Shown piece after piece: positions 1 through 64,000 of a stretch of 64,000 bases of DNA; position 1 is the first letter of the stretch; the number at the start of each line of letters is the position of its first letter. The DNA lies in contig NZ_AP014924.1 in the NCBI RefSeq assembly GCF_001544015.1, forward strand, positions 310,001 through 374,000, given 5' to 3'. The DNA comes from Limnochorda pilosa. GTDB lineage: Bacteria > Bacillota > Limnochordia > Limnochordales > Limnochordaceae. Below the pieces are notes generated by a model that did not search any database, was not told where the DNA came from, and saw nothing but the letters and a program-made list of their open reading frames with translations. The position numbers were made by a program, and so were the translations under genes.

Positions 1-1
1 G

Positions 2-751
2 GTTCTGGAGCTGGTAGGCCCTGGGGCGACCATGGCCTCCCCCGAGCGGGTGGACTTCCTCAACCTGCTGGCGCACGAGATCGGAGTCGCGATCCACAAC
101 CTTAGCCTCCTTTCCCGGAGCAGGGAGATCGCCACCCTCGAAGAACGCGACCGGATCGCACGAGAGCTGCACGACCGCCTTGCCCAAGCCCTCGCTTACC
201 TCAAGCTGCGGGCGTCGGTGGCGGAAGAAGCGGCCCGTGAGGGTCGCATCGCTGATGTGGCACGAAGCCTGAATGAGATCAAGGGGGTCGCTGACGCCGC
301 TTGTGGAGAGACGCGGGAGGCCATATTCCACCTGCGCGCCTCGACCCGCGAGAACGGGCAAGGGCTGGTGCCCATCCTTCGGGCGTTCGCCGGGGACTGC
401 GCCAGACGGTACGGGCTCGACGTGGCGGTCGAGGCGTCCGACGGGTGGGAAGGGAAGGCACTCTCGCCCGACATTGAGACCCAGTTGCTCCTTGCCGTCC
501 AGGAAGCGGTGTTCAACGCCTGTCGGCATGCCCGGGCAGAGCGGGTCGTCGTTTCCCTCGAATGCCCCGCCGACGCTCTCCGCGTCCGCGTGACGGACGA
601 TGGCTCAGGTTTCGATCTCACGTCAACGAATCCCAAGGATGGTTACGGTCTTCGCATCATGCGCGAGCGGGTCGAGGGCGTAGGCGGGCGGATGGAGATC
701 CGCTCGGAGGCAGGCCGGGGGACCCAGGTCGAGTTTGCACTGCCTGGTTGA
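2..751 (+). CDS. Sensor histidine kinase, C-terminal part (NarL/LiaS-type)
   Basis: Reading frame is open to the left edge, so the gene begins upstream. The visible residues start with the end of a GAF-like sensor segment and a short helix, then a HisKA_3 dimerisation domain with the phospho-accepting His in ELHDRL (His codon near 170), and an HATPase domain with the N box (NACRHARA), the G1 motif DDGSGFD and the G2 motif GYGLRIMRERV. This is the layout of NarX/LiaS/DegS-type kinases that phosphorylate LuxR-type response regulators. The receiver-like remnant about 800 bases downstream may be a relic of its partner, and the neighbouring molybdoenzyme operon is a plausible target; both are inferences. 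The ATG at 32 is internal to the domain and is not the real start. Confidence 0.9.
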   Translation, partial: VLELVGPGATMASPERVDFLNLLAHEIGVAIHNLSLLSRSREIATLEERDRIARELHDRLAQALAYLKLRASVAEEAAREGRIADVARSLNEIKGVADAACGETREAIFHLRASTRENGQGLVPILRAFAGDCARRYGLDVAVEASDGWEGKALSPDIETQLLLAVQEAVFNACRHARAERVVVSLECPADALRVRVTDDGSGFDLTSTNPKDGYGLRIMRERVEGVGGRMEIRSEAGRGTQVEFALPG

Positions 752-1273
752 TCCCTTCGGAGGGCCGCGTTGTGGGCATGACCCAGTTTGAGGTAGACAT
801 TTCCAGGAACGCCACCCTGTAGGGCTATCATCGGTAGCTCGAAATCCGGCTCGGGCCCACCCGAAAAGGTGTGGCGCTTGCCCCAGTGTTATGTAACTCT
901 GAATATAGTGATCCGGAGCACTCGAATGGGGGGTACTACGGTCGCGCGGCGCGGCGTGGCGGTTGCGCTGTGGGACCCTCTCCGACACGCCCTCCTCCAG
1001 TGGGAGCCTGAGCCTGGGTATCCGGCTCGTCAAGATCGGCCAGTTCGCGGGCGGCTTTGCGTGAGCGAGGTCGTCTGGTACGCAAACGTCGCCGCAGCCG
1101 CCGAGGCTTCGACAACGTCGGGCGAGAGCGTGAAGCCCCGGGGAAACTGACGGCAGTCAGTGTCAGGTAGACCGCGCAAGGCGAGACAGCAAGGACGAAG
1201 GAGGCAACGAGCATGCCGTTTGCTGCGGAGAGGGCAAGAGGGATAAGCCGGCGGCTGTTCATCCAAGGCGTTG
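752..1273. other. Intergenic stretch without a recognisable gene
   Basis: About 520 bases between the kinase and the NrfD remnant. Short open frames exist on both strands, but none has a good ribosome binding site or recognisable protein family. It is probably degraded sequence, in keeping with the gene fragments that follow. Confidence 0.5.
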
Positions 1274-1429
1274 CCACCTCCGCTGGTCCTGGGGCTGGTG
1301 ACAGTGCGCCGCGGGCGTCGCACGATGTCGCTTGGGATGGCGGAAGCCATCGGCCTGCTGGTAGGCGGAGTCATGCTCCGCTACACGATCCTCGCCGCCG
1401 GCGCGAGGCTGCCCATCCTGCTGCCCTGA
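1274..1429 (+). pseudogene. Remnant of an NrfD/PsrC-type membrane subunit (C-terminus)
   Basis: A frame without a start codon reads the last 50 or so residues of an NrfD/PsrC-like quinone-interacting membrane subunit: a hydrophobic stretch (PLVLGLVTV), a basic loop and a final helix with LLVGGVMLRYTILAAG, then a stop. The pattern GG-x-x-LRY near the end is typical of the last helix of NrfD-family proteins. Nothing upstream in this frame continues the protein. It probably marks an older or duplicate respiratory complex lost next to the intact operon at 2.8-7.8 kb. Recognition is by eye on a short segment. Confidence 0.45.
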
Positions 1430-1536
1430 CGGGTTGGGTCGGGTCCCGATCGTGCCGACGGATGGCTCCTCTCAACCGGGAAGTGCCGTGGGTTGTCCGC
1501 GGGCGCCGAGGCAGCAGGAGAGCGGGGTGATCCACG

Positions 1537-1826
1537 GTGCGGCGGGTGATGGTCGTCACGCGGCGCGCGCTCCTCCGCGAAGGGCTGAAGGAGCTCCTGC
1601 GCGGGAAGGATGAGATCCAGGTCGTTGACCAGGCGGAGCGGGTGGAGGAAGCGCTGGAGCAAGTCGGGAGGCTCGAAGTCGACGCGGTGCTGGTCGACTG
1701 CACGGATCCCAAGCTCGACTCCGTGGAGGTCGCCGCACGTCTGCTCAAGGCCGGCTCGCGATCCGGGTAATCGCGGTCGACCTGGAGAGCAACGTGCTCA
1801 CCACGTACCGGGGTCGCAAGCAGGTG
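1537..1826 (+). pseudogene. Response-regulator receiver-like protein, frameshifted
   Basis: Starts at GTG 1537 and reads a receiver-type fold: the first strand MRRVMVVTRR, helix LLREGLKELL, and a phospho-acceptor-like Asp in AVLVDCTDP (residue 54). The frame closes at 1770, but the homologous continuation (IRVIAVDLESNVLTTYRG) lies in another frame from about 1755, so there is an indel near 1745-1760. No HTH domain follows. After the shift the reading runs without a stop into the TorD-like sequence at 1827, so the two could once have been one gene or simply overlap. Decay or a sequencing error are the alternatives. Confidence 0.5.
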
Positions 1827-2578
1827 ATGGCTGAGGTGGATGATCGGACGGACGTGCTGCGGGGAGATGGTTGGGGAGAGGAAGAACTGAGGGCGGCGGA
1901 CCTTGCTGCGCTGGCCCAGAATCGGAGCGGCGTCTACGATTTCCTCGCGGCCATCTACAACCAGCTTCCCGACGACGAGCTTGTCGAGATGCTTCGGGGC
2001 CCCGCGTTCGAAGAGGCGGTCCGAAAGATCGTCGACCAAGGCGACGCGCCCGAGGAGATGCAGGAGGGGTGCCGCCTGATCCTGCATTCCCTCGAGGCGC
2101 TCCGATCCGAGCCCGTGGAGGAGGGCCGCACCGCACTGGCCGTAGATCGCACGCGGCTCGTGCGGCGCATCAAGTCGGGATGCGGCCCGCCCCCTCCGTA
2201 CGATACCTGGGCTCCGGGAATCAGCCGCACGTGCAGGCGACGGTGGCCGTCATCCGAGCGTACGCCGACGCCGGATTGGCCCTCTCCGAGGAGACCCACG
2301 ATCAACCAGACTTCATCGGGATCGAGCTCGAGTTCATGCGGTGCCTGACGAAGCAGGAGGCCGAGGCGTGGGCCCAGGGCGATTCCGCGCAGGCTCAGGA
2401 GAGCCTTCAGCGCGAGCAGTCTTTCCTGAGGGACCACCTTGCCCGGTGGGTGAACGGCTTCTGCCGGCGCATGGAGGATGAGGCGGAGCTTGACTTCTAC
2501 CGCGGCGTGGCGTTGCTGACACGGTTTCTGGTGAAGTCGGATCTCGAGTACGTCGCGAGCCTCCCTAGAGTGCACTGA
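1827..2578 (+). pseudogene. TorD/DmsD-family molybdoenzyme chaperone, frameshifted
   Basis: TorD-family chaperones bind the Tat leader of DMSO-reductase-type enzymes and hold the apoenzyme for cofactor insertion. The N-terminal half (LAALAQNRSGVYDFLAAIYN onward) is read from ATG 1827 up to the proline-rich segment CGPPPPY near 2200. The C-terminal half, with the family segment E-x-H-x-P-D-F-I-G-I-E-L-E-F-M and the final DFYRG helix, is read in a different frame to 2578. A single indel near 2200 explains this. An intact paralogue lies at 7084-7815, so loss of this copy would be tolerated. If the indel is a sequencing error, this is the first gene of the molybdoenzyme cluster. Confidence 0.65.
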
Positions 2579-2661
2579 GCCGGAGCACCCAACCGGTCCG
2601 CAGTACGTTTGTCTCAGGAACATCCTCTCCTTCTGTCGCCCGATCGCGCACCTCTACCCTC

Positions 2662-2682
2662 GCCCGGCCGGGTGTACCGGGC
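2662..2682 (+). terminator. Possible weak hairpin terminator
   Basis: A 6-bp GC stem (GCCCGG/CCGGGC) with a 9-base loop is followed by a short pyrimidine-rich run (CTCTGCTGTTTCT). It lies between the TorD remnant and the catalytic subunit. The T tract is poor, so this is only a possibility. Confidence 0.25.
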
Positions 2683-2832
2683 CTCTGCTGTTTCTGGTAC
2701 GAGAGAATGGGCCGGGTCCAACGCCGAAGAGCGCGGCTTCTAGAAAGCATTTCCTCACCGTGAACGCCGCGGTGCGAGAGACCGCCGGGGTTTGACCCGC
2801 TCAGGCACATTCCCACGGGGGAGAGCGATCAG

Positions 2833-5472
2833 ATGGCCCAGAAGAACAGCGTCGGCGAGCCGGTCGGACCGGCTGGCGTCTCGCGCCGGGCGTTCCTGCA
2901 ATGGAGTGCGGCCCTGGGGGTATCCCTCGGCTCAGTCCAAAGTGTCAGCTTTGGGCTTCAGCGGGTTGAGGCCGCGCCGAAGAGTCTCCGGGAGGGGAAG
3001 TGGATCCCCGTCGCCTGTTGGGGCGACTGTGGAAGCAAGGGCTTCAACAAGGTGTACGTGGTCGACGGCGTCATCACGCGCTCAGGCACGGACGACACCA
3101 TCACGGACAGCCCCACCTGTCCTCAACTGCGCAGTTGCGCCAAGGGGCGGGCACAGCGCAACCGGATCCTTGCTCCCGACCGCCTGAAGTACCCCATGAA
3201 GCGCAAGCACTGGGCTCCCGGCGGCGGGGAGAAGGAGCTGCGCGGCAGGGATGGGTGGGTGCGCATCTCCTGGGACGAAGCGTTGGACATCCTGGCGAGC
3301 GAGATCAAGCGCGTTGTCGGAAAGTATGGCAACACCGCCGTCTACATGCCGTCGTCCGCCACCGGAACGGGCACCTATACGGAAGTCGAGCGGGCGCTGA
3401 AGCTGTACGGAGGGTTCATCACGGACTGGGCTTCGTGCTCCAGCGGTACCTGGACGGCGACCGGTCCCGCCATCGGCCTGCCGCGCTCGCGCAGTGGCAC
3501 GGGAGAAGACCTGAACGATGGCTTCGATCTGGCCAACGCTCAGCTCATCGTGCTGTGGGCGTCCAACCCTGCATGGAGTAGGGCGGGCAAGCCCGTGTAC
3601 GCTCTCCTCCAGGCGAAGAAGGCGGGCGCGCGGTTCGTCGTCGTCGACCCGTTCTTCCATCCAACCGCCGCCGCGATGGGCGTGTCGACGGACGATTGGC
3701 TGCCAATCCGTCCCGCAACGGATCACGCCTTGGTGCTTGGTATGATGCACACCCTCCTGGTCGAGGACGACCCCGTCTCGTCGCCTCTCGTCAACTGGGA
3801 GTTCCTCCACAAGTACACGGTCGGATTCGATCGGGACCACATGCCGGCGGGGGCCGACGCGAAGGAGAACCTGAAGGATTACGTTCTCGGTACCTACGAT
3901 GGCCAGCCCAAGAGTGCCGAGTGGGCGGCGGAGATCTGCGGCGTTCCGCCTGAACGCATCCGGGCCCTCGCGCGGCTGATCGCCACCACCCAGCGGGTGA
4001 CGGTCATCATGTCGCCGGCCCCCGCACGGGTCAATGACGCGCAGTCGTGGCCCCAGGTGATTACGGCGCTGGGCGCCATGACGGGACACTTCGGGACGCC
4101 CGGCAACTGCGTCGGAAGCGACGCCGGCCACGCCTGGCTCATGGAAGGGCCCGAGCTCGTCAAGGGCGGTACCTGGATCGGGCGGCCAAGCGACTTCCCC
4201 GATCGCCCTCGCGTCGTGAACCCTGTCAGGATCGCGGTGAACCGAAACGAGCTCTGGGATGCCGTCCTGACGGGTAAGTACACCGCCGGGAAGGACGACG
4301 TTCGGGACATCAACATCCAGATGATGTACTTCGGGAAGGCGAGCCGTCTCAATCAGATCCCGGGGGCCGTCAAGGGCATCCAGGCCTTCCGCAAGGTGGA
4401 GTTCGTCGCCTCCCAGGACATGTTCATGACCCCGCACTGCGCCTTCTCAGACCTGGTGCTACCCATCACCTCGCGCTGGGAGCGGTTCGGTGAGGTGAGC
4501 ACCAGCTTTCGGGACTCGCTGCTGTGGACCAGCCAGGCCATCGAGCCGCTCTTCGAAAGCAAGGACGACATCTGGGTCGCTCGCGAGCTGGCGGTACGCT
4601 TGGGTGTCGACCCGGACGTCGTGCAGCCGTACTCGTCGAAGCAGGACATCTTCAACCAGGTGGCCGCCGCGCGAGTCATCAGCGACGACGGCACGACCTA
4701 CGAGCCTCTGGTCACCATCACCCAGGCCGACATCGACAAGCTGGGCGTGGTCGGTACTCCCCAGCAAGGCAGGATCGGGTTCTGGGAGTTCAAGGAGAAG
4801 GGGATCTACCACTTCCCGCGCAAGCCGGGCGACAAGTTCGGGCACATCGTCCTCAAGGACTTCGTGGACGATCCCCGGGAGCATCCGCTCGCCAGCCCCA
4901 GCGGGAAGATCGAGATCCACTGCCAGACGCTGGCAGACAAAATCGAGGCGGTGGGATTCTCGAAGATCCGCCCGATTCCGGCGTACACTCCGCCGACCGA
5001 GGGCTACGAGGATACCTTCTCCGACTGGGACAAGAAGGTCAAGGGCGAGTACCCGCTGCAGCTCCTTAACCTCCATGTCCCCAGGCGAGCCCACTCGAAC
5101 TTCGACAACACGCGGTGGTTGCAGGAGGCCTTCCCTAATCTCGCGATGATGAACCCTCTGGACGCGGCCGAACGCGGCCTGCGGAACGGCGACACTGTCG
5201 TCATCCGGAGCCGCCACGGCAAGGTCCTCACCCGGGTGGCCATCTACGAGACCATCCGCCCCGGCGTGGTCGGAATGGGCCAGGGTGCGTGGATCGATTG
5301 GGACGATGAGCTGGGCCTGGACCGGGGAGGGTGCACCAACATCCTGTGCGGTGCCATTCCTACGGGAGAAGGTCATCAGGGCTGGAACAGCTGCAACGTC
5401 CAGGTCGAGAAGTGGACCGGAAAGCCCTTGCAGCCCGACCACAAACGGCCGCTGAGGGTCATCGAAGGGTAA
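2833..5472 (+). CDS. DMSO-reductase-family molybdopterin oxidoreductase, catalytic subunit
   Basis: An 879-residue Tat-exported molybdo-bis(MGD) enzyme. The leader has a twin-arginine motif (SRRAFLQWSA, residues about 17-26) and a hydrophobic stretch. An FeS domain follows (ACWGDCGSKG ... LRSCAKGRAQRNR), then the molybdopterin core with DWASCSSGTW, which resembles the segment carrying the Mo-ligating Ser of DmsA-type enzymes, and a C-terminal cofactor-binding domain (LLNLHVPRRAHSNFDN ... IRSRHGKV). The first cysteine motif is Cys-x3-Cys-x3-Gly, where DmsA has Cys-x3-Cys-x3-Cys, so FeS coordination may differ. Start ATG 2833 follows GGGGGAGAGCG. It heads an operon with an FeS subunit, membrane anchor and chaperone. 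The substrate (DMSO, tetrathionate, polysulfide, an oxyanion) cannot be told from sequence. Confidence 0.88.
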   Translation: MAQKNSVGEPVGPAGVSRRAFLQWSAALGVSLGSVQSVSFGLQRVEAAPKSLREGKWIPVACWGDCGSKGFNKVYVVDGVITRSGTDDTITDSPTCPQLRSCAKGRAQRNRILAPDRLKYPMKRKHWAPGGGEKELRGRDGWVRISWDEALDILASEIKRVVGKYGNTAVYMPSSATGTGTYTEVERALKLYGGFITDWASCSSGTWTATGPAIGLPRSRSGTGEDLNDGFDLANAQLIVLWASNPAWSRAGKPVYALLQAKKAGARFVVVDPFFHPTAAAMGVSTDDWLPIRPATDHALVLGMMHTLLVEDDPVSSPLVNWEFLHKYTVGFDRDHMPAGADAKENLKDYVLGTYDGQPKSAEWAAEICGVPPERIRALARLIATTQRVTVIMSPAPARVNDAQSWPQVITALGAMTGHFGTPGNCVGSDAGHAWLMEGPELVKGGTWIGRPSDFPDRPRVVNPVRIAVNRNELWDAVLTGKYTAGKDDVRDINIQMMYFGKASRLNQIPGAVKGIQAFRKVEFVASQDMFMTPHCAFSDLVLPITSRWERFGEVSTSFRDSLLWTSQAIEPLFESKDDIWVARELAVRLGVDPDVVQPYSSKQDIFNQVAAARVISDDGTTYEPLVTITQADIDKLGVVGTPQQGRIGFWEFKEKGIYHFPRKPGDKFGHIVLKDFVDDPREHPLASPSGKIEIHCQTLADKIEAVGFSKIRPIPAYTPPTEGYEDTFSDWDKKVKGEYPLQLLNLHVPRRAHSNFDNTRWLQEAFPNLAMMNPLDAAERGLRNGDTVVIRSRHGKVLTRVAIYETIRPGVVGMGQGAWIDWDDELGLDRGGCTNILCGAIPTGEGHQGWNSCNVQVEKWTGKPLQPDHKRPLRVIEG

Positions 5473-5502
5473 CGACTCCACTCACGAAGGAAGCGACAGA
5501 CC

Positions 5503-6117
5503 ATGAAACAGAAGGCGTGGTACTTCGATGCCAGTTCCTGCATCGGCTGCAAGACCTGTGAGATGGCCTGCAAGGACACCAACGACCTCCAGGTTGGCGT
5601 GCGGCTGCGCCGTGTGCGGGAGTACGGCGGTGGCCACTGGATCGTGCGCAACGGCTTCGAGCAACCGGCCGGCGTGTTCACCTACTTCGTCTCCACATCG
5701 TGCATGCATTGCCAGGAGCCCCCATGCGTGAACGTATGCCCGGCCGGGGCGATGCAGAAGCGGGAGGAAGACGGCATAGTGGTCGTGGACTCGGAGAAGT
5801 GCATCGGATGCGGTTACTGCCAGTGGGCATGCCCCTACGATGCGCCCCGGCTCGACCCAACGACGCACATCATGAGGAAGTGCGACATGTGCATCGACCT
5901 GCAGGACCGCGGGGAGAAGCCGGCATGTGTGGCCAACTGTCCGATGCGTTGCCTCGATTTCGGCGAGCTTGAGGAGTTGCGGGCCAAGTACGGGGACGTG
6001 GACACGATCATGCCGTTGCCCTCGGGTGACGTGACGAAGCCGTCGTTCGTGGTGACTCCGCCCAAGTATCCAAGCCAGTCCGCGGGCGGACGGATTAGAG
6101 ACCTGATGGAGGCGTGA
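5503..6117 (+). CDS. 4Fe-4S ferredoxin-type electron-transfer subunit (DmsB-like)
   Basis: A 204-residue protein with four cysteine clusters of the DmsB/PhsB/NrfC type: CIGCKTCEMACK near the N-terminus, CMHCQEPPCVNVCP, CIGCGYCQWACP, and CDMCIDL with CVANCPMRC. It should carry four [4Fe-4S] clusters and relay electrons from the membrane anchor encoded next to the molybdenum subunit upstream. It has no leader of its own, as expected for a subunit that is co-exported with its Tat partner. The start ATG 5503 follows GAAGGAAGCG. Thirty bases separate it from the catalytic gene and four bases from the membrane subunit, so co-transcription is very likely. Confidence 0.92.
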   Translation: MKQKAWYFDASSCIGCKTCEMACKDTNDLQVGVRLRRVREYGGGHWIVRNGFEQPAGVFTYFVSTSCMHCQEPPCVNVCPAGAMQKREEDGIVVVDSEKCIGCGYCQWACPYDAPRLDPTTHIMRKCDMCIDLQDRGEKPACVANCPMRCLDFGELEELRAKYGDVDTIMPLPSGDVTKPSFVVTPPKYPSQSAGGRIRDLMEA

Positions 6118-6121
6118 AGCC

Positions 6122-7024
6122 ATGGTCAAGACCTGGGCGCTGGTCGCCTACACACTCCTCACGCAGATGTCCGTCGGCACCTTCCTGGTCTACTGGTTCA
6201 GCTGCCTAGCCGCCCGGCGCGAGTCGAACCCGGAGGTGGAGCGGCTGATTCACCGGCCTCTGCCGATAATCGCCGCCCTGCTCGTCCTGGGCATGGTCAC
6301 CTCGCTCTTCCACCTGGGGCGCCCGATCATGGCCTACCGGGCCGTGACCAACCTGGGAACCTCGTGGCTTAGCCGGGAGATCCTCTTTACAGTAGCCTAC
6401 GGCTTGCTCGGCCTGCTCTATGTGGGCGTGGTGAGCGGCCGTGTGAAGCTCTCGAGCTGGACGAAGGCCCTTGGCTGCCTGGTCAGTCTGACCGGCATCG
6501 GGCTGGTCTACAGCATGTCCAGCATCTACATGATCGGGGCGGTGCCCTCGTGGAACACTATGGCCACCCCTGTCGGGTTCTTCGCGGCGACCCTCCTTTT
6601 GGGCGGTCTGATCACGGGCGTTGCCTTTCAGACTGGTGGTGTGGCCGGTCAGCCACGACAGCCTGCCACGCTCATCAGGGAACGCGTCTTCCAGTGGATC
6701 GGGCTCGGGTCGATACTGCTCCTTGGGATGCAGGTGGGTGCTCTCGTCTTGGCCACCGGGCAGCTGTCGGCCCAAGGTGCAGCCGTCGTAGGCGGAGTCG
6801 CCTCGGTGTCCGAGAGTTTCACGGCGCTGACTGCGCTCTACCTGATCCTGGCGTTCCTCGGAGCCGGGTTCTGCGGGGCTCTTGTCTATGGGGAGACCCT
6901 CAAGTCCGGGGAGAGGAAGAGCCTGAGGCAGCTGACCTACGTCGCCTTCGCACTGGTGCTGGCTTCGCAGGTCATTCACCGCTTCTTGTTCTACGTGAAC
7001 GAGGTACGGATCGGCTTGTACTGA
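6122..7024 (+). CDS. Membrane anchor subunit of the molybdoenzyme (DmsC/NrfD-like)
   Basis: A 300-residue protein with about eight hydrophobic helices, starting WALVAYTLLTQMSVGTFLVY and with the segment LFHLGRPIMAYRAVTNLGTSWLSRE characteristic of DmsC-type anchors (His and Arg after the second helix, then the SWLSRE pattern). DmsC-type proteins anchor the enzyme on the outer face of the cytoplasmic membrane and oxidise menaquinol. The gene starts 4 bases after the FeS subunit and is followed by the chaperone gene, so it belongs to the same transcript. It has helix count and length typical of the family and no sign of damage. Confidence 0.88.
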   Translation: MVKTWALVAYTLLTQMSVGTFLVYWFSCLAARRESNPEVERLIHRPLPIIAALLVLGMVTSLFHLGRPIMAYRAVTNLGTSWLSREILFTVAYGLLGLLYVGVVSGRVKLSSWTKALGCLVSLTGIGLVYSMSSIYMIGAVPSWNTMATPVGFFAATLLLGGLITGVAFQTGGVAGQPRQPATLIRERVFQWIGLGSILLLGMQVGALVLATGQLSAQGAAVVGGVASVSESFTALTALYLILAFLGAGFCGALVYGETLKSGERKSLRQLTYVAFALVLASQVIHRFLFYVNEVRIGLY

Positions 7025-7083
7025 GGGTCGAGGCACGGGGGGGAGGGCCCGCATCGGGCCCTCTCCGTGAGGGGAGCCTGAGC

Positions 7084-7815
7084 ATGCTGAGAGACGTGCA
7101 TACTCCGAGTGAGATGGAGAACGGGGTTGCGACGCGCGACTTCCTGATGGGCGAGATCCTGGCCTTCGGCGTCATGGGGAGAATCTTCTACTCCTACCCA
7201 GAGGCGGAGTGGATCGTGGGTCTCATGAAGAACGACGTCTTTCAGCAGACACCGCTGGCTTCCGGTCAGCCGGACGTCCGCCGGGGCCTTGAACTCATCA
7301 TGGATTGGATCGAAGACCATACGCCCGAGGAAGCCGTAGACGCGCTTGAAACCGACTACATTCGCCTCTTTGTCGGTGCCGGGACGCACGTTCTGGCACC
7401 TCCATGGGAGTCTGTCTACACCAGCTCAGAACCGCTCCTCTTCCAGCAAGAGACGCTCGACGTCCGCAACTGGTACGCACGGTTCGGCTTGGAGGCGGTC
7501 AACAAGGCCCATGAACCCGATGATCACGCCGGCCTCGAGCTGGAGTTCCTGGCGCACCTAGCAGGGATCGCCTTGAATGCCCTTGACGAAGCTGATTCAT
7601 CCGGTTTTCGCGACGCGATCGCCGGGCAACGAGCCTTCTTGACAGAGCATGTGCTCGCCTGGATACCTTCGTGGTGCAACCACGTTACCGCTCAGGCCGT
7701 TAGCGATTTCTATCGAGGGTGTGCCTTGGTGACCCGCGGCCTGGTCCTTGACCTGGCAGAGCATCTTGGCGTCCAGGCGTACGGGAAGCCATACCCCACC
7801 TCTGCGTCCCGCTGA
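7084..7815 (+). CDS. TorD/DmsD-family molybdoenzyme maturation chaperone
   Basis: A 243-residue cytoplasmic chaperone, intact. Family features are the loop LFVGAGTHVLAPPWESVY (the P-P-x-E-S-V-Y turn of TorD proteins), the acidic-histidine segment HEPDDHAGLELEFLAHL, and the C-terminal DFYRGCALVTRG helix. ATG 7084 follows GAGGGGAGCCTGAGC. It ends the four-gene respiratory operon and probably handles the Tat leader of the catalytic subunit at 2833. It is a paralogue of the damaged gene at 1827-2578. Confidence 0.88.
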   Translation: MLRDVHTPSEMENGVATRDFLMGEILAFGVMGRIFYSYPEAEWIVGLMKNDVFQQTPLASGQPDVRRGLELIMDWIEDHTPEEAVDALETDYIRLFVGAGTHVLAPPWESVYTSSEPLLFQQETLDVRNWYARFGLEAVNKAHEPDDHAGLELEFLAHLAGIALNALDEADSSGFRDAIAGQRAFLTEHVLAWIPSWCNHVTAQAVSDFYRGCALVTRGLVLDLAEHLGVQAYGKPYPTSASR

Positions 7816-7892
7816 AGACGCGCGGCTGACCGGTCCTTCCACACCGTGCGGGTGAACGACTCAGCTTCCGGTGGGGCGGTGCGGCGATCACG

Positions 7893-8144
7893 GTGACCCC
7901 GGTGGCATACGCCTTGACCCCGCTCCTGGCCCGGGTGGTGGCGATCGTAGACGACTACGACGTCCTCACCTTCGAGCGGACCTACCGTCCGGCGTGGGAG
8001 GAGGCGGAGGCGCATGGGTACATCCGAGAGGAAGGAGGGCGCCTCTTCGACCCGCCCTGCGTGGAAGTCTGGGAACGGATCCATGGGAAGAGCGCGCAGG
8101 CGGGCTCGCGGTGGGCGCGAGGAGGCGACCAGATGCCGGGGTAG
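7893..8144 (+). CDS. Small hypothetical protein
   Basis: An 83-residue frame starting at GTG or ATG-like codons near 7893, with an amphipathic, acidic N-terminal 65 residues (ARVVAIVDDYDVLTFERTYR) and a low-complexity tail. I do not recognise it. It lies upstream of clearly decayed genes, and its last 20 residues look like out-of-frame sequence, so it may itself be a fragment. Confidence 0.3.
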   Translation: MTPVAYALTPLLARVVAIVDDYDVLTFERTYRPAWEEAEAHGYIREEGGRLFDPPCVEVWERIHGKSAQAGSRWARGGDQMPG

Positions 8145-8214
8145 GGGTAGGGCCAAGGCGCCAAGAGAGAGGGCTTCAAGGACTCCGCGCACGCCGAGGA
8201 GGCGAAGACACCTG

Positions 8215-8679
8215 AAGCGAACGGATGATGGGCGTCCCGCCATCATCCTGGAGGAGACACAGGCTCGCTGGAAGACGTGCCGGGGATACGTGGAGAACGT
8301 GGCGCACGCCGTCGCCTTGGCTGCCGACGAGCGGGCTAAGGGCCGGATCTATGACGTGGCCGACACCCACGACGTCACCGAGGCGGAGTAGGTGCGCGCC
8401 ATCGGGCGGGCGGCCGGCTGGTCCGGAAGGCTGGTGTCCGTTCCCCGCGAGGGTCTGCCCCAGGGCTGGTCGGAGCACGGCAACTACGCCCAGCACCTTT
8501 CGGCTGACACCACCCGCATTCGCCGGGAGCTGGGCTACCGGGAGTCCGTCTCCGTCGAGGAGGGCCTCACCCGCACTGTGGCCTGGGAGCGCGTGCATCC
8601 ACCAGCCCCGGTGCTTCCCGAGGCTTTCGACTACTCCGCTGAGGATGCCGTGCTGGCCGGGCTCAAGAGAGGGGAATAG
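8215..8679 (+). pseudogene. NAD-dependent epimerase/dehydratase, C-terminal remnant with amber codon
   Basis: One frame reads the C-terminal third of an extended short-chain dehydrogenase: DDGRPAIILEETQARWK, the membrane-proximal segment RGYVENVAHAVALA, GRIYDVADTHDVTEAE, then an in-frame TAG at 8389-8391, and on the other side VRAIGRAAGW, a TSRIRRELGY-like segment (ADTTRIRRELGY) and GLTRTVAWERVHPP. The Rossmann N-terminus is absent. In relatives I would expect Trp just before VRAIG, so the TAG is probably a TGG-to-TAG change. The combination of missing N-terminus and stop makes it non-functional as an epimerase. Confidence 0.65.
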
Positions 8680-8686
8680 GCGCCAG

Positions 8687-9301
8687 GTGGAACGCAGGGT
8701 ACGGTCTCTTCGCTGGATCTGGCTCGCGGTCCTGATCGTTGCCGGGGGGGTCGGGACCCTGGTCGCCATGGGTCCCGGCCGGCTGCTGAACCGTTACGCT
8801 CCCCATGCGCCAGCTCCGCCCGAGCAGTGAGCCCCGGCCTACGCCTACGAACCGGGCGAGATCGCGGCCTTCGCCTTCGATAGGGGGCGAGAGCGGCCGC
8901 TCTTCGAAGGAGAGATCAATGGCCGGAAGATGGTGCTCTTCTTTGATTCAGCGAACGCCTTCGGGCTGACGGTTCCCGTAGGGTGGGTGCGCGAGGAAGG
9001 GTGGAAGGTGACCGGGGAAAGCCGGCACGTCGTGGGCGGCGAGGCGATCGGCTCCTTCCCGGATTTCGGTGTCTTCTCTTTCTCGGTAGCTGGGTTCGCC
9101 CTGCCGCTCGAAAAGGGCACCTCCAGCAGCACCAGCGAAGCCAGCTTCGGCTGGACCGCGCTGGAGGGACGACGGATCACCCTGGATTACGAACATGGCC
9201 GGGTGGGCATCAGCCCGTCGCCCCTTCGTTCCATGGGGACCGGGCTCTCGCGGTCGAGCTTCCAGCCGAAGGAAGGAACGCAGGCTCGGCCTCTGGAATG
9301 A
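8687..9301 (+). pseudogene. Membrane-anchored aspartic-protease-like protein with in-frame TGA
   Basis: GTG 8687 opens a frame with a basic N-terminus and one membrane helix (IWLAVLIVAGGVGTLVAMG), then a Pro/Ala linker ending at TGA 8828-8830. The same frame continues with a retropepsin-like domain: EGEINGRKMVLFFDSANAFGL, where D-S-A stands for the usual D-T/S-G, and a second half ending HGRVGISPSPL. The TGA falls in a linker without neighbouring cysteines, and I see no good SECIS hairpin after it, so it is more likely a mutation than selenocysteine. The whole 7.9-9.3 kb stretch looks eroded. Confidence 0.45.
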
Positions 9302-9335
9302 GACGCCGGGACATCGAGCCCGGGGGTGCGACCGC

Positions 9336-9758
9336 ATGAGCCACGATGGGACAGGCCCGATCGAAGCAGGGCTTACCGCAGAGACGGCATTCACTGTGAG
9401 CGAGGCCGATACGGCCGCCGCAGCCGGCTCCGGCCTGGTGGCGGGCCTTGCCACTCCCACCCTGCTCGCCTGGATGGAGCAGGTCGCCTTTGAAGTGACC
9501 CGCCCCCACCTCCCCCGGGGCCATACGACGGTCGGCACCCGTGTGAACCTGGAGCACCTGGCTGGGACGCCCACGGGGATGCGGGTCCGCGTCCGGGCCG
9601 AGCTGGTCGCGGTGGACGGGCGCCGCCTTCGCTTCCGGGCGGAAGCCTGGGATGAGGTGGAGCTCGTCGGACGGGCGGAGCACGAGCGGTTCATCGTCGA
9701 CGAGGAGCGCTTCGCCCGGGGCCTGGAGCGCAAGCGCGCCGCCACGACGACGTCCTGA
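9336..9758 (+). CDS. Hotdog-fold acyl-CoA thioesterase (FlK-like)
   Basis: A 140-residue protein of the single-domain hotdog thioesterase type. The helix LATPTLLAWMEQVAFEV supplies the Thr and Glu, and NLEHLAGTP the His, that correspond by position to the catalytic residues of fluoroacetyl-CoA thioesterase FlK. The strands RVRVRAELVAVDGRRLRFRAEAWD follow. It is a standalone gene on the plus strand, convergent with the DinB gene. Start ATG 9336 is the first that gives family length. The acyl substrate is unknown. Confidence 0.75.
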   Translation: MSHDGTGPIEAGLTAETAFTVSEADTAAAAGSGLVAGLATPTLLAWMEQVAFEVTRPHLPRGHTTVGTRVNLEHLAGTPTGMRVRVRAELVAVDGRRLRFRAEAWDEVELVGRAEHERFIVDEERFARGLERKRAATTTS

Positions 9759-9772
9759 TCGGTCGAGGACGC

Positions 9773-10309
9773 CTACGCGCGCCCTGTTTCCGTCATCACG
9801 AAGATGTAATCCGGCTCTGGGATCGAGACGCCGAGCCGGGTGAGGCCGTGGCGGATCTGGGAGCGGTGGTAGACTGCATGGGTGGCCGCGTGCAGGAGCA
9901 TCTCGCCCCGGGTGGCGCGAAAGCCCGTGTCGCCCTTGAGCACCGGTGTATCCGGCGGTACCTCCACTACTTCCTGCAGCTGCTCGGGCGCGACCCTCGC
10001 AAGCGTTTCGAACGTCATCTGATCCACTACGTCCCAGAAGCGGTGGAGATCCGCGGGTGTAGGCAGGTCCGCCTCGGTGAGCCGTCTTCCTTCCTGACCC
10101 CAGATCCGGTACTGCAACTAGTTCCGCTGCGCCCGCACCACGTGCACGAGAATCGTGTGGAGGGAGCCGCGGCCCACGCCGGTCGGCTGATCCCAGGCAC
10201 CGTCGGGCAAGGCTTCGAGCTTCGGATAGATCCCAACCCGGACCGTGCGATCCCACCGGAAGAGCTCCTCCACCACAGGAATCAAGCCGTCTGCAGGCAG
10301 GTGACCCAT
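9773..10309 (-). pseudogene. DinB-family protein interrupted by an amber codon
   Basis: Read on the minus strand from ATG 10309 (upstream GCGAGAGG). A DinB four-helix protein: N-terminal helix LIPVVEELFRWDRTVRVGIY, first metal-ligand region HTILVHVVRA, then TAG at 10118-10120, then the remainder with the HAVYH metal pair near the C-terminus (HAATHAVYHRSQIRHGL). DinB proteins bind a divalent metal through three histidines and include thiol-dependent transferases. The stop sits where relatives commonly have Trp after the A-x-R segment, so TGG to TAG is the likely lesion. Both halves are otherwise intact, suggesting a recent mutation or a base-call error. Confidence 0.7.
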
Positions 10310-10622
10310 CCTCTCGCCCCCCCCCCCAATCTCGCTGCGAGCGTTCAACCGCCCGCAACGTTGGAGCGGAGCGCGCGGGCCGCCCGGCTCCAAGCACCTG
10401 ACTCGTTTCGGCGTCGATTTCAGAGCCCCTGCAAGGAGTGGCCGGATCAGGCCGTCGAACTCTCTGCAGGACCGGTTGGGACGGTCTTGATTCGCTTGCG
10501 TGTGGGAAGATCCACAGTGAGGAAGCGCCTGGTGGCTGGGAGGACTGGACGCCCAGGGCCAACGTCCATCGGGTCACGGTCCGCTGGCCGGCCGGCAGGC
10601 GACGGAGAAGGGAGCGAGCGGC

Positions 10623-11822
10623 ATGCCGAGAGCCGCTGCGCGGGTCGCGGGAATCGCCGAGTCGACCATCCGGGAGATGACCCGGATCGCTGAAGCACAC
10701 GGCGCCCTCAACCTGGCCCAGGGCTTCCCCGACGGGAACGCGCCTCCGGAGCTGGTCGAGTGGGCCGTGACCGCCCTTCGATCGGGGGAGAACCAGTACT
10801 CGTTCACCTGGGGAGACCCGCGTTTCCGCCGAGCCATCGCGGCGAAGACCGCGAGGTTCTGGGGGTGGGCGCCGGACCCGGACAGCGAGATCACCGTCAC
10901 CTGCGGCGCCTCGGAGGCGATGGCCGCATCCCTTCTGGCCATCCTGGACCCCGGGGACGAGCTGATCGTCTTCGAGCCCTTCTACGAGAACTACGTGCCC
11001 CTGGCCCGGCTGGCGGGAGCGGAGGTCCGCTACATCCGCCTCGAACCGCCGGCGTTCCGCCTGGACGTCGAGGCCGTCCGCCAGGTGGCGGGCCCCCGGA
11101 CCCGGGCCGTGGTCCTCAACACGCCCAACAACCCTACCGGCCGGGTTTTCTCACGGGAGGAGCTGGCCGGCCTGGCTGAGCTCTGCCGTGAGCGGGACCT
11201 CCTCCTGGTGAGCGATGAGATCTACGAGCACTTCGTCTACGGGGCGGCGGTCCACGTCCCCGTGGCCACCCTGCCCGACATGTGGCAGCGTACCATCGCT
11301 GTCAGCGGAGTATCCAAGACCTTCCAGGTGACCGGCTGGCGGCTCGGGTACGTCCTGGCCCCGGCTCCGCTGACTGCCGCCATCCGGAAGGTTCACGACT
11401 ACTTGACGGTGGCGGCCCCCACCCCCCTGCAGGTGGCCGCCGCCCGGGCGATGGACGAGCTCCCGGCGAGCTACTACCAGGAGCTGGCCCACCGCTTCGC
11501 CCGGAAGCGAGACCTCTTCGTCAGCGCTCTGCAGGTCGCGGGGTTCGCCTGCAGCCTGCCGGAAGGGGCCTACTACGTCATGGCCGACGCCAGCCGGTTG
11601 GGAGCTCGGTCGGACTGGGAGGCCGCTCGGGCCCTGATCCGGAGGGCCGGGATCGCCGCCGTGCCGGGGTCCAGCTTCTTCCAGGGCGGCAGGCGGCCTC
11701 AGTCCGCTCCCCTCCTCCGTTTCGCCTTCTGCAAGGAAGATGCCACCCTGGCCGAGGCCGCACGGCGGTTGGCGTCCCTTGCCCGGCCGAGCAGCCCTGG
11801 GGCGAACGAACGGCCTTCCTGA
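10623..11822 (+). CDS. Class I/II pyridoxal-phosphate aminotransferase
   Basis: A 399-residue fold-type I aminotransferase. Visible landmarks are LNLAQGFPDGNAP near the N-terminus, TCGASEAMAASLLAILDPGD, the NTPNNPTGRVF loop, SDEIYEHFVY, and the PLP-binding lysine in SGVSKTFQVTGWRLGY, with a C-terminal Arg in LLRFAFCKED for the substrate carboxylate. The closest well-known groups by these motifs are the kynurenine/methionine-type and general aromatic or branched-chain aminotransferases of subgroup I. ATG 10623 follows GAAGGGAGCGAGCGGC. No pathway partner adjoins it. Confidence 0.88.
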   Translation: MPRAAARVAGIAESTIREMTRIAEAHGALNLAQGFPDGNAPPELVEWAVTALRSGENQYSFTWGDPRFRRAIAAKTARFWGWAPDPDSEITVTCGASEAMAASLLAILDPGDELIVFEPFYENYVPLARLAGAEVRYIRLEPPAFRLDVEAVRQVAGPRTRAVVLNTPNNPTGRVFSREELAGLAELCRERDLLLVSDEIYEHFVYGAAVHVPVATLPDMWQRTIAVSGVSKTFQVTGWRLGYVLAPAPLTAAIRKVHDYLTVAAPTPLQVAAARAMDELPASYYQELAHRFARKRDLFVSALQVAGFACSLPEGAYYVMADASRLGARSDWEAARALIRRAGIAAVPGSSFFQGGRRPQSAPLLRFAFCKEDATLAEAARRLASLARPSSPGANERPS

Positions 11823-11909
11823 GGGACCCCGACGGCTACCGCATCTGGTTGACCCAGCCCGCCGGCGCGCAAGACCTGCGCGGGCCCCGGCCGTCGGTCT
11901 CCAGAAGCG

Positions 11910-12464
11910 TCAAGGTCGCTCCAGCGTCTCAAGCTCGGCCAGCACCGCGTCGCACCATTCCACCATCATCCGGGCGTGCCGGCGGCCGAACTCCAGCGTC
12001 ATCCGCCAATACGGTGCCTCCCGATCGGCTCCGGGCTCCCGGGCGGCCGACTCCAGCTCCGCAGGAACCTCTTCCTCGTACCGGCGCAGCAGCTCGGCGT
12101 GGTGGTTCCGCCACAGCTGAACGTGGCGGCGCAGTGCGCCCCGGGGTGCGGCACTCCCGAAGAAGAGCTGGACCAGAAGAGGGTTCCGCGTCTCCGGCAT
12201 CGGAGGCGCTTTGGCCAGCCAACGGGCCAGCTCCTGGCGGCCCGCTGGGGTCAGGTGGTAGACACGGCGACTGGGCTTTCCCTCCCGGGGCTCTATGGTC
12301 GACGTCAACCACCCATCGCCCTCCATGCGGCGCAGCGTCCGGTAGACCTGGGGAAGGGTTGCCTTCCAGAAGAAGTAGACCGACCGATCGAACGCCTCCT
12401 TCAGGTCGTAGCCCGCGGCTGGTGAGTAGGAGATCAGGCCCAGGAGCGCATGTGCGAGCGACAT
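11910..12464 (-). CDS. PadR-family transcriptional regulator
   Basis: A 184-residue regulator. The N-terminal winged helix contains AHALLGLISYSPAAGYDLKEAF and ATLPQVYRTLRRMEGDGWL, the recognition-helix and wing pattern of PadR, followed by an effector-binding and dimerisation tail of the AphA/Vir type (Trp-, Arg- and Glu-rich helices). The start is taken at ATG 12464 (MSLAHALL); ATG 12479 is an alternative. It is divergent from the DinB and acyl-CoA synthetase genes. A candidate PadR box lies 48 bases upstream, so autoregulation and control of the divergent genes are plausible. Confidence 0.82.
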   Translation of the reverse strand: MSLAHALLGLISYSPAAGYDLKEAFDRSVYFFWKATLPQVYRTLRRMEGDGWLTSTIEPREGKPSRRVYHLTPAGRQELARWLAKAPPMPETRNPLLVQLFFGSAAPRGALRRHVQLWRNHHAELLRRYEEEVPAELESAAREPGADREAPYWRMTLEFGRRHARMMVEWCDAVLAELETLERP

Positions 12465-12511
12465 CGGTCTGCCTCCCATGTCTGTCCTGATGAGTAGATG
12501 CCTGGGCAGAT

Positions 12512-12527
12512 ATGGTACTGCGACCAT
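12512..12527. promoter_or_regulatory. Candidate PadR operator
   Basis: ATGG-N8-CCAT (full site ATGGTACTGCGACCAT), an inverted repeat with the architecture of the PadR box ATGT-N8-ACAT. It lies between the padR-type gene and the divergent gene pair. Confidence 0.4.
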
Positions 12528-12726
12528 GGCCGACCCGTCAACACCACCCGCACAGTACCGATGCCCAGCCGCGCCGGCGAAGGCACGCCGGCGAAGGAGC
12601 TATGGATTTCTTTCCGGAAATTCGCTAAACTGATGGCAAGATGCAGGCGGGTTCGCCAACACGCTGGAGATGGCGTCCCAGGTGGCCTGGGAAACGCAGC
12701 GTCGCCGTCTCCTCGGGGGTGCGCGC

Positions 12727-13230
12727 GTGGGTGTCATCGGGGATCGGTTCGCTTTCTGGGAGCCGGTGCGCCTGGGTTTGAAGGCGGCCGTGGACGACCT
12801 GGCCGAGGAGGACCTGGCGTGGGAGCCGCCCAACGGCGCCATGAGCATCCACAAGCAGCTCCGGCACATCATCACCGCGGAGGAGATGTGGGTGCAGGCG
12901 GCGCTGCGAGGTGGGAGCTACACGGTCCGGTCGTACCGGGTGCTGCCCACCAAGGAGGCGATTCTGGAGGACCTGGACCGGGTCCACCAGCGGACCCTCG
13001 AATACTTGGCCACCCTGGACGAGCAGGGCGACCCGGAGGTTCTCCGCCACACGGTCTTGGTTCCCGCCGGCCCCTTCGAGGGGCAGCACCTCCGGGTGGG
13101 GGACATCCTCTACAACCTCATCGACCACGAGTGCCACCACCGGGGACAGATCGTCCTGATCCGGAGGCTCATGGGCAAGCCGTGCGAGCGCTTCGTCAAC
13201 GCCCTGGCGTTCATGGAGGGAAACGAATGA
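12727..13230 (+). CDS. DinB-family protein
   Basis: A 167-residue DinB/YfiT-type four-helix bundle: GDRFAFWEPVRLGLKAAVDDL at the N-terminus, first metal histidine in IHKQLRHIITAEEMW, and the C-terminal pair in NLIDHECHHRGQIVLIRR. GTG 12727 is preferred because GGGGGTG lies five bases upstream and it gives family length; ATG 12670 would add 19 residues and has no spaced ribosome site. The stop overlaps the start of the acyl-CoA synthetase gene (ATGA), so the two are co-translated. Function is unassigned; DinB proteins are often metal-dependent thiol-S-transferases or stress-related. Confidence 0.75.
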   Translation: MGVIGDRFAFWEPVRLGLKAAVDDLAEEDLAWEPPNGAMSIHKQLRHIITAEEMWVQAALRGGSYTVRSYRVLPTKEAILEDLDRVHQRTLEYLATLDEQGDPEVLRHTVLVPAGPFEGQHLRVGDILYNLIDHECHHRGQIVLIRRLMGKPCERFVNALAFMEGNE

Positions 13231-15083
13231 TCACCGTCCTCGAGCGGAAGCCGGCTCCCACGGTCGCGACCGACCTCCACGACGCTCCGAGTACTCCCGC
13301 GCTCTTCTTCGCCCAGGCCCGCCGCCTGGGGCCCAGGGTGGCCCTGCGCGAGAAGAAGTACGGTCTCTGGCGGGCCGTCACGTGGGAGGAGTACGCCCGC
13401 ACGGTGCGCCACCTGGCCCACGCCTTCCTGGAGCTGGGCCTGCGGCCGGGCGACCGGGCGGCCGTGATCGGCGAGAACCGCCCCGAGTGGATCTACAGCG
13501 ACCTGGCCATCGTCAGCGGCGGGGCGGTGACGGTGGGCATCTACCCCACCGACAGCGCCGAGGAGTGCGCCTACGTCCTGGGCCACTCGGAAGCGGTCCT
13601 CCTGGTGGCGGAGAACGAGGAGCAGCTCGACAAGGCCCTGGAGGTGCGGGACCGCCTGCCCGCCCTGCGTTGGATCGTGGTGATGGACCGCAAGGGCCTC
13701 CACCACTTCTCGGACCCGCAGGTGCTCTGGTTCGACGAGCTCCTGGAGCGAGGGCGGACGCTGGCCGAAGCGGACCCGGAACACCTGGACGAGATCGTCG
13801 CCACCATCGGCCCCGAGGACCTGGCCGCCATCATCTACACGTCGGGCACCACGGGGCCGCCCAAGGGCGCCATGCTCACCCACCGGAACCTGCTCTGGAC
13901 GGCCGGAACCCTCGGTGAGGCCAACCCCTCCTACGAGGGCGACGAGTGCTTCTCGTTCCTGCCCCTCTCCCACATCGCCCAGCGCATGATCTCGGTCTAC
14001 CTGGCCATCCGGTGGGGGATGACCGTCAGCTTCGTGGAATACCAGGACACGGTGCTCCAGAACCTGCGGGAGATCTCGCCCACGGTGCTCTTCGCCGTGC
14101 CCCGGATCTGGGAGAAGATCCACGCCCGGGTGGAGCTCACCATGCAGGACCGGGACTGGTTCAAGCGGGCCGCGTACCGCCTGGCCGTCGCCGTGGGCCG
14201 GCGCCACGCGGAGGCCCGGCTGTCGCGGGGGCGGGTGGGGCCCGGGCTCGCCCTCGCCTACGGGCTGGCCCACCGGCTGGTGCTGGCGCCCCTGAAGCAC
14301 CGCCTGGGATTGGACCGGGCCCGCCTGGTCATCTCGGGGGCGGCGCCCATCAGCCCCGAGGTGCTCTGGTACTTCCACGCCATCGGCGTCCCCATCCGGG
14401 AGGTGTACGGCCAGACGGAGGGCTCAGGGCCCACCACCATCCACCAGCGGGAGCGGATCCGCCTGGGCACCGTAGGCCAGCCCCTGCCCGGCGTGGAGGT
14501 GCGCATTGCCGAGGACGGCGAGATCCTGGTACGCGGCCCCAACGTCTTCGCAGGCTACTTCAAGAATCCCGAGGCCACCGCCGAGACCCTGGACGGCGGC
14601 TGGCTCCACTCGGGCGACGTGGGCGAGCTGGACGCAGACGGCTTCCTGCGCATCACCGACCGGAAGAAGGACCTCTTCATCACCGCCGGCGGTAAGAACA
14701 TCGCGCCCCAGCGCGTCGAGAACCTGCTGAAGACGAGCCCCTACATCAACGACGCCATCGCCATCGGCGACGGGCGGCGCTACGTCACGGCCATGCTGGT
14801 GCTGGACGAGGAGAACGTGGCCGACTACGCCCAGCGCCACCGGATCCCCTTCACCACCTACACGGACCTCATCCGGAACCGCGAGATCCGGCGCCTGATC
14901 GAGGGTGAGGTGAACCGTCTGAACCGCCACCTCTCCTCCCCCGAGCAGGTGAAGCGCTTCGCCATCCTACCCAAGCGCCTCTACCAGGAGGAGGGCGAGG
15001 TGACCCCCACCCTCAAGGTGAAGCGCCGGGCGATCGTGGAGAAGTACGCGGATCTGGTGCGGGAGCTGTATCCGGAGGGGTAA
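13227..15083 (+). CDS. Long-chain acyl-CoA synthetase (AMP-forming)
   Basis: A 618-residue ANL-superfamily enzyme activating a fatty acid to acyl-AMP and then acyl-CoA. Motifs in order: the P-loop-like YTSGTTGPPKGAMLTH near residue 208, FLPLSHIAQR, the long-chain family segment ISGAAPISPEV, the A5 motif YGQTEGSGPTT, GGWLHSGDVGELDADG, and DRKKDLFITAGGKNIAPQ with the hinge Asp and the catalytic Lys in the C-terminal subdomain (TPTLKVKRR). Length and motif order are typical of FadD15/AMP-binding family members. ATG 13227 overlaps the upstream DinB stop. Confidence 0.92.
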   Translation: MITVLERKPAPTVATDLHDAPSTPALFFAQARRLGPRVALREKKYGLWRAVTWEEYARTVRHLAHAFLELGLRPGDRAAVIGENRPEWIYSDLAIVSGGAVTVGIYPTDSAEECAYVLGHSEAVLLVAENEEQLDKALEVRDRLPALRWIVVMDRKGLHHFSDPQVLWFDELLERGRTLAEADPEHLDEIVATIGPEDLAAIIYTSGTTGPPKGAMLTHRNLLWTAGTLGEANPSYEGDECFSFLPLSHIAQRMISVYLAIRWGMTVSFVEYQDTVLQNLREISPTVLFAVPRIWEKIHARVELTMQDRDWFKRAAYRLAVAVGRRHAEARLSRGRVGPGLALAYGLAHRLVLAPLKHRLGLDRARLVISGAAPISPEVLWYFHAIGVPIREVYGQTEGSGPTTIHQRERIRLGTVGQPLPGVEVRIAEDGEILVRGPNVFAGYFKNPEATAETLDGGWLHSGDVGELDADGFLRITDRKKDLFITAGGKNIAPQRVENLLKTSPYINDAIAIGDGRRYVTAMLVLDEENVADYAQRHRIPFTTYTDLIRNREIRRLIEGEVNRLNRHLSSPEQVKRFAILPKRLYQEEGEVTPTLKVKRRAIVEKYADLVRELYPEG

Positions 15084-15165
15084 ACGGGGTGGGGAGACGT
15101 CGGATTCCGGCGGAACCGTCCGAAGCCTTCCCCTGCGGATCGGGATGGCGTCCGGCGGCCTTCGA

Positions 15166-15181
15166 GATTTCCCGGGAAATC
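15166..15181. repeat. 16-bp perfect palindrome
   Basis: GATTTCCCGGGAAATC, with no loop, lies between the convergent acyl-CoA synthetase and lyase genes. It could be a protein-binding site. It is not a good terminator because it lacks a loop and a T tract. Confidence 0.35.
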
Positions 15182-15227
15182 CCTGGCCGGTACGGGGGTC
15201 GTCGACGAACGCCAGGAACGCCGAAGA

Positions 15228-16766
15228 TCACTCGGACCTGTCACCTCTTCGTTCGTCAAAGGGGTTCGCGCCGTCGACGAGGCGCTGCACCTCCTGGAGG
15301 CGTTGTTGGGAGGCGGCGTCCAGGCGGGCGTGCGTATCGGTCCGCCAGCGTTCTGACGCCTCCAGCCCGGCGCGGGCCTCGTCGAGCATGGCCCGCACCT
15401 GCTCCGGCGCGGGGCCGCCTTCGGTGCGCCGGACGTCCACGAAGTGCCCTGGGTCCAAAGCCTCCTGGAGCTCGGCTTCCTGAAGGGAGACCGGGCGGCC
15501 GAGGGTGGAGTCAGCGACCTCTTCGAGAAGGCGGGGCGTCCAGGTGGAGGGCGGGAGCTCATGTTCGCGTCCCACTTCGACCAGCCGGGCCACGACGGCG
15601 TGAGCGTGATGGAACGAAAGCCCGCGCTGCCGAACGAGGGTGTCGGCCAGCTCCGTCACGGTGCTGAATCCTTCGCCCGCACGCCGGCGCAGGAGATCCC
15701 GGTCCACCTGAAGCTCGCTCACCACGCGAGCGAGTAGATCGACGGCGGCTCCGAGGAGGTCCACCGCCTGGTGCCAGACGGGCTGGAGGTTCTCGGCGGT
15801 GTCGTTGATGTCGCCGAAGGGGACGTTCGCGTGCAGCGCATACGCCTGCTGCACCAGGGCCGGAACCCGGCCCAGGCGGGAGCGGATGTGTTCCAGCACC
15901 ACGGGGTTCCGCTTGTTGGGCATGATGCTGCTCGCCTGGACGAGCCCGTTCGGCAGCCATAGCGCGGCCACCTCGTTGGACGCCCAGAAGAGCAGGTCGG
16001 CGTTGAAACGGCTCAACGTGGCTCCCAGCGTGCCGCATTCGGCCAGGAAGGGCAAGAGGTAGTCGGTGGCGGCCACGGCGTCGTAGGAGTTGCGTACGAT
16101 GCCGTCGAAGCCCAGCAACTCTGCCTGGAGCCGGCGGTCGATGGTGAAGCCGCTGGTGGCGAAGGCGGCGGCTCCCAGGGGGGACCGGTTGACCAGCGGG
16201 TAATGGCCCTCCAGCCTGCGGCAAGCACGTTCGACTGCGTCCAGGACCGCCGCGAGGTAATGGGCCAGCGTGGTGGGCTGCGCTTGTTGCCCGTGGGTGT
16301 ATCCGGGCATGATCGTGTCCACGTGCCGGCGGGCCTGCTCCAGGAGGGCGCCCGAGAGCAGGCCCACCTGCTCGTGAAGGCTCAGGAGCGCCCTTCGAAG
16401 GTCCATCCGGTACAGGGTGACGTCGATGTCGTTCCTGCTTCGAGCCAGGTGGAGGTGGCCAGCGACCTCTCCGGCCTCGGCCTCGAGCTGCTCCTGCACC
16501 CGGAAGAAGAGATCTTCGACGTCGCCCTGGTACGGCTCACCCCGGAGCCCTGAGCCCTCCACCCTGAAGAGGGCCAGAGCGATGGCGCGTGCGTCGGATC
16601 TGTTCAACCATCCGGCGCGAACCAGGGCCACCAGATGCGCCTGCTGGAGGGCGAAGAAGTGCTCCCAGTACCGTTGCTGCCAGAGCTCGTAGGAGGGTCG
16701 CAGCACATGGTCCACGTACCGCTCGTCCCATCGCGAGCCACCGCTCTTGCTCCGTCCGCCACTCAA
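15228..16766 (-). CDS. Argininosuccinate-lyase-like enzyme in a carbohydrate operon
   Basis: A member of the fumarase/aspartase superfamily, which cleaves N-substituted aspartates to fumarate and an amine. Start TTG 16766 is preferred (AAGAAGGGG five bases upstream, 38 bases after the kinase stop). The three conserved regions are GHLHLARSRNDIDV, MPGYTHGQQAQPTTLAHY and the mobile signature loop ASSIMPNKRNPVVLEHI, which carries the catalytic serine. The closest named family is ArgH, but there is no argG or other arginine gene nearby. It is the last gene of an operon with a sugar ABC transporter, PfkB kinase and PIG-L-like deacetylase, so a sugar-aspartate type substrate is a possibility rather than argininosuccinate. 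Confidence 0.8.
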   Translation of the reverse strand: MSGGRSKSGGSRWDERYVDHVLRPSYELWQQRYWEHFFALQQAHLVALVRAGWLNRSDARAIALALFRVEGSGLRGEPYQGDVEDLFFRVQEQLEAEAGEVAGHLHLARSRNDIDVTLYRMDLRRALLSLHEQVGLLSGALLEQARRHVDTIMPGYTHGQQAQPTTLAHYLAAVLDAVERACRRLEGHYPLVNRSPLGAAAFATSGFTIDRRLQAELLGFDGIVRNSYDAVAATDYLLPFLAECGTLGATLSRFNADLLFWASNEVAALWLPNGLVQASSIMPNKRNPVVLEHIRSRLGRVPALVQQAYALHANVPFGDINDTAENLQPVWHQAVDLLGAAVDLLARVVSELQVDRDLLRRRAGEGFSTVTELADTLVRQRGLSFHHAHAVVARLVEVGREHELPPSTWTPRLLEEVADSTLGRPVSLQEAELQEALDPGHFVDVRRTEGGPAPEQVRAMLDEARAGLEASERWRTDTHARLDAASQQRLQEVQRLVDGANPFDERRGDRSE

Positions 16767-16803
16767 AGGGACCCCTTCTTCCTGCAGCTCTTTCCAGAAT
16801 GGT

Positions 16804-17742
16804 TCAAGCCCTGCGCCCCATGGCCCGAACGACCTCGTCGGTGGCCGGATATCGCCGCGGATCACTCAGGAGGGCCAAGCGCGCGGCTTCCACCCCAAAG
16901 GCTACAGCGGGCTCCAGGTCGAGGCCCCGGAAGAAGCGCGCGTAGAGGAAAGCCGCGTTGAACGCGTCCCCGGCCCCAACCGTCTCCCGCGGCTCGCTAG
17001 GTTCTACGGGCACGTGCACGAGCCTGCCCCTTTCCACCACCCACGCCCCATGCGGTCCGTCCTTCACCACGGCCGCCGGCACCCATGCATCCAGACCGCG
17101 GAGCGCGTGTTCGAGCGTAGGCGCGCCCGTGACGAGCTTCGCCTCATCCGCGTTGGGAAGGAAGAGATCGGTCTCCTGCAAGACCTGCTGAAGCTCCTGC
17201 CGGTCGAACTGGCCTCCTGGGGGCCAACCCGTGTCGAGGACGGTCACGAGCCCACGTTCCCGACAACCCGAGAAAAGGCGTTGGAGGGCGCCAGCGCGCC
17301 ATCGGGGCAGGAGGTGGTACCCGCAGGCGATGACGACGCTTCCGGACGGTGCTTCGAGGATGCGCTCCTCGTCGCCCACGCCCTGGAAGGGTAGGTGGCC
17401 GGCAGAAGAGAAAAAAGTGCGTTCCCCTCCTGGATGCGTAACCGAGAAGCTGAACGCCGTCGGCGCGGGGAGCCTGCGGACCGCGGTGCAGTCCACACCG
17501 GCCTCCGACAGGGACCTAAGGATCCACCCGCCCAGGGGATCGTCGCCGACGGCCGCATGAAGCTCTACGGGCACGCCCAAGGATGCCGCGGCCAGCGCGG
17601 TGTTGCCGGCGGAGCCCCCCGTCCGGAAGATAGACCAGTGGCCCAGCGACTCGGTTCCGGGTGTGGGCCAGGCAGGAATGTCGCCCACGCCCAGGTCCAG
17701 GTTCAGGTTCCCCAGCACGAGCAGCCTCGCCAGGCCCATCAT
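16804..17742 (-). CDS. PfkB-family carbohydrate kinase
   Basis: A 312-residue ribokinase-type kinase. The N-terminal PfkB signature region reads FRTGGSAGNTALAAASLG, the substrate-binding lid follows, and the C-terminal signature is ETVGAGDAFNAAFLYARFF, with the catalytic Asp in GAGDAF. PNADEAKLVTG is the usual N-x-x-E motif. ATG 17742 overlaps the stop of the permease upstream (ATGATG), indicating translational coupling. Within the operon it should phosphorylate the sugar delivered by the transporter. The same family includes fructoselysine 6-kinase, but substrate cannot be assigned. Confidence 0.85.
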   Translation of the reverse strand: MMGLARLLVLGNLNLDLGVGDIPAWPTPGTESLGHWSIFRTGGSAGNTALAAASLGVPVELHAAVGDDPLGGWILRSLSEAGVDCTAVRRLPAPTAFSFSVTHPGGERTFFSSAGHLPFQGVGDEERILEAPSGSVVIACGYHLLPRWRAGALQRLFSGCRERGLVTVLDTGWPPGGQFDRQELQQVLQETDLFLPNADEAKLVTGAPTLEHALRGLDAWVPAAVVKDGPHGAWVVERGRLVHVPVEPSEPRETVGAGDAFNAAFLYARFFRGLDLEPAVAFGVEAARLALLSDPRRYPATDEVVRAMGRRA

Positions 17743-18566
17743 CCCTTCACCCCGGTGAGCACCACGCCCTCGATGATCTGACGCTGGAACAGGGCGAAGA
17801 CGGCCAGTACCGGCACGATGGCCATGGAGGCCGCGGCCATGATCAGGTTCCATTCCGACCCTGCTTCGCCCGAGAACAGAGCGAAACCGACCGGTAAGGT
17901 GCGCATGGCTTTCGACTGGATCACGATCAGGGGCCACAGGTACGCGTTCCAGTTGCCCAGGAAGGTGAAGATGCCCAAGGCCGAGAGGGCCGGACGGACC
18001 AGCGGCAGCGCGATGCGCCAGAACAGGCCGAACTCTGTGATCCCGTCGATGCGACCTGCGTCGAGGAGATCGTCGGGAAGGGTCTGGAAGAACTGGCGCA
18101 TGAGGAACACCCCGAAACCGGTCATGATGCCCGGAAACGCGATGCCCCAGTAGGTGTCCACCCAGCCGAGCTCGCTCGAGGTGACGAACCACGGGATGAT
18201 CAGCATCTCCGTGGGGATCATCAGCGTGGACAAGATCAGCACGAAGATGATGTTTCGCCCGGGGAAGCGCAGCTTCGCAAGGGTGTAGCCGACCAGGGAG
18301 TCCCAGAAGAGCACGCTCGCCGTGGTGGCCGACGCCACGATCAGGCTGTTGGCGTACCAGCGAACATAGTCCGTGTGGAGGAGCACCTGGGCGTAGTTCT
18401 CCAGGGTCGGCTCGGCGGGGAGGAACGACAGGCTGAAGATCTCGTGGAACGGCTTGAACGACGTGAGCAGCATCCAGGCGAAGGGGAAGACCGTGATCAT
18501 GGCTCCGGTCACCAGGACCCCGTAGAGGAGGACCATGCCGAGCTCCGGGCGCACACGTTGAGACAT
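17739..18566 (-). CDS. Sugar ABC transporter permease (MalG/AraQ-like)
   Basis: A 275-residue inner-membrane permease with six hydrophobic helices. It carries the EAA loop that contacts the ATPase (DLLDAGRIDGITEFGLFWRIALPLVRPAL). Its N-terminal segment LTSFKPFHEIF and MIPTEMLIIPWF are typical of the MalG half of carbohydrate-uptake-1 transporters. ATG 18566 overlaps the stop of the upstream permease (TGATG). No ATPase gene is in the operon; as in many such systems it presumably uses a shared MsmK/UgpC-type ATPase encoded elsewhere. Confidence 0.9.
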   Translation of the reverse strand: MSQRVRPELGMVLLYGVLVTGAMITVFPFAWMLLTSFKPFHEIFSLSFLPAEPTLENYAQVLLHTDYVRWYANSLIVASATTASVLFWDSLVGYTLAKLRFPGRNIIFVLILSTLMIPTEMLIIPWFVTSSELGWVDTYWGIAFPGIMTGFGVFLMRQFFQTLPDDLLDAGRIDGITEFGLFWRIALPLVRPALSALGIFTFLGNWNAYLWPLIVIQSKAMRTLPVGFALFSGEAGSEWNLIMAAASMAIVPVLAVFALFQRQIIEGVVLTGVKG

Positions 18567-19483
18567 CAGTACTCAATCCTCCGCGAAAGGACCTTGAGTT
18601 GAAAGAGCGTCACCGACAGGATGATGGCAAAGAGAACGACCGTGGCGGCCGCAGCCTGGCCCATCTGGAATCGCTGGAAGGCCACCTTGTAGATGTAGAG
18701 GACGATGGTGAGGGTGCTGTCGAGCGGCCCCCCCTGGTCGGTGAAGTTCAGGTTCACCACCTGGGTGAAGAGCTGCAGGTACTGGATGGTCCCGATGACG
18801 ACCGCGAAGACGATGCTGGGGTTCAGAAGCGGAAGCGTGATGTGCAGGAAGAGGGCGCGGGCCCCGGCACCGTCGATCCGTGCCGCTTCGTAGTACGTTC
18901 GGGAGATCGACTGGAGCCCGGCGAGGAAGATGACCACCACGAAGCCGAGGTTCTGCCAGACCACCACCGCCGTCACCGCGTACAGCGCCTGCGCAGGGCT
19001 GTCCAGGAACGGCTGGGCCGGCATCCCAATGGCGTCGAGGAAGCCGTTCAGCGGGCCGAAGTTCGGCGAGTAGAGCCACTGCCAGACCCAGGCGGCCGCC
19101 ACGATGGGCGTCATGTACGGCAGGAAGTAGACTGCCCGCAAGAGGCCCCGATACCGGGTGACCCTCTCCAGCAAGAGCGCGATCGCAAGCCCCAGCACGA
19201 TCTGGGCCGGTACCCCGACCACCGTGTACCGGAGGGTGTTGAGGAGGGCGCGGGCGAAGCGTGGGTCGCCCGCCAGGCGCTCGTAGTTGGCGCCGCCCAC
19301 GTAGGTACGGACCTCGCCGACGATGTTCCATTCCCGCAGGCTCAAGTCGAATGCCTGGAAAGCCGGCCAGATCCGGATGTACAGGAAGAAGGCCATGGGG
19401 ACGAGCAGGAAGACGTACGCCCAGAGTGCCTGGCGAGCGTTCAAGCTGAGGCGGATTCCGAAGCGTCGCCGTCCCATCGTCAT
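18566..19483 (-). CDS. Sugar ABC transporter permease (MalF/UgpA-like)
   Basis: A 305-residue permease with six helices. It begins with a helix YVFLLVPMAFFLYIRIWPA and carries the EAA motif (YEAARIDGAGARALFLHITLPLLNP). It pairs with the MalG-type permease directly downstream, sharing a TGATG junction. ATG 19483 is immediately after a G run; ATG 19477 would be better spaced from GGGGGGG. It lies 39 bases after the solute-binding-protein stop, in the order binding protein, MalF, MalG typical of this class. Confidence 0.9.
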   Translation of the reverse strand: MTMGRRRFGIRLSLNARQALWAYVFLLVPMAFFLYIRIWPAFQAFDLSLREWNIVGEVRTYVGGANYERLAGDPRFARALLNTLRYTVVGVPAQIVLGLAIALLLERVTRYRGLLRAVYFLPYMTPIVAAAWVWQWLYSPNFGPLNGFLDAIGMPAQPFLDSPAQALYAVTAVVVWQNLGFVVVIFLAGLQSISRTYYEAARIDGAGARALFLHITLPLLNPSIVFAVVIGTIQYLQLFTQVVNLNFTDQGGPLDSTLTIVLYIYKVAFQRFQMGQAAAATVVLFAIILSVTLFQLKVLSRRIEY

Positions 19484-19522
19484 CCCCCCCGTCCCCAGGG
19501 CCTGCCTTGCAACCTACTCCAC

Positions 19523-20791
19523 CTACCTCTTGGACCAGAAATCGTCCAGGATCTGCTGCTCGCGCTGTGCTGCCCGTTCCAGGGCGGTCTCGGGGGCAAC
19601 GCCCTGCAGCGTCACCTCGTTCACGGCATCCACCAGCACCTGCCGCTGGCCTGCCTCGTCCACGAAGAACGTGGCGTGGGCGTAGGGGAGGCTCGCGACG
19701 AAGGGGCCGAAGACGGGATCCGAGGCAAGGGCCGGGTCCTGGGCCAGCGCGGCGCGAGCTGGGATCTCACCGACTGTGTCGAGCCAGTAGCGCATGGCGC
19801 TCTCGGAGGTGATGAACTTCAGGAACTTGATGGACGCGTCGAGCTTGGCGCCCCGCGCGTTGCGCGTGATGCCGTGGGCCCAGAAGGAGCCGAAGTTGGA
19901 GCGTTCGTTCGTGGGTCCGCCGACGGGAAGCTCAGCCACGCCCCAGTTCACCCGGGCGCCGTTCCGGATGGACCCCACGGCGAAGGAGCCGTCGATGATC
20001 ATGGCAGCGAGTCCCTGCATGAAGGCCTCGCGGTAGCCGCTGTCCCCAGGGAAGAAGTTGGCGACGCCGATCTTCTGCTTGGTGATCCAGTCGGTGTAGA
20101 ACTCCAGGGCCTCGGTCCCCGCTGGGGTGTCGTAGGTCACGCGCCGGCCATCTTCCGAGTAGGGTGTCACACCCCACTGGCGGAAGAGGACCTCCCGGAT
20201 CAGGTGGTGGTCCTGACCCGTGGGAGCCACGCCGAAGCCCAGCCGCTGAAACCGGTTCCCGCTCCTGCGGGTCAGGCTCTCGGCCGCCTGCAGGAATGCG
20301 TCCCACGTCTTGGGCGGTCCGTCGAGACCCGCCTCGGCCAGGAGGTCCTTGTTGTAGAAGAGGGCCAGGGTTCGCACCGCCGTCGGCAGCGCCCAGTACC
20401 GGCCGTCCATCTTCGCGGCCCGCACCATCGGGGCGAAGTCGCGTTCGATCTCCTCGGGCGGGAAGGTGTCCTCCGGCAACGGCTGCAGGTAGCCCGAGTC
20501 GATGTAGAGCGGCAGCCACCCGTAGAAGAGGTTGATCACGTCGGGCCCGCGGCCGGCCGGAACCGAAGCGGCCACACGCTGGTTGTAGGCGTCGTAGGGA
20601 AAGGTCTCGTGGACGACACGGATATTGGGGTTCTCGGCCTCGAACTGATCGATGAGGGTGTTGATAGCCTCCACCTTGGTCGCGTACTCGTACTGCCAGT
20701 AGGTGATGGTGACCTGCTGGGCTGCGGCCGGTAGGAGGGCGAGCGCAACCAGCATCAGCGCCAGCCCCGGAAGACGCGTGATTCTCAGCAT
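19523..20791 (-). CDS. Extracellular sugar-binding protein of an ABC transporter
   Basis: A 422-residue periplasm-type or wall-associated binding protein. The signal peptide (LPGLALMLVALALLPAAAQQ) has an AxA cleavage site and no lipobox Cys. The mature protein starts with the family-typical strand VTITYWQYEYATKVEA and includes GPDVINLFYGWLPLYIDSGYL and YYNKD-like ALFYNKDLLAEAGL, markers of solute-binding family 1 (MalE/UgpB). It is the first transporter gene of the operon, read after the PIG-L-like gene. An RBS AAAGGAGCGAG precedes ATG 20791. The ligand is not evident. Confidence 0.9.
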   Translation of the reverse strand: MLRITRLPGLALMLVALALLPAAAQQVTITYWQYEYATKVEAINTLIDQFEAENPNIRVVHETFPYDAYNQRVAASVPAGRGPDVINLFYGWLPLYIDSGYLQPLPEDTFPPEEIERDFAPMVRAAKMDGRYWALPTAVRTLALFYNKDLLAEAGLDGPPKTWDAFLQAAESLTRRSGNRFQRLGFGVAPTGQDHHLIREVLFRQWGVTPYSEDGRRVTYDTPAGTEALEFYTDWITKQKIGVANFFPGDSGYREAFMQGLAAMIIDGSFAVGSIRNGARVNWGVAELPVGGPTNERSNFGSFWAHGITRNARGAKLDASIKFLKFITSESAMRYWLDTVGEIPARAALAQDPALASDPVFGPFVASLPYAHATFFVDEAGQRQVLVDAVNEVTLQGVAPETALERAAQREQQILDDFWSKR

Positions 20792-20851
20792 CGTTCTCGC
20801 TCCTTTCTATGTCCCTCGATTGGTCCTCGATCCTTCGATCCGGCCGAAGAA

Positions 20852-23523
20852 TCATCGATCCCCGGCCGGGTAGCTGACCATGTTGGCCATGAGCCGGAAG
20901 GCCCCGGGCACGTACTGCTCCAGCTGGTAATACAGGATCAGGCTGGTGTAAAGGTACGTACCCTTACCGTACCGGGCCAGGAGCATGCCGCCCTGCATCG
21001 GCTCCCACCCCGGATCCGACATGGATAGGAGCGGTTGGTATTCCGTCGCCCACTCCATGGGGAAGTAGAGACCACGGTCCTTCCTCCATCCACCCCAATC
21101 CGATTCCGAGATGCGGTTGGGTGCGTTGAACAACCTGTGGTTCGGCTGCAGCACGGTGACCGGCGCGGACTCGTCGGTGATCCGCCAGTTGAAGGAGGGT
21201 TGGCCGATGACGAGTCGATACGGCGGCACGGTGTCAGGATCCCAGTTGTCCCCAGGCCGGTGGAGCTGCACCACCAGGTGCCCCCCGTCTTCGACGTACC
21301 GCAGGAGACGTTGGTTGGCCGCCACCAGGTCCGGACGTGAGCGGTACGCGTACACGCCCAGGACGATGGTGTCGAACGCGGCCAGGTCACCGAGGAGGAG
21401 GTCCTCGTGACCGAGGAGCGTCACGTTGAACCCCATCTGTTCCAGAAACTCGGGGACGGAGTCGAAGCCGCTGGCGACGTATCCGACCCTCACCGGATCG
21501 ACGGCCCAGGGGAAGGCCACCACACGAACCTCCGAGGGCGCCACGACATAGGTTCGTCCGATGTGATCGTACTCGATCGTGCGGACGGAGCGATTGGACC
21601 GCCAGCCCTCGCCGCTCGCCGCGACCGCGATGCGATAGTCTCCACAGGGCGCATCCTTTGGAGGTTGGAGATCGAAGTGCACCGTGGTGACCGTCCCACG
21701 GGCGTCCAGGTGGAAGGCATGCTCCGCCGGATCGGATCGCCATCCCCGAGGAAGCTCGTATCGCACGGAGCCAGCGGCCGCCTCCGGGCGATGGTTCCGA
21801 AGGACGACGGAGACTCCCACCGATCCTCTGCCCCCCGCAGTGTTCAGGAGCGTGGCGGACGGCTCCGCCCGCACGGACACGTCCGGCAGGACGGCCAAGA
21901 ACCGGGTCGGCGTGATCGCCACCTCGGCGCGTTCCCCATGCACCCTGTATCCCACCACGCCGCGCAGCACCGGGGGATGGTAAGGGTGGAAGTAGGACGC
22001 TTCCTCGGGGATCCGAACCCGAAAGGAGCGCTCTGCCGTTTCGTTGTACCCGAGGGCCGTCGCCGGCCCGTCCGAGATGGGCTCCACGAGCCACCCTTGC
22101 GGCGCCTCCAGTCGCAGGCTGACGTCTTCGAGCGGGATCTGCCCACCGTTTCGTTGTACCCGAGGGCCGTCGCCGGCCCGTCCGAGATGGGCTCCACGAG
22201 CCACCCTTGCGGCGCCTCCAGTCGCAGGCTGACGTCTTCGAGCGGGATCTGCCCACCGTTGAAGGCCCGGACGGTGAGGGTGACCTCCTGTCCCTGCACC
22301 ACCTCCCAGTCCTCCAAGTCGATCTGTCCGATCACGAGCGTCGCGGCAGCACTCACCGCCTGAAGCTGTTCCTCCTTGACCCGGAGGCGGAAGGCGAGGT
22401 CCTCGGCCCAGGGGCCGCCTGCGCCGGCACCGTCCAGTGCTTCCAGCACCTGCCGCACCTTTCCCAGCGTGTCATGCACCTTGAGGAGGATGGTCTCGCG
22501 GTCGGGGAAGGCGCCGTCGATCGCCTCCAGGCCGGCCTGGATACTCCGGAGGTGCGATCGGAGGCCCTCATGGCCGTCGGGGACTGTGTGGACTAGCTCC
22601 CCAACCGTGGACGGGAGGCCATCGAAGAGGGAGCGCTCTGGACCCGCGACGGGAACCGTGCTCAGCACCCTTTCGGCGTGGAGCAGCCTGGGACCGGGCT
22701 CCACCACGCGACCCATCCCCTGGGATCGATGGAACGCCCGGGACTCCTCTCCCAACTGCACGTACGAGACGCCCAGCACGGGGTCGAACTCGCCGGTGTT
22801 CACGGTCACGTCCACCTCACCGGTCTCCGTGGCGAGGTAGACGTTGCCGCCTCCCCCGCCGGGGTTCGCGGGGACGTAGACCTTCCGGACCTGCCAGGGG
22901 AGAAGCCCGGCGGAAAGCTGCTCGGGGAATGCTTCGGGGTCGGCGGCGTGTCGTACCGCTTCCAGGGTCAGCCGGGTGATGGCCCGGTGGTGCCCGTGCT
23001 GGCCGTACTCATCCCGGAAGGAGGGCATCACCACGTCGGGCCGCTCCTCCCGGATCAGCCGCACCAGCCGCTCCAGCGGGATCTCGGCCCCCCAACGGGC
23101 CAGGGTCTCCTCCGGGGTCTTCGAGAAGCCGAAGTCGTAGATGGGGTCGTCCAGCTCTTCACTCAGGAGGCGAAGGTGCACCCCCGTGACCCGGGAGGCC
23201 TCCTCCAGCTCCCGGGTGCGAACCACGCCCAGGGCCTGATCGTACTCGTCGCCCACCTGATTCTGCCCGCCTTCACCCCGGTTGGCGATGACGCTGACCA
23301 CGCGCGCACCGAGCCCTCGCGACAGGTACGCCAACAGCGCGCTCTGCTCATCGTCGGGGTGAGCCCCGGTGTTCATGAAGCTCACGACGGTGCCCAGCGG
23401 ACGGATCGCCTGATGAAGCCTCACCAGCGCCCGTTCGTCGTTCCCACCCATTGCTCGGTCGGCTCCCACGCCGATGGAGATGGTTGCCACTCCGCCGATC
23501 ATCCCCCGCCACCATCCTGACAT
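20852..23523 (-). pseudogene. PIG-L-family deacetylase with large C-terminal domains, frameshifted by a 110-bp tandem duplication
   Basis: Start ATG 23523 (GGAGAGGCGGGAGCAGCC upstream). The N-terminal domain is a PIG-L/LmbE deacetylase: MNTGAHPDDEQS with the zinc ligands HPDDE, NRGEGGQN, and a later HGHHR for the third ligand (QHGHHRAITRL). After a helical linker comes a beta-sandwich (NEW3-like) and a C-terminal glutamine-amidotransferase-like or Rossmann domain (VRVGYVASGFDSVPEFLEQMG, FDTIVLGVYAYRSRPDL). The exact 110-bp duplication at 22036-22260 shifts the frame. With one copy removed, the frame is open for 2562 bases, stop included. The family removes N-acetyl groups from amino sugars, which suits the surrounding sugar operon. 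The lesion may be real, reversible, or an assembly artefact. Confidence 0.75.
22036..22260. repeat. Tandem duplication, period 110 bp, inside the PIG-L gene
   Basis: Bases 22036-22150 are identical to 22146-22260. The period of 110 is not a multiple of three, so it causes the frameshift. The junction carries a 5-base overlap (CCGTT) typical of slippage or micro-homology duplication. Copies are identical, so the event is recent or an artefact. Confidence 0.9.
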
Positions 23524-23610
23524 GGCTGCTCCCGCCTCTCCTTGGGAAGGATCGCAGCCATTGCTCCCTTTACCGCCGGCCGTACCAAGGTGCACGAACG
23601 TGCCGGGGTT

Positions 23611-24825
23611 TCACCTCCCGGCCATCAGAAGCTCCTTCGCCTGGTCCGCGGCCAGGGCGCACGCTCCGACGAGCCCGGCCCTGTGCTGGAGTGAAGACGG
23701 CTCCACCCTGGGCCGGAAGGGCGAAAGCTTCGCGAATTCCTGCTCGAGCATGGGGAGGAGGGCCGGAACGTGTGGGCTGACGGGTCCTCCGAGGAAGATC
23801 ACCTCCGGGGCGAGCACCAGATGAATGCTGAGCAGGGCCCTGGCCAGCAGGCTCATCCGCTCTTCAACGAAGCGGCGCGCTCTTGGCTCGCCGGACGTGC
23901 AGGCTTCGAGCATCGCGGCCACCGTGGTGTCCACCGCCTCCGCTCCAGGCTCGGGAAGCGCCATCAGCGCGGAGTAGTCGCGTGCCAGCGCGCTCAAGGA
24001 GAGACGTTGCTCCAGGCCGCCGAAAGAGCGCTCGTCCGTCCCACCCGCGTCCCCCAAGGGCATGTAGCCGATCTCTCCCGCAAGGTTGCCCGCACCCCGG
24101 TGGACCTCGCCGCGGAGGATGATGCCCATTCCCACACCGGTTCCCAGGGAGACGAAGGCGAAGGTGCCGAACTGGGCCCCCCTGCCGAACCGCCACTCCG
24201 CAAGAGCGGCAGCGTTGACGTCGTTGTCCACCGCCACCGGGAGGCCCATCTTGCTCTGGAGAAGGGTGCGAACCTGCGTGCGTAACCATCCGACGGCCGG
24301 CGCGAGGGTGACCTCGCCCGTCTCCGTATCGGTTACCCCTGGCGCTGCGACGCCCATGCCCAACACCTCCGGCGACCCTTGGGGCAGCCGGTCGCGCAAT
24401 CGCTGAACCGAACGCGCCAGCCGCTCCAGGACATCCGGCCCATCCTCTCCCGTGCGGGCCGAGAACCGCTCTGCCGCCACGGGGGCACCGTCGAGCGTGA
24501 AGGCGCCGATCTCCATGCGGGTCCCGCCCAGATCCACGGCCAGGACAGTGCCGCGCCGGGGATTGTAGTGCAGCAGACGGGGTCTGCGACCTCCAGTGGA
24601 GGCTCCCTCCCCGCCCCACACGACCAGACCCGTCTCGAGCAGCTCCTCAACGATTTCGGAGACGGAAGGTTGGCTCAAGCCGGTGCGGCGGGCAAGGTCC
24701 GCACGCGACACGGGACCCTCGCGCTCGATGAGTTCCAGCAGAAGCCGCCGATTCGCGGTGCGCACATCGCCTGCCCGCGTGCCCACGGCGCCCGCCGTCA
24801 CAGCAACCCCACGCACATGGCTCAA
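23611..24825 (-). CDS. ROK-family transcriptional regulator
   Basis: A 404-residue sugar-responsive regulator. The N-terminal winged helix (RLLLELIEREGPVSRADLARRTGLSQPSVSEIV) is followed by a ROK sugar-kinase-like domain with the ATP-binding start AVDLGGTRMEIGAF, the catalytic-type segment VDNDVNAAALAEWRFG and SLGTGVGMGIILRGEVHRGAGNLAGEIGYM. The zinc motif CxCGxxGCxE of most ROK proteins is absent (GGTDERSFGGLEQ stands there), so this is a zinc-free form. TTG 24825 gives the longest form; later GTG codons are possible. It is the first gene of the carbohydrate operon and probably represses it until the sugar binds. Confidence 0.88.
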   Translation of the reverse strand: MSHVRGVAVTAGAVGTRAGDVRTANRRLLLELIEREGPVSRADLARRTGLSQPSVSEIVEELLETGLVVWGGEGASTGGRRPRLLHYNPRRGTVLAVDLGGTRMEIGAFTLDGAPVAAERFSARTGEDGPDVLERLARSVQRLRDRLPQGSPEVLGMGVAAPGVTDTETGEVTLAPAVGWLRTQVRTLLQSKMGLPVAVDNDVNAAALAEWRFGRGAQFGTFAFVSLGTGVGMGIILRGEVHRGAGNLAGEIGYMPLGDAGGTDERSFGGLEQRLSLSALARDYSALMALPEPGAEAVDTTVAAMLEACTSGEPRARRFVEERMSLLARALLSIHLVLAPEVIFLGGPVSPHVPALLPMLEQEFAKLSPFRPRVEPSSLQHRAGLVGACALAADQAKELLMAGR

Positions 24826-24879
24826 CCCCCGCCTACGCCTCGGCTTGAGAAGCCGGGCCTCGATAGTGACGCTTCGCCG

Positions 24880-24910
24880 CCTAACTAATCAAGGTAAGAT
24901 ACCTAAGTAA
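24880..24910. promoter_or_regulatory. Candidate operator upstream of the ROK regulator
   Basis: Two direct repeats CCTAACTAA and CCTAAGTAA start 22 bp apart, i.e. two helical turns, in an AT-rich patch unusual for this genome. A small inverted repeat GGTA-AGA-TACC lies between them. Position (55-85 bases upstream of the regulator start) suits autoregulation or the promoter of the carbohydrate operon. Confidence 0.42.
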
Positions 24911-25036
24911 GGTAGGACTACGCCATCCTTGACCTGGATCCTTCTTACGATCTGCCTGTGGTTTTCCAGCGGCTTCTCGCTCCCAGGCAGCCGCCCGCCC
25001 CTACGCCCGCCTCCGCTCCTCCACCCACCTCCACTC

Positions 25037-25813
25037 CTACGCCCACCGCCTCCGGGGCCGGTACCGCCGGTAGCCCTTCACGGACGCCTCCGTCTCCACG
25101 CCCAGGTAGAGCTCCCGGACGTTCCGGTTGGCGGCTAGTTCGCCGGGCGGGCCCTCCAGCACCAGGCGGCCCGTCTCCAGGACGTAGCCGTAGTCGGCCA
25201 CCCGCAGGGCCAGGCGGGCGTTCTGCTCCACCAGCAGCAGCGCCGTCCCCTGCTCCTTGATGCGCAGGAGGGTCTCGAAGATCTGCTCCACGAAGCGGGG
25301 TGCCAGGCCGATGGAGGGTTCGTCCAGCATCAGGAGGCGGGGCCGGCCCAGCAGAGCCCGGGCGATGACCAGCATCTGCTGCTCCCCGCCCGAGAGGAGA
25401 CCCGCCTGCTGCCGGCGGCGCTCGGCCAGGATGGGGAAGAGCCCGTGGACCCAGTCCAGGTCGGCCCGAACGGCGGCCTCGTCGCGCCGGGCGTACGCGC
25501 CCAGGCGCAGGTTCTCCTCCACGGTCAGCTCGGGGAAGACGCCTCGCCGGTCCAGGACGTGGGCCAGGCCCAGGCGGGCCACGGCCTCGGGCTCCCAGCG
25601 GGTCACGTCTTGCCCGGCGAAGCGGATGCGCCCCTTCTCGGGCTGATCGGGAATCAGGCCGCTCACCGTACGCAGCAGCGTGGTCTTGCCCGCCCCGTTG
25701 GCCCCCAAGAGGACCATCAGGAGACCTTCCTCCACCTGGAGCGAGACGCCTCGCAGCACGGTGATGTGCCCCCCGTAGGCGGTCTCCACGTTGGCCAGCT
25801 CAAGCAGCGCCAC
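25037..25813 (-). CDS. livF: Branched-chain amino-acid-type ABC transporter ATPase (LivF)
   Basis: The smaller of two ATPases of a Liv-type importer. Walker A GANGAGKTTLLR, the LivF-typical LGLAHVLDRRGVFPELTVEENL, ABC signature LLSGGEQQMLVIARAL, Walker B LLMLDEPSIGLAP, and the H-loop region in which LivF has VEQN (LLLVEQNARLAL). GTG 25813 is chosen because GGGAGG lies eight bases upstream; it overlaps the livG stop by 14 bases. Last gene of the livM-livH-binding protein-livG-livF operon. A short basic C-terminal tail extends past the usual end. Confidence 0.9.
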   Translation of the reverse strand: MALLELANVETAYGGHITVLRGVSLQVEEGLLMVLLGANGAGKTTLLRTVSGLIPDQPEKGRIRFAGQDVTRWEPEAVARLGLAHVLDRRGVFPELTVEENLRLGAYARRDEAAVRADLDWVHGLFPILAERRRQQAGLLSGGEQQMLVIARALLGRPRLLMLDEPSIGLAPRFVEQIFETLLRIKEQGTALLLVEQNARLALRVADYGYVLETGRLVLEGPPGELAANRNVRELYLGVETEASVKGYRRYRPRRRWA

Positions 25814-26576
25814 CGTCTCCACCTCCCAGGTACGCCTCCACCACCTGCGGGTCCCGCTGGACCTCGGCCGGCGCACCGGAGGCGATCACCCGGCCCCGGT
25901 CCAGCACCACCACCCGCTCGGAGGCCCGCATCACCAGGCGCAGGTCGTGCTCCACCAGGACAATGGCCGGCCCCAGCGCGTCCCGGACGTCCTGGAGCTT
26001 GAAGAGGAACTCGTCCTTCTCCTCGGCGCTCAGGCCGGCGGAGGGCTCGTCCAGCAGGAGCAGGCGCGGTTCCTGGGCCAGGGCCCGGCCCAGCTCCACC
26101 AGCTTCTGGATGCCGTAGGGCAGGGCCGCCACCGGCACGTCCCGGGCCAGCTGCAGGTCCAGGAGGTCGATGATCTCCTCGGCCCGGCGGTGCTGGGCCT
26201 CCTCGTCCCGCCACCAGCCCGGCGTTGCCAGGGCGGCCCGCAGGAAGCCCGCGCCCACGTGGCGGTGACGCCCCAGGAGCAGGTTCTGCAGCCCCGTCAT
26301 GTAGCGGAAGAGCTCGATGTTCTGGAAGGTGCGGGCGAGCCCCAACCGGCTGATGCGGTCGGGGCTCAGCCCCACCAGCTCCCGGCCCCCGAAGCGGATG
26401 CTGCCCGCCTGGGGCCGGTAGAAGCCCGTGATGCAGTTGAAGAGGCTCGTCTTGCCGGCGCCGTTGGGACCGATGAGCGAGACGAACTCCCCCTCGCCCA
26501 CCTCCAGGCTCACCCCGGCCAGCGCCCGCACGCCGCCGAAGGCCAGATCGAGCCCCCTCGCCTCCAGCAGCGCCAT
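25800..26576 (-). CDS. livG: Branched-chain amino-acid-type ABC transporter ATPase (LivG)
   Basis: The larger Liv ATPase, 258 residues. Walker A GPNGAGKTSLFNCITGFY (the LivG-typical N-x-I-T-G-F), the Q-loop region LARTFQNIELF, ABC signature region ALPYGIQKLVELGRALA, in which the usual LSGG is replaced by LPYG as in many LivG proteins, Walker B LLLLDEPSAGLS and the VEHD switch motif. It follows the binding-protein gene without a gap (adjacent stop and CAT start on the minus strand) and overlaps livF. Confidence 0.92.
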   Translation of the reverse strand: MALLEARGLDLAFGGVRALAGVSLEVGEGEFVSLIGPNGAGKTSLFNCITGFYRPQAGSIRFGGRELVGLSPDRISRLGLARTFQNIELFRYMTGLQNLLLGRHRHVGAGFLRAALATPGWWRDEEAQHRRAEEIIDLLDLQLARDVPVAALPYGIQKLVELGRALAQEPRLLLLDEPSAGLSAEEKDEFLFKLQDVRDALGPAIVLVEHDLRLVMRASERVVVLDRGRVIASGAPAEVQRDPQVVEAYLGGGDGGAA

Positions 26577-27782
26577 CTAGAAGCCCACCGGGTACTGGAT
26601 CCAATCGGTGACGGCTACGGCCTGGCCGCCCTGCACCTGGGTGAGGTAGATGCGGTCGATGCCCTGGTGCCGGTTCGGGCCGAAGGTGACGTTCCGGATC
26701 ACCTCACCGTCCCAGCCCCGGATGGACTCGATGGCCTGCGCGAAGCTCTCGGGGGTCAGGTCCCTCCCGGCCCGGCGCAGGGCCTCCAGGAAGGGCTCCA
26801 CGAAGGTGACGCCGGCCAGGGCGTTGAACGCCATGGGCCTCAGGCTGGGCTCCCGCGCGACCAGGCGCTGGAGCACGGCGTTGACGGTGGCGTCCCGGTC
26901 CGGCAGGGGGAAGTAGGCGGTGCTGATGACCCCCTCCCACGCCTCGCCGGCGAGAGCGGTCATGATGGTAGCATCGCCCAGGGTGAAGGTGGCCAGCCGA
27001 TCTGGGTGGTAGCCGATGCGGGCCATGGCCTGGGCGATCATGGCGCCGTGGTTGGGCGTGGCGTAGAGGATCACCGCCTCCGCCCCCGAGGCCTGCAGCC
27101 GCTGCGCGTGGGCCGAGAGGTCCGTATCGCTCACCTCGTAGGGCACCTCGGCCACGATCCGGGCAGAGCCGCCCAGCTCGGCCATCGCCTCCTGCACGCC
27201 GTCCAGGCCCGCCTTGCCGTACTGGTCGTTCTGGTAGAAGACGGCGATCCGGCTGCGCCCGAGCTCGTCGGCCGCGTGGCGGGTGAGGATCTTGGCCTCC
27301 TCGAAGTAGTCCGGGTAGACGGTGTAGACGTAGCGGTTGCCCGGATACCCGATCCAGATGTGCGAGTCGATGGCCGGGGTGATCCAGAAGAGCTGCTTCT
27401 GATAGGCGTAGTCGCGCACGGCGAAGGCGTTGGCCGAGCCGATGATGCCGCTGATGGCGAAGACGCCCACTCGCTCCGTCAGCTCCCGGATGTTGGCCAC
27501 CGCCCGCGGCGGGAGGTAGGCGTCGTCGCGGATCTCCAGGCGGATCGTCCGCCCGTGGATGCCGCCCTGATCGTTGATCATGTCGATGTAGACCTTGGCC
27601 GCCCGGGCCGTGGTGCCCCAGGCCGCCGCCGGCCCCGACAGCGGTGCGGAGGTTCCCAGGATCACCTCGGTGTCGCTGACGCCCCGCACCTGCGCGGCCA
27701 CGGGCAAGGTTCCCAGAGCCAGGGCGAGAGCGAGCGCGGCGACGACCGTGCGACTGCGGGCCTTCGTGACGGTCCTCAGCAT
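26577..27782 (-). CDS. Liv-type extracellular substrate-binding protein
   Basis: About 400 residues of the LivJ/LivK (peripla_BP_6) family. The start is taken at ATG 27782 with AGAGGAG upstream (an ATG seven codons earlier is the alternative). A signal peptide with a long Ala/Leu core ends LGTLPVAAQ. The mature part has VSDTEVILGTSAPLSGPAAAWG, the ligand-binding Ser region typical of this fold, and ISGIIGSANAFAVRDYA. It sits between livH and livG. The substrate could be branched-chain amino acids, amides, urea or another small carbonyl compound. Confidence 0.88.
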   Translation of the reverse strand: MLRTVTKARSRTVVAALALALALGTLPVAAQVRGVSDTEVILGTSAPLSGPAAAWGTTARAAKVYIDMINDQGGIHGRTIRLEIRDDAYLPPRAVANIRELTERVGVFAISGIIGSANAFAVRDYAYQKQLFWITPAIDSHIWIGYPGNRYVYTVYPDYFEEAKILTRHAADELGRSRIAVFYQNDQYGKAGLDGVQEAMAELGGSARIVAEVPYEVSDTDLSAHAQRLQASGAEAVILYATPNHGAMIAQAMARIGYHPDRLATFTLGDATIMTALAGEAWEGVISTAYFPLPDRDATVNAVLQRLVAREPSLRPMAFNALAGVTFVEPFLEALRRAGRDLTPESFAQAIESIRGWDGEVIRNVTFGPNRHQGIDRIYLTQVQGGQAVAVTDWIQYPVGF

Positions 27783-27826
27783 AGGGATCTCACTCCTCTC
27801 CATCTCGGTGCCGCTCTTCCGCGATG

Positions 27827-27860
27827 CCTCTGTCGTTCACAGACACCTCTCTCGTTCACA
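27827..27860. repeat. Short direct repeat between livH and the binding-protein gene
   Basis: CCTCTGTCGTTCACA and CCTCTCTCGTTCACA, one mismatch, 19-bp period, in the 85-base gap between livH and the downstream binding-protein gene. It may be a leader or regulatory element, or chance. Confidence 0.35.
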
Positions 27861-27867
27861 CACGCCT

Positions 27868-28734
27868 TCACACGCGCCGCTGGAAGGCGTGCCCCAGGAG
27901 CCCCTCGGGCCGCACCAGCAGCACCAGCAGGATCAGGCCGAAGGAAAGGGTGGAGACGAAGCTCAGCGACACGTAACCGGCGAAGAAGCTCTCGATCACG
28001 CCCAGCACCAGCCCGCCCGCGATGGCGCCGGGTACGCTGTCCAGCCCGCCCAGCACCGCCGCGGTGAAGCCCTTGAGGAACGGTGTGAGCATGAAGTAGG
28101 GATGGAGGAAGGTGAGCGGCGCGAGGAGAACGCCGGCCGCCGCCCCCAGCAGGGCGGCCACGCCCCACGTGAGCGCCAGCAGCCGGCGGGTGGGGATGCC
28201 CAGCACCCGGGCCGCGTCCAGGTCCTGGGAGAGGGCGCGCATGCCCAGCCCCACCCGGGTGCGCTGCACCAGGAAGTAGAGCCCTGCCATGAGCGCCACG
28301 GCCACGGCCAGGCTCCCCAGGGTGAGCTGGCTGATCACCGCGCCCCCCACCCGGTAGGTGACCATGGAGGAGAGCGGGAAGGCGAAGGCCTTGGTATCCG
28401 CCCCCCAGTAGACCAGGGCGGCGCCGCTCAGCACCTGGGAGAGACCCAGGGTGAGCACGATCTGACCGAGCAGGGTGGCTTCCCGCACGGGCGCCAGCAC
28501 GCCGAAGTAGAAGAGGGCGCCCAGGGCCGATGCGGCGAGCAGCCCCACCGCCAGCCCGCCCGGGAAGCCGAGGCTCGTCTGCCCCAGGCTCCAGACGAGG
28601 AAGACGCCCACCATGGCCAAGTCCCCGTGGGCGAAGTTGAGGACCCGGGAGGTGCGGTAGAGCAGCACGATGCCCAGGGCGATCACGGCGTAGAGGGCTC
28701 CGGTTGCGATGCCGTTCAGCAAGTGCTGCAGCAC
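27868..28734 (-). CDS. livH: Liv-type ABC permease (LivH)
   Basis: A 288-residue permease with eight or so hydrophobic helices. The N-terminus GIATGALYAVIALGIVLLYRTSRVLNFAHGDLAMVG is the hallmark of LivH proteins (alternating G-x-x-G-x-x-Y and NFAHG). The segment AARVLGIPTRRLLALTWG and GGLDSVPGAIAGGLVLGVIES are the cytoplasmic coupling and C-terminal motifs. It follows livM by 19 bases. Confidence 0.92.
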   Translation of the reverse strand: MLQHLLNGIATGALYAVIALGIVLLYRTSRVLNFAHGDLAMVGVFLVWSLGQTSLGFPGGLAVGLLAASALGALFYFGVLAPVREATLLGQIVLTLGLSQVLSGAALVYWGADTKAFAFPLSSMVTYRVGGAVISQLTLGSLAVAVALMAGLYFLVQRTRVGLGMRALSQDLDAARVLGIPTRRLLALTWGVAALLGAAAGVLLAPLTFLHPYFMLTPFLKGFTAAVLGGLDSVPGAIAGGLVLGVIESFFAGYVSLSFVSTLSFGLILLVLLVRPEGLLGHAFQRRV

Positions 28735-28753
28735 GGGTGGACCTCCCGGTGCC

Positions 28754-29737
28754 CTAGAGGGGCCAGCTCTTGAAGTAGCGGCGGATCCGCAACCAGCGGC
28801 CGTAGAGCCCCGTGGGCTCGAAGGCGATGGCCGCCATGATGATCGCTCCGAAGATCAGCGGAAGCCACTCCTGCAGGCCCGACATCACCTGGGGGATGGC
28901 CGCCACCAGCACGCCGCCGATGATACCCCCCGGGATCCTGCCCAGCCCGCCCACCACCACCATGGCCAGGAAGTAGATGGACTCCACGAAGGTGAACATC
29001 TGAGGCTCCAGGTACCCCAGCAGGATCGCCCCGAGCCCCCCGGCCACGCCGCCGTAGAAGGCGCTTACCGCGAAGGCCAGGCTCTTGTACTGCCGCAGGC
29101 TTACCCCCGCCGCCTCCGCGGCCAGATCGCTGTCACGGATGGCCACCCAGGCCCGCCCCACGTGGGAGCGGGTGAGGTTGTAGGCCACCAGCACCAGCGC
29201 CGCCCCCACGACCAGGACCAGGAAGTAGACGGCGGTGTCGCCTTCCAGGCGCCAGGGCCCGAGGGCCGGCCGGGGCACGAAGAGGCCGATGCGCCCGCCC
29301 GAGACGGCCGCCCAGTTGGTAAGCGCCTGATGCACGGCTATGCCGAAGCCCAGGGTGACGATGGCCAGGTAGGGGCCCGTCAGCCGCAGGGCCGGGAGGC
29401 CCACCAGGTAGCCGGCGGCGGCGGCCGCGAGGCCGGCCAGGGCCAGAGCTACCGGCAGCGGGTGGCCGAAGGTGGTGAGCCCATGGGCGGCGGCGTAGGC
29501 ACCGATGGCGTAGAATCCCGCGTGGCCCAGGGAGATCTGGCCCGTGTACCCGATGAGCAGGTTGAGCCCCACCGCCGCCAGGGCCTGGATCATGAGGTGG
29601 GTGACGATGTAGAGCGAGTAACCCGAGATCCACGCCGGTAGGGTGAGCAGGGCGAAGGCGAGGCCGGCCGTGGCCGTCCACCCGGCCCACCCTCGCACCA
29701 GGGCGATCTCCTCGCGGTAGCTCTGCCGAAGCTCCAT
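28754..29737 (-). CDS. livM: Liv-type ABC permease (LivM)
   Basis: A 327-residue permease. It has the LivM-typical LNLLIGYTGQISLGHAGFYAIGAYAAA, LTGPYLAIVTLGFGIAVHQAL, and the coupling region GRAWVAIRDSDLAAEAAGV, with GGLGRIPGGIIGGVLVAAIPQ near the C-terminus. ATG 29737 is the first that fits family length; the frame stays open upstream but without similarity. It is the first gene of the five-gene Liv operon. Confidence 0.9.
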   Translation of the reverse strand: MELRQSYREEIALVRGWAGWTATAGLAFALLTLPAWISGYSLYIVTHLMIQALAAVGLNLLIGYTGQISLGHAGFYAIGAYAAAHGLTTFGHPLPVALALAGLAAAAAGYLVGLPALRLTGPYLAIVTLGFGIAVHQALTNWAAVSGGRIGLFVPRPALGPWRLEGDTAVYFLVLVVGAALVLVAYNLTRSHVGRAWVAIRDSDLAAEAAGVSLRQYKSLAFAVSAFYGGVAGGLGAILLGYLEPQMFTFVESIYFLAMVVVGGLGRIPGGIIGGVLVAAIPQVMSGLQEWLPLIFGAIIMAAIAFEPTGLYGRWLRIRRYFKSWPL

Positions 29738-30117
29738 GCCGGCCCCCGATCCCAGCCCCAGCGTCGCGCCGAGCACAGGTCCGCCGTTGCCCGAGCGCAG
29801 GCCGAGCGAGTGATGAGAGTCTTCGTGACACTTCTGGTGAGTTCCTGCAACACGGACAGCAGGAGGACGAGGCATTCGCAGCGGAACCCAGGCGTACGAG
29901 AGGATCGGGAAACCGTGCGAGCCGCATGCCCGGCGCGATTTCGTGAACGTCTGAAACGGAAAGGATCCCCGGCGGCGTCCAGCGAATGGGTGGCCAGGAA
30001 AGCTGGGGAGGAACTCATCGAGGCCTCCCGGGCGCGCCCGGCGTACCGCTGAGCGCCTTCTCCGCACGCAAGGCCTGGGACGGAACCTCGTTGCAGAACG
30101 GATTGGGGGCACGGACC
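29738..30117. other. Intergenic region between divergent livM and SDR genes
   Basis: About 380 bases that should hold the promoters for the Liv operon (minus) and the dehydrogenase (plus). Open frames run through it on the minus strand, continuous with livM, but show no recognisable domain. No clear -35/-10 pair was found by eye. Confidence 0.45.
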
Positions 30118-30942
30118 GTGGCGGGCTTGGCGGGGAAGACGCTCTTCGTCACGGGGGCGAGCCGGGGCATCGGGAAGGCCATCGCCCTCCGGGCGGCTCG
30201 GGACGGCGCGAACGTGGTGGTCGCCGCCAAGACCACCGGGCCCCACCCGAAGCTGCCGGGCACCATCCACACCGCCGCCGCGGAGGTCGAGGCCGCCGGC
30301 GGCCGGGCGCTGGCGGTGGCCACCGACATCCGCTTCGAGGAGCAGGTCCGGGCGGCGGTGGACCGGGCCGTCGAAATCTTCGGCGGCATCGACGTCCTCG
30401 TGAACAACGCGAGCGCCATCAGCCTCACCGGCACCCTCCGTACTGAGATGAAGCGCTACGACCTGATGCAGGACATCAACGCCCGGGGGAGCTTCCTCTG
30501 CGCCAAGCTCTGTCTCCCCCACCTGCGCCGGGCCGAGAACCCGCACATACTCTCCATCTCGCCGCCCCTCCACCTGCGGGCCGACTGGTTCGGCCCCCAC
30601 GCCGCCTACACCCTGGCCAAGCTGGCCATGAGCCTATGGGTCCTGGCCTGGGCGGAGGAGTTCCGGGCCGAGGGCATCGCGGTCAACGCCCTGTGGCCCC
30701 GCACCGTCGTCGCCACCGCCGCGGTGCAGAACCTGCTCGGGGGTGACGAGGTGATCCGCCGCAGCCGTAGACCCGAGATCGTCGCCGACGCGGTCTACGA
30801 GATCCTCACCCGGAACAGCCGGAGCTGTACGGGCAACTTCTTCATCGACGAGGACGTGCTGCGGGAGGCGGGCGTGGTCGATTTCACCTGCTATGCCGTG
30901 GACCCCTCAGTGGAGCCGCTGGGCGACTTCTTCGTGGGGTGA
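30118..30942 (+). CDS. Short-chain dehydrogenase/reductase (HSDL2-like)
   Basis: A 274-residue NAD(P)-dependent SDR. The cofactor motif is TGASRGIGKAIALRAARDGA, the NNAS motif is in LVNNASAISL, and the catalytic Tyr-x3-Lys is YTLAK. GTG 30118 gives a start just before the first strand. The pattern AAKTTGPHPKLPGTIHTAAAEVEAAGG is characteristic of the HSDL2/YvaG-like subgroup, often linked to fatty-acid or isoprenoid metabolism, although the substrate is unknown. Monocistronic on the plus strand. Confidence 0.85.
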   Translation: MAGLAGKTLFVTGASRGIGKAIALRAARDGANVVVAAKTTGPHPKLPGTIHTAAAEVEAAGGRALAVATDIRFEEQVRAAVDRAVEIFGGIDVLVNNASAISLTGTLRTEMKRYDLMQDINARGSFLCAKLCLPHLRRAENPHILSISPPLHLRADWFGPHAAYTLAKLAMSLWVLAWAEEFRAEGIAVNALWPRTVVATAAVQNLLGGDEVIRRSRRPEIVADAVYEILTRNSRSCTGNFFIDEDVLREAGVVDFTCYAVDPSVEPLGDFFVG

Positions 30943-31139
30943 GGACGCGGGCACGGGCGCGGCGGCCTGCGAGGAGATCGCCAAGGCGCTCGGGGCGCTG
31001 GAGGCCCCCGAAGTGGACCATGTCCGATCGCGTCGGTGGCGTTACAATAGGCTCGGGCGCCCCTTGGCGTACTCGATAAGGGCGGCCGCGCACGGACGGA
31101 TCCGCGCACCAACCCCAGCACGGCTCGGAGGGACCCTTC

Positions 31140-31547
31140 ATGCACCCCACGGAGATCCGCAAGCCCCGATGCTTCCTGGTGTGCGCGCTGGCGCCCGAGG
31201 GCTTCAGCGCCGCCGAGGCGAACCGCACCCTGAACGAGTACGTGGCGGACCCTGCCCGGGGCCTCTGCCTGTACCACGATCACTTCATCGGCGGCCCGGG
31301 CGGGGTCGCCGTGTTCTACGTGGAGAACCAGGACCAGCGGGCCGCCCTGGAGGACCTGGGGCCGCTGACCCGCTGGAGGGTGGAGGTGCGCCCGCTGGTC
31401 TTCGCCCGCAGCCCCAGCGCTTTCGATGAGCAGATCGCTTTCACCCTGCGGGCCTACCGCTCCGCAGACTGGAAACATCTCCGCCAGCAGGACCGGCCCC
31501 ACTACGGCGAGGCCGAGGAAGAGGCCCACTCCGCCACGGAGGTATAA
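31140..31547 (+). CDS. Conserved hypothetical protein
   Basis: 135 residues, with no signal peptide or membrane helix. A conserved-looking core KPRCFLVCALAPEGFSAAEANRTLN, then YHDHFIGGPGGVAVFYVENQDQ, suggests a ferredoxin-like alpha/beta fold of the YCII or antibiotic-monooxygenase size class. I have seen similar proteins annotated as hypothetical in high-GC bacteria and cannot give a function. It is followed after 2 bases by the EVE-domain gene, so they are probably co-transcribed. A TACAAT box at 31043 could be its -10 element, but no -35 stands out. Confidence 0.65.
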   Translation: MHPTEIRKPRCFLVCALAPEGFSAAEANRTLNEYVADPARGLCLYHDHFIGGPGGVAVFYVENQDQRAALEDLGPLTRWRVEVRPLVFARSPSAFDEQIAFTLRAYRSADWKHLRQQDRPHYGEAEEEAHSATEV

Positions 31548-31549
31548 CC

Positions 31550-31966
31550 ATGGCCTACTGGCTGCTCAAGACCGAGCCCGGCGAGTACAGCTACGCCAAT
31601 CTGGAAGCTGCCGGCCGGGACGTGTGGGATGGGGTGCGGAACGCCGTCGCACTCAGGTACCTGCGGGCCATGCAGCCCGGCGACCAGGCCCTCGTCTACC
31701 ACAGCGGGAAGGAGCGGGCGGTGGTAGGCGTCGCCCAGGTGGCAACCGAGCCCCACCCCGACCCGAGGACGTCAGACCCCCGCTGGACCGTGGTGGACGT
31801 GGAACCCCGGGGCCGCCTGGCCCGGCCCGTGGGGCTGGCCGAGATCAAGGCCGACCGGGCCTTCCAGGACTGGGAGCTCGTGCGCCTCCCCCGCCTCTCG
31901 GTGATGCCCGTGGAGCCCGCCCTCTGGGAGCGGATCCTGCGGATGGGGGGAGGGGTCGTTCGGTGA
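31550..31966 (+). CDS. EVE-domain protein
   Basis: 138 residues matching the single-domain EVE (PUA-like) proteins of the thymocyte nuclear protein 1 type: YWLLKTEPGEYSYANLE at the N-terminus, WDGVRNAVALRYLRAMQPGDQALVYHS in the middle, and LAEIKADRAFQDWELVRLPRLSVMPV at the end. EVE domains bind modified bases in DNA or RNA and occur in modification-dependent restriction and RNA-related proteins. The gene overlaps the quinone oxidoreductase start by four bases (GTGA), and the upstream hypothetical gene is 2 bases away. Confidence 0.9.
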   Translation: MAYWLLKTEPGEYSYANLEAAGRDVWDGVRNAVALRYLRAMQPGDQALVYHSGKERAVVGVAQVATEPHPDPRTSDPRWTVVDVEPRGRLARPVGLAEIKADRAFQDWELVRLPRLSVMPVEPALWERILRMGGGVVR

Positions 31967-32955
31967 GGGCTGTGGTCGTGACCGAGCCGGGCGGGCCGGA
32001 GAAGCTGGCCCTGCAGGAGGTGCCCGACCCTGTGCCGCGGCCCGGAGAGCTGCTGGTGCGCGTGCGGGCCGCGGCCCTCAACCGGGCGGACCTGCTGCAG
32101 CGGATGGGCGGCTACCCTCCACCCCCAGGCGCGCCGCCCTACCTGGGGCTGGAGATGGCCGGGGAGGTGCTGGCCCTGGGGCAGGGCGTGGAGGGCTGGC
32201 GGCCAGGCGATCGGGTCTTCGCCCTCCTGGCGGGAGGCGGCTACGCCGAACAGGTGGTGGTGCCGGCGGCCCAGGCCATGCCCATGCCCGCCAGCCTCTC
32301 CTTCGAGGAAGCGGCTGCCGTCCCCGAGGCCTTCCTCACCGCCTACCGGAACCTCTTCGACCTGGGGAACCTCCGCCCCGGCGAGACGGTGCTGGTGCAC
32401 GCCGGCGGCAGCGGCGTGGGCACCGCCGCCATCCAGCTGGCCCGGCGGGCGGGCGCCCGGGTGATCGCCACCGCCGGGAGCCCGGAGAAGCTGGAGGGTT
32501 GCCGCCGCCTGGGGGCCGAGGCGGCCCTCAACTACCGGGAGGGCCCCTTTGCCCCAGGAGTCCTGAAGGCCACGGGAGGCCAGGGCGTGGACGTGATCCT
32601 GGAGTTCGTGGGCGCGGCCTACTGGGAGCAGGACCTGGAGGTGCTGGCGCCGGGTGGCCGGCTGCTGCTGATCGGCCTCATGGGCGGGAGCCAGGTGGAG
32701 CTCGACCTGGGCCGGGTGCTCCGGGGCAACCTGTGCATCATCGGGTCCACCCTGCGAAGCCAGGACCCCGGGTACAAGGCGAACCTCACCCGGCGTTTCT
32801 GGAGCGACTGCAGGGAGGCGTTCGAACACGGGGAGCTCCGCCGCGGGGAGCTCCGCCCCGTGGTCGACCGGGTCTTCCCCCTGGCCCAGGCGGCCGAGGC
32901 GCACCGGTACATGGAGGCAAACCGGAACTTCGGGAAGATCGTGCTGCGGGTCTAG
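31963..32955 (+). CDS. Zinc-free NAD(P)H:quinone oxidoreductase (MDR superfamily)
   Basis: A 330-residue medium-chain reductase of the QOR/PIG3 (TP53I3) type. The N-terminal GroES-like domain includes AAALNRADLLQRMGGYPPPPGAP, as in PIG3, and the cofactor domain has VLVHAGGSGVGTAAIQLARRAGARVI. The structural-zinc cysteines of alcohol dehydrogenases are absent. The C-terminal half includes GGRLLLIGLMGG and the PIG3-typical RSQDPGYKANLTRRF. GTG 31963 overlaps the EVE stop. It probably reduces quinones or enones with NADPH. Confidence 0.9.
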   Translation: MRAVVVTEPGGPEKLALQEVPDPVPRPGELLVRVRAAALNRADLLQRMGGYPPPPGAPPYLGLEMAGEVLALGQGVEGWRPGDRVFALLAGGGYAEQVVVPAAQAMPMPASLSFEEAAAVPEAFLTAYRNLFDLGNLRPGETVLVHAGGSGVGTAAIQLARRAGARVIATAGSPEKLEGCRRLGAEAALNYREGPFAPGVLKATGGQGVDVILEFVGAAYWEQDLEVLAPGGRLLLIGLMGGSQVELDLGRVLRGNLCIIGSTLRSQDPGYKANLTRRFWSDCREAFEHGELRRGELRPVVDRVFPLAQAAEAHRYMEANRNFGKIVLRV

Positions 32956-32986
32956 CCGTCAACTCTACGGTGAAGGGGGGAAAGCC

Positions 32987-33073
32987 GTGCGTCTCTACTC
33001 GTTTGACCAGCAGGCCGGCCACCCCGTGGAGGCCTTCGGCAGCCGCGGCGTGGTGCTTTCTCCTGTGTCCTGA
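32987..33073 (+). pseudogene. Cupin-type protein stump
   Basis: A 28-residue frame from GTG 32987, with a strong ribosome site (GAAGGGGGGAAA), reads MRLYSFDQQAGHPVEAFGSR followed by GVVLSPVS and a stop. This resembles the first residues of small cupin-domain proteins, whose barrel would follow. The barrel is missing, so the gene has been truncated. Identification rests on the N-terminal pattern from memory. Confidence 0.4.
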
Positions 33074-33219
33074 CAGCCATCGTCATCGAATTGGAATCGA
33101 CGGCCACCATCCGTAGGAAGCCGCTCGGGTGAGAGGCGCAGGTTCAGGTGCGAGTCCATCACGCAGGGAAGGGACCGGAACGGGCCGTTCTGCTTTCAAC
33201 AGCGCAGGGCTGGCGCCCT

Positions 33220-33696
33220 TCAACGCGCGCGACCCTGTCCAGGAGGCACCAACTCTGGCCCGTTGCCCTGCTTCTCCGGGCGCCGCATCCGCCGGCGTAG
33301 CAGGATGCCTGGCAAGAGGCCTGCGGCACCCACGATCAAGCCGGCCAGGAGGTATTCCCACGTCTCAGGCGCGATGCGCCAACCGCCGCGCCACCACTCG
33401 TAGAGCTTCTGGCCCACGACGACAAGACCGCCCAGCGCAGTCCAGGCCAGAATCCCACGAAGGATCCGGCGCGAGGACCTTGTGCGAAGCAGGAAGCCCG
33501 GCAGCGGCTTGCCGGCCCAGTAGCCCGGGACATACTGATGCTCCACCAGCTCCCGGAAGTCCGCGATGTACTGCTCGGCCGTGTACTCGGGCTCGTCTTC
33601 GACGGGTTCCGTGGGTCCGTTGCTCCCGCTCGGCTTACCAGCGCCCGCGGGTCCGTCGTTCCCGCCCGGCGGCCTGGTATCGCGGGTCTCTGGCAT
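33220..33696 (-). CDS. Small membrane protein, hypothetical
   Basis: 158 residues. A Pro/Gly/Glu-rich cytoplasmic-type N-terminus, then a segment YIADFRELVEHQYVPGYWAGKPLPGFLLR, and two predicted membrane helices (ILAWTALGGLVVVGQKLY and EYLLAGLIVGAAGLLPGILL) separated by a Trp-rich turn, with a basic tail. I do not recognise a family. It is monocistronic on the minus strand, and both neighbours are more than 100 bases away. Confidence 0.6.
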   Translation of the reverse strand: MPETRDTRPPGGNDGPAGAGKPSGSNGPTEPVEDEPEYTAEQYIADFRELVEHQYVPGYWAGKPLPGFLLRTRSSRRILRGILAWTALGGLVVVGQKLYEWWRGGWRIAPETWEYLLAGLIVGAAGLLPGILLRRRMRRPEKQGNGPELVPPGQGRAR

Positions 33697-33859
33697 GTAG
33701 GCCCCCCCCAGGTCATTCTACCTGAAAGGATCGGCGCAGAGCGTGCCCGGCTTCGCGTCTGCGGGGACGCGAAAGGGGGCACCTGGCTGAGCAGCAGGTT
33801 CAGGAGATGGCCTGAACCACTGCCCCATGGGTGCCGAGTGGGGGAGCAGAGGGGCGTGT

Positions 33860-34441
33860 CTACGTCCTGCAGGCGGCCAGCCTCCCAGAGAGCACGGTGG
33901 CGCCGCCACGGCGGGTGGCGGTGTTGAAGGGCCGCACCTGCACCACCGTCTCCGGTCCGGGGCGGAGGGTGATCTCCGTGAAGGTGCCCGCCCAGGTGGG
34001 GCCTGTTTCCGGGTTCGGGAAAAGGCGCCATTGCCAGGTGATCACGCCGGGCACGAAGGCCAGGGCCTCGTAGGCGTCGAAGTCGCCGAGGCTCTCGGGG
34101 GCCGCGAGGCCGTGGGCCACCACGGTGATGGCGTAACGACCAGGGCGGAGCTCCACCAGGCGCCGCACCAGGGCCGCTCCCTGCGCGTCGACGGGCCCGG
34201 CCTGCGAGGTCCGGGCCAGCACCACGCAGCAGGGCGTGGCCACCGGACGCCCGTCGCCCGGCAGGCAGAGGACGTCGCCGGGCACGATCGCGGCCGGGTC
34301 TGGAATGTGCGGGTTGCACTGGATGAGCTGATCCAAAGGAACACCTTGCCGCCGGGCGATGCGGAAGAAGGTGTCGCCTGGCTGCACAACGTACCGCCCG
34401 CCCTCGCAGCCTTCGGGGCACATCTCGGGTACTCGAGCCAT
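33860..34441 (-). CDS. LysM-domain protein
   Basis: 193 residues. An N-terminal LysM module (YVVQPGDTFFRIARRQGVPLD, with CNPHIPDPAAIVPGDVLCLP completing it) has the extra cysteines seen in Firmicute spore-coat or surface LysM proteins (MCPEGCEGG). A beta-rich C-terminal domain (GAALVRRLVELRPGRYAITV) follows and is unassigned. There is no signal peptide, which is also usual in SafA/spore-coat-type LysM proteins, so a link with spore or envelope structure is possible but unproven. ATG 34441 follows GGAGGTGGAGTTCC. Confidence 0.75.
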   Translation of the reverse strand: MARVPEMCPEGCEGGRYVVQPGDTFFRIARRQGVPLDQLIQCNPHIPDPAAIVPGDVLCLPGDGRPVATPCCVVLARTSQAGPVDAQGAALVRRLVELRPGRYAITVVAHGLAAPESLGDFDAYEALAFVPGVITWQWRLFPNPETGPTWAGTFTEITLRPGPETVVQVRPFNTATRRGGATVLSGRLAACRT

Positions 34442-34721
34442 GGAACTCCACCTCCGTGGGCCGGATGGAGCCCGACCTCAGGACACGGTATGAGCCCGGG
34501 CGGATCCGGGATCTAGCCCCCGGATTCCGAGCTCCCGGCACGCTCCACGTTCGGGGCAGGTTCGCACGTTCGGGGCCGATCCGAGTGGAGGCCCGCTCGA
34601 AGCCGAGCCCGCGGGGCCCGAAGAGGGTTCGTCCAGCCGCAGGAAATGTGCCTCGGCCCGGGAATAATCCATAACCATTACGATAACGAACGCGCTCGGG
34701 TGCGTATGCGGAGGGGTTCCG

Positions 34722-35528
34722 TTGTCCACCGCCACCGCGGTGCTCTGCGATCGTATCGCCTGCCGTTTCCCCACGTCGTTGGGTGAAAGCTACACAGCGA
34801 TCAAGAACGTGAGCCTGGTCGTGGACGAGGGGCGGTTCGTCACCCTGGTGGGGCCCACCGGGTGCGGCAAGTCGACGCTGCTCAACGCCGTCGCCGGGTT
34901 GCTCTCGCCCTCCGAGGGGACGATCGAGATCTTCGGCCAGCCGTTGAAAGGCCTGAACCGGGATGCGGCCTACCTTTTCCAGCAGGACGGCCTGCTGCCC
35001 TGGAAGACGGCCCTGGAGAACGTGGCCCTCGGCCTCCTCTTCCTGGGCTTGCAGCGCCGCGAAGCCTTGACTGAGGCGGCCCACTGGCTGCACACGGTGG
35101 GGCTCGCCGGCTTCGAGGACCGGTACCCCCACCAGCTCTCGGGCGGCATGCGGAAACGGGTGGCGATAGCCCAGTGCTGGGCGGTGAACCCCAGGATCCT
35201 GCTGATGGATGAGCCCTTCAGCGCGCTCGACGTCCAGACCCGCCAGCTCATGGAGACCGAACTGCTCAGCCTCTGGGCCGGGTCGGAGAAGACGGTCCTC
35301 TTCGTCACCCACGACCTGGACGAGGCGATCGCGCTGGCCGACGAGGTGCTGGTCCTCTCCGCCGGGCCGGCCGCGAGGGTGATCGGATCGTACACGGTGG
35401 ACCTCCCGCGGCCCAGAAACGTGGCCGAGATCCGCCTGGAGCCCCGATTCGTGGAGATCTACCGTGATATCTGGGAGCAACTGCGGGGGGAGGTGGTCCG
35501 GGCCCATGGCCGCGAGCGTGGAGCTTGA
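34722..35528 (+). CDS. ABC transporter ATPase (NrtD/SsuB/TauB type)
   Basis: A 268-residue ATPase of the nitrate/sulfonate/taurine uptake family. Walker A GPTGCGKSTLLNAVAGLLS, Q loop region LFQQDGLLPWKTALENVALGL (the LLPW pattern is typical of this family), signature LSGGMRKRVAIAQ, Walker B LLMDEPFSALD and H-loop VTHDLDEAIALAD. TTG 34722 with GGAGGGG five bases upstream is the start. It overlaps the permease gene by 23 bases. First gene of a three-gene importer in which the binding protein comes last. Confidence 0.9.
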   Translation: MSTATAVLCDRIACRFPTSLGESYTAIKNVSLVVDEGRFVTLVGPTGCGKSTLLNAVAGLLSPSEGTIEIFGQPLKGLNRDAAYLFQQDGLLPWKTALENVALGLLFLGLQRREALTEAAHWLHTVGLAGFEDRYPHQLSGGMRKRVAIAQCWAVNPRILLMDEPFSALDVQTRQLMETELLSLWAGSEKTVLFVTHDLDEAIALADEVLVLSAGPAARVIGSYTVDLPRPRNVAEIRLEPRFVEIYRDIWEQLRGEVVRAHGRERGA

Positions 35529-36342
35529 GAGGGAGCGATCCGTGACCCTGCCCGGCTGGAGACGGCGCCTGACGCTCCTGACCCTCCAGGCCTCGGTGGG
35601 CGTGGTCGCGCTGGGCACCTGGGAACTCCTGAGCATTCGGGGGATTCTCGATCCGTTCTTCTTCAGCCAGCCCAGCGCCATTGCCGGGCGCACCGCACGC
35701 TGGATCGCTGAGGGGTACCTGTGGCCGCACCTGTGGGTCACGCTGGTGGAGACGGTCCTCTCCTTCCTCATCGGCTCGGCCGGGGGCGTCGCGGTGGGCC
35801 TGGCGCTCGCGCGGGTCCCCTGGCTCGCGGCCGCCTTCGACCCCTACATCCGCATGCTGAACGCCCTCCCGCGGGTGGTGCTGGCGCCGATCTTCCTCCT
35901 GTGGTTCGGCCTGGGCATCGCCTCCAAGGTGGCCCTGGGGGTGACGCTCGTCTTCTTCATCGTCTTCTTCAACACGTACCACGGCGTGCGGGAGGTGGAT
36001 CCGGTGATCCTCAACAACGCCCGCATGCTGAAGGCGTCTGAGCGGCAACTGCTGCGCCACGTCTTCCTACCCAGTGCGATGAGCTGGATCCTGTCGAGCC
36101 TGCACACCAGCGTGGGCTTCGCCATCGTGGGGGCGGTGATCGGCGAGTACCTCGCCTCGGCCCGGGGGATCGGCTACGTGATCGCCCAGGCGGAGGGTGT
36201 GTTCGATTCCACGGGCATCTTCGCGGGGATGACCGTGCTGGCCGTAGTGGTCCTGGGCATCGACTTCGCCATCCACGCCCTGGAACGCCGCCTGCTGAGG
36301 TGGCAACCTCGGGCTTCGGAGTCGGGGTCGTCGCCCTTGTAA
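35506..36342 (+). CDS. ABC transporter permease (NrtB/SsuC/TauC type)
   Basis: A 278-residue permease with six helices. It contains the family motif region LNALPRVVLAPIFLLWFGLGIASKVALG and the EAA loop NNARMLKASERQLLRHVFLPSAMSWILSSL, as in SsuC. ATG 35506 follows GGGGGGAGGTGG and overlaps the ATPase gene. The binding protein follows after 46 bases. Confidence 0.9.
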   Translation: MAASVELERERSVTLPGWRRRLTLLTLQASVGVVALGTWELLSIRGILDPFFFSQPSAIAGRTARWIAEGYLWPHLWVTLVETVLSFLIGSAGGVAVGLALARVPWLAAAFDPYIRMLNALPRVVLAPIFLLWFGLGIASKVALGVTLVFFIVFFNTYHGVREVDPVILNNARMLKASERQLLRHVFLPSAMSWILSSLHTSVGFAIVGAVIGEYLASARGIGYVIAQAEGVFDSTGIFAGMTVLAVVVLGIDFAIHALERRLLRWQPRASESGSSPL

Positions 36343-36388
36343 CGGTCTCGTCCCCATCGATTCCAACTCGGAAGGAGGCATGCACGAA

Positions 36389-37423
36389 ATGAAAGGTCGT
36401 GCTCGCAGTATTCGCAGTGGAAGGCTGGCCGGATGGGGTGCCGCGCTCGTGCTGGCCCTGGTTGTGAGCTTCGCGGCTGTCTCGGACGTCCAGGCCGCGG
36501 GCAGCCGGGTGGTCCTGGCGGTGGGAGGCGCCGAGTGCCTCTGCTACCTGCCCACGGTGCTGGCGCACCAGCTCGGGTTTTTCGCCGACGAGGGCGTGGA
36601 CGTGGAGCTCCAGAACCTGAAGGGCGGATCCAAGGCCCTGGAGGCCCTGGTCGGCGGGAGCGCCGACGTGGTCTCCGGCTACTACGACCATACCATCACC
36701 ATGCAGGCGAAGGGGCGGCGGCTGGTCTCGTTCGTCGCCTTCGACCAGTACCCTGGGCTGGTCCTGGTGGTGTCCCCGCACGCCGCGGAGCGTATCCGGG
36801 CGGTGCGCGACCTCGAGGGCGCGGTGGTGGGCGTGACCGCGCCCGGCTCGTCGACGCACACGTTCCTGAACTTCCTGCTGGCTCAGGACGGCCTCTCGGG
36901 AACCGACGTGAGTGTGGTGGGCATCGGTCTGGCAGCAACGGCCATCGCGGCCGTCGAGCGGGGGCGCGTGGATGCGGCCGTCATGCTCGACCCCGCGGTG
37001 ACCCTCCTGCAGCGGAAGGGCGGGATCCGCATCCTCTCAGACACCCGTTCCGAGGCCGACACGGTGGCCGTGTACGGCGGGCCTTACCCGGCAGGGGTCC
37101 TCTACACCACGCCCGAGTGGCTGAAGGCCAACGGGCAGACGGCTCGGGCCATGGCCCGGGCGATGGTGCGCGTGCTGGCGTGGATCCAGGACCACTCCGC
37201 CGAGGAGATCATGGCGCGCATGCCGCGGGAGTTCTACGAGAACGACCCGGACCTGTACCTGGCGGCGCTGAAGAACAGCCTGCCCATGTACTCCCCCGAC
37301 GGGGTGATGGATGCCCGCGGCCCGCAGAATGCCCTGAAGACGCTGGCCCTCTCGGACCCGGCGGTGGCTCAGGCTGCGATCCGGCTCGAAGCCACGTACA
37401 CCAACGATTTCATCACCCCCTGA
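36389..37423 (+). CDS. NMT1/SsuA-type substrate-binding protein
   Basis: A 344-residue exported binding protein. Signal peptide (LAGWGAALVLALVVSFAAVSDVQAAG). The mature protein starts VVLAVGGAECLCYLPTVLAHQLGFFADEGVDVEL, as in SsuA/TauA/ThiY proteins, with GGSADVVSGYYDHTITM forming the ligand pocket. ATG 36389 is nine bases after AAGGAGG; ATG 36380 is too close to it. Works with the ATPase and permease upstream. Candidate ligands are sulfonates, nitrate, pyrimidine precursors or aromatic acids. Confidence 0.88.
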   Translation: MKGRARSIRSGRLAGWGAALVLALVVSFAAVSDVQAAGSRVVLAVGGAECLCYLPTVLAHQLGFFADEGVDVELQNLKGGSKALEALVGGSADVVSGYYDHTITMQAKGRRLVSFVAFDQYPGLVLVVSPHAAERIRAVRDLEGAVVGVTAPGSSTHTFLNFLLAQDGLSGTDVSVVGIGLAATAIAAVERGRVDAAVMLDPAVTLLQRKGGIRILSDTRSEADTVAVYGGPYPAGVLYTTPEWLKANGQTARAMARAMVRVLAWIQDHSAEEIMARMPREFYENDPDLYLAALKNSLPMYSPDGVMDARGPQNALKTLALSDPAVAQAAIRLEATYTNDFITP

Positions 37424-37439
37424 GACGCAGAGGCGACGT

Positions 37440-37471
37440 GGGACACGCGAAGGGTTGCCTCCGCGTGTCCC
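37440..37471 (+). terminator. Hairpin terminator after the SsuA-like gene
   Basis: Perfect 10-bp stem GGGACACGCG/CGCGTGTCCC, 12-base loop, 17 bases after the stop of the binding-protein gene. The following sequence is pyrimidine-rich (AACCCTTCCTTACCTT) but not a pure T tract. Confidence 0.6.
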
Positions 37472-37638
37472 AACCCTTCCTTACCTTACCTTCCTCCCTC
37501 ATGGCGACCGGCCGTCAGGGTGACGGGCCGCCCCTGCTCCGCTGGCGGGCAAGCAGGTGCGGGAGCCGTTCCGCCGAATCATCTGGCTCAACATCCCCAT
37601 CTCACGGGCTACGGTGGCCCGCAAAGGAGCGAACCGAA

Positions 37639-38490
37639 TTGCCGCACCTTCCCTGGAAGCTTGGCAGCCCCAGTCGTCTCAGCCGCGCCGGGCGCCTCCC
37701 CGTCGTGACCCTCGTGCTCCTGGTGGTGCTTGGCCCGATCCTCCACGCCTTAGCCGGAGCCGCAGGGCAGGAGACGATCCGCGTGGGCGTCACGGCCGGG
37801 CCGCACGAGGAGGTCATGGAGGTCGTCCGCGACATCCTTGCCGAGCAGGGCGTCCGGGTGGAGATCATCACCTTCTCGGACTACGTCACGCCCAACCTGG
37901 TGCTGGCCGAAGGCGACCTGGACGCCAACAGCTTCCAGCACCTGCCTTACCTGGAGCGCTTCGCGACGGACCACGGCCTGAAGCTCACCGCCATTGCTCC
38001 CACGCTCAACTTCCCCATGGGGCTCTACTCCCGGCGCATCCAGCAGCCGGACGAGCTCAAGATGGGGGACTCGGTGGCGATCCCCAACGACCCCACCAAC
38101 GGTGGACGGGCGCTCCTCCTCCTGCAGGACGCAGGCCTCATCGAGCTGGCTCCCGGGGTGGACCTGGCCGCCACACCGCTGGACGTGGTGGGCAACCCCA
38201 AGCGGCTGCGGATCCTGGAGCTGGACGCGGCGCAGCTCCCCCGATCCCTGGAGGACGTTGCCCTGGCCGCGATCAACACCAACTACGCGATCGAGGCCGG
38301 TCTCAACCCGGTACGGGATGCGATCCACCTCGAGGGCGCCCAGTCCCGTTTCATCAACGTGATCGCGGTCCGCACCGAGGAGAAGGACCGGCCCATCTTC
38401 CAGAAGCTCATCGCCGCCTACCATTCGGAGCGGGTCCGCCGTTTTGTCGAGGAGCGGTTCGAGGGCTCCGTCATTCCTGGTTGGGAGTGA
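37639..38490 (+). CDS. metQ: MetQ/NlpA-family substrate-binding protein
   Basis: A 283-residue binding protein of the NlpA/MetQ family, which delivers methionine to the MetNI transporter. TTG 37639 is preferred because AAAGGAG lies seven bases upstream. The leader has a hydrophobic core VTLVLLVVLGPILHALAGAA without a lipobox Cys. Family markers are IRVGVTAGPHEEVMEVV, DYVTPNLVLAEGDLDANSFQHLPYL, and NTNYAIEAGLNP, carrying the ligand-binding Asn residues. No metN or metI gene adjoins it, and the importer just upstream belongs to another class. Confidence 0.88.
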   Translation: MPHLPWKLGSPSRLSRAGRLPVVTLVLLVVLGPILHALAGAAGQETIRVGVTAGPHEEVMEVVRDILAEQGVRVEIITFSDYVTPNLVLAEGDLDANSFQHLPYLERFATDHGLKLTAIAPTLNFPMGLYSRRIQQPDELKMGDSVAIPNDPTNGGRALLLLQDAGLIELAPGVDLAATPLDVVGNPKRLRILELDAAQLPRSLEDVALAAINTNYAIEAGLNPVRDAIHLEGAQSRFINVIAVRTEEKDRPIFQKLIAAYHSERVRRFVEERFEGSVIPGWE

Positions 38491-38602
38491 GGGCTGGATG
38501 GGGGCCGTTAAAGCGGGTCGCGTCGCCCACGTCACTGACGCGACGATCAGGTAACGAGGAAAGGCATCGTGGTATACTCGTGGCGGTAGGGAGGTGCGGT
38601 GC

Positions 38603-38722
38603 ATGGCCATGAAGGGCGTTCAGTTTGTGGTTGATCATGAAGGCCGTAAGCAGGCCGAACGTGGGCCACGTCCAGCGGGACGGGGTCCCGCCATCGCCGT
38701 CAAGGTCGGACTAGATCGATAG
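38603..38722 (+). pseudogene. Phd-like antitoxin stump
   Basis: ATG 38603 with GGGAGG upstream and an extended -10 element (TGG-TATACT, at 38570-38578) reads MAMKGVQFVVDHEGRKQA, which matches the N-terminus of small antitoxin-type proteins (KGVQFVVDEEGRKTAV in relatives), and then goes out of frame into a Pro/Gly/Arg-rich tail ending at 38722. No toxin gene follows. It is probably the remains of a toxin-antitoxin or orphan Phd-like gene. Confidence 0.45.
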
Positions 38723-38969
38723 TACGGCGGTCGCGATCCGGCGCGCCTCCGCTCCTACACGCCTTCTGGCGCGGGCCTCCGTCGTCCACCATGCAAGGCG
38801 ACGGGAGCCTCTACCCAAGCCGAGCGGTGCTGGACGCGCCCGGGGCCGCCACGCATGCCCGGTTGGGGGTGGGGCTTGCTTGGAAGGAGTTGCATCTGCG
38901 GGTCGCGAAGTTCCTCCGGCGAGGAAAGCTGCTGGGGTCGCTCCCAGCGCAGCCTGAGGAGGTGCGTGC

Positions 38970-40073
38970 GTGGCTCGCGGCGTCAAGGTGACCCCCCCAG
39001 AGCGGCAGCGACCGAACCCGCTCAGCGAGCCGTCCGACGCACGTTCCGAAGCGTCTGCGGCGCCTGCCCAAACCACTGCACCGCGCCTAGCAGCCACCGC
39101 CGTGGACATCGACCTGCCTGAGCCCTTTTCGGCGGAGCGCACGCTGGCCTTTCTCCAGCGCTCTTCCCTGGGCGTGCCGTACTCGTTCGGTCCCCACGGG
39201 GCCCGCCGGGCGGTGCACCTGGACGGGCACCTCTATGGACTCGACTTCCGATTCCAAGGCCGCTGCCTGCGGGTCTCCCTCCTGGCGGCCCAGACGGACG
39301 GGGCACCCCACCGTGACCCCCAGCACGACCCCCACCGGGCGCCTGCTCCTGGCGCGGCCCGACCCGGGACGGCCCGCCGCGGCCTGACCCCGCCTGACGC
39401 GGAGCGCCTGAGGAGCCTCGCCCGGCACCTCTGGGGTCTGGACGACGACCTGGAGGACGGTTACCGTGTCCTCGGGGAGGACCCGCGGATGGCCTCGCTC
39501 CTCGCAGCCCACCGGGGACTCAGCATGACCCGCACCCCGGACCCCTACGAGGCGCTGCTCACGGTGGTCATCGGGCAGCAGGTGAGCGTCCGCGCCGCCA
39601 GCGCCGTGCGGCGGAGGTTGCTGGCCGAGCTGGGCGACGCGATCGAGTGGGAGGGCGAGCCCGTCGCCGCCTACCCCACGCCCGAGCGCATCCTGGAGGC
39701 CAGGCCGGAGCGGCTTCAGACCGTCGGTCTCAGCCGCCAGAAGGCCCGCTACGTGCTGGAGATCGCGGTTAGGGCCGCGGCGGGTGAGCTCGAACCCCAA
39801 CGGTTCGCAGGGCTGGATGATCAGGAGGCCCTGGAGCGGCTGATGGAGATCCCCGGCGTGGGCCGATGGACCGCGGAGAACGTCCTCATCCGGGGACTGG
39901 GGCGCCGGGACGTGCTGCCGGCCGCGGACCTGGGGATCCTGGTGGCCGTCCAGCGGCTGATGGGCTGGGAGCACCGCCCCACCGAGGCCGAGGTGCGGGC
40001 GCTGGGGGTACGGTGGCAAGGGTACCGGAGCCACGCCGCGCTCTACCTTTGGGCGCTGCTCGGCGGAACGTAG
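38970..40073 (+). CDS. DNA-3-methyladenine glycosylase II (AlkA-like)
   Basis: A 367-residue HhH-GPD DNA glycosylase that excises alkylated bases. After an N-terminal AlkA-type beta domain (PYSFGPHGARRAVHLDGH), the helical core has DPYEALLTVVIGQQVSVRAAS, the helix-hairpin-helix LMEIPGVGRWTAENVLIRGLG and the catalytic Asp in LPAADLGILVAVQ. GTG 38970 follows GAGGAGG by seven bases. It lacks the N-terminal Ada methyltransferase domain found in some relatives. No other repair gene adjoins it. Confidence 0.88.
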   Translation: MARGVKVTPPERQRPNPLSEPSDARSEASAAPAQTTAPRLAATAVDIDLPEPFSAERTLAFLQRSSLGVPYSFGPHGARRAVHLDGHLYGLDFRFQGRCLRVSLLAAQTDGAPHRDPQHDPHRAPAPGAARPGTARRGLTPPDAERLRSLARHLWGLDDDLEDGYRVLGEDPRMASLLAAHRGLSMTRTPDPYEALLTVVIGQQVSVRAASAVRRRLLAELGDAIEWEGEPVAAYPTPERILEARPERLQTVGLSRQKARYVLEIAVRAAAGELEPQRFAGLDDQEALERLMEIPGVGRWTAENVLIRGLGRRDVLPAADLGILVAVQRLMGWEHRPTEAEVRALGVRWQGYRSHAALYLWALLGGT

Positions 40074-40150
40074 CCGTGTTTAAGCCAGCCTGGCCACACC
40101 CGATGTGATGAAGAACCCAAGATGATGAAGATGCGATAGGAGGCTTCTCC

Positions 40151-40321
40151 GTGAGCCGTTCGCCGCAGGCGGTTGACGTGCACGTGCACCTGCCCACCAC
40201 CGAGTGGCTCCACGGTTGCCTCGGGCCGTACCTGGAGTCCGTGCGCCGCTTCTTCGGGGCCGAGCTGACGCCCCGGAGCGTGGACGAGATGGCCGAGACC
40301 TACCGGGCGGCCATGCCGTAG
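40151..40321 (+). pseudogene. Amidohydrolase N-terminal stump
   Basis: GTG 40151, with AGGAGG seven bases upstream, reads a 56-residue peptide with the metal-binding start of amidohydrolase-2 enzymes, VDVHVHLPTTEWLHGCLGPYL, then FFGAELTPRSVDEMAETYRAAMP and an amber stop. A complete enzyme would be about 280 residues. The following 110 bases show no continuation in any frame that I can recognise, so the gene is truncated rather than merely interrupted. Confidence 0.5.
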
Positions 40322-40435
40322 ACGGGCGCCATGCGGCCCCGCTCTTCGGGGTGTTCCCGCACGTGGGTGACGGCCGCCAGTCCCGTGCCAAGCCAAGGGC
40401 ACGCTGCTGGTGGGGAGGCAGCTCTACTCGCGCCA

Positions 40436-40464
40436 TTGACACGGGGCAAGCACGCCCGTAATCT
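40436..40464 (+). promoter_or_regulatory. Sigma-70-type promoter for aroA
   Basis: TTGACA at 40436-40441, 17-base spacer, TAATCT at 40459-40464, ending 83 bases before the aroA start. The -35 box is perfect; the -10 box is weak. Confidence 0.5.
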
Positions 40465-40546
40465 TGACTCACCGATCCGATCGCCAAGGCAGGAAGCACG
40501 TTGATGGGAGAGACGAGTCCCGGAGTCCACTCCCGAGAAGAGGTTG

Positions 40547-41887
40547 ATGGCGTTGTCTCGTCCGAGAGATGGACATTCCCCCTGGGCACCGGCGCGCCGT
40601 TCGGCCATCACCCTCAGTCCACCCGCTCACCCCATCCACGCGGAGCTGACCGTGCCCGGATCCAAGAGCTTCGCGAACCGGGCGTTGATCCTGGCCGCCC
40701 AGGCTGAGGGGACGTCGCAACTCGGGGGCTTTCTCCGCAGCGACGACACCTACTGGTGCCTGGATGCCCTCCGCCGCCTGGGGGTACGCGCCGAGGTGGA
40801 GGGCGAAACGGTCACCGTCGAGGGCTGCGGTGGGCGTTGGCCCGTGGCGCGCGGCAGCCTTTTCGCGGGCTCAGCCGGTACCGTGGCCCGCTTCCTGCCA
40901 GGTGCCCTGGCGGCGGCCCCCGGGGGGGAGTGGGTGCTGGATGGAAGTGACCAGCTCCGGTCCAGGCCCCTGGAGCCCCTGGTGCAGGCTCTGCGCACCC
41001 TTGGCGGGCACGTCGAAGCCGTCGAGGGCGGGGGGCTACCCCTTCGGGTGTGGGGCGGTGGGCTCCGGGGCGGGCGGGTGAGCATCTCGGGCAAGGTGTC
41101 CAGCCAGTTCTTGAGCGGGCTCCTGCTGGCCGCGCCCAAGGCGGACGCATCGGTGACGGTGGAGGTGGAGGACGACCTGGTGCAGCCCGCCTACGTGGGA
41201 ATCACCCTGGCGGTGATGCGCCGGTTCGGGGCCCGGGTGGAGCACGACGCTGGCTTCCGCCGGATCGAAGTGCATCCGGGGCCCTACCGGGCCGCGGACC
41301 ACGTGCTCGAAGCCGATGCCTCCACCGCCTCCTACTTCCTGGCCCTGGCCGCCGCCTCCGGGGGCCGGGTGCGGGTGACGAACGTGGGCGCCGCTTCCCT
41401 CCAGCCCGACGCTCGCTTCGTGGACGTGCTTGAAGCCATGGGCGCCCGGGTGATCCGGGGCGACGCCTTCCTGGAGGTGGCGGGAAGCGGCCACCTGCGG
41501 GGCGGGCTCACGGTGGACATGAAGCCCATGAGCGACCAGGCCCTCACGGTGGGCGTGCTCGCCGCCCTGGCCGACGGTCCTGTGACGGTGACGGGTGTGG
41601 CCCACATTCGCCAGCACGAGTCCGACCGCATCGCCGTCCTGGCCGCCAACCTGGGCGCCCTGGGGATCCGTGCCGAGGAGCACCCCGACGGGTTCACCGT
41701 CCACCCCGGCGAGCCCCGCCCGGGCACCGTCGATCCCCACGACGACCACCGGGTCGCGATGGCTTTCGCCCTGCTGGCCGCGCGGGTGCCGGGCGTGCGC
41801 ATCCTCGGTCCTGGTTGTGTATCCAAGACCTACCCGGGGTTCTTCGAGAAACTGGGCCGGTTGGGGGTGGGCGTGCAGTCCGAGTAA
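40547..41887 (+). CDS. aroA: 3-phosphoshikimate 1-carboxyvinyltransferase (EPSP synthase)
   Basis: A 446-residue shikimate-pathway enzyme transferring enolpyruvate from PEP to shikimate-3-phosphate. Motifs: ELTVPGSKSFANRALILAA (phosphate-binding Lys-Ser), FAGSAGTVARFLPGAL in place of the usual L-G-N-A/S-G-T-x-x-R, SSQFLSGLLLAAP, EADASTASYFLA with the catalytic Asp, and KPMSDQALTVGVLAALADGPV and HDDHRVAMAFALLA. ATG 40547 follows AGAAGAGG closely. An N-terminal extension of about 25 residues precedes the first strand, and a later start cannot be excluded. No other aro gene is adjacent. Confidence 0.92.
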   Translation: MALSRPRDGHSPWAPARRSAITLSPPAHPIHAELTVPGSKSFANRALILAAQAEGTSQLGGFLRSDDTYWCLDALRRLGVRAEVEGETVTVEGCGGRWPVARGSLFAGSAGTVARFLPGALAAAPGGEWVLDGSDQLRSRPLEPLVQALRTLGGHVEAVEGGGLPLRVWGGGLRGGRVSISGKVSSQFLSGLLLAAPKADASVTVEVEDDLVQPAYVGITLAVMRRFGARVEHDAGFRRIEVHPGPYRAADHVLEADASTASYFLALAAASGGRVRVTNVGAASLQPDARFVDVLEAMGARVIRGDAFLEVAGSGHLRGGLTVDMKPMSDQALTVGVLAALADGPVTVTGVAHIRQHESDRIAVLAANLGALGIRAEEHPDGFTVHPGEPRPGTVDPHDDHRVAMAFALLAARVPGVRILGPGCVSKTYPGFFEKLGRLGVGVQSE

Positions 41888-42183
41888 TGGGGCGAAAACG
41901 GGTCAGGCGTGGGAGGTCGCCGAGGTACTGGCGAAGCAGCGCCAGGTCTGCCTTCACGGCGACCCGGGGCCCGTGGCCGCGCAGGCGGATGATCCCCTGC
42001 CTCACGGGGCCGACGCACTGGCGACGAGTCTGGGGTGAGCCGAACGCACGGCGTGCTGCACTCGACTCTCAGGAACCGGAACCCTCAGGAAGGATCCCCT
42101 CCCTTCCCGGGGAACTCTTCCCACGGATCGTCGCAGGACGCACGCCAGCGGTGCCGCCCTGCGAGACACGGGGAGGGAGCACC

Positions 42184-42930
42184 GTGGCTTGGAAGCTGCC
42201 TTGGGGGGTGGGGGTACGCCGGATGCCGCTGCCTGCGGTGCCCCGTACGATGTCGCCTGAGGGCTCCTTGGAGAGGGCACCGTTCCCGATAGGGGACGAC
42301 CTGCCGGCCTCCCTGGGTTTGGCTGGCGTGGTGGACGTGGAGACCACCGGGCTCAGCCCACGACGCGACGAGATCGTGGAGCTCGCCCTCATTCTTTTCG
42401 CCTTCGACCGGGCGACGGGACACATCCAGGGCGTGGTGGACGAGTACTCCGGCCTGCGCGAGCCCTCGGTGCCCATCTCGGCCGGGGCCTCGAAGGTGAA
42501 CGGCATCACCTGGGAGATGGTGCGCGGCCGGCGGCTGGACGAGCCCCGGGTGGAGCAGATGCTCCGGCGGGCCGAGTTCCTGGTGGCCCACAACGCCCCC
42601 TTCGACCGCAGCTTCCTCACCCGTCTCTTCCCCCTGGCGGGCGAGAAGCTGTGGGCCTGTTCCATGCGGAGCGTGGACTGGCGGGGCCTCGGTTTCGATT
42701 CGGCCGCCCTCCAGAGCCTGCTGCGGCACCACGGTATCATGGCCGAGCGGGCCCACCGGGGGCCCGAAGACGCGCACGCCACCCTGGCGCTCCTGAGCCG
42801 CGTCGGCCCCGACAATCGTCCCTACTTCTACTGGCTGCTACAGAGCTACCGGCCCCAGCCGAGCAGTCCCGGTCTCACCCGGCGCCGGCCCCGCTGGACC
42901 CGTCCTGGGCACCCCGAGCACTCGTTGTGA
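42184..42930 (+). CDS. DEDDh 3'-5' exonuclease (DNA polymerase III epsilon-like)
   Basis: About 248 residues. The exonuclease fold has motif I VVDVETTGLSPRRDEIVELA, motif II VAHNAPFDRSFLTRLFP, and motif III HRGPEDAHATLALL (His and Asp of the DEDDh set). GTG 42184 with GGGAGGGAG upstream is preferred. A short basic, proline-rich tail follows. Such standalone proteins degrade or proofread DNA ends, or in some bacteria act on RNA. It lies 16 bases upstream of the metallo-beta-lactamase-fold gene. Confidence 0.85.
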   Translation: MAWKLPWGVGVRRMPLPAVPRTMSPEGSLERAPFPIGDDLPASLGLAGVVDVETTGLSPRRDEIVELALILFAFDRATGHIQGVVDEYSGLREPSVPISAGASKVNGITWEMVRGRRLDEPRVEQMLRRAEFLVAHNAPFDRSFLTRLFPLAGEKLWACSMRSVDWRGLGFDSAALQSLLRHHGIMAERAHRGPEDAHATLALLSRVGPDNRPYFYWLLQSYRPQPSSPGLTRRRPRWTRPGHPEHSL

Positions 42931-42946
42931 AGAGAGGGTGATATGC

Positions 42947-43693
42947 GTGCTGAACCCGGTGTGGCTTCTGGCCCTGGCTGCGGTGTTCGGACTGCTCCTC
43001 TCAGGCACCGGCGCGGCGCAAAGCCCCCTGACGTTCAAGACAGCCAAGGGACCGCTCGAGGTGACGCCCGTCGGCCACGGCTCCCTGATGTTCCGGTTCG
43101 ACGGGCTCACCATCCACGTGGACCCCTACGCCCGGGTGGCGGACTACTCGAAGCTGCCCCCGGCGGATCAGGTGTGGATCACCCATAACCATCCCGACCA
43201 CCACGACCCAACCGCCCTGGCCCGCGTTGCCACCGTCGAGACGCGCTTCTTTGCGGACCCTGATACCGCCAAGGCCCTCGCCGGCAGCGGCCGCGTGACC
43301 ACCCTCCGCAATGGCGACCGCCTGGACGTAGCCGAGAACCTCCGCCTGGAAGCCGTCCCCGCCTACAACCTGGTGCGCGGGCCCCGACCGGGCGCCCTCT
43401 TCCACCCCAAAGGCTGGGGGAACGGGTACGTCGCCGACTTCGCGGGTTTCCGCGTCTATATCGCCGGCGACACCGAGTGCATCCCCGAGATGGGCCGCCT
43501 CGGCCCCATCGACCTGGCCTTCCTCCCCATCAACCTACCCTACACCATGACACCCGAAGAGGCGGTAGGCTGCATCAAGGTGATCTCGCCCGCCGTGGTG
43601 ATCCCCTACCACCAGGGCGACGCAGACCCGAACACCGTGGCACAGCTGCTAGAAGGATCGGAGATCGAGGTGCGGGTGCTGGAGCTTCCGTGA
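42947..43693 (+). CDS. Exported metallo-beta-lactamase-fold hydrolase (UlaG-like)
   Basis: About 248 residues. A signal peptide (LLALAAVFGLLLSGTGAAQS) precedes a compact metallo-hydrolase domain: VTPVGHGSLMFRFDGLTIHVDPY, the metal motif ITHNHPDHHDPTALA (H-x-H-x-D-H), GYVADFAGFRVYIAGDTE and a C-terminal VVIPYHQGD for the last ligand. GTG 42947 is eight bases after AGAGGG. The order GH-x-S, HxHxDH and AGDTE is typical of UlaG/YtkL-like hydrolases of unknown substrate. The signal peptide is unusual for that group and suggests an extracytoplasmic role. Confidence 0.82.
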   Translation: MLNPVWLLALAAVFGLLLSGTGAAQSPLTFKTAKGPLEVTPVGHGSLMFRFDGLTIHVDPYARVADYSKLPPADQVWITHNHPDHHDPTALARVATVETRFFADPDTAKALAGSGRVTTLRNGDRLDVAENLRLEAVPAYNLVRGPRPGALFHPKGWGNGYVADFAGFRVYIAGDTECIPEMGRLGPIDLAFLPINLPYTMTPEEAVGCIKVISPAVVIPYHQGDADPNTVAQLLEGSEIEVRVLELP

Positions 43694-43751
43694 ATACCCG
43701 AACCAGGCGCGCATGTTGGGACTTGTGTGGGTTTGGGAGAGCGGGAGAGCC

Positions 43752-44972
43752 ATGCCGTACCAGGTGATCGACGGAGTCCGGGTCTTCGGCGAGCCGGAGC
43801 CCCAGGCCCTGGCCCAGGCGAAGACGTGCGCCCGCACCGGGCGGGTGGCGGGCGTCGCTCTGATGGCGGACCACCACAAGGGCTACAGCCAGCCCATCGG
43901 GGGCGTGGTGGTCTACGAGCCGGACCAGGTGAGCCCCTCGGGCGTGGGCTTCGACATCGCTTGCGGGAACAAGGCGGCCCGCACCCCGCTCACCCTGCCC
44001 CAGATCGCCCCGGACCTCCCCCGCATCATGGATCGCATCTGGCAGGAGATCTCGTTCGGCATCGGCCGCAAGAATCCCCGCCCCGTGGAGCACCCCGTGC
44101 TGGAGCACCCGCTCTGGCGGGATGAGAAGCACCTGCGGTCCCTCCACAGGATGGCCGCGGATCAGTTGGGCACCGTGGGCGGCGGTAACCACTACGTGGA
44201 TCTTTTCGTCGAACCGCCCACCCAGCGGATCTGGGTGGGCGTCCACTTCGGGAGCCGTGGGCCCGGCTTCCGTATCGCCTCGGGCGTCCTGAACCTCATG
44301 CGGAACCGCCCCTTCGACGACCCCCGAACCGGTGAGCGGATGGACGAGCCCCCCGCCCTCCTGGACCTGGAGACCGAACTCGGCCGCTTCTACTGGGAGG
44401 CCATGCACCTGGCCGGCCAATTCGCCTACGCGGGGCGGGACCACGTGGTCGGTCAGGTGCTCCGCATCCTGGGGACCCAGGCAGACCTGGAGGTGCACAA
44501 CCACCACAACTTCGCCTGGCTCGAGGAGATCGGCGGGCAGAAAGCCATCGTGGTCCGCAAGGGCGCCACGCCCAACTTCCCCGCGCAGCTCTCCTTCGTG
44601 GGCGGCAGCATGGGCGACATCTCCGTCATCCTCCGGGGGAAGGAGTCCGACGAAGCCCGCGCCTCCTACCGCTCCACGGTGCATGGCGCGGGGCGACTCA
44701 TGTCACGTACCCAAGCAGTTGGGAAGTGGCGGCGCCAGGGAGGCCGGCGGGTCCGCGTGGGCGGCGCCGTGGACATGGAGGCCGTCCGCCGCAACCTGGT
44801 CGCCCGGGGCATCGAGCTGCGGGGCGGCGGCCCCGACGAAGCGCCCGCCGTCTACCGACGCCTCCAGCCGGTGCTCGACGCCCACGCCGGGAGCGTCGAC
44901 ATTCTCCATGTCCTGGAGCCCATCGGCGTGGCCATGGCCGGGCCGGAGGTGTTCGATCCGTACAAGGATTGA
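43752..44972 (+). CDS. rtcB: RtcB-family RNA ligase
   Basis: A 406-residue protein of the tRNA-splicing and repair ligase family, which joins 2',3'-cyclic phosphate or 3'-phosphate and 5'-OH RNA ends with GTP and Mn2+. Motifs: ALMADHHKGYSQPIGGVV, GVGFDIACGNKA (metal Asp and Cys), GTVGGGNHYVDLF, GVHFGSRGPGF, the N-x-H-N region VHNHHNFAWLEE, VGGSMGDISVIL, and the guanylated His in STVHGAGRLMSRTQA. The His nucleophile is intact. ATG 43752 follows GGGAGAGCC. No RNA cyclase (rtcA) adjoins it. Confidence 0.9.
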   Translation: MPYQVIDGVRVFGEPEPQALAQAKTCARTGRVAGVALMADHHKGYSQPIGGVVVYEPDQVSPSGVGFDIACGNKAARTPLTLPQIAPDLPRIMDRIWQEISFGIGRKNPRPVEHPVLEHPLWRDEKHLRSLHRMAADQLGTVGGGNHYVDLFVEPPTQRIWVGVHFGSRGPGFRIASGVLNLMRNRPFDDPRTGERMDEPPALLDLETELGRFYWEAMHLAGQFAYAGRDHVVGQVLRILGTQADLEVHNHHNFAWLEEIGGQKAIVVRKGATPNFPAQLSFVGGSMGDISVILRGKESDEARASYRSTVHGAGRLMSRTQAVGKWRRQGGRRVRVGGAVDMEAVRRNLVARGIELRGGGPDEAPAVYRRLQPVLDAHAGSVDILHVLEPIGVAMAGPEVFDPYKD

Positions 44973-45085
44973 GCGCCATTGAAGAGGGCCGCGTTCCCAA
45001 TGAGCTTGGTCCCCCAGTAGACGCACGCTGATGGCACCCCCGTTCAAGGGAAGGCAAGCTGTCGCGAGATAGGTGGTTCCAGCCG

Positions 45086-45417
45086 TTGGTGGCAGTGGTC
45101 ATCAGGCTGAGACCAGCCGAGGAAGCTGCTTTGAAGCGGGTGGGCATTGCATTCGATGAATGGGGCGTGTGGTACCGCGCGCCTGAACCCGTTCTTGACG
45201 AGGTGTATGATCTCCGCGACGCGCTGGTTGTGGCCGGGTGCCTCAATGCCATGATCCGTCAGGCCAGTCGGATCCGGCTCGCCAACCATGCACAACTCGT
45301 CAACGTCCTTGGAGCGATACGAGCGCAAGGCGGCGAGCTGGTCCGCCAATGGCCGTGTGTTTCTGGCCGTTGTCAACCGAAGGCCGACTCGACCGCGCGG
45401 CGGAGCCGGGGAGACCC
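45086..45417 (+). pseudogene. GH51 alpha-L-arabinofuranosidase remnant
   Basis: One frame reads a segment characteristic of the GH51 catalytic barrel end: IAFDEWGVWYRAPEPVL (D-E-W-x-V-W-Y), then DLRDALVVAGCLNAMIRQAS and RLANHAQLVNVLGAI. Just after, another frame (from about 45345) reads NGRVFLAVVNRRP, resembling the GH51 C-terminal beta domain. The catalytic N-terminal part is missing and at least one frameshift or deletion separates the two pieces. The enzyme releases arabinose from polysaccharides; its loss beside a sugar transporter with a ROK stump suggests a decayed arabinoside locus. Confidence 0.55.
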
Positions 45418-45945
45418 TCACCGTGCCGTTGCGCCGCGGAGGACCGGCTCTCCCACCGGTGCCCGCTGGGGCAGCCATACGAAGGTCCGCTCGCCCCACC
45501 CGTTCCGCTTGTGGCCTGTCCCGTCCACAGGCGCGAAGCCGAGCCTGAGGTAGAAGTCCTCGGCGCCCGGCAGCGCGTCCACCGCCATGGGCAGGCCGAA
45601 GCCCTGGGCGAACCGCACCAGGAGCGTGCCCAGGCCCAGGCTGCGGTAGGGAGGCAGCACTTCGAGGAAGTGGAGCCGAAGCTGCGCGCGGCGGCCCAGG
45701 CCCTCGCTGTTGGCCGTCTCGATCAGCCACATGCGGGCTGCGAGCCGGCCTCCCACGTAGACCCCGTAGAGGCGCGAGCTTCCCTTGCGGAGGAGCCAGG
45801 GGTAGTCGCCCCAGCGCAGGTCCGGGTGCCCCTGGTCGTCGAAACGAGCCAACTCGGCTTGAATCTGAGGATCGGAGACCTCCAGCCGCTGGATGGTCTG
45901 CTGGAGGTCTATCGGAGGTTCGTCGGAGCCCTCATCGGTCTCCAT
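45418..45945 (-). CDS. GNAT-family N-acetyltransferase-like protein
   Basis: 175 residues with an acidic N-terminus, followed by a GNAT-type core. LYGVYVGGRLAARMWLIE, AQLRLHFLEVLPPYRSLGLGTLLVRFA is the acetyl-CoA-binding region (P-x-Y-R-S-L-G-L-G-T), and ALPGAEDFYLRLGFAPVDGTGH is the usual C-terminal strand-helix (F-Y-x-x-x-G-F). ATG 45945 is chosen because GGAAGG lies eight bases upstream; ATG 45969 has no ribosome site. Convergent with the GH51 remnant. Substrate unknown. Confidence 0.75.
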   Translation of the reverse strand: METDEGSDEPPIDLQQTIQRLEVSDPQIQAELARFDDQGHPDLRWGDYPWLLRKGSSRLYGVYVGGRLAARMWLIETANSEGLGRRAQLRLHFLEVLPPYRSLGLGTLLVRFAQGFGLPMAVDALPGAEDFYLRLGFAPVDGTGHKRNGWGERTFVWLPQRAPVGEPVLRGATAR

Positions 45946-46296
45946 GATCTCGCCTTCCTTCACCTCCATTAGACGCTACGGACACAGGAAACGCAACAGG
46001 AACGGTATGGTAGGAGACACGGGCTGGGAGGCGGCTCGAACGCCGCAACGCTCGGGGCGCCGGGCCACGAAGACCTGACGCGCCGATGAGGGAGAGATGC
46101 TCGGGCACGCGCTCCCGGGTGTCCTCGCTGGCTGCCGGCCGGTCGGTCATCATGCGAGAGACCGTGGCGGACCACTTCTTGACGAGCGTCTCGATGCTGG
46201 GGAATTCGGGTTGGGCGCGCGTGGATCCTCTCTGGAATGCCTCCAGGATCTGTACCCGGCCGGTGATCCGTGACACGCCGTCATGTCCGGGGCTCG
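45946..46296. other. Intergenic stretch
   Basis: About 350 bases between the GNAT gene and the sugar permease. Minus-strand reading contains a helical-looking peptide (EFPSIETLVKKWSATVSRMM) that may be a relic of a coding sequence, but it has no start, no ribosome site and no family I can name. Confidence 0.35.
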
Positions 46297-47187
46297 CTAC
46301 CCCTTCACCGCTCCGGCCGGGACGCCCTTCGTGATCTGGTGGCGGAAGATCAGATAGAAGACGACCATGGGCAGCAGCCCGATGACCAGCGCCGCGAACT
46401 GCTTTCCGTAGTCGGAGGAAAGGGCGCCGGAGAACCTGAGGATCCCAACGGGAAGCGACTTGAGCGCGTCCCTGGAGACGAGGATGTTGATGAGCATGAA
46501 CTCGTTCCATGTGGCCGTGATGTTGAGGATGGCGAGGGTGGTGGCCACAGGCCGGGTCATGGGCAGGATGATCCTTCGAAAGATGGTGAGGTAACCGGCC
46601 CCGTCGATCCTCGCCGATTCGACCACAGCATCAGGAAGGCCGCGGATGTACGCGGTGAACAGGTAGACGCCGATGGGCAGGCTGATGCCGGTGTAGACGA
46701 TGAAGACGCCAAGGCGGGTGTTGTAGAGGTTGGCCAGGTTCGCCGCCAGGAAGAGCGGGACCATGATCGACTGGATGGTGAGGAGGATGCCGATCACGAA
46801 GCTCCCATGGAGCAGCGGGGTCCACCTGGACCTGAGCTTGGCGAAGGCGAAACCTGCGGACGCCGAGAGGAGGATGGTGGCCAGGGTCGAGGTCGAGGTG
46901 TAGAGGATGCTGTTCAGGATCAGCGTCCCGAACTTCCCGATCCGCCAGGCCTGGGGGTAGTTGTCGAGGTTCCACCGCTCCGGGAGCCCGAGCCGGTCCA
47001 TCTGAAAGGCCTGAGTGGTCTTGAAGGAGCTGATGACCAGCCAGAAGAGCGGACAGAGGGTCATCACCGTGAAGGTCACCAGCACCGCATAGAGGATCAC
47101 CTTGGTGAGAAGACCGGTCTCCCGCCGGAGGAGACGAGAACCCGCCGCCCGTCTTGCCCTACGCGTCTCATAGAGCGTGGACCGCAT
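46297..47187 (-). CDS. Sugar ABC transporter permease (MalG-like)
   Basis: A 296-residue permease with six helices, following a basic N-terminal tail of about 30 residues. ISSFKTTQAFQMDRLGLPERW is the typical first periplasmic segment, and the EAA loop is VESARIDGAGYLTIFRRIILPMTRP. The start ATG 47187 overlaps the stop of the MalF-like gene (TGATG), with GGTGAGGAG as the ribosome site. Third gene of a binding protein-MalF-MalG operon; no ATPase is encoded. Confidence 0.9.
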   Translation of the reverse strand: MRSTLYETRRARRAAGSRLLRRETGLLTKVILYAVLVTFTVMTLCPLFWLVISSFKTTQAFQMDRLGLPERWNLDNYPQAWRIGKFGTLILNSILYTSTSTLATILLSASAGFAFAKLRSRWTPLLHGSFVIGILLTIQSIMVPLFLAANLANLYNTRLGVFIVYTGISLPIGVYLFTAYIRGLPDAVVESARIDGAGYLTIFRRIILPMTRPVATTLAILNITATWNEFMLINILVSRDALKSLPVGILRFSGALSSDYGKQFAALVIGLLPMVVFYLIFRHQITKGVPAGAVKG

Positions 47188-48092
47188 CACTCCTCACCTC
47201 CGAACCTCTTCTCCAGCACCCGCAGCATCAGGATGAGCCCGAGGCTGAGCACGACCATGAAGGTGGAGACGGCGTTGGCCAGTGGGTAGTCGGGGGCCCC
47301 GCGAAAGGCGTTGTCGTACATGTAGAGGGAGAGGACCGACGTCCGGCGGGCGGGGTTGCCGGCCGTCATCGCGAAGATCAGGTCGAAGCTCTTGAGGGAG
47401 CCTGATATCGCCAGGATGGCCGAGGTGACGATGACGCCCGACATGGCCGGGAGGATCACGCGCCCCAGCACCTGCCCCTCGGTCGCCCCGTCGATCTTGG
47501 CCGCCTCGATGAGCTGAGGATCGATCTTCTGCAGGTTAGCCAGGAAGATGATGAGGTAGGTTCCCGTGTACATCCAAAGCATCACGAAGAGCACCGGCAG
47601 GATGGCTGTCCTGGGGTTGAGGAAGAGCGTGTTCTCCCAGCCCGGCTCGAGGTACTGCATGAGCTGCGTGAAGGGCCCGTAGGGGGAGAAGAACGACTGC
47701 CACAGGATCCCCACCACGATGGTGGAGATCACGGTCGGCAGGTAGATCATGGTCTGGAAGAGATCCCGCAGTCCCACCAGCTTCCGGAAGAGGACGTAGG
47801 CGAGGACGAAGCCGAGAGGGATCTGGCCGAAGACCGAGATCAGGATGATGAAGAGGTTGTTCTTCAGCGAGATCCAGAAGAACCGGTCCCGGAACATCTC
47901 CCCGTAGTGCTGGAGCCCCAAGAAACGGAGAACCTCCCTGCCGCCGAAGAGGGGCCCGCCATTGTAGTCGGTCAGGCTGAGGGTGATGGAGAAGGCAGTG
48001 GGGAAGGCGATGACCGCCCAGCAGAGGACGACCGCCGGAAGGACGAGGATCAGGTAGGCTCGGCGTTCCTCGGCGTTGGTGGCGCGGCGCAC
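47187..48092 (-). CDS. Sugar ABC transporter permease (MalF-like)
   Basis: About 301 residues from GTG 48092, which follows GGAGG by eight bases; the frame is open to GTG 48170, but that start has no ribosome site. Six helices, starting YLILVLPAVVLCWAVIAFPTA, with the EAA motif IEAAKIDGATEGQVLGRVILPAMSG. It pairs with the MalG-like protein and lies downstream of its binding protein, as in other carbohydrate-uptake-1 systems. Confidence 0.9.
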   Translation of the reverse strand: MRRATNAEERRAYLILVLPAVVLCWAVIAFPTAFSITLSLTDYNGGPLFGGREVLRFLGLQHYGEMFRDRFFWISLKNNLFIILISVFGQIPLGFVLAYVLFRKLVGLRDLFQTMIYLPTVISTIVVGILWQSFFSPYGPFTQLMQYLEPGWENTLFLNPRTAILPVLFVMLWMYTGTYLIIFLANLQKIDPQLIEAAKIDGATEGQVLGRVILPAMSGVIVTSAILAISGSLKSFDLIFAMTAGNPARRTSVLSLYMYDNAFRGAPDYPLANAVSTFMVVLSLGLILMLRVLEKRFGGEE

Positions 48093-48176
48093 GATCGTCG
48101 CCTCCAGGTACGGCGTTCCGGCAGGGCGGCGGGTACGGCACGAGCCGCGCCCGCCGCCCCCCGTCGTCACCGAAGA

Positions 48177-49520
48177 CTACTGCTGCGCGGCCTTCCACGC
48201 GTCATAGGCCCGTTGCACCGAGGCCGCCACCGCCTCAGGCGTCGAGAGTCCGAGCCCGATCTCCTGCAGCCCCACGTTGAGCGGGCCGTAGACCTTGGAG
48301 TCGAGCACGTTGTCGAGGACGTAGGTCCCGCCAACCCGGCCATAGAACCGCGACCGCTCCTGCGCCAGAGGCTCCAGACGGTCGCTGGTGACGCCCTTCC
48401 GGGACGGGAAGGCGGCGCCCGTCTCAAGCCGGATCCTCTGAGCCTCCGCCGATGTGAGCCACCCGACCAGGCGCCACGCGGCCTCCTCCTTGCGCGACCC
48501 CTCGGGGATGGCCGCGTTGATGCCGAAGCCGACGCCTGGCACCGAGGAGGTGGTGTTGTGGTTCAACTCCCCGGGAATGGCGGGAAAGACGGTCATGACG
48601 AAGTTCTCCTGCTCCTCGGGCGGGATCAGCGCCTCGCCGGTGGTGGGGTCGGTGAGGAAGTTCCCCACCTTCCAGTCGCCGTCGATCAGGAAGGGAGCCT
48701 TCCCCGATGCGAAGAGCGGGTTCACCTCGTTGTAGGCGGTCTGGAAGATCCGGCGGCTGAGCACCCCGTCTTCGAAGAGGGAGGCATAGAACCTCAAGGC
48801 CTTGACGAAGGGTTCGTCGGTGAACTCGGCCCGTCCGGCGATGATCTCGTCCATGGTCCCGTCGCCCACGAGCCTGCCCACGATCATGCTGAACAGGGTC
48901 GACTGGACGACCCAGTCGTCCTGGGCGCCCATCAGGACCACGTCCTTGCCGGCGGCCTTCAGGGCCGGGACCATCTCCTCGAGTTCCTCGTACGTCGTGG
49001 GGATCTGAAGCCCAAGGCTGTCCAGGAGCTCCTTGTTCACGTAGAGGACGTGCGTCGCCGTGAGCGCGATGGGGAGCTCGGCCAGATAACCCCCCGCCTG
49101 AGGAACCAGGGCCGCCTCCGAGAACTCGTCCCGCATGGGGTCCACGAAGGGTGTGAGGTCCTTCACCAGCCGCTGGGTGTGCAGCGTGCTGGAGCGACCT
49201 CCCGGCCACATGTAGATGACGTCCGGGAGCCTGCCCGCCGCGGCGTAGGCTTCGGTCTTCTGGTGGAACGGCTCCAGGAAGAGGTCCTCTCGCACGATCT
49301 TGATGCCGGGGTTGTTCCTCTCGAAGGCGTTCCAGACCTCCTCGACCTCGCGCTCGGCACCCGGGCTCGTGGCGTCCAGGTAGTTGAGGACCGTGAGCAC
49401 GATGGGCTCTCCACCCTGCTGGTCCTGCGCAAGGGCGCCGCCTGCCCACTGGACCGCAACGAGCACGGCCAGCAGCGCCAACCCCGCGACGCCCATGACA
49501 CGGTACCGCCTATGTGCCAC
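48177..49520 (-). CDS. Extracellular sugar-binding protein of an ABC transporter
   Basis: A 447-residue family-1 solute-binding protein. GTG 49520 with GGGAGGG upstream is the start. Signal peptide VAGLALLAVLVAVQWAGGALAQ with an AxA-type site and no lipobox Cys. Landmarks are VLTVLNYLDATSPGAEREVEEVW, GRLPDVIYMWPGGRSSTLHTQ and VLYVNKELLDSLGLQIPTTYEELEE, the last a near-universal marker of this family, and a C-terminal GVGFGINAAIPEGSRKEEAA. The reading frame remains open upstream into a ROK-protein relic. The sugar ligand is unknown. Confidence 0.9.
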   Translation of the reverse strand: MAHRRYRVMGVAGLALLAVLVAVQWAGGALAQDQQGGEPIVLTVLNYLDATSPGAEREVEEVWNAFERNNPGIKIVREDLFLEPFHQKTEAYAAAGRLPDVIYMWPGGRSSTLHTQRLVKDLTPFVDPMRDEFSEAALVPQAGGYLAELPIALTATHVLYVNKELLDSLGLQIPTTYEELEEMVPALKAAGKDVVLMGAQDDWVVQSTLFSMIVGRLVGDGTMDEIIAGRAEFTDEPFVKALRFYASLFEDGVLSRRIFQTAYNEVNPLFASGKAPFLIDGDWKVGNFLTDPTTGEALIPPEEQENFVMTVFPAIPGELNHNTTSSVPGVGFGINAAIPEGSRKEEAAWRLVGWLTSAEAQRIRLETGAAFPSRKGVTSDRLEPLAQERSRFYGRVGGTYVLDNVLDSKVYGPLNVGLQEIGLGLSTPEAVAASVQRAYDAWKAAQQ

Positions 49521-49639
49521 TTGGGTTCCCTCCCTCGTGAGAATGAGATCGCGCCTTCCTTCCTGCGGTGGAGTCATGGTTCGGAACGACCGAGAGGAGC
49601 ACTCTCCCTCTCTCCTGGGACCCGGAGCGGAGTCGACGG

Positions 49640-50000
49640 TGTCGGACGAGTAGGGATTCAGCCAGTCGTCGATGACCAAACCGACGGCGCCCGGGAGGTC
49701 GCAGCCCGCGCTTGACGTCGAGCCCTTCACCTTCACCGTCTTCTCGAGCCCGGTCCGATCCACCACAGTCTGAAACCCTTCCTGGACCTGCTCCAGGAAG
49801 GCTGGGCTGAACTCCCCCCAGATGCCCCCGATGACCACCATGTCCACGTCCAGGAGGACCCCGGCGGAGGCGACCACTGCGGTCAGCGCCTCGGCTGCTT
49901 CGTCGACCAGACGGCGCGCGGTCGGGTCACCGTCTTGGTGCTCCAGGATGATCCCGGCTCCGACACCGGCCTCTGTCTTGAGGTATATCAGGCTCGTCTG
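49640..50000 (-). pseudogene. ROK-family protein remnant
   Basis: Minus-strand sequence reads LIYLKTEAGVGAGIILEHQDGD, the core ATP/sugar-binding region of ROK regulators (SLG-TGVGAGII in intact ones), then jumps to the family's C-terminal part (LLDVDMVVIGGIWGEFSPAFLEQVQ) and DLPGAVGLVIDDWLNPY. The middle with the zinc motif and the N-terminal DNA-binding domain are missing. It lies where a regulator for the sugar transporter downstream would be expected, matching the intact ROK gene placed before the other sugar operon. Confidence 0.6.
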
Positions 50001-50097
50001 CTCCGAATGCCACTGGCTCCTCGGCCCGCCGCTCGACCTTCGCCGCTTGGGCGACGTGGTGCACGGCAGGGAGTGCCGGGACATCACCTGGGGCGCA

Positions 50098-50829
50098 CTA
50101 CGAGTCGTCACGCCTGGCAACGATCTCGACCTCGATGGAGGCCTCATCCTCGGCCCGCAGTACGCCCAGGACGGACGGCGGCTCAAACCCATACTCGGTC
50201 ATGCGGATCTGGGTGGTCACCGTCGACCGCAGGGTGTCGCCTTCGAGGATGAGAGATCCGGTCCAAGCCGTAGGGCGCGTCAGATTCCGGATCGTGAGCT
50301 CCCCGTGCACGGTCACGGGCAGCTCCTGGCCGTCCTGGTAGGGAGCGTGCAGCTCAAGCCCCGTAGGTCGGAACTCCGCGATGGGGAACTGGGCCGACTG
50401 TAGCCACTGCTCGCGAATGGCCCGGTCGCGTCGGGGCTCATCGGAGGTGAGTTCGCTGAGGTCCACCCGGACCATGCCGAACACGCCTTCCGTTGACTGC
50501 TCCACGTCCATGGAGAGCTCGCCGCTGATGGCCTGGGTGACCCCGACGGCCACCCCAGGCCGGTCGAAGCGGAGGAAGGTCTCCCCGACGCGGTAAAGGG
50601 CGCGCGACTCCGACGGCACGATCACGTAGCGCCGACCATCCCTCGATCCTCCCACGGACGGGTCTGTGGGCATGCTCTGGGCTTCAGCCATCTCAGCCGA
50701 CGAGGGTGGCGGCGAAGGGACCGCTGTATTGGAATCCCTCCTCAGGAAGACGCCTCCCGCCGCTCCCGCCGCCACCAGGATGATGGCCAGAACGATCCAC
50801 GACCGCCAGGAGACACGCCTCAACCGCAT
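50098..50829 (-). CDS. Membrane-anchored YceI-family protein
   Basis: A 243-residue protein. ATG 50829 follows GGAGG by seven bases. One N-terminal membrane helix (WIVLAIILVAAGAAGGVFL), a Ser/Pro linker, then a YceI lipocalin-like barrel: RRYVIVPSESRALYRVGETFL, VDLSELTSDEPRRDRAIREQWL with the conserved D-x-x-R-D, and AEFRPTGLEL, ending in the strand TTQIRMTEYGFEPPSVLGVL. YceI proteins bind polyprenyl or isoprenoid chains. Its role here is unknown; the neighbouring genes do not suggest one. Confidence 0.82.
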   Translation of the reverse strand: MRLRRVSWRSWIVLAIILVAAGAAGGVFLRRDSNTAVPSPPPSSAEMAEAQSMPTDPSVGGSRDGRRYVIVPSESRALYRVGETFLRFDRPGVAVGVTQAISGELSMDVEQSTEGVFGMVRVDLSELTSDEPRRDRAIREQWLQSAQFPIAEFRPTGLELHAPYQDGQELPVTVHGELTIRNLTRPTAWTGSLILEGDTLRSTVTTQIRMTEYGFEPPSVLGVLRAEDEASIEVEIVARRDDS

Positions 50830-50986
50830 CGACACACCTCCTATGGCCGAACGAGCGAGCCATCCCCCACGCCTGAGGTCGCGGGGCCGGGCTCGGGGAC
50901 GGCCGCCGAGCCCCCGTTTGGGAGAGTCCATCTATCGAAGGTAACGGGACAGTGGCGCACGGGAGCGCGAGGGTCGTTGTCAGTTA

Positions 50987-51015
50987 CTACTACCATTATG
51001 TGGCTCCTCTGTCAA
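50987..51015 (-). promoter_or_regulatory. Possible promoter of the YceI gene
   Basis: Minus strand: TTGACA (51015-51010), 17-base spacer, TAGTAG (50992-50987). The -35 box is perfect and the -10 is poor. Confidence 0.35.
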
Positions 51016-51094
51016 GGCGAGGGACGCGCCACGCAGATCCCCCGGGGCTCTTGAAGGTCGAGCCGGCCCAAGCGCCGCTCCAGCTGAGAGGGGA

Positions 51095-51123
51095 TTTACC
51101 GGCTTCGTCAGCCGACGTATAAT
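51095..51123 (+). promoter_or_regulatory. Sigma-70-type promoter of the ArsB-like gene
   Basis: TTTACC (51095-51100), 17-base spacer, and a perfect TATAAT (51118-51123). It is about 105 bases upstream of the ArsB-like start, leaving a leader of about 100 bases. Confidence 0.6.
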
Positions 51124-51229
51124 CGGGCCGGACCCTCATCGGTTCCGTCCTGCCGGCCGCGGGCGCCGCCCATCCTGGCGTCCCTCTCGGTCAGGGCGGC
51201 CACCCCCTGCGGAAGCTGGAGGAATCCCC

Positions 51230-52576
51230 TTGCTGCTGGCTATCGTGATTTACGTGGCCACGCTGGTCGCGGTGGTTTGGCGCCCGCGCGGGCTTGGCAT
51301 TGGCTGGGGCGCGCTGGGCGGGGCCGCCATGGCCCTGGCGGCAGGGGTCGTGCACCTTTCCGACGTCCCCGTCGTCTGGGGGATCATCTGGAACGCGACC
51401 CTTACCCTCGTAGCGATCATCATCATCTCGTTCATTCTCGACGAGGTGGGCTTCTTCGAGTGGGCCGCCCTTCACGTGGCCCGCTGGGGACGAGGACGCG
51501 GGCGGGAGCTCTTCCCACTCATCGTCCTCCTGGGGGCAGCCACCACGGCCGTCTTCTCCAACGACGGAGCGGCGCTCATCCTGACCCCGATCGTGATGGA
51601 GATGATGCTGGCGCTGGGCTTCGGCGCGGGCGCGAGCCTGGCCTTCGTCATGGCCACCGGGTTCGTGGCCGACGCGACCAGCCTTCCGTTCGTAGTCTCG
51701 AACCTGGTCAACATCGTCATCGCCGACTTCTTTGGAATCGACTTCGACCAGTACGCCCGCGTCATGCTCCCGGTGGGGGTGGCCGCGCTGGCTGCGACCC
51801 TGCTCGTGCTCTACGCCAACTTCCGCCGCGAGATCCCGCCAGAGTACGACCTCCTCGCCCTGAAACGCCCCGAAGACGCGATCAGGGATCCTCTCACCTT
51901 CCGATGGGGTTGGGCGGTGCTCGCCCTCCTGGTGGCCGGCTACTTCGGGTCGGGTCCCCTGGGCGTTCCGGTCTCTGTGGTGGCAGGCGCGGGGGCAGCT
52001 GTGCTGGCCGCGGTCGCTGGACGCTGGTGGCGTCCGGCCACCGCCCATGCCGAGACGGGGTCGGTGGCCCCGCTCGACCGTCCCGTGGTCCATCTGGGCC
52101 GGGTGGTTCGAGGGGCTCCCTGGCAGATCGTCTTCTTCAGCCTCGGCATGTACCTGGTGGTCTTCGGTCTCCGGAACGCGGGGTTGACGTCCATGCTGGC
52201 CGATCTCCTCGGGTGGTTCGCCGAGAAGGGCTCCACCACGGCGGCGGTGGGCACGGGCTTCGTGGTGGCTGTGCTCTCGGCGACGATGAACAACCTACCC
52301 ACGACGCTGGTGGGGGCGCTCTCGGTGGCCGAGGTAGAGGGGGTCACCGAGGCGGTGAACCAGACGATGGTCTACGCGACGGTGATCGGGGCGGACCTGG
52401 GTCCCAAGATGACGCCCATCGGCAGCCTTGCGACCCTGTTGTGGCTCCACGTCCTGGCCCGGAAGGGGATGCGCGTCGGCTGGGGGACCTATCTCCGAAT
52501 CGGGGTGGTCCTGACCCTTCCCGTCCTCCTCCTCGCCCTTCTGGCCCTGGACGGCTGGCTTCGGGTGACGGGATGA
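51230..52576 (+). CDS. arsB: ArsB-type arsenite/ion-transporter permease
   Basis: A 448-residue integral membrane protein with about 11-12 helices, typical of the ArsB/NhaD ion-transporter superfamily. Markers are [72 protein letters not shown] and [23 protein letters not shown], as in ArsB arsenite extruders. TTG 51230 follows GGAGGAATCCCC. No arsR, arsA or arsC lies next to it, so arsenite efflux is the likely but not certain role. Confidence 0.88.
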
Positions 52577-52690
52577 GCGGAACGACGCATCAGCATTCTG
52601 CCAGGAGAGGAAAACGGCATCCCTCCGTGGAAGAGGACTCCCCCATAATAGTGGCGCATCAGCACTCATACCTTGCGCGGGCGGTCTGCC

Positions 52691-54178
52691 GTGAAGATAG
52701 CGAACCGAACGTTCGGAAATGACGTGCCCGGTGCACCATCCTCCGGTCACGACGGATCGCGTCCGTGGGGCGAGGGGGACGCACGGGATCGGGTGGCGCG
52801 GCTGGGCAGGGAGCTGGGGGAGATCGTCGGCCCATCCTGGGTGATGACCGAGCCCCACGAGCTCTTCGCCTACGCCTACGACGCCACGGGCGAGAAGGCC
52901 ATGCCCGACGTGGTCTGCTTCCCCGGCACGGCCCAGGAGGCCGCAGGCGTGGTGGCAGCGGCCCACCGCCTGGGGGTCCCCCTCCTGGCCCGGGGCGCGG
53001 GAACGAACCTCAGCGGGGGAACCATCCCCGTGGCCGGCGGACTGGTGCTGGCCATGAACCGCATGAACCGGATCCTTGAGATCGACGTGGAGGGCCGCAC
53101 GGCCACGGTGGAGCCCGGCTGCCCCAACCTGGCCCTGCAGGAGGCGCTCCGGCCGCTAGGCTTCTTCTGCGCCCCGGACCCGTCCAGCCACCGGGTCTCC
53201 ACCCTGGGAGGAAATGCCTCGGAGAACGCGGGCGGCCCCCACTGCGCCAAGTACGGGGTCACCACCCACCACGTGCTGGCGCTGGAGGTGGTGCTTCCCG
53301 ACGGCCGCCGGGCCCGGCTGGGCAGCCCCGCCGCGGACGCGCCCGGCCTGGACCTGGTGGGGCTCTGGGTGGGTTCCGAGGGCACCCTGGGGGTGATCAC
53401 CGGTCTGACGGTCCGCATCCTCCCCCTGCCCGACGCGGTCCAGACGATGCTTGCCGTCTTCGACGACCTAGAGGCGGCGCTTCAGACCGTCTCGGACATC
53501 ATCGCCGCCCGGGTGGTACCCGCCACCCTGGAGCTCCTGGACCGGGGCACCATCGAGACGGTGGAGGCCTTCGCCCACGCGGGCTACCCTCTGGACGCCG
53601 GGGCGGTGCTCCTCATCGAGGTGGACGGCACAGAGCCGGCCGTCGCCCATGCCCGGGAGGCGGTGGCCCGGATCTGCCGGGAGGCGGGTGCCCGGGAGCT
53701 CCGCATCGCCCGGGACGAGGCCGAGCGCGATGCCCTCTGGCTGGGCCGGCGGGCGGCGTACGGCGCCGCAGCACGGCTCTCCTCTCACCTTTGGACCCAG
53801 GATATTACCGTCCCCCGCCCACGCCTGGCGGAGATGATGCGGGCCGTGCGCCGGATTGGCGAGAACTACCGAATCCCCATGATCGCCGTGGCCCACGCGG
53901 GCGATGGCAACCTGCACCCCCTGGTCCCCTACAACCCCAAGGATGCAGACCAGATGCGCCGGATGAAGGCGGCCGACCGCGAGATCCTCGAGACCTGCGT
54001 GCGGCTCGGGGGCTCCATCACCGGCGAGCACGGTGTCGGGCTCGACAAGATCGGCAACCTGGAGCTCATGTTCGCAGAGGAGGACCTGGGGCTGATGCGC
54101 CACGTGAAGGCCGTCTTCGACCCCGAAGGCCGGATGAACCCGGGGAAGGCCATTCCCGCCGCCCGGGGGGCGGTTTGA
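52691..54178 (+). CDS. glcD: Glycolate/D-lactate oxidase FAD subunit (GlcD-like)
   Basis: About 495 residues, FAD-binding PCMH-type oxidase. FAD motif LLARGAGTNLSGGTIPVAGGLVLAM, then HRVSTLGGNASENAGGPHCAKYGVT, the GSEGTLGVITGLTV segment, and the C-terminal domain with VAHAGDGNLHPLVPYN and SITGEHGVGLDK, whose histidines line the active site. The start is uncertain (GTG 52691 or TTG 52673). First gene of glcD-glcE-glcF, encoding a 2-hydroxyacid dehydrogenase that passes electrons to quinone. Confidence 0.92.
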   Translation: MKIANRTFGNDVPGAPSSGHDGSRPWGEGDARDRVARLGRELGEIVGPSWVMTEPHELFAYAYDATGEKAMPDVVCFPGTAQEAAGVVAAAHRLGVPLLARGAGTNLSGGTIPVAGGLVLAMNRMNRILEIDVEGRTATVEPGCPNLALQEALRPLGFFCAPDPSSHRVSTLGGNASENAGGPHCAKYGVTTHHVLALEVVLPDGRRARLGSPAADAPGLDLVGLWVGSEGTLGVITGLTVRILPLPDAVQTMLAVFDDLEAALQTVSDIIAARVVPATLELLDRGTIETVEAFAHAGYPLDAGAVLLIEVDGTEPAVAHAREAVARICREAGARELRIARDEAERDALWLGRRAAYGAAARLSSHLWTQDITVPRPRLAEMMRAVRRIGENYRIPMIAVAHAGDGNLHPLVPYNPKDADQMRRMKAADREILETCVRLGGSITGEHGVGLDKIGNLELMFAEEDLGLMRHVKAVFDPEGRMNPGKAIPAARGAV

Positions 54179-54182
54179 CGCC

Positions 54183-55583
54183 ATGACCCGCCCCGTGACC
54201 ACCCCTCCTGGGAACTCGAATGCAGACGCCCTGGAGCGGTGGGTTGCCCGGCTCCCGGCCTCGTGGCAGCCCGATCCGCACGCTTGGGCCCGGGAGCAGG
54301 GCTGGCCCCGCACCCCTGCGTGGGTGGTGCGCCCGCCCGGTACCGAAGGGCTGCGGGAGATCCTAAAGGTGGGCACCGAGGTCGCGGCCGCAGGGCCCGC
54401 AGGCTCCCCCGGGCGCCTGGCCGTGGCCGGATCGGGCTCCCGCCTGGCGTGGTGGCCCCTGCCGCCCGGCGTGGGCGTGCTGGACACCTCGGCCCTGGGC
54501 GGCGAGCCCGAGCTGGACCCGGGCAACCTGACCCTCTCCCTACCGGCCTTCACCTCCTGGCCCCAGGTGGCCTCGGTTCTGGAAGGCTCGGGCCTGGCCT
54601 ACCCCATCCAGGGCGCCGGCGACGGCTCGGGGACGGTGGGCGGGCACCTGGCCGGCCGGACGTCCAACGCCCTGCACCTCCGCTACGGCCCGGCCCGGGA
54701 CTGGCTCCTGGGGGCGGAGTGGATCACGGGCGGGGGCCAGCCCTCGCGGGTGGGTGCCCCCGTGGTGAAGAACGTGGCCGGCTACGACCTGGCCAAGCTG
54801 CTGGTGGGTTCGCATGGTTCGCTGGGGGTGCTGCTCCGGGTGATCCTCAGGCTCCGGCCCGCGCCCCCGGCCGAGGCCCGGGCGGTGGTGACGGGCGGAG
54901 ACGCGGCCGCCCTCGCGCCCATGGCCCACCGCCTCGCCGCTCGGCCCGGCGGCCCCGTGGGGATCGAGGTGCTGGAACGGCTCGGCGAAGGTCCGGGTCC
55001 GGCACACGAACGGGCCTGGCGGGAGGTGGCACATGCGCTGAACGCCTTCGGGCTCCCCGGCGGGTCAGGGCCCCTGATGCTCCTCTACTACCAGGGATTC
55101 GAGGGCGAGCTGGCCGCGGAGCGGGAGAACCTGGAACGGCTGGGCTGGGAGCACGGCCTTCAGGTGTCGTGGGAAGAACGTCCTGGCGCCTCGCAACCCA
55201 CGGGTGCCTGGAGGCTGCTGCGGGCTGCCGGACCGGCCTCCGGCCTCTGCCTGGCTCGGCTGGGTGTGCCGGCGCGAAGGGCAGGCGAGCTCTGGCAGGC
55301 CGTGCGGGAGGCATGGGGATCCAGGAGTGAGCCCGGCGGAAGCGGGTTCGGGCTCCTGCTGGTGGAGCCCGCTTCCGGGGTCGTGCGGGCCCTGGGGGCC
55401 CCGCCGCACGAGGGTGGCTGGCGGCGGGTCCGGGAGACCGCGGAGGGTCTGGGCGGGTACGCCGTCTGGGAGGCGGCTCCCCTGGGCCGCTATGAATCCT
55501 CGGCCGTCCCCTGGGAGGCGTGGGACGAGGCGGTACGGCGGGTCTTCGATCCTGCCGGCCTGCTGTGGGCGCCCCGTGCGTGA
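54183..55583 (+). CDS. glcE: Glycolate oxidase accessory FAD subunit (GlcE-like)
   Basis: A 466-residue FAD-binding protein of the GlcE type, 4 bases after glcD. Recognisable parts are LAVAGSGSRLAWWPLP, a degenerate FAD PP-binding stretch GAGDGSGTVGGHLAGRTSN, LRYGPARDWLLGAEWITGGG and VVKNVAGYDLAKLLVGSHGSLGVL. It is longer than the E. coli protein (about 350 residues), mainly in the C-terminal half. In the complex GlcD, GlcE and GlcF together oxidise glycolate or lactate. Confidence 0.88.
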   Translation: MTRPVTTPPGNSNADALERWVARLPASWQPDPHAWAREQGWPRTPAWVVRPPGTEGLREILKVGTEVAAAGPAGSPGRLAVAGSGSRLAWWPLPPGVGVLDTSALGGEPELDPGNLTLSLPAFTSWPQVASVLEGSGLAYPIQGAGDGSGTVGGHLAGRTSNALHLRYGPARDWLLGAEWITGGGQPSRVGAPVVKNVAGYDLAKLLVGSHGSLGVLLRVILRLRPAPPAEARAVVTGGDAAALAPMAHRLAARPGGPVGIEVLERLGEGPGPAHERAWREVAHALNAFGLPGGSGPLMLLYYQGFEGELAAERENLERLGWEHGLQVSWEERPGASQPTGAWRLLRAAGPASGLCLARLGVPARRAGELWQAVREAWGSRSEPGGSGFGLLLVEPASGVVRALGAPPHEGGWRRVRETAEGLGGYAVWEAAPLGRYESSAVPWEAWDEAVRRVFDPAGLLWAPRA

Positions 55584-55685
55584 GCGGGCGCACCGGCGCC
55601 GAGGACTCGGGATGGTTCACATCATCTGATACGGACGCGGTCTCACGGCAAGCAGTGCCGTGCGCTTCGAGCCCTGAGAGCTTTG

Positions 55686-57239
55686 ATGGAGGTGCTGGCG
55701 TTGGCAGCGGACCGAGGGCTCCTCGCCCAGGAAGGGCGGGCGGAGGTCGTCGTGACATCGCCCGAGATCCGGCCCTTCTTCGGGCAGGAGACCCTGGACC
55801 AGCTCAACCGGTGCAACAAGTGCGGGTTCTGCCTGCCCGCCTGCCCCACCTACGTTCACCTGGGCCGGGAGCCTGCCTCTCCCCGGGGACGCCTGGCCAT
55901 GGTGGAGGAGGTTCTAGAGGGGCATATGGAGCCGGGGTGGGCCGTGGGCGACCAGATGGACCTCTGCCTGGGCTGCCGGGCCTGCGAGTCGGCCTGCCCC
56001 TCGGGTGTCCAGTTCGGGCAGGTGCTGGAGGCGGCCCGGGCGGCCGTGGCGGCCCGGGGCGAGTGGGCTCCGGAGAACTCGGGCCTTCGGCGGCTGCTCC
56101 TGGAGAAGCTGGTCACCCACCCGAGGCGCCTGGCCCTGGGTGCTTCCTTGCTCTGGCTCTACCAGGCGAGCGGCCTGCGGCGCCTGGTGCGGGCCCTGGG
56201 CCTCTTGCGCCTCCTGCCGAAGCACCTGGGCGATCTGGAGCCTATGCTGCCCAGGGTGCCGGCGCCCTGGGCCCGACCCCCCAGAGCCCGCCCGGCGCCA
56301 GGCGAACCGCCGCTGACCCCCGGCGCGCTGGGTCCCGAAGGGGAACGGCCGCAGGCGGCCCTCTTCCTGGGGTGCCTCCAGGACGCACTCTTCCCCAGCA
56401 CCAACGCCCGGATCGGGCAGGCGCTGCAGGCCATGGGCGTCACGGTGGAGACGCCCACCGGTCAAGGATGCTGCGGCGCCCTGCACGCCCACGCGGGTCG
56501 CCCCGAGGAGGCCCGGAGGCTGGCCCGGGCCAACATCGAGGCCTTCGAGCGCTCCGGCGCCCGGTGGATCGTGAACGGGGCAGGCGGGTGCGGGGCCATG
56601 CTGAAGGAGTACCCACACCTCCTCGAAGAGGACCCCGAGTGGCGGCCCCGGGCCGAGGCGTTCAGCCGCCGCGCTCGCGACGTGAGCGAACTCCTGGTGG
56701 AGCTGGGTGCCCGCCGCGTCCTGCGGCAGGGCCTGCAGGACGGCGAGGCCGGCGGGCCGCAGGAGGCGGGGCGGCCGCCGGCCGAGCCGTCGGCAGAGGG
56801 CGACCGCTCCCGTGGCCCGGGGGCGGCTTCCAAGCGGCCCTTGCGCGTGACGTACCAGGATTCCTGCCACCTCCGCCACGGGCAGGGGGTGTGGCGGGAG
56901 CCCCGGGAGCTCTTGCGGAGCCTGCCCGGAGTTGAGTACGTGGAGCTTCCCGGGGCCGACCGTTGCTGCGGTTCTGCGGGCACCTACACCTTCACGCGGC
57001 CGGAGATGTCGCTCCTGCTCCTGGACGAGAAAATGGAAGCGGTCCGGCGGACCGGAGCGGACGTGGTGGTCACCGCCAACCCGGGATGCTTCATGCAGAT
57101 GCAGCTGGGCGTCGAGAGGGCCGGGCTTTCGGACCGGGTTCGCGTGGCCCACGTGGCCGACCTGGTGGCCGAGACCCTGGGGGGTAAGGAGGCGTCCGCA
57201 CGGACGTGGACCGTTCCGACGAGGCAGGCGTGCCCGTAA
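55686..57239 (+). CDS. glcF: Glycolate oxidase iron-sulfur subunit (GlcF-like)
   Basis: A 517-residue protein with two N-terminal 4Fe-4S motifs (CNKCGFCLPACPTY and CLGCRACESACPSGV) and two CCG domains (GCLQDALFPSTNARIG with QGCCGALHAHAG, then DSCHLRHGQGVW with RCCGSAGTYT), the layout of GlcF and heterodisulfide-reductase-like subunits. ATG 55686 (or TTG 55683) lacks a strong RBS. A Pro/Ala/Gly-rich linker of about 35 residues between CCG domains is longer than usual. It overlaps the MFS gene downstream by 34 bases. Confidence 0.9.
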   Translation: MEVLALAADRGLLAQEGRAEVVVTSPEIRPFFGQETLDQLNRCNKCGFCLPACPTYVHLGREPASPRGRLAMVEEVLEGHMEPGWAVGDQMDLCLGCRACESACPSGVQFGQVLEAARAAVAARGEWAPENSGLRRLLLEKLVTHPRRLALGASLLWLYQASGLRRLVRALGLLRLLPKHLGDLEPMLPRVPAPWARPPRARPAPGEPPLTPGALGPEGERPQAALFLGCLQDALFPSTNARIGQALQAMGVTVETPTGQGCCGALHAHAGRPEEARRLARANIEAFERSGARWIVNGAGGCGAMLKEYPHLLEEDPEWRPRAEAFSRRARDVSELLVELGARRVLRQGLQDGEAGGPQEAGRPPAEPSAEGDRSRGPGAASKRPLRVTYQDSCHLRHGQGVWREPRELLRSLPGVEYVELPGADRCCGSAGTYTFTRPEMSLLLLDEKMEAVRRTGADVVVTANPGCFMQMQLGVERAGLSDRVRVAHVADLVAETLGGKEASARTWTVPTRQACP

Positions 57240-58528
57240 CACCCGTAACAGAGGAAGAATCCGGTGGACCTTCGAGCCGCCGGTGGTACGTGCTCGTGGG
57301 GGCGACCGCCCAACAGGCCGGGCTGACCGTGGTTCGGTTCGGCCTTCCAGCACTGGCGCCCTTCATGCGGACCGCTCTGGGGCTCTCCCTGACGCAGGTG
57401 GGGATGCTCCTGGCCAGCTTCGACCTGGGGGCGCTGGTGGGCTTCCTTCCCACAGGAATGCTCACCTCCCGGCGCGGCGAGCGCTGGGTCCTCACCGCGG
57501 GGGCTCTGATCACCGGACTCCTCACCCTGGCGGCGGCGCGGGGCGGCGGCTTCCTCTGGATCATCGCCGCCCTCTTCCTGGCGGGCTTCGGGTATCCGAG
57601 CAGCCAGACCGCGGGGAGCCAGGCGGTGATGCTGGCCTTCCCGGCCCGGGGCCGAGGGCTCGCCATGGGCATCCGCCAGGCTGGCCTGCCCATCGGCGGG
57701 CTGATGGCCGCGCTGGCCCTCCCGGGCCTTGCCGGCACCCGGGGCTGGCCACCGGCTCTCGCGGCCGCAGCGGGGCTGGCGCTCCTCTCGGGGGCGGTCG
57801 CCTGGCTCGCTCTCGGGAGCACGGCGCCCACCTCCGGCAAAGGGAGCGCCGCTCCCGGCGGGGATCCCCCCAGGTTCGCAGACCTGGCCCGCAACCGCAC
57901 CCTCTGGATCGGAACCGTGATGGCCTGTCTCTTCGGGGTCGCCCAGTTCAGCCTGCTGGGCTACCTCCCCCTCTACCTGGTGGACCGTTTCCACTGGACC
58001 GCGAAGGGGGCCGCCCAGCTCCTCATTCTGGTCCACGCCGGCGGAATCGCGGGGCGCCTGCTCTGGGGCCACGTGTCGGACCGCCTCTTCGGCGCCCGGC
58101 GCCAGCCCGTGCTCCTGCTGCTGGCGGGGGCGGGCGTGCTGGTGGCTGCCGTCCTCGTCGCCTGGCCGAGGCTCGTCGGGCTCCTGGGCGCAGCGGCACC
58201 CGCGGCGACCGCGGGGCTGGCCCTGGCAGGCGGGCTGGTCTTCCTGGGGTGGAACGGGCTCTACGTGACCACCGTCTCCGAAGCCGTGGGTGCCCGGGGC
58301 TCGGCCCTGGGCCTGGCCCTCTCCATGACCGCGCTCTACGTGAGTACCATGGGCACCCCCCTCCTCTTCGGCGCCGCCGTCGACCGTACGGGCTCCTACG
58401 GCCTTGCGTGGGCCATGACCGGCGTCGCTCAAGGCCTGGCGCTGGCCACAGGGCTTCTCCTGCACGAGCGGCTGCCTGCGGGGGCCCGCGAGGGTGCGGG
58501 CGCGACGGTGGGGGAACGCGGGCGCTGA
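57206..58528 (+). CDS. MFS transporter
   Basis: A 440-residue permease with about 12 helices. The loop 2-3 motif (FLPTGMLTSRRGERWVL) is the usual MFS signature, and GMLLASFDLGALVGFLPTG and RGLAMGIRQAGLPIGGLMA are family segments. GTG 57206 lies inside the glcF end, so it is probably translationally coupled to the glc genes, suggesting uptake of glycolate, lactate or another hydroxyacid. Second half: GRLLWGHVSDRLFGARRQPV repeats the signature. Confidence 0.88.
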   Translation: MDRSDEAGVPVTPVTEEESGGPSSRRWYVLVGATAQQAGLTVVRFGLPALAPFMRTALGLSLTQVGMLLASFDLGALVGFLPTGMLTSRRGERWVLTAGALITGLLTLAAARGGGFLWIIAALFLAGFGYPSSQTAGSQAVMLAFPARGRGLAMGIRQAGLPIGGLMAALALPGLAGTRGWPPALAAAAGLALLSGAVAWLALGSTAPTSGKGSAAPGGDPPRFADLARNRTLWIGTVMACLFGVAQFSLLGYLPLYLVDRFHWTAKGAAQLLILVHAGGIAGRLLWGHVSDRLFGARRQPVLLLLAGAGVLVAAVLVAWPRLVGLLGAAAPAATAGLALAGGLVFLGWNGLYVTTVSEAVGARGSALGLALSMTALYVSTMGTPLLFGAAVDRTGSYGLAWAMTGVAQGLALATGLLLHERLPAGAREGAGATVGERGR

Positions 58529-58544
58529 TGCAGCGTCGGAGCGA

Positions 58545-58569
58545 GGCGCGCCGGGGCGCCCCGCGCGCC
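58545..58569. terminator. GC-rich hairpin between convergent genes
   Basis: GGCGCGC ... GCGCGCC outer stem with a nested GGGG/CCCC inner stem and a single bulged C, between the plus-strand MFS gene and minus-strand selD. No T tract on either side, so it may act as a weak bidirectional terminator or a transcript-end stabiliser. Confidence 0.4.
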
Positions 58570-58694
58570 CCCGGGTGGGTGAGCATGGGCCGTCTGAGCA
58601 CAGCGGCCCGGTGACCTCGGGTTTCGTGGGCAGGAAGGTCTCATTCCGGGGGGGCACTCGTATGGGGCCGCATCGCGAGGCAGCACCGATCTCT

Positions 58695-59750
58695 TCATCT
58701 GACAGTGACGGGTACGGACGCCCCATCCAGAACCCGTCCGATCACCTGGGCTTCCTCAATGCCCCGCTCTCTCAGGGCGGCCAGGAGGCCTTGGGTCCTT
58801 TCCGGGCGCACCGCCAGCAGGAGGCCGCCTGAGGTCATGGCGTCGACCAGGACGATGCGGAGGAGTCCGTCCACCCGGGCATCGAAGGCCACCTTGTCCC
58901 TCAGGTACTGCTGATTCGCCCAGGTGCCGCCGGGGACGAAGCCGCGGCGGGCCAGTTCCTCCACATGGGGCAGGAGGGGTACGGCCTCCGCCGACACCTC
59001 CGCGGCCACGCCGCTGGCGGTCACCATCTCGTAGAGGTGGCCCAGCAGGCCGAAGCCCGTCACATCGGTGCACGCATCGACCCCCACGGCCAGGGCCGCC
59101 TCCGAGGCTGCGCGGTTCAGGCTGGTCATGGCCTTCACTGCGGCCTCCTCCGCCTCGGGCGGGCATCCGTCCCGCTTGACGGCCGTGGAGATCAACCCTG
59201 TGCCGATGGGCTTGGTAAGCACCAGATCGTCCCCGGGACGGGCCCCGCCGTTGCTGAGGAAGTGCTCCGGCGAGACCAGCCCGGTGACGGCCAGGCCGAA
59301 CTTGGGCTCAGGGTCGTCGATGGTATGCCCGCCCACCAGGGCGCACTCCGCCTCCCGGAGCACGTCCGCCCCCCCGGTCATGATGGCCTTCAGCACGTCC
59401 AGGGGGAGCTTGGAGATAGGGAACCCGACCAGCGCCAGGGCGGTCAGGGGTCGGCCCCCCATCGCGTAGACGTCGCTCAGGGCATTGGCGGCGGCGATGC
59501 GCCCGAACAGGTCGGGGTCATCCACGATGGGGGTGAAAAAGTCGACGGTCTGAACGAGCGCGCGCGTCTCGTCGAGGCGATAGACGGCGGCGTCGTCCAT
59601 CATCTCGTTCCCCACCAGCAGGTTCGGATCGGCCAGCCGGGGCAGGCCTCGCAGGACCTGGACCAGGTCCTCAGGGTTCAGCTTGGAGGCTCAGCCGGCC
59701 TTGGAGCTCATCTGGGTGAGACGCACGGGAGTGCCTGCCAGGGGATCCAC
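58695..59750 (-). CDS. selD: Selenide, water dikinase SelD, itself a selenoprotein (in-frame TGA = Sec)
   Basis: SelD makes selenophosphate, the selenium donor for Sec-tRNA, from selenide and ATP. Read from GTG 59750 (or GTG 59726) the N-terminus is RLTQMSSKAG, then TGA at 59693-59691, then ASKLNPEDL. The TGA falls exactly at the catalytic Cys17 position of E. coli SelD (SGCGCK context), and the essential Lys is three residues later as in E. coli. With the TGA read as Sec the protein has 351 residues, close to the usual 347. Downstream are NEMMDDAAVYRL (metal and ATP Asp), DPDLFGRIAAANALSDVYAMG and TDVTGFGLLGH. A perfect 7-bp hairpin follows the TGA. A reading that stops at the TGA would begin at ATG 59615 and lose the active site. 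Confidence 0.93.
59654..59693 (-). promoter_or_regulatory. Bacterial SECIS element in selD
   Basis: The TGA (59693-59691) is followed, after 20 bases, by a perfect 7-bp stem GGACCTG/CAGGTCC with loop GTC (59670-59654). A loop that begins with G, some 27 bases after the UGA, matches the spacing and apical-G rule for SelB-bound hairpins. Confidence 0.75.
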
Positions 59751-59882
59751 CCCCTACACAAAGTCCTTGCGGCCGTCACGGACAAGACAGCGTGTGCGCC
59801 GTAGGTGGCACACCTCTTGGACCGAGGAGCCATGCACGAGGCCCACGCTTGAGGGACGCGCCATATGGGGTCCGAGCGGGCG

Positions 59883-59909
59883 GACGCCGGGCCCGATGAG
59901 CCCGGCGTC
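59883..59909 (-). terminator. Hairpin between the UGSC gene and selD
   Basis: Perfect 10-bp stem GACGCCGGGC/GCCCGGCGTC with a 7-base loop, 36 bases after the stop of the UGSC gene on the minus strand. No T tract follows, so it may attenuate rather than fully terminate transcription into selD. Confidence 0.45.
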
Positions 59910-59944
59910 ACCATCACCCCACTCGGGTGAGCCCGATACGCAGT

Positions 59945-61693
59945 CTAGCGCCACTTGTCCACGAGCACCGATACCGGCGGTGCAAACTGGCCATCCCAGT
60001 ACTGGGAGTGCTTGCCAGGCCCGCCGACCACCGCGATGTGGATACTCTCAGGCGCGTCCATCGGCGGTACCGGCGTTTCGTCGCTTACCGCGCCCCACTC
60101 CTGCGGTGGGTCGCAGGTGAAAGGTGGCGCTGACTTGCCTCCCGGCTTTCCGGGATAGAGACGATATGGGTAACGTGCGTATTCCCATAGACCCCGCCGG
60201 ATGTCGTCCTTTCCCCATCCGTCATGCGCGATGGTCGCCGCGTGCTCCGGCGTCAACAGCAAGAAGCCATCGACATCCCGCAGGCACCCCAGGCCGGCCC
60301 GCTGCCCGGCCACGGTCACCGCCAGATTCTCCACCAGGTCCCTGGCATGGGTGCTGGAATGGTCCGAGTTGTTTCCTGGAGGTGAGCCGCCCGCCACAGT
60401 CACGACACTGTCGGCCGCCATGAAGCCCATCTCGACGTGATACGGCTGCCATGGGTTGGCTTCCTCGTTTTCCCCGACCACCGTGGCTACGATATTGCCG
60501 GCCCAACCTTGGTCGGTCTTGTCTGGATCAGGCGCCTTCGATCCGCCAACGACGTCGCCCAACAGGTTGATGAAGTACCCAACGCATACGTTGGTCAGAT
60601 GCCCCCCGCCGGCTGCGCCAGCGCCAGAGGCCACCCCGACTTCGTGACGAATTGGGCCATTCACCAGCACCAGCGGCGCGACCGGGTGGGTGGTGGTCGT
60701 CTGCGCCCGCCAGTTGTACTCGGGCGAGGCCAGCGCTTCGACGACGGCCAGCAGGAGCGGCATGTGCTCCGGCGTGCAACCGGCCATGACACCAAGGGCC
60801 GCAACCAGTTCGACTGTGAGAGTACCCATTCGGGGTGGAACGCCGTCCCACACTACCTCGCTCGCCGCGTGACTGGTGCCCGTGAGCATCTCCTGGACGC
60901 GGTCTACGGTAGGAGGTACGATGGGAAGACCCAGCGACCATCCCTGGTTGAGGAAGAGCTCATTTACCTGGGCATAGGTTCCGCGGAACTCGAACACGTC
61001 GGCCGGGTACGGAGGCTTCCCCAGATCAGGGATCTCCGTACGACTCGGACGCCAGCAGGTAGCTGTTTTCAGAATCTCCGGGAATGCTGCATCCGCCTTC
61101 TCCACGACTTCGTCCTCGGTGATCATGCCCACAGGGTGCGGGACCATGACGAACGCCATGTCAGGTGCCCCCATGCTTACCATGGTGGCCCTTGCCAGAT
61201 CGATGAACTCCGATGTCGCGATGGTAACGGTCGGGATGCCCCTCTTCTCGACAGCTAGCTGGTCACCGACCAGCCATGAGGTGCAAGACCCTCAATCGCA
61301 CTGCGAGCCGATCACGATATCCGGATGATAGCGTGCAATGATGTCTGCCTTTCGTTCAGCATCGGCGTCTCCGGCACTCTGCGGTACGGTACTCGGCTCT
61401 ACTTCGTAAAACTTGATGATGTTGACGCCCTCCACATTCTCTTCCAGTAACTCGGCGATACGGTCGAGGAACAGGTTGCCGTTGGGCTTACCGTTCCACT
61501 TGAGTCCCACGGTCTTGCCTTCCAGTGTGTCGATTCGTTCTGCGATGTTCACCGGTTCGATGGCTACAACGCCCTCTGGGTTCACGAGTTGCCATGTCAT
61601 CACGTTCGACTGAGCACCTGCAACTCCACCGGCCAATAGCATTGCGCCTGCGGCCGTGAGCACTCCGAGCCCAACGACTTTTGTGACGTTCAT
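59945..61693 (-). CDS. UGSC-family selenoprotein fused to a second uncharacterised domain, with signal peptide
   Basis: Read through TGA 61294-61292 this is a 582-residue protein with Sec134 in CDUGSC (Cys132, Sec134, Cys137). ATG 61693 follows GAGGAGG. Residues 1-27 form a signal peptide (core VVGLGVLTAAGAMLLAGG, AxA-type site). Residues about 32-190 match the UGSC family as I know it: LVNPEGVVAIEP, LEGKTVGLKWNGKPNGNLFLD, HPDIVIGSQCDUGSC, RGIPTVTIATSEF and MAFVMVPHPVG. The remainder (about 195-582; QGWSLGLPIVPPTVDRV, VMAGCTPEHMPLLLAVVEAL, THPVAPLVLVNGPI) resembles a family I recall next to UGSC genes elsewhere, function unknown. U-x-x-C suggests redox chemistry; that is inference. A 9-bp SECIS-like stem follows the TGA, and selD, selC and selB are neighbours. 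Confidence 0.9.
61256..61294 (-). promoter_or_regulatory. Bacterial SECIS element in the UGSC gene
   Basis: The TGA is followed after 15 bases by a 9-bp stem TGGCTGGTC/GACCAGCTA (one G-U pair) capped by loop GGT (stem 61276-61256). The loop starts with G, 24 bases after the UGA, well within the range known for SelB recognition. Confidence 0.8.
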
Positions 61694-61757
61694 CACAAAC
61701 CTCCTCACGGTGGAATGCGCATCGGGTCGTGCACGTGACCACAGAATCCGTAACCAC

Positions 61758-61779
61758 GGAATCACTATGGAATCACTAT
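61758..61779. repeat. Abutting 11-bp direct repeats over the UGSC promoter
   Basis: GGAATCACTAT occurs twice in direct succession (61758-61768 and 61769-61779), a one-helical-turn period. On the minus strand they overlap the -10 box and likely start site of the UGSC gene, so they are a candidate operator. Confidence 0.6.
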
Positions 61780-61804
61780 AGCGGAAGAACCCTCCAGCCA
61801 GCAA
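61775..61804 (-). promoter_or_regulatory. Sigma-70-type promoter of the UGSC gene
   Basis: Minus strand: TTGCTG (61804-61799), 18-base spacer, TATAGT (61780-61775; 5 of 6 match TATAAT). The expected start site is near 61767, leaving a leader of about 75 bases before ATG 61693. Confidence 0.55.
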
Positions 61805-62378
61805 TGACAGGGCGATGGCACAGTGGTTGCCGGTCGATGACACGACTCTCGGGGTCCGTGAAGTTTCGCCGAGCCTTCGGCGCGGGCGTTGCCTTCATGG
61901 ATCCTTCCGCCATCGCTCCGGATCGCTTCGAGCCGCTGCTTCGGGGTGCGCAGGCAGGTACGTGTGTCGAGAGGGTGAGGAATCTAGCGCATGTGCGCGC
62001 AAAGCGGCCGTCATCTGTGGGCAAGCCAAATGCAACGGTGCGGTAATTGGAAGATTGAGGGTGCTGCGCTATACTCGCCACGCACGCGCGATGGCGGAAT
62101 GCCACTTGTGAAGAATAGAACGTCGAGTCAGCAAGAGAGCGTCCATTCAAGAGAGCGTGCAGGAGGGCAACGATGACCGTCGGGTAGCGCCAGGGTTTGG
62201 ATGAGCCCGGGGCAGCTGCTAGGAATGGGGGTCAGCTCGATCCGGTGGATAGGCGTCCGAGTCCGGTGAACCCCCGGGGGGAACGTTGGCGTGCATGGGG
62301 CGGGGAAGCACCGTCATGTCGCTGATCATGACTCGAACAACCATCATCCTGGCTTAAGAGAAGGAGTGGCGAACCAGC
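61805..62378. other. Intergenic region between the divergent UGSC and UshA-like genes
   Basis: About 570 bases, no gene seen. It contains two direct repeats AAGAGAGCGT at 62133-62142 and 62149-62158 (16-bp period) and a small reading frame after GCAGGAGGG that stops after four codons. It should hold the promoter for the plus-strand gene at 62379. Confidence 0.5.
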
Positions 62379-63338
62379 GTGGACGCTCGTCCGTTATCCA
62401 GTAGATCATGGCTGGCGGGTCGTCGGGGTATGGCCGTCCTCTCGGTTGCACTCTGTCTCCTGGCGTTTCCGGAGCCGGATGCTGGGGCTCAGGGAGCGGT
62501 GCTTGTCGGGACAGTGGCCGTCGGAGGACAGGTGGAACCGTATCAAAGTATGTCTGGTGACGAGCTCGGTGGGTTGGCCCACCGTATCGGGTACCTGAAT
62601 GCGCTCGCGAACGCGGGTTCGAAGCCTCTCTTCGTCGACGCGGGGGGCGGGTTCTTTGCGGATGCAACAGTGGCCCAACTCACGCCCGACCCGTCCATCA
62701 TGACGGCCATGTTCATCGCGAAGATGTACGAGGAGATGCGAGCGGTGGCCGTCAATGTGGGACCCTCGGACTTGGCGTTCGGGCTTGACTTCTTGGAGGA
62801 GCTCGTGGCCACCTACGAGACGCCGTTCGTTTCGGCCAACCTGACGTCGACGTCAGGGACCGCTGTCTTCGATCCTTATCGGATGGTTTCCGTGGACGGT
62901 GTCAACGTCCTCGTGACCGGACTGTGGACCAGCACGGAAGGGTCAGCGATTTCGCGGGCCACGGGCTACCAGGCCGTGGTGCAAGATCCTGCTCGGGCAC
63001 TGCGGTCTGTCATCCAGTCGGCAGGAGGACAGGCGGACTGGATCGTTCTCATGTCACAACTGTCACCCAGCGAGGAGCTCTCGATCGCGCAGGCGTTTCC
63101 CACCGTTGACCTCATCCTGAGCGCACCGAGTGGCGGGAGCGATCCGGGTGAGGAGTCCGTCGGCGACGTCAGGATCCTCAGGATTCCACCTCGGGGCGGC
63201 GCCGTCGGTACCTTCGATCTGGAAGAGGAGCGCGGCGAGATCGTATGGCTGGATACAGCCGAGGTTGCCGCGGACCCGGAGTCGGCGCGTACCGTCGAGG
63301 AATTCCTGGTGGAGCTCCACGAGAAGTGCGGGTGTTGA
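62379..63338 (+). CDS. Exported UshA/5'-nucleotidase-like protein with degenerate metal site and C-terminal CxC
   Basis: 319 residues. After a signal peptide (MAVLSVALCLLAFPEPDAGAQ; GTG 62379 or ATG 62430 start) comes a calcineurin-type phosphoesterase fold: GGLAHRIGYLNAL, LFVDAGGGFFAD, MRAVAVNVGPSDLAFGLDFL, TPFVSANLTSTSG and VLVTGLWTS. The metal-binding residues of active enzymes (N-D-x-H-G, D-A-G-D, G-N-H-E/D) are not conserved: TVAVGG, DAGG and GPSD stand in their places. The protein ends E-K-C-G-C. I recall related proteins grouped as UshA-like (seleno)proteins, which fits its place beside tRNA-Sec; this is from memory and unverified. Probably non-catalytic as a nucleotidase. Confidence 0.65.
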   Translation: MDARPLSSRSWLAGRRGMAVLSVALCLLAFPEPDAGAQGAVLVGTVAVGGQVEPYQSMSGDELGGLAHRIGYLNALANAGSKPLFVDAGGGFFADATVAQLTPDPSIMTAMFIAKMYEEMRAVAVNVGPSDLAFGLDFLEELVATYETPFVSANLTSTSGTAVFDPYRMVSVDGVNVLVTGLWTSTEGSAISRATGYQAVVQDPARALRSVIQSAGGQADWIVLMSQLSPSEELSIAQAFPTVDLILSAPSGGSDPGEESVGDVRILRIPPRGGAVGTFDLEEERGEIVWLDTAEVAADPESARTVEEFLVELHEKCGC

Positions 63339-63375
63339 GTGAGTCGGGGGAGGATGGGTTGCTGGCGCGGTGCAG

Positions 63376-63474
63376 GGAGGTGGATGAGTCCCGGTGGGCT
63401 CCCCGGTCCTCAAAACCGGTGGCGCGCCGCTGCGAGCGGGGCGCGGTGGGTTCGACTCCCACGCACTTCCGCCA
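63376..63474 (+). tRNA. selC: tRNA-Sec (anticodon TCA)
   Basis: A 99-base tRNA with encoded CCA. The acceptor stem is GGAGGTGG/GCACTTCC (8 positions; the eighth is a G-G mismatch), with a 6-bp D stem (GAGTCC/GGGCTC, 4-base loop), 5-bp anticodon stem with loop CCTCAAA and anticodon TCA at 63410-63412, a long variable arm (63420-63445) and a 5-bp T arm (GTGGG/CCCAC, loop TTCGACT), then discriminator G. The 8+5 arrangement, long D stem and long extra arm are diagnostic of bacterial tRNA-Sec. It lies 23 bases upstream of selB and 37 bases downstream of the UshA-like gene. Confidence 0.97.
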
Positions 63475-63497
63475 ACTCTTAAGGACGGGGTACGCGG

Positions 63498-64000
63498 ATG
63501 CAGACTCTGTGCACGGCGGGACACATCGATCATGGAAAGTCCGCCCTCGTGAGGGCGTTGACCGGGATCGATCCCGATCGCCTTCGAGAAGAGAAGGAAC
63601 GGGGCCTGACCATCGATCTCGGATTCGCCTGGCTTACGCTGCCAAGCGGGCGGACGGTGAACGTGATCGACGTCCCTGGACATGAGGATCTCATCAGAAA
63701 CATGCTGGCCGGGGTCAGTGCGGTTGACGCGGTGCTTCTCGTCGTGGCCGCGGACGACGGCGTCATGCCCCAAACGCGGGAGCACCTGGCCATCATGGGC
63801 CTGGCGGGTGTCTCAAGCGGCGTCGTGGCCCTGAACAAGATCGACGTGATGGACGATCAGGAGTGGATCGACCTTGTGGAGGCGGACGTGAAGGAGGCTT
63901 TAGCCGGTACGCACTTGGCGTCCGCCGAGGTGGTACCGGTGTCGGCCCGCTCGGGCAAGGGTCTGGAGCGCCTTCGCGCGACCCTTGACGAGACGCTCGC
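63498..64000 (+). CDS. selB: Selenocysteine-specific elongation factor SelB, N-terminal part
   Basis: ATG 63498 opens a frame that runs off the window, with 167 complete codons visible. The GTPase domain has G1 AGHIDHGKSALVRALTG, the switch-I segment EEKERGLTIDLGFAWL (SelB-type I-D-L-G-F), G3 DVPGHEDLIRNMLAGV, G4 NKID and G5 VSARSGKG. SelB brings Sec-tRNA to UGA codons that carry a SECIS hairpin, which its C-terminal winged helices (not visible here) recognise. Its position directly after tRNA-Sec, with Sec-encoding genes beside it, confirms a working selenocysteine system. Confidence 0.96.
   Translation, partial: MQTLCTAGHIDHGKSALVRALTGIDPDRLREEKERGLTIDLGFAWLTLPSGRTVNVIDVPGHEDLIRNMLAGVSAVDAVLLVVAADDGVMPQTREHLAIMGLAGVSSGVVALNKIDVMDDQEWIDLVEADVKEALAGTHLASAEVVPVSARSGKGLERLRATLDETL

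Follow-up and report, generated by a model that had tools for sequence, protein, structure and literature searches.

On the minus strand of the analysed DNA two open reading frames of equal phase are separated by a TGA, which raises the question whether this triplet ends a protein or encodes selenocysteine (Sec) within a longer one, and what such a protein might do. The initial annotation had proposed a single selenoprotein gene of the UGSC family. The window, i.e. the whole stretch of 64,000 nucleotides that was analysed, corresponds to G000:C1:310001-374000; L-numbers denote related loci or further loci of the same genome. The following features were assigned to the gene:

59945..61693, minus strand: UGSC family selenoprotein gene, 582 aa with TGA read as U (PF24696, NF041046)
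61700..61706, minus strand: Shine-Dalgarno-like GAGGAGG, 6 nt upstream of the ATG
61610..61693, minus strand: predicted signal peptide, approximately residues 1-28 (MNVTKVVGLGVLTAAGAMLLAGGVAGAQ), from a hydrophobicity scan
61061..61588, minus strand: UGSC domain, residues 36-211, Rossmann-like alpha/beta by profiles and model
61292..61294, minus strand: predicted Sec codon TGA, residue 134, motif CDUGSC; relatives carry TGA or Cys at the same column
61256..61276, minus strand: SECIS-like hairpin downstream of the TGA, 9 bp stem and GGU loop, from folding z-scores
59948..61000, minus strand: C-terminal domain, residues 232-582, without Pfam family in profile and fold searches

Reading frame, TGA codon and selenium genes

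From the ATG at 61693-61691 to the TAG at 59947-59945 the frame is interrupted only once, by the TGA at codon 134, and yields 582 residues when read through, so that the coordinates and the common phase given in the initial annotation were reproduced. The TGA is embedded in Gln-Cys-Asp-TGA-Gly-Ser-Cys-Thr, in which CDUGSC represents residues 132-137. Using translation table 11, two minus-strand ORFs of equal phase were called (61292-61843 and 59945-61183), the latter with an internal codon as its start, midway through the UGSC domain; standard gene calling thus splits the gene as had been predicted. Alignment of the read-through product to the UGSC family, suggested earlier as a check, gave matches above the cut-off for both PF24696 (137.1 bits, cut-off 25) and NF041046 (134.1 bits, cut-off 125). 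The PF24696 match spans the TGA and covers residues 36-211, in agreement with the proposed family conservation on both of its sides. Since the TGA is located inside the domain matched by PF24696, a true stop at this position would truncate the UGSC domain.

Relatives of the gene were detected at 55 named loci with an alignment query, while a one-sequence query of genome contigs returned none of them; no UGSC relatives were found in the viral contigs searched. The relatives belong to Syntrophaceae, Nitrospiraceae, Desulfovibrio, Mailhella, Thermacetogenium and Syntrophaceticus as well as to Chloroflexota/SAR202, betaproteobacteria and Pseudonocardia; the one from the cultured Syntrophaceticus schinkii (L098) shows 45% identity. 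Of 398 genomes of the phylum that were searched, 30 contained matches; many of these matches held exactly one internal TGA, and some of the weakest were GrdB genes. Exactly one TGA, always in a U-G-x-C motif, was present in 69 family stretches from related loci and this genome. A genuine Cys codon occupies the Sec column in L088 (Pseudonocardia, DCGSC) and in L046:2289-2897 (DCGHC), which are homologues of the kind that the initial annotation had named as support for recoding. The Cys of the UxxC motif, Cys137, is invariant (55/55).

Folding of the region behind the TGA was compared with shuffled sequences. The hairpin of this gene reached a z-score of -1.96 against dinucleotide shuffles and of -1.69 (p=0.046) against synonymous shuffles. 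Throughout the family the 45 nt 3' of the TGA folded better than synonymous-codon shuffles (mean z -1.12, n=69), and control positions had a z of -0.25 (Mann-Whitney p=1.3e-7, for sequences that are related and therefore not independent). Because the other three Sec-containing paralogues of this genome gave no significant folding signal individually, the predicted bacterial SECIS element that follows the TGA is regarded as supportive rather than decisive.

Components for Sec synthesis and insertion are encoded on both sides of the gene, and SelA is encoded elsewhere in the genome:

58695..59726, minus strand: selD (selenide, water dikinase), TIGR00476 397 bits; start codon tentative
63376..63474, plus strand: tRNA-Sec, anticodon TCA (ARAGORN; RF01852 69.3 bits)
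63498..64000, plus strand: 5' portion of selB, with SelB winged-helix and barrel domains, running past the window (L012:5498-7462)

selD bears an in-frame Sec codon of its own (59693-59691, minus strand, SSKAGUASKL). Its table-11 ORF begins only at 59615, hence selD would be truncated by standard calling as well, and tools that stop at TGA would miss both the UGSC gene and the N-terminal part of the adjoining selD.

If the TGA were a genuine stop, or had arisen by recent mutation, the locus would encode two proteins or be a pseudogene. This would account for the two ORFs seen when recoding is ignored and for the weak SECIS signal of some paralogues taken singly. It is hardly reconcilable with the fact that dozens of relatives from several phyla share the TGA and others have Cys, with the position of the TGA within the UGSC domain and with the full Sec machinery of the genome, and we consider it extremely improbable. 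By all sequence tests (family alignment, Cys homologues, adjacent Sec genes and SECIS-like hairpin) the TGA at 61294-61292 is a selenocysteine codon, as initially annotated, and the gene product is almost certainly a Sec-containing UGSC family protein.

The gene is a new representative of a known family, whose fusion to the C-terminal domain was already reported in 2008. UGSC was described among the major prokaryotic selenoprotein families in ocean-sampling metagenomes (PMC2398784). The earlier statement that the family is known from marine metagenomes with no function assigned accordingly holds, but according to that paper it is commoner in non-marine samples. The description of the gene as single also holds in part: the two ORFs form one gene, but the genome has four Sec-containing UGSC paralogues, this gene included. 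The other three, together with a paralogue consisting of the C-terminal domain only, are located just past the window (G000:C1:375593-383017; L012:7500-15269). UGSC2 and UGSC3, beyond the right end, have the motifs QCDUGSC and QADUGSC, and in the fourth Sec paralogue CDUGSC is replaced by GGUGGC. L028:617-2410, a relative resembling this fourth paralogue, has the variant Sec motif GGUTACN. The three further Sec paralogues, the Sec codon within selD and the relationship to GrdB described below go beyond the initial annotation.

Relationship of the UGSC domain to GrdB

The UGSC profile retrieved true GrdB genes with E-values of 1e-4 to 1e-3. When the UGSC and GrdB profiles were aligned with hhalign, a probability of 98.2 was obtained (score 72, 175 columns, Sec on Sec); the E-value refers to this single comparison, and ten related sequences underlie the GrdB profile. 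Twenty block-shuffled control profiles reached at most 10.0 (score 20), and the reversed profile gave 0.0. Both families share IE..GIP and PHP.G in this alignment. Independently of the profile comparison, the UGSC-only protein of L015 matched TIGR01917 (glycine reductase selenoprotein B) around its Sec with an E-value of 5.4e-6. GrdE gave an hhalign probability of 1.3 or less against either domain of the protein. At the level of profiles, the UGSC domain thus very probably shares its ancestry with the GrdB domain that bears Sec.

The structure model (pLDDT 92.2, pTM 0.90) folds the UGSC domain into five beta-alpha units, with Sec134 directly preceding helix 135-149 and following strand 126-132. 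The best solved matches of the domain were Rossmann-type folds (Z 9-10.6); thioredoxin was absent among the matches listed for the model, although absence there is not proof. In PMC2398784 a Trx-like fold was guessed for UGSC, and PMC13188914 lists UGSC beside Trx-like proteins. Contrary to this guess, model and profiles point to a GrdB-like alpha/beta domain that is probably not thioredoxin-like.

The likeness extends to GrdB, GrdF and GrdH, the Sec subunits of glycine, sarcosine and betaine reductase (TIGR01917, PF07355), as well as PrdB, with which the pattern D-x-V-I...U-G-x-C-T...E-x-x-G-I-P-x-V...P-H-P-x-G is shared, Sec on Sec. In contrast, the UGSC protein has no counterpart of the approximately 300 residues at the N-terminus of GrdB, and of the motif UxxCxxC (GrdB UGTCTRC) it lacks the third Cys. 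It also carries a different C-terminal domain, is predicted to be exported and is encoded in a genome without GrdE and GrdA. PF07355 matched neither the 582-aa protein nor any other sequence of G000, while G430, G137, G252 and G366 were positive as controls; PF09338 (GrdE/PrdA pyruvoyl proprotein) and PF04723 (GrdA) were likewise absent from G000 and found in the control genomes. The GRDB model PF07355 comprises 347 positions, and its matches in the four controls contain no TGA. These matches end before the Sec codon, so that the Sec domain itself is absent from the model, which is the likely reason why the link to GrdB cannot be seen in Pfam. This link is not stated in PMC13188914 or PMC2398784, the two papers searched, and the GrdB relationship, the export with its partner set and the two-domain logic described below seem to be new.

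C-terminal domain, predicted export and partner genes

For none of the members of a 60-sequence C-terminal alignment was a significant Pfam match found, and a search of the PDB yielded no sequence relative of this domain. Fold matches were weak, the best being a cyclic amide hydrolase with a Foldseek E of 0.04, and Z in VIA did not exceed 6.0; the domain may nonetheless adopt a known fold. A pyruvoyl subunit of the GrdE/PrdA type and a second part of GrdB were considered as identities and rejected (hhalign probabilities 0.1 and 0.0, respectively). A redox Cys as key of the domain was rejected too, C306 being Cys in only 44/60 sequences. Invariant or nearly so are V266, M303, T335, G346, E408, W415, G423 and G557, of which E408 and W415, together with the stretch T332-T335, are likely pocket residues. 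The domain would correspond to the conserved domain 'Unknown_1' of PMC2398784. The UGSC family described there (PF24696, NF041046) agrees with the present gene in its UGSC motif, Sec at U and the probable fusion to Unknown_1; the present case differs in its selenium island, four Sec paralogues, predicted export and complete genome.

In the structure model the signal region forms a helix of low confidence (residues 3-21). Signal-like N-termini were found in 33 of 44 fused stretches, 12 of which stretches have a lipobox, and on all four Sec paralogues of this genome, suggesting that the product is exported. Overall the relatives fall into two classes. Fused, signal-bearing proteins, several of them lipoproteins, prevail in most lineages of anaerobes. 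In SAR202/Dehalococcoidia (L070-L087) the UGSC and C-terminal domains are encoded by two adjacent genes without signal, and the fusions of betaproteobacteria and Pseudonocardia do not have one either. That the two domains are fused in one group and encoded side by side in the other suggests that they act together. At some of the L070-L087 loci, nearby genes were assigned by eye to a thiamine-diphosphate enzyme, a LigB-like dioxygenase and hydrolases.

Near genes of the exported class, MauE/DoxX was found at 11 loci, histidine kinases at 10, rhodanese at 7, Cache sensors at 6 and thioredoxin at 5. The C-domain-only paralogue, thioredoxin/CcdA and sensor kinases also recur near fused exported relatives. 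In the present genome MauE/DoxX does not adjoin the UGSC gene. Beyond the right end of the window the paralogues are accompanied by a rhodanese and by the following genes:

L012:15291-19043 and L013:935-11729: multihaem cytochrome c (weakly ExtM-like), cytochrome b, YedE selenium transporter (TIGR04112, 484 bits), two DMSO/selenate-family reductase-like sets, radical SAM protein

These neighbours could define an island for selenium, sulfur or other chalcogen compounds, in which the UGSC proteins would act outside the cell by binding or reducing selenite, thiosulfate or organic selenium, and YedE would import the product. The continuation of the cluster with rhodanese, the cytochromes, YedE and the two reductase-like sets is in line with such a role. 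The ExtM and DmsA/YnfE matches, however, fell below their respective cut-offs, clustering of YedE with Sec genes may merely reflect the selenium need of the proteins, and the SAR202 relatives are surrounded by unrelated catabolic genes, which makes this role quite improbable.

The thiol-relay proteins among the neighbours fit a different, general function, the main rival to a GrdB-type reaction. As an extracytoplasmic selenol/thiol oxidoreductase, the protein would reduce disulfides, persulfides or peroxides with its UxxC motif, thioredoxin/CcdA, MauE/DoxX and rhodanese serving as its suppliers and the client being bound by the C-terminal domain. The invariant Cys137 (55/55) would suit this role, and PMC13188914 as well as PMC2398784 place UGSC with redox selenoproteins. 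On the other hand, thioredoxin is missing among the matches listed for the model, the profiles tie the domain to GrdB, and the second domain, which is large and conserved and has invariant E408 and W415 and a TT motif, looks more like a place of substrate chemistry than like part of a redox relay. We regard a general oxidoreductase as rather unlikely.

Proposed reaction

In selenoproteins of the GrdB type, a bound small substrate loses its leaving group through attack by the selenol. The homologous domain, the invariant Cys of UxxC, the predicted export and the thiol-relay neighbours together lead us to propose extracytoplasmic reductive C-X cleavage. The best explanation of the locus is one exported selenoprotein, a reductase of the GrdB type that would split a carbon-heteroatom bond, to which we assign a probability of about 0.5; a GrdB-like mechanism of reductive cleavage falls slightly short of an even chance. 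Shared domain homology does not prove a shared reaction. The substrate would be held between the UGSC and C-terminal domains, and the selenolate of Sec134 would attack a polarised carbon and displace the leaving group (amine, halide or other heteroatom). Cys137 of UxxC would then resolve the selenium intermediate, and re-reduction would proceed via an exported thiol relay, for which thioredoxin/CcdA, MauE/DoxX and rhodanese are candidates in the relatives. Since GrdB, GrdE and GrdA are missing from G000, the partners must differ from the classical ones.

GrdB is the glycine-binding, ammonia-releasing subunit (PMC13188914), and GrdB-like FarB was proposed to cleave the C-F bond of fluoroacetate (PMC10838667). 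The FarB/FarE fluoroacetate reductase operon is similar to the present case in that a GrdB-type Sec protein is proposed to act on a C-X bond other than C-N. It differs in that FarB and FarE are true GrdB/GrdE homologues and their activity was assigned via genomics and transcription (PMC10838667). On a more tentative note, UGSC and the C-terminal domain could constitute an extracytoplasmic branch of the glycine reductase superfamily that operates with a membrane thiol relay instead of pyruvoyl subunit and GrdA, cleaves C-heteroatom bonds and possibly serves respiration in anaerobes. UGSC has been without a function since 2008, and the controlled tie to GrdB would replace the thioredoxin-like guess with a specific chemistry. 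Together, the C-domain-only paralogue, MauE/DoxX, rhodanese and the sensor kinases form a conserved set of partner genes that is testable in a cultured organism.

Two fusion homologues, L030:1261-2976 and L033, have neither Sec nor Cys at the motif (GDMGTSPAT and GDMGTSAAT, respectively) and apparently no signal peptide; they possibly represent a non-redox branch.

Within the window, a UshA-like (COG0737-type) ORF at 62379-63338 on the plus strand ends with Cys-Gly-Cys-TGA, 37 nt before the tRNA-Sec gene. It was rejected as a second selenoprotein, as read-through gave no better match and would enter tRNA-Sec. Against NF041198 it scored 135 (cut-off 275) with only half of the profile covered; possibly it is a Cys relative of the UshA-like selenoproteins in shortened form.
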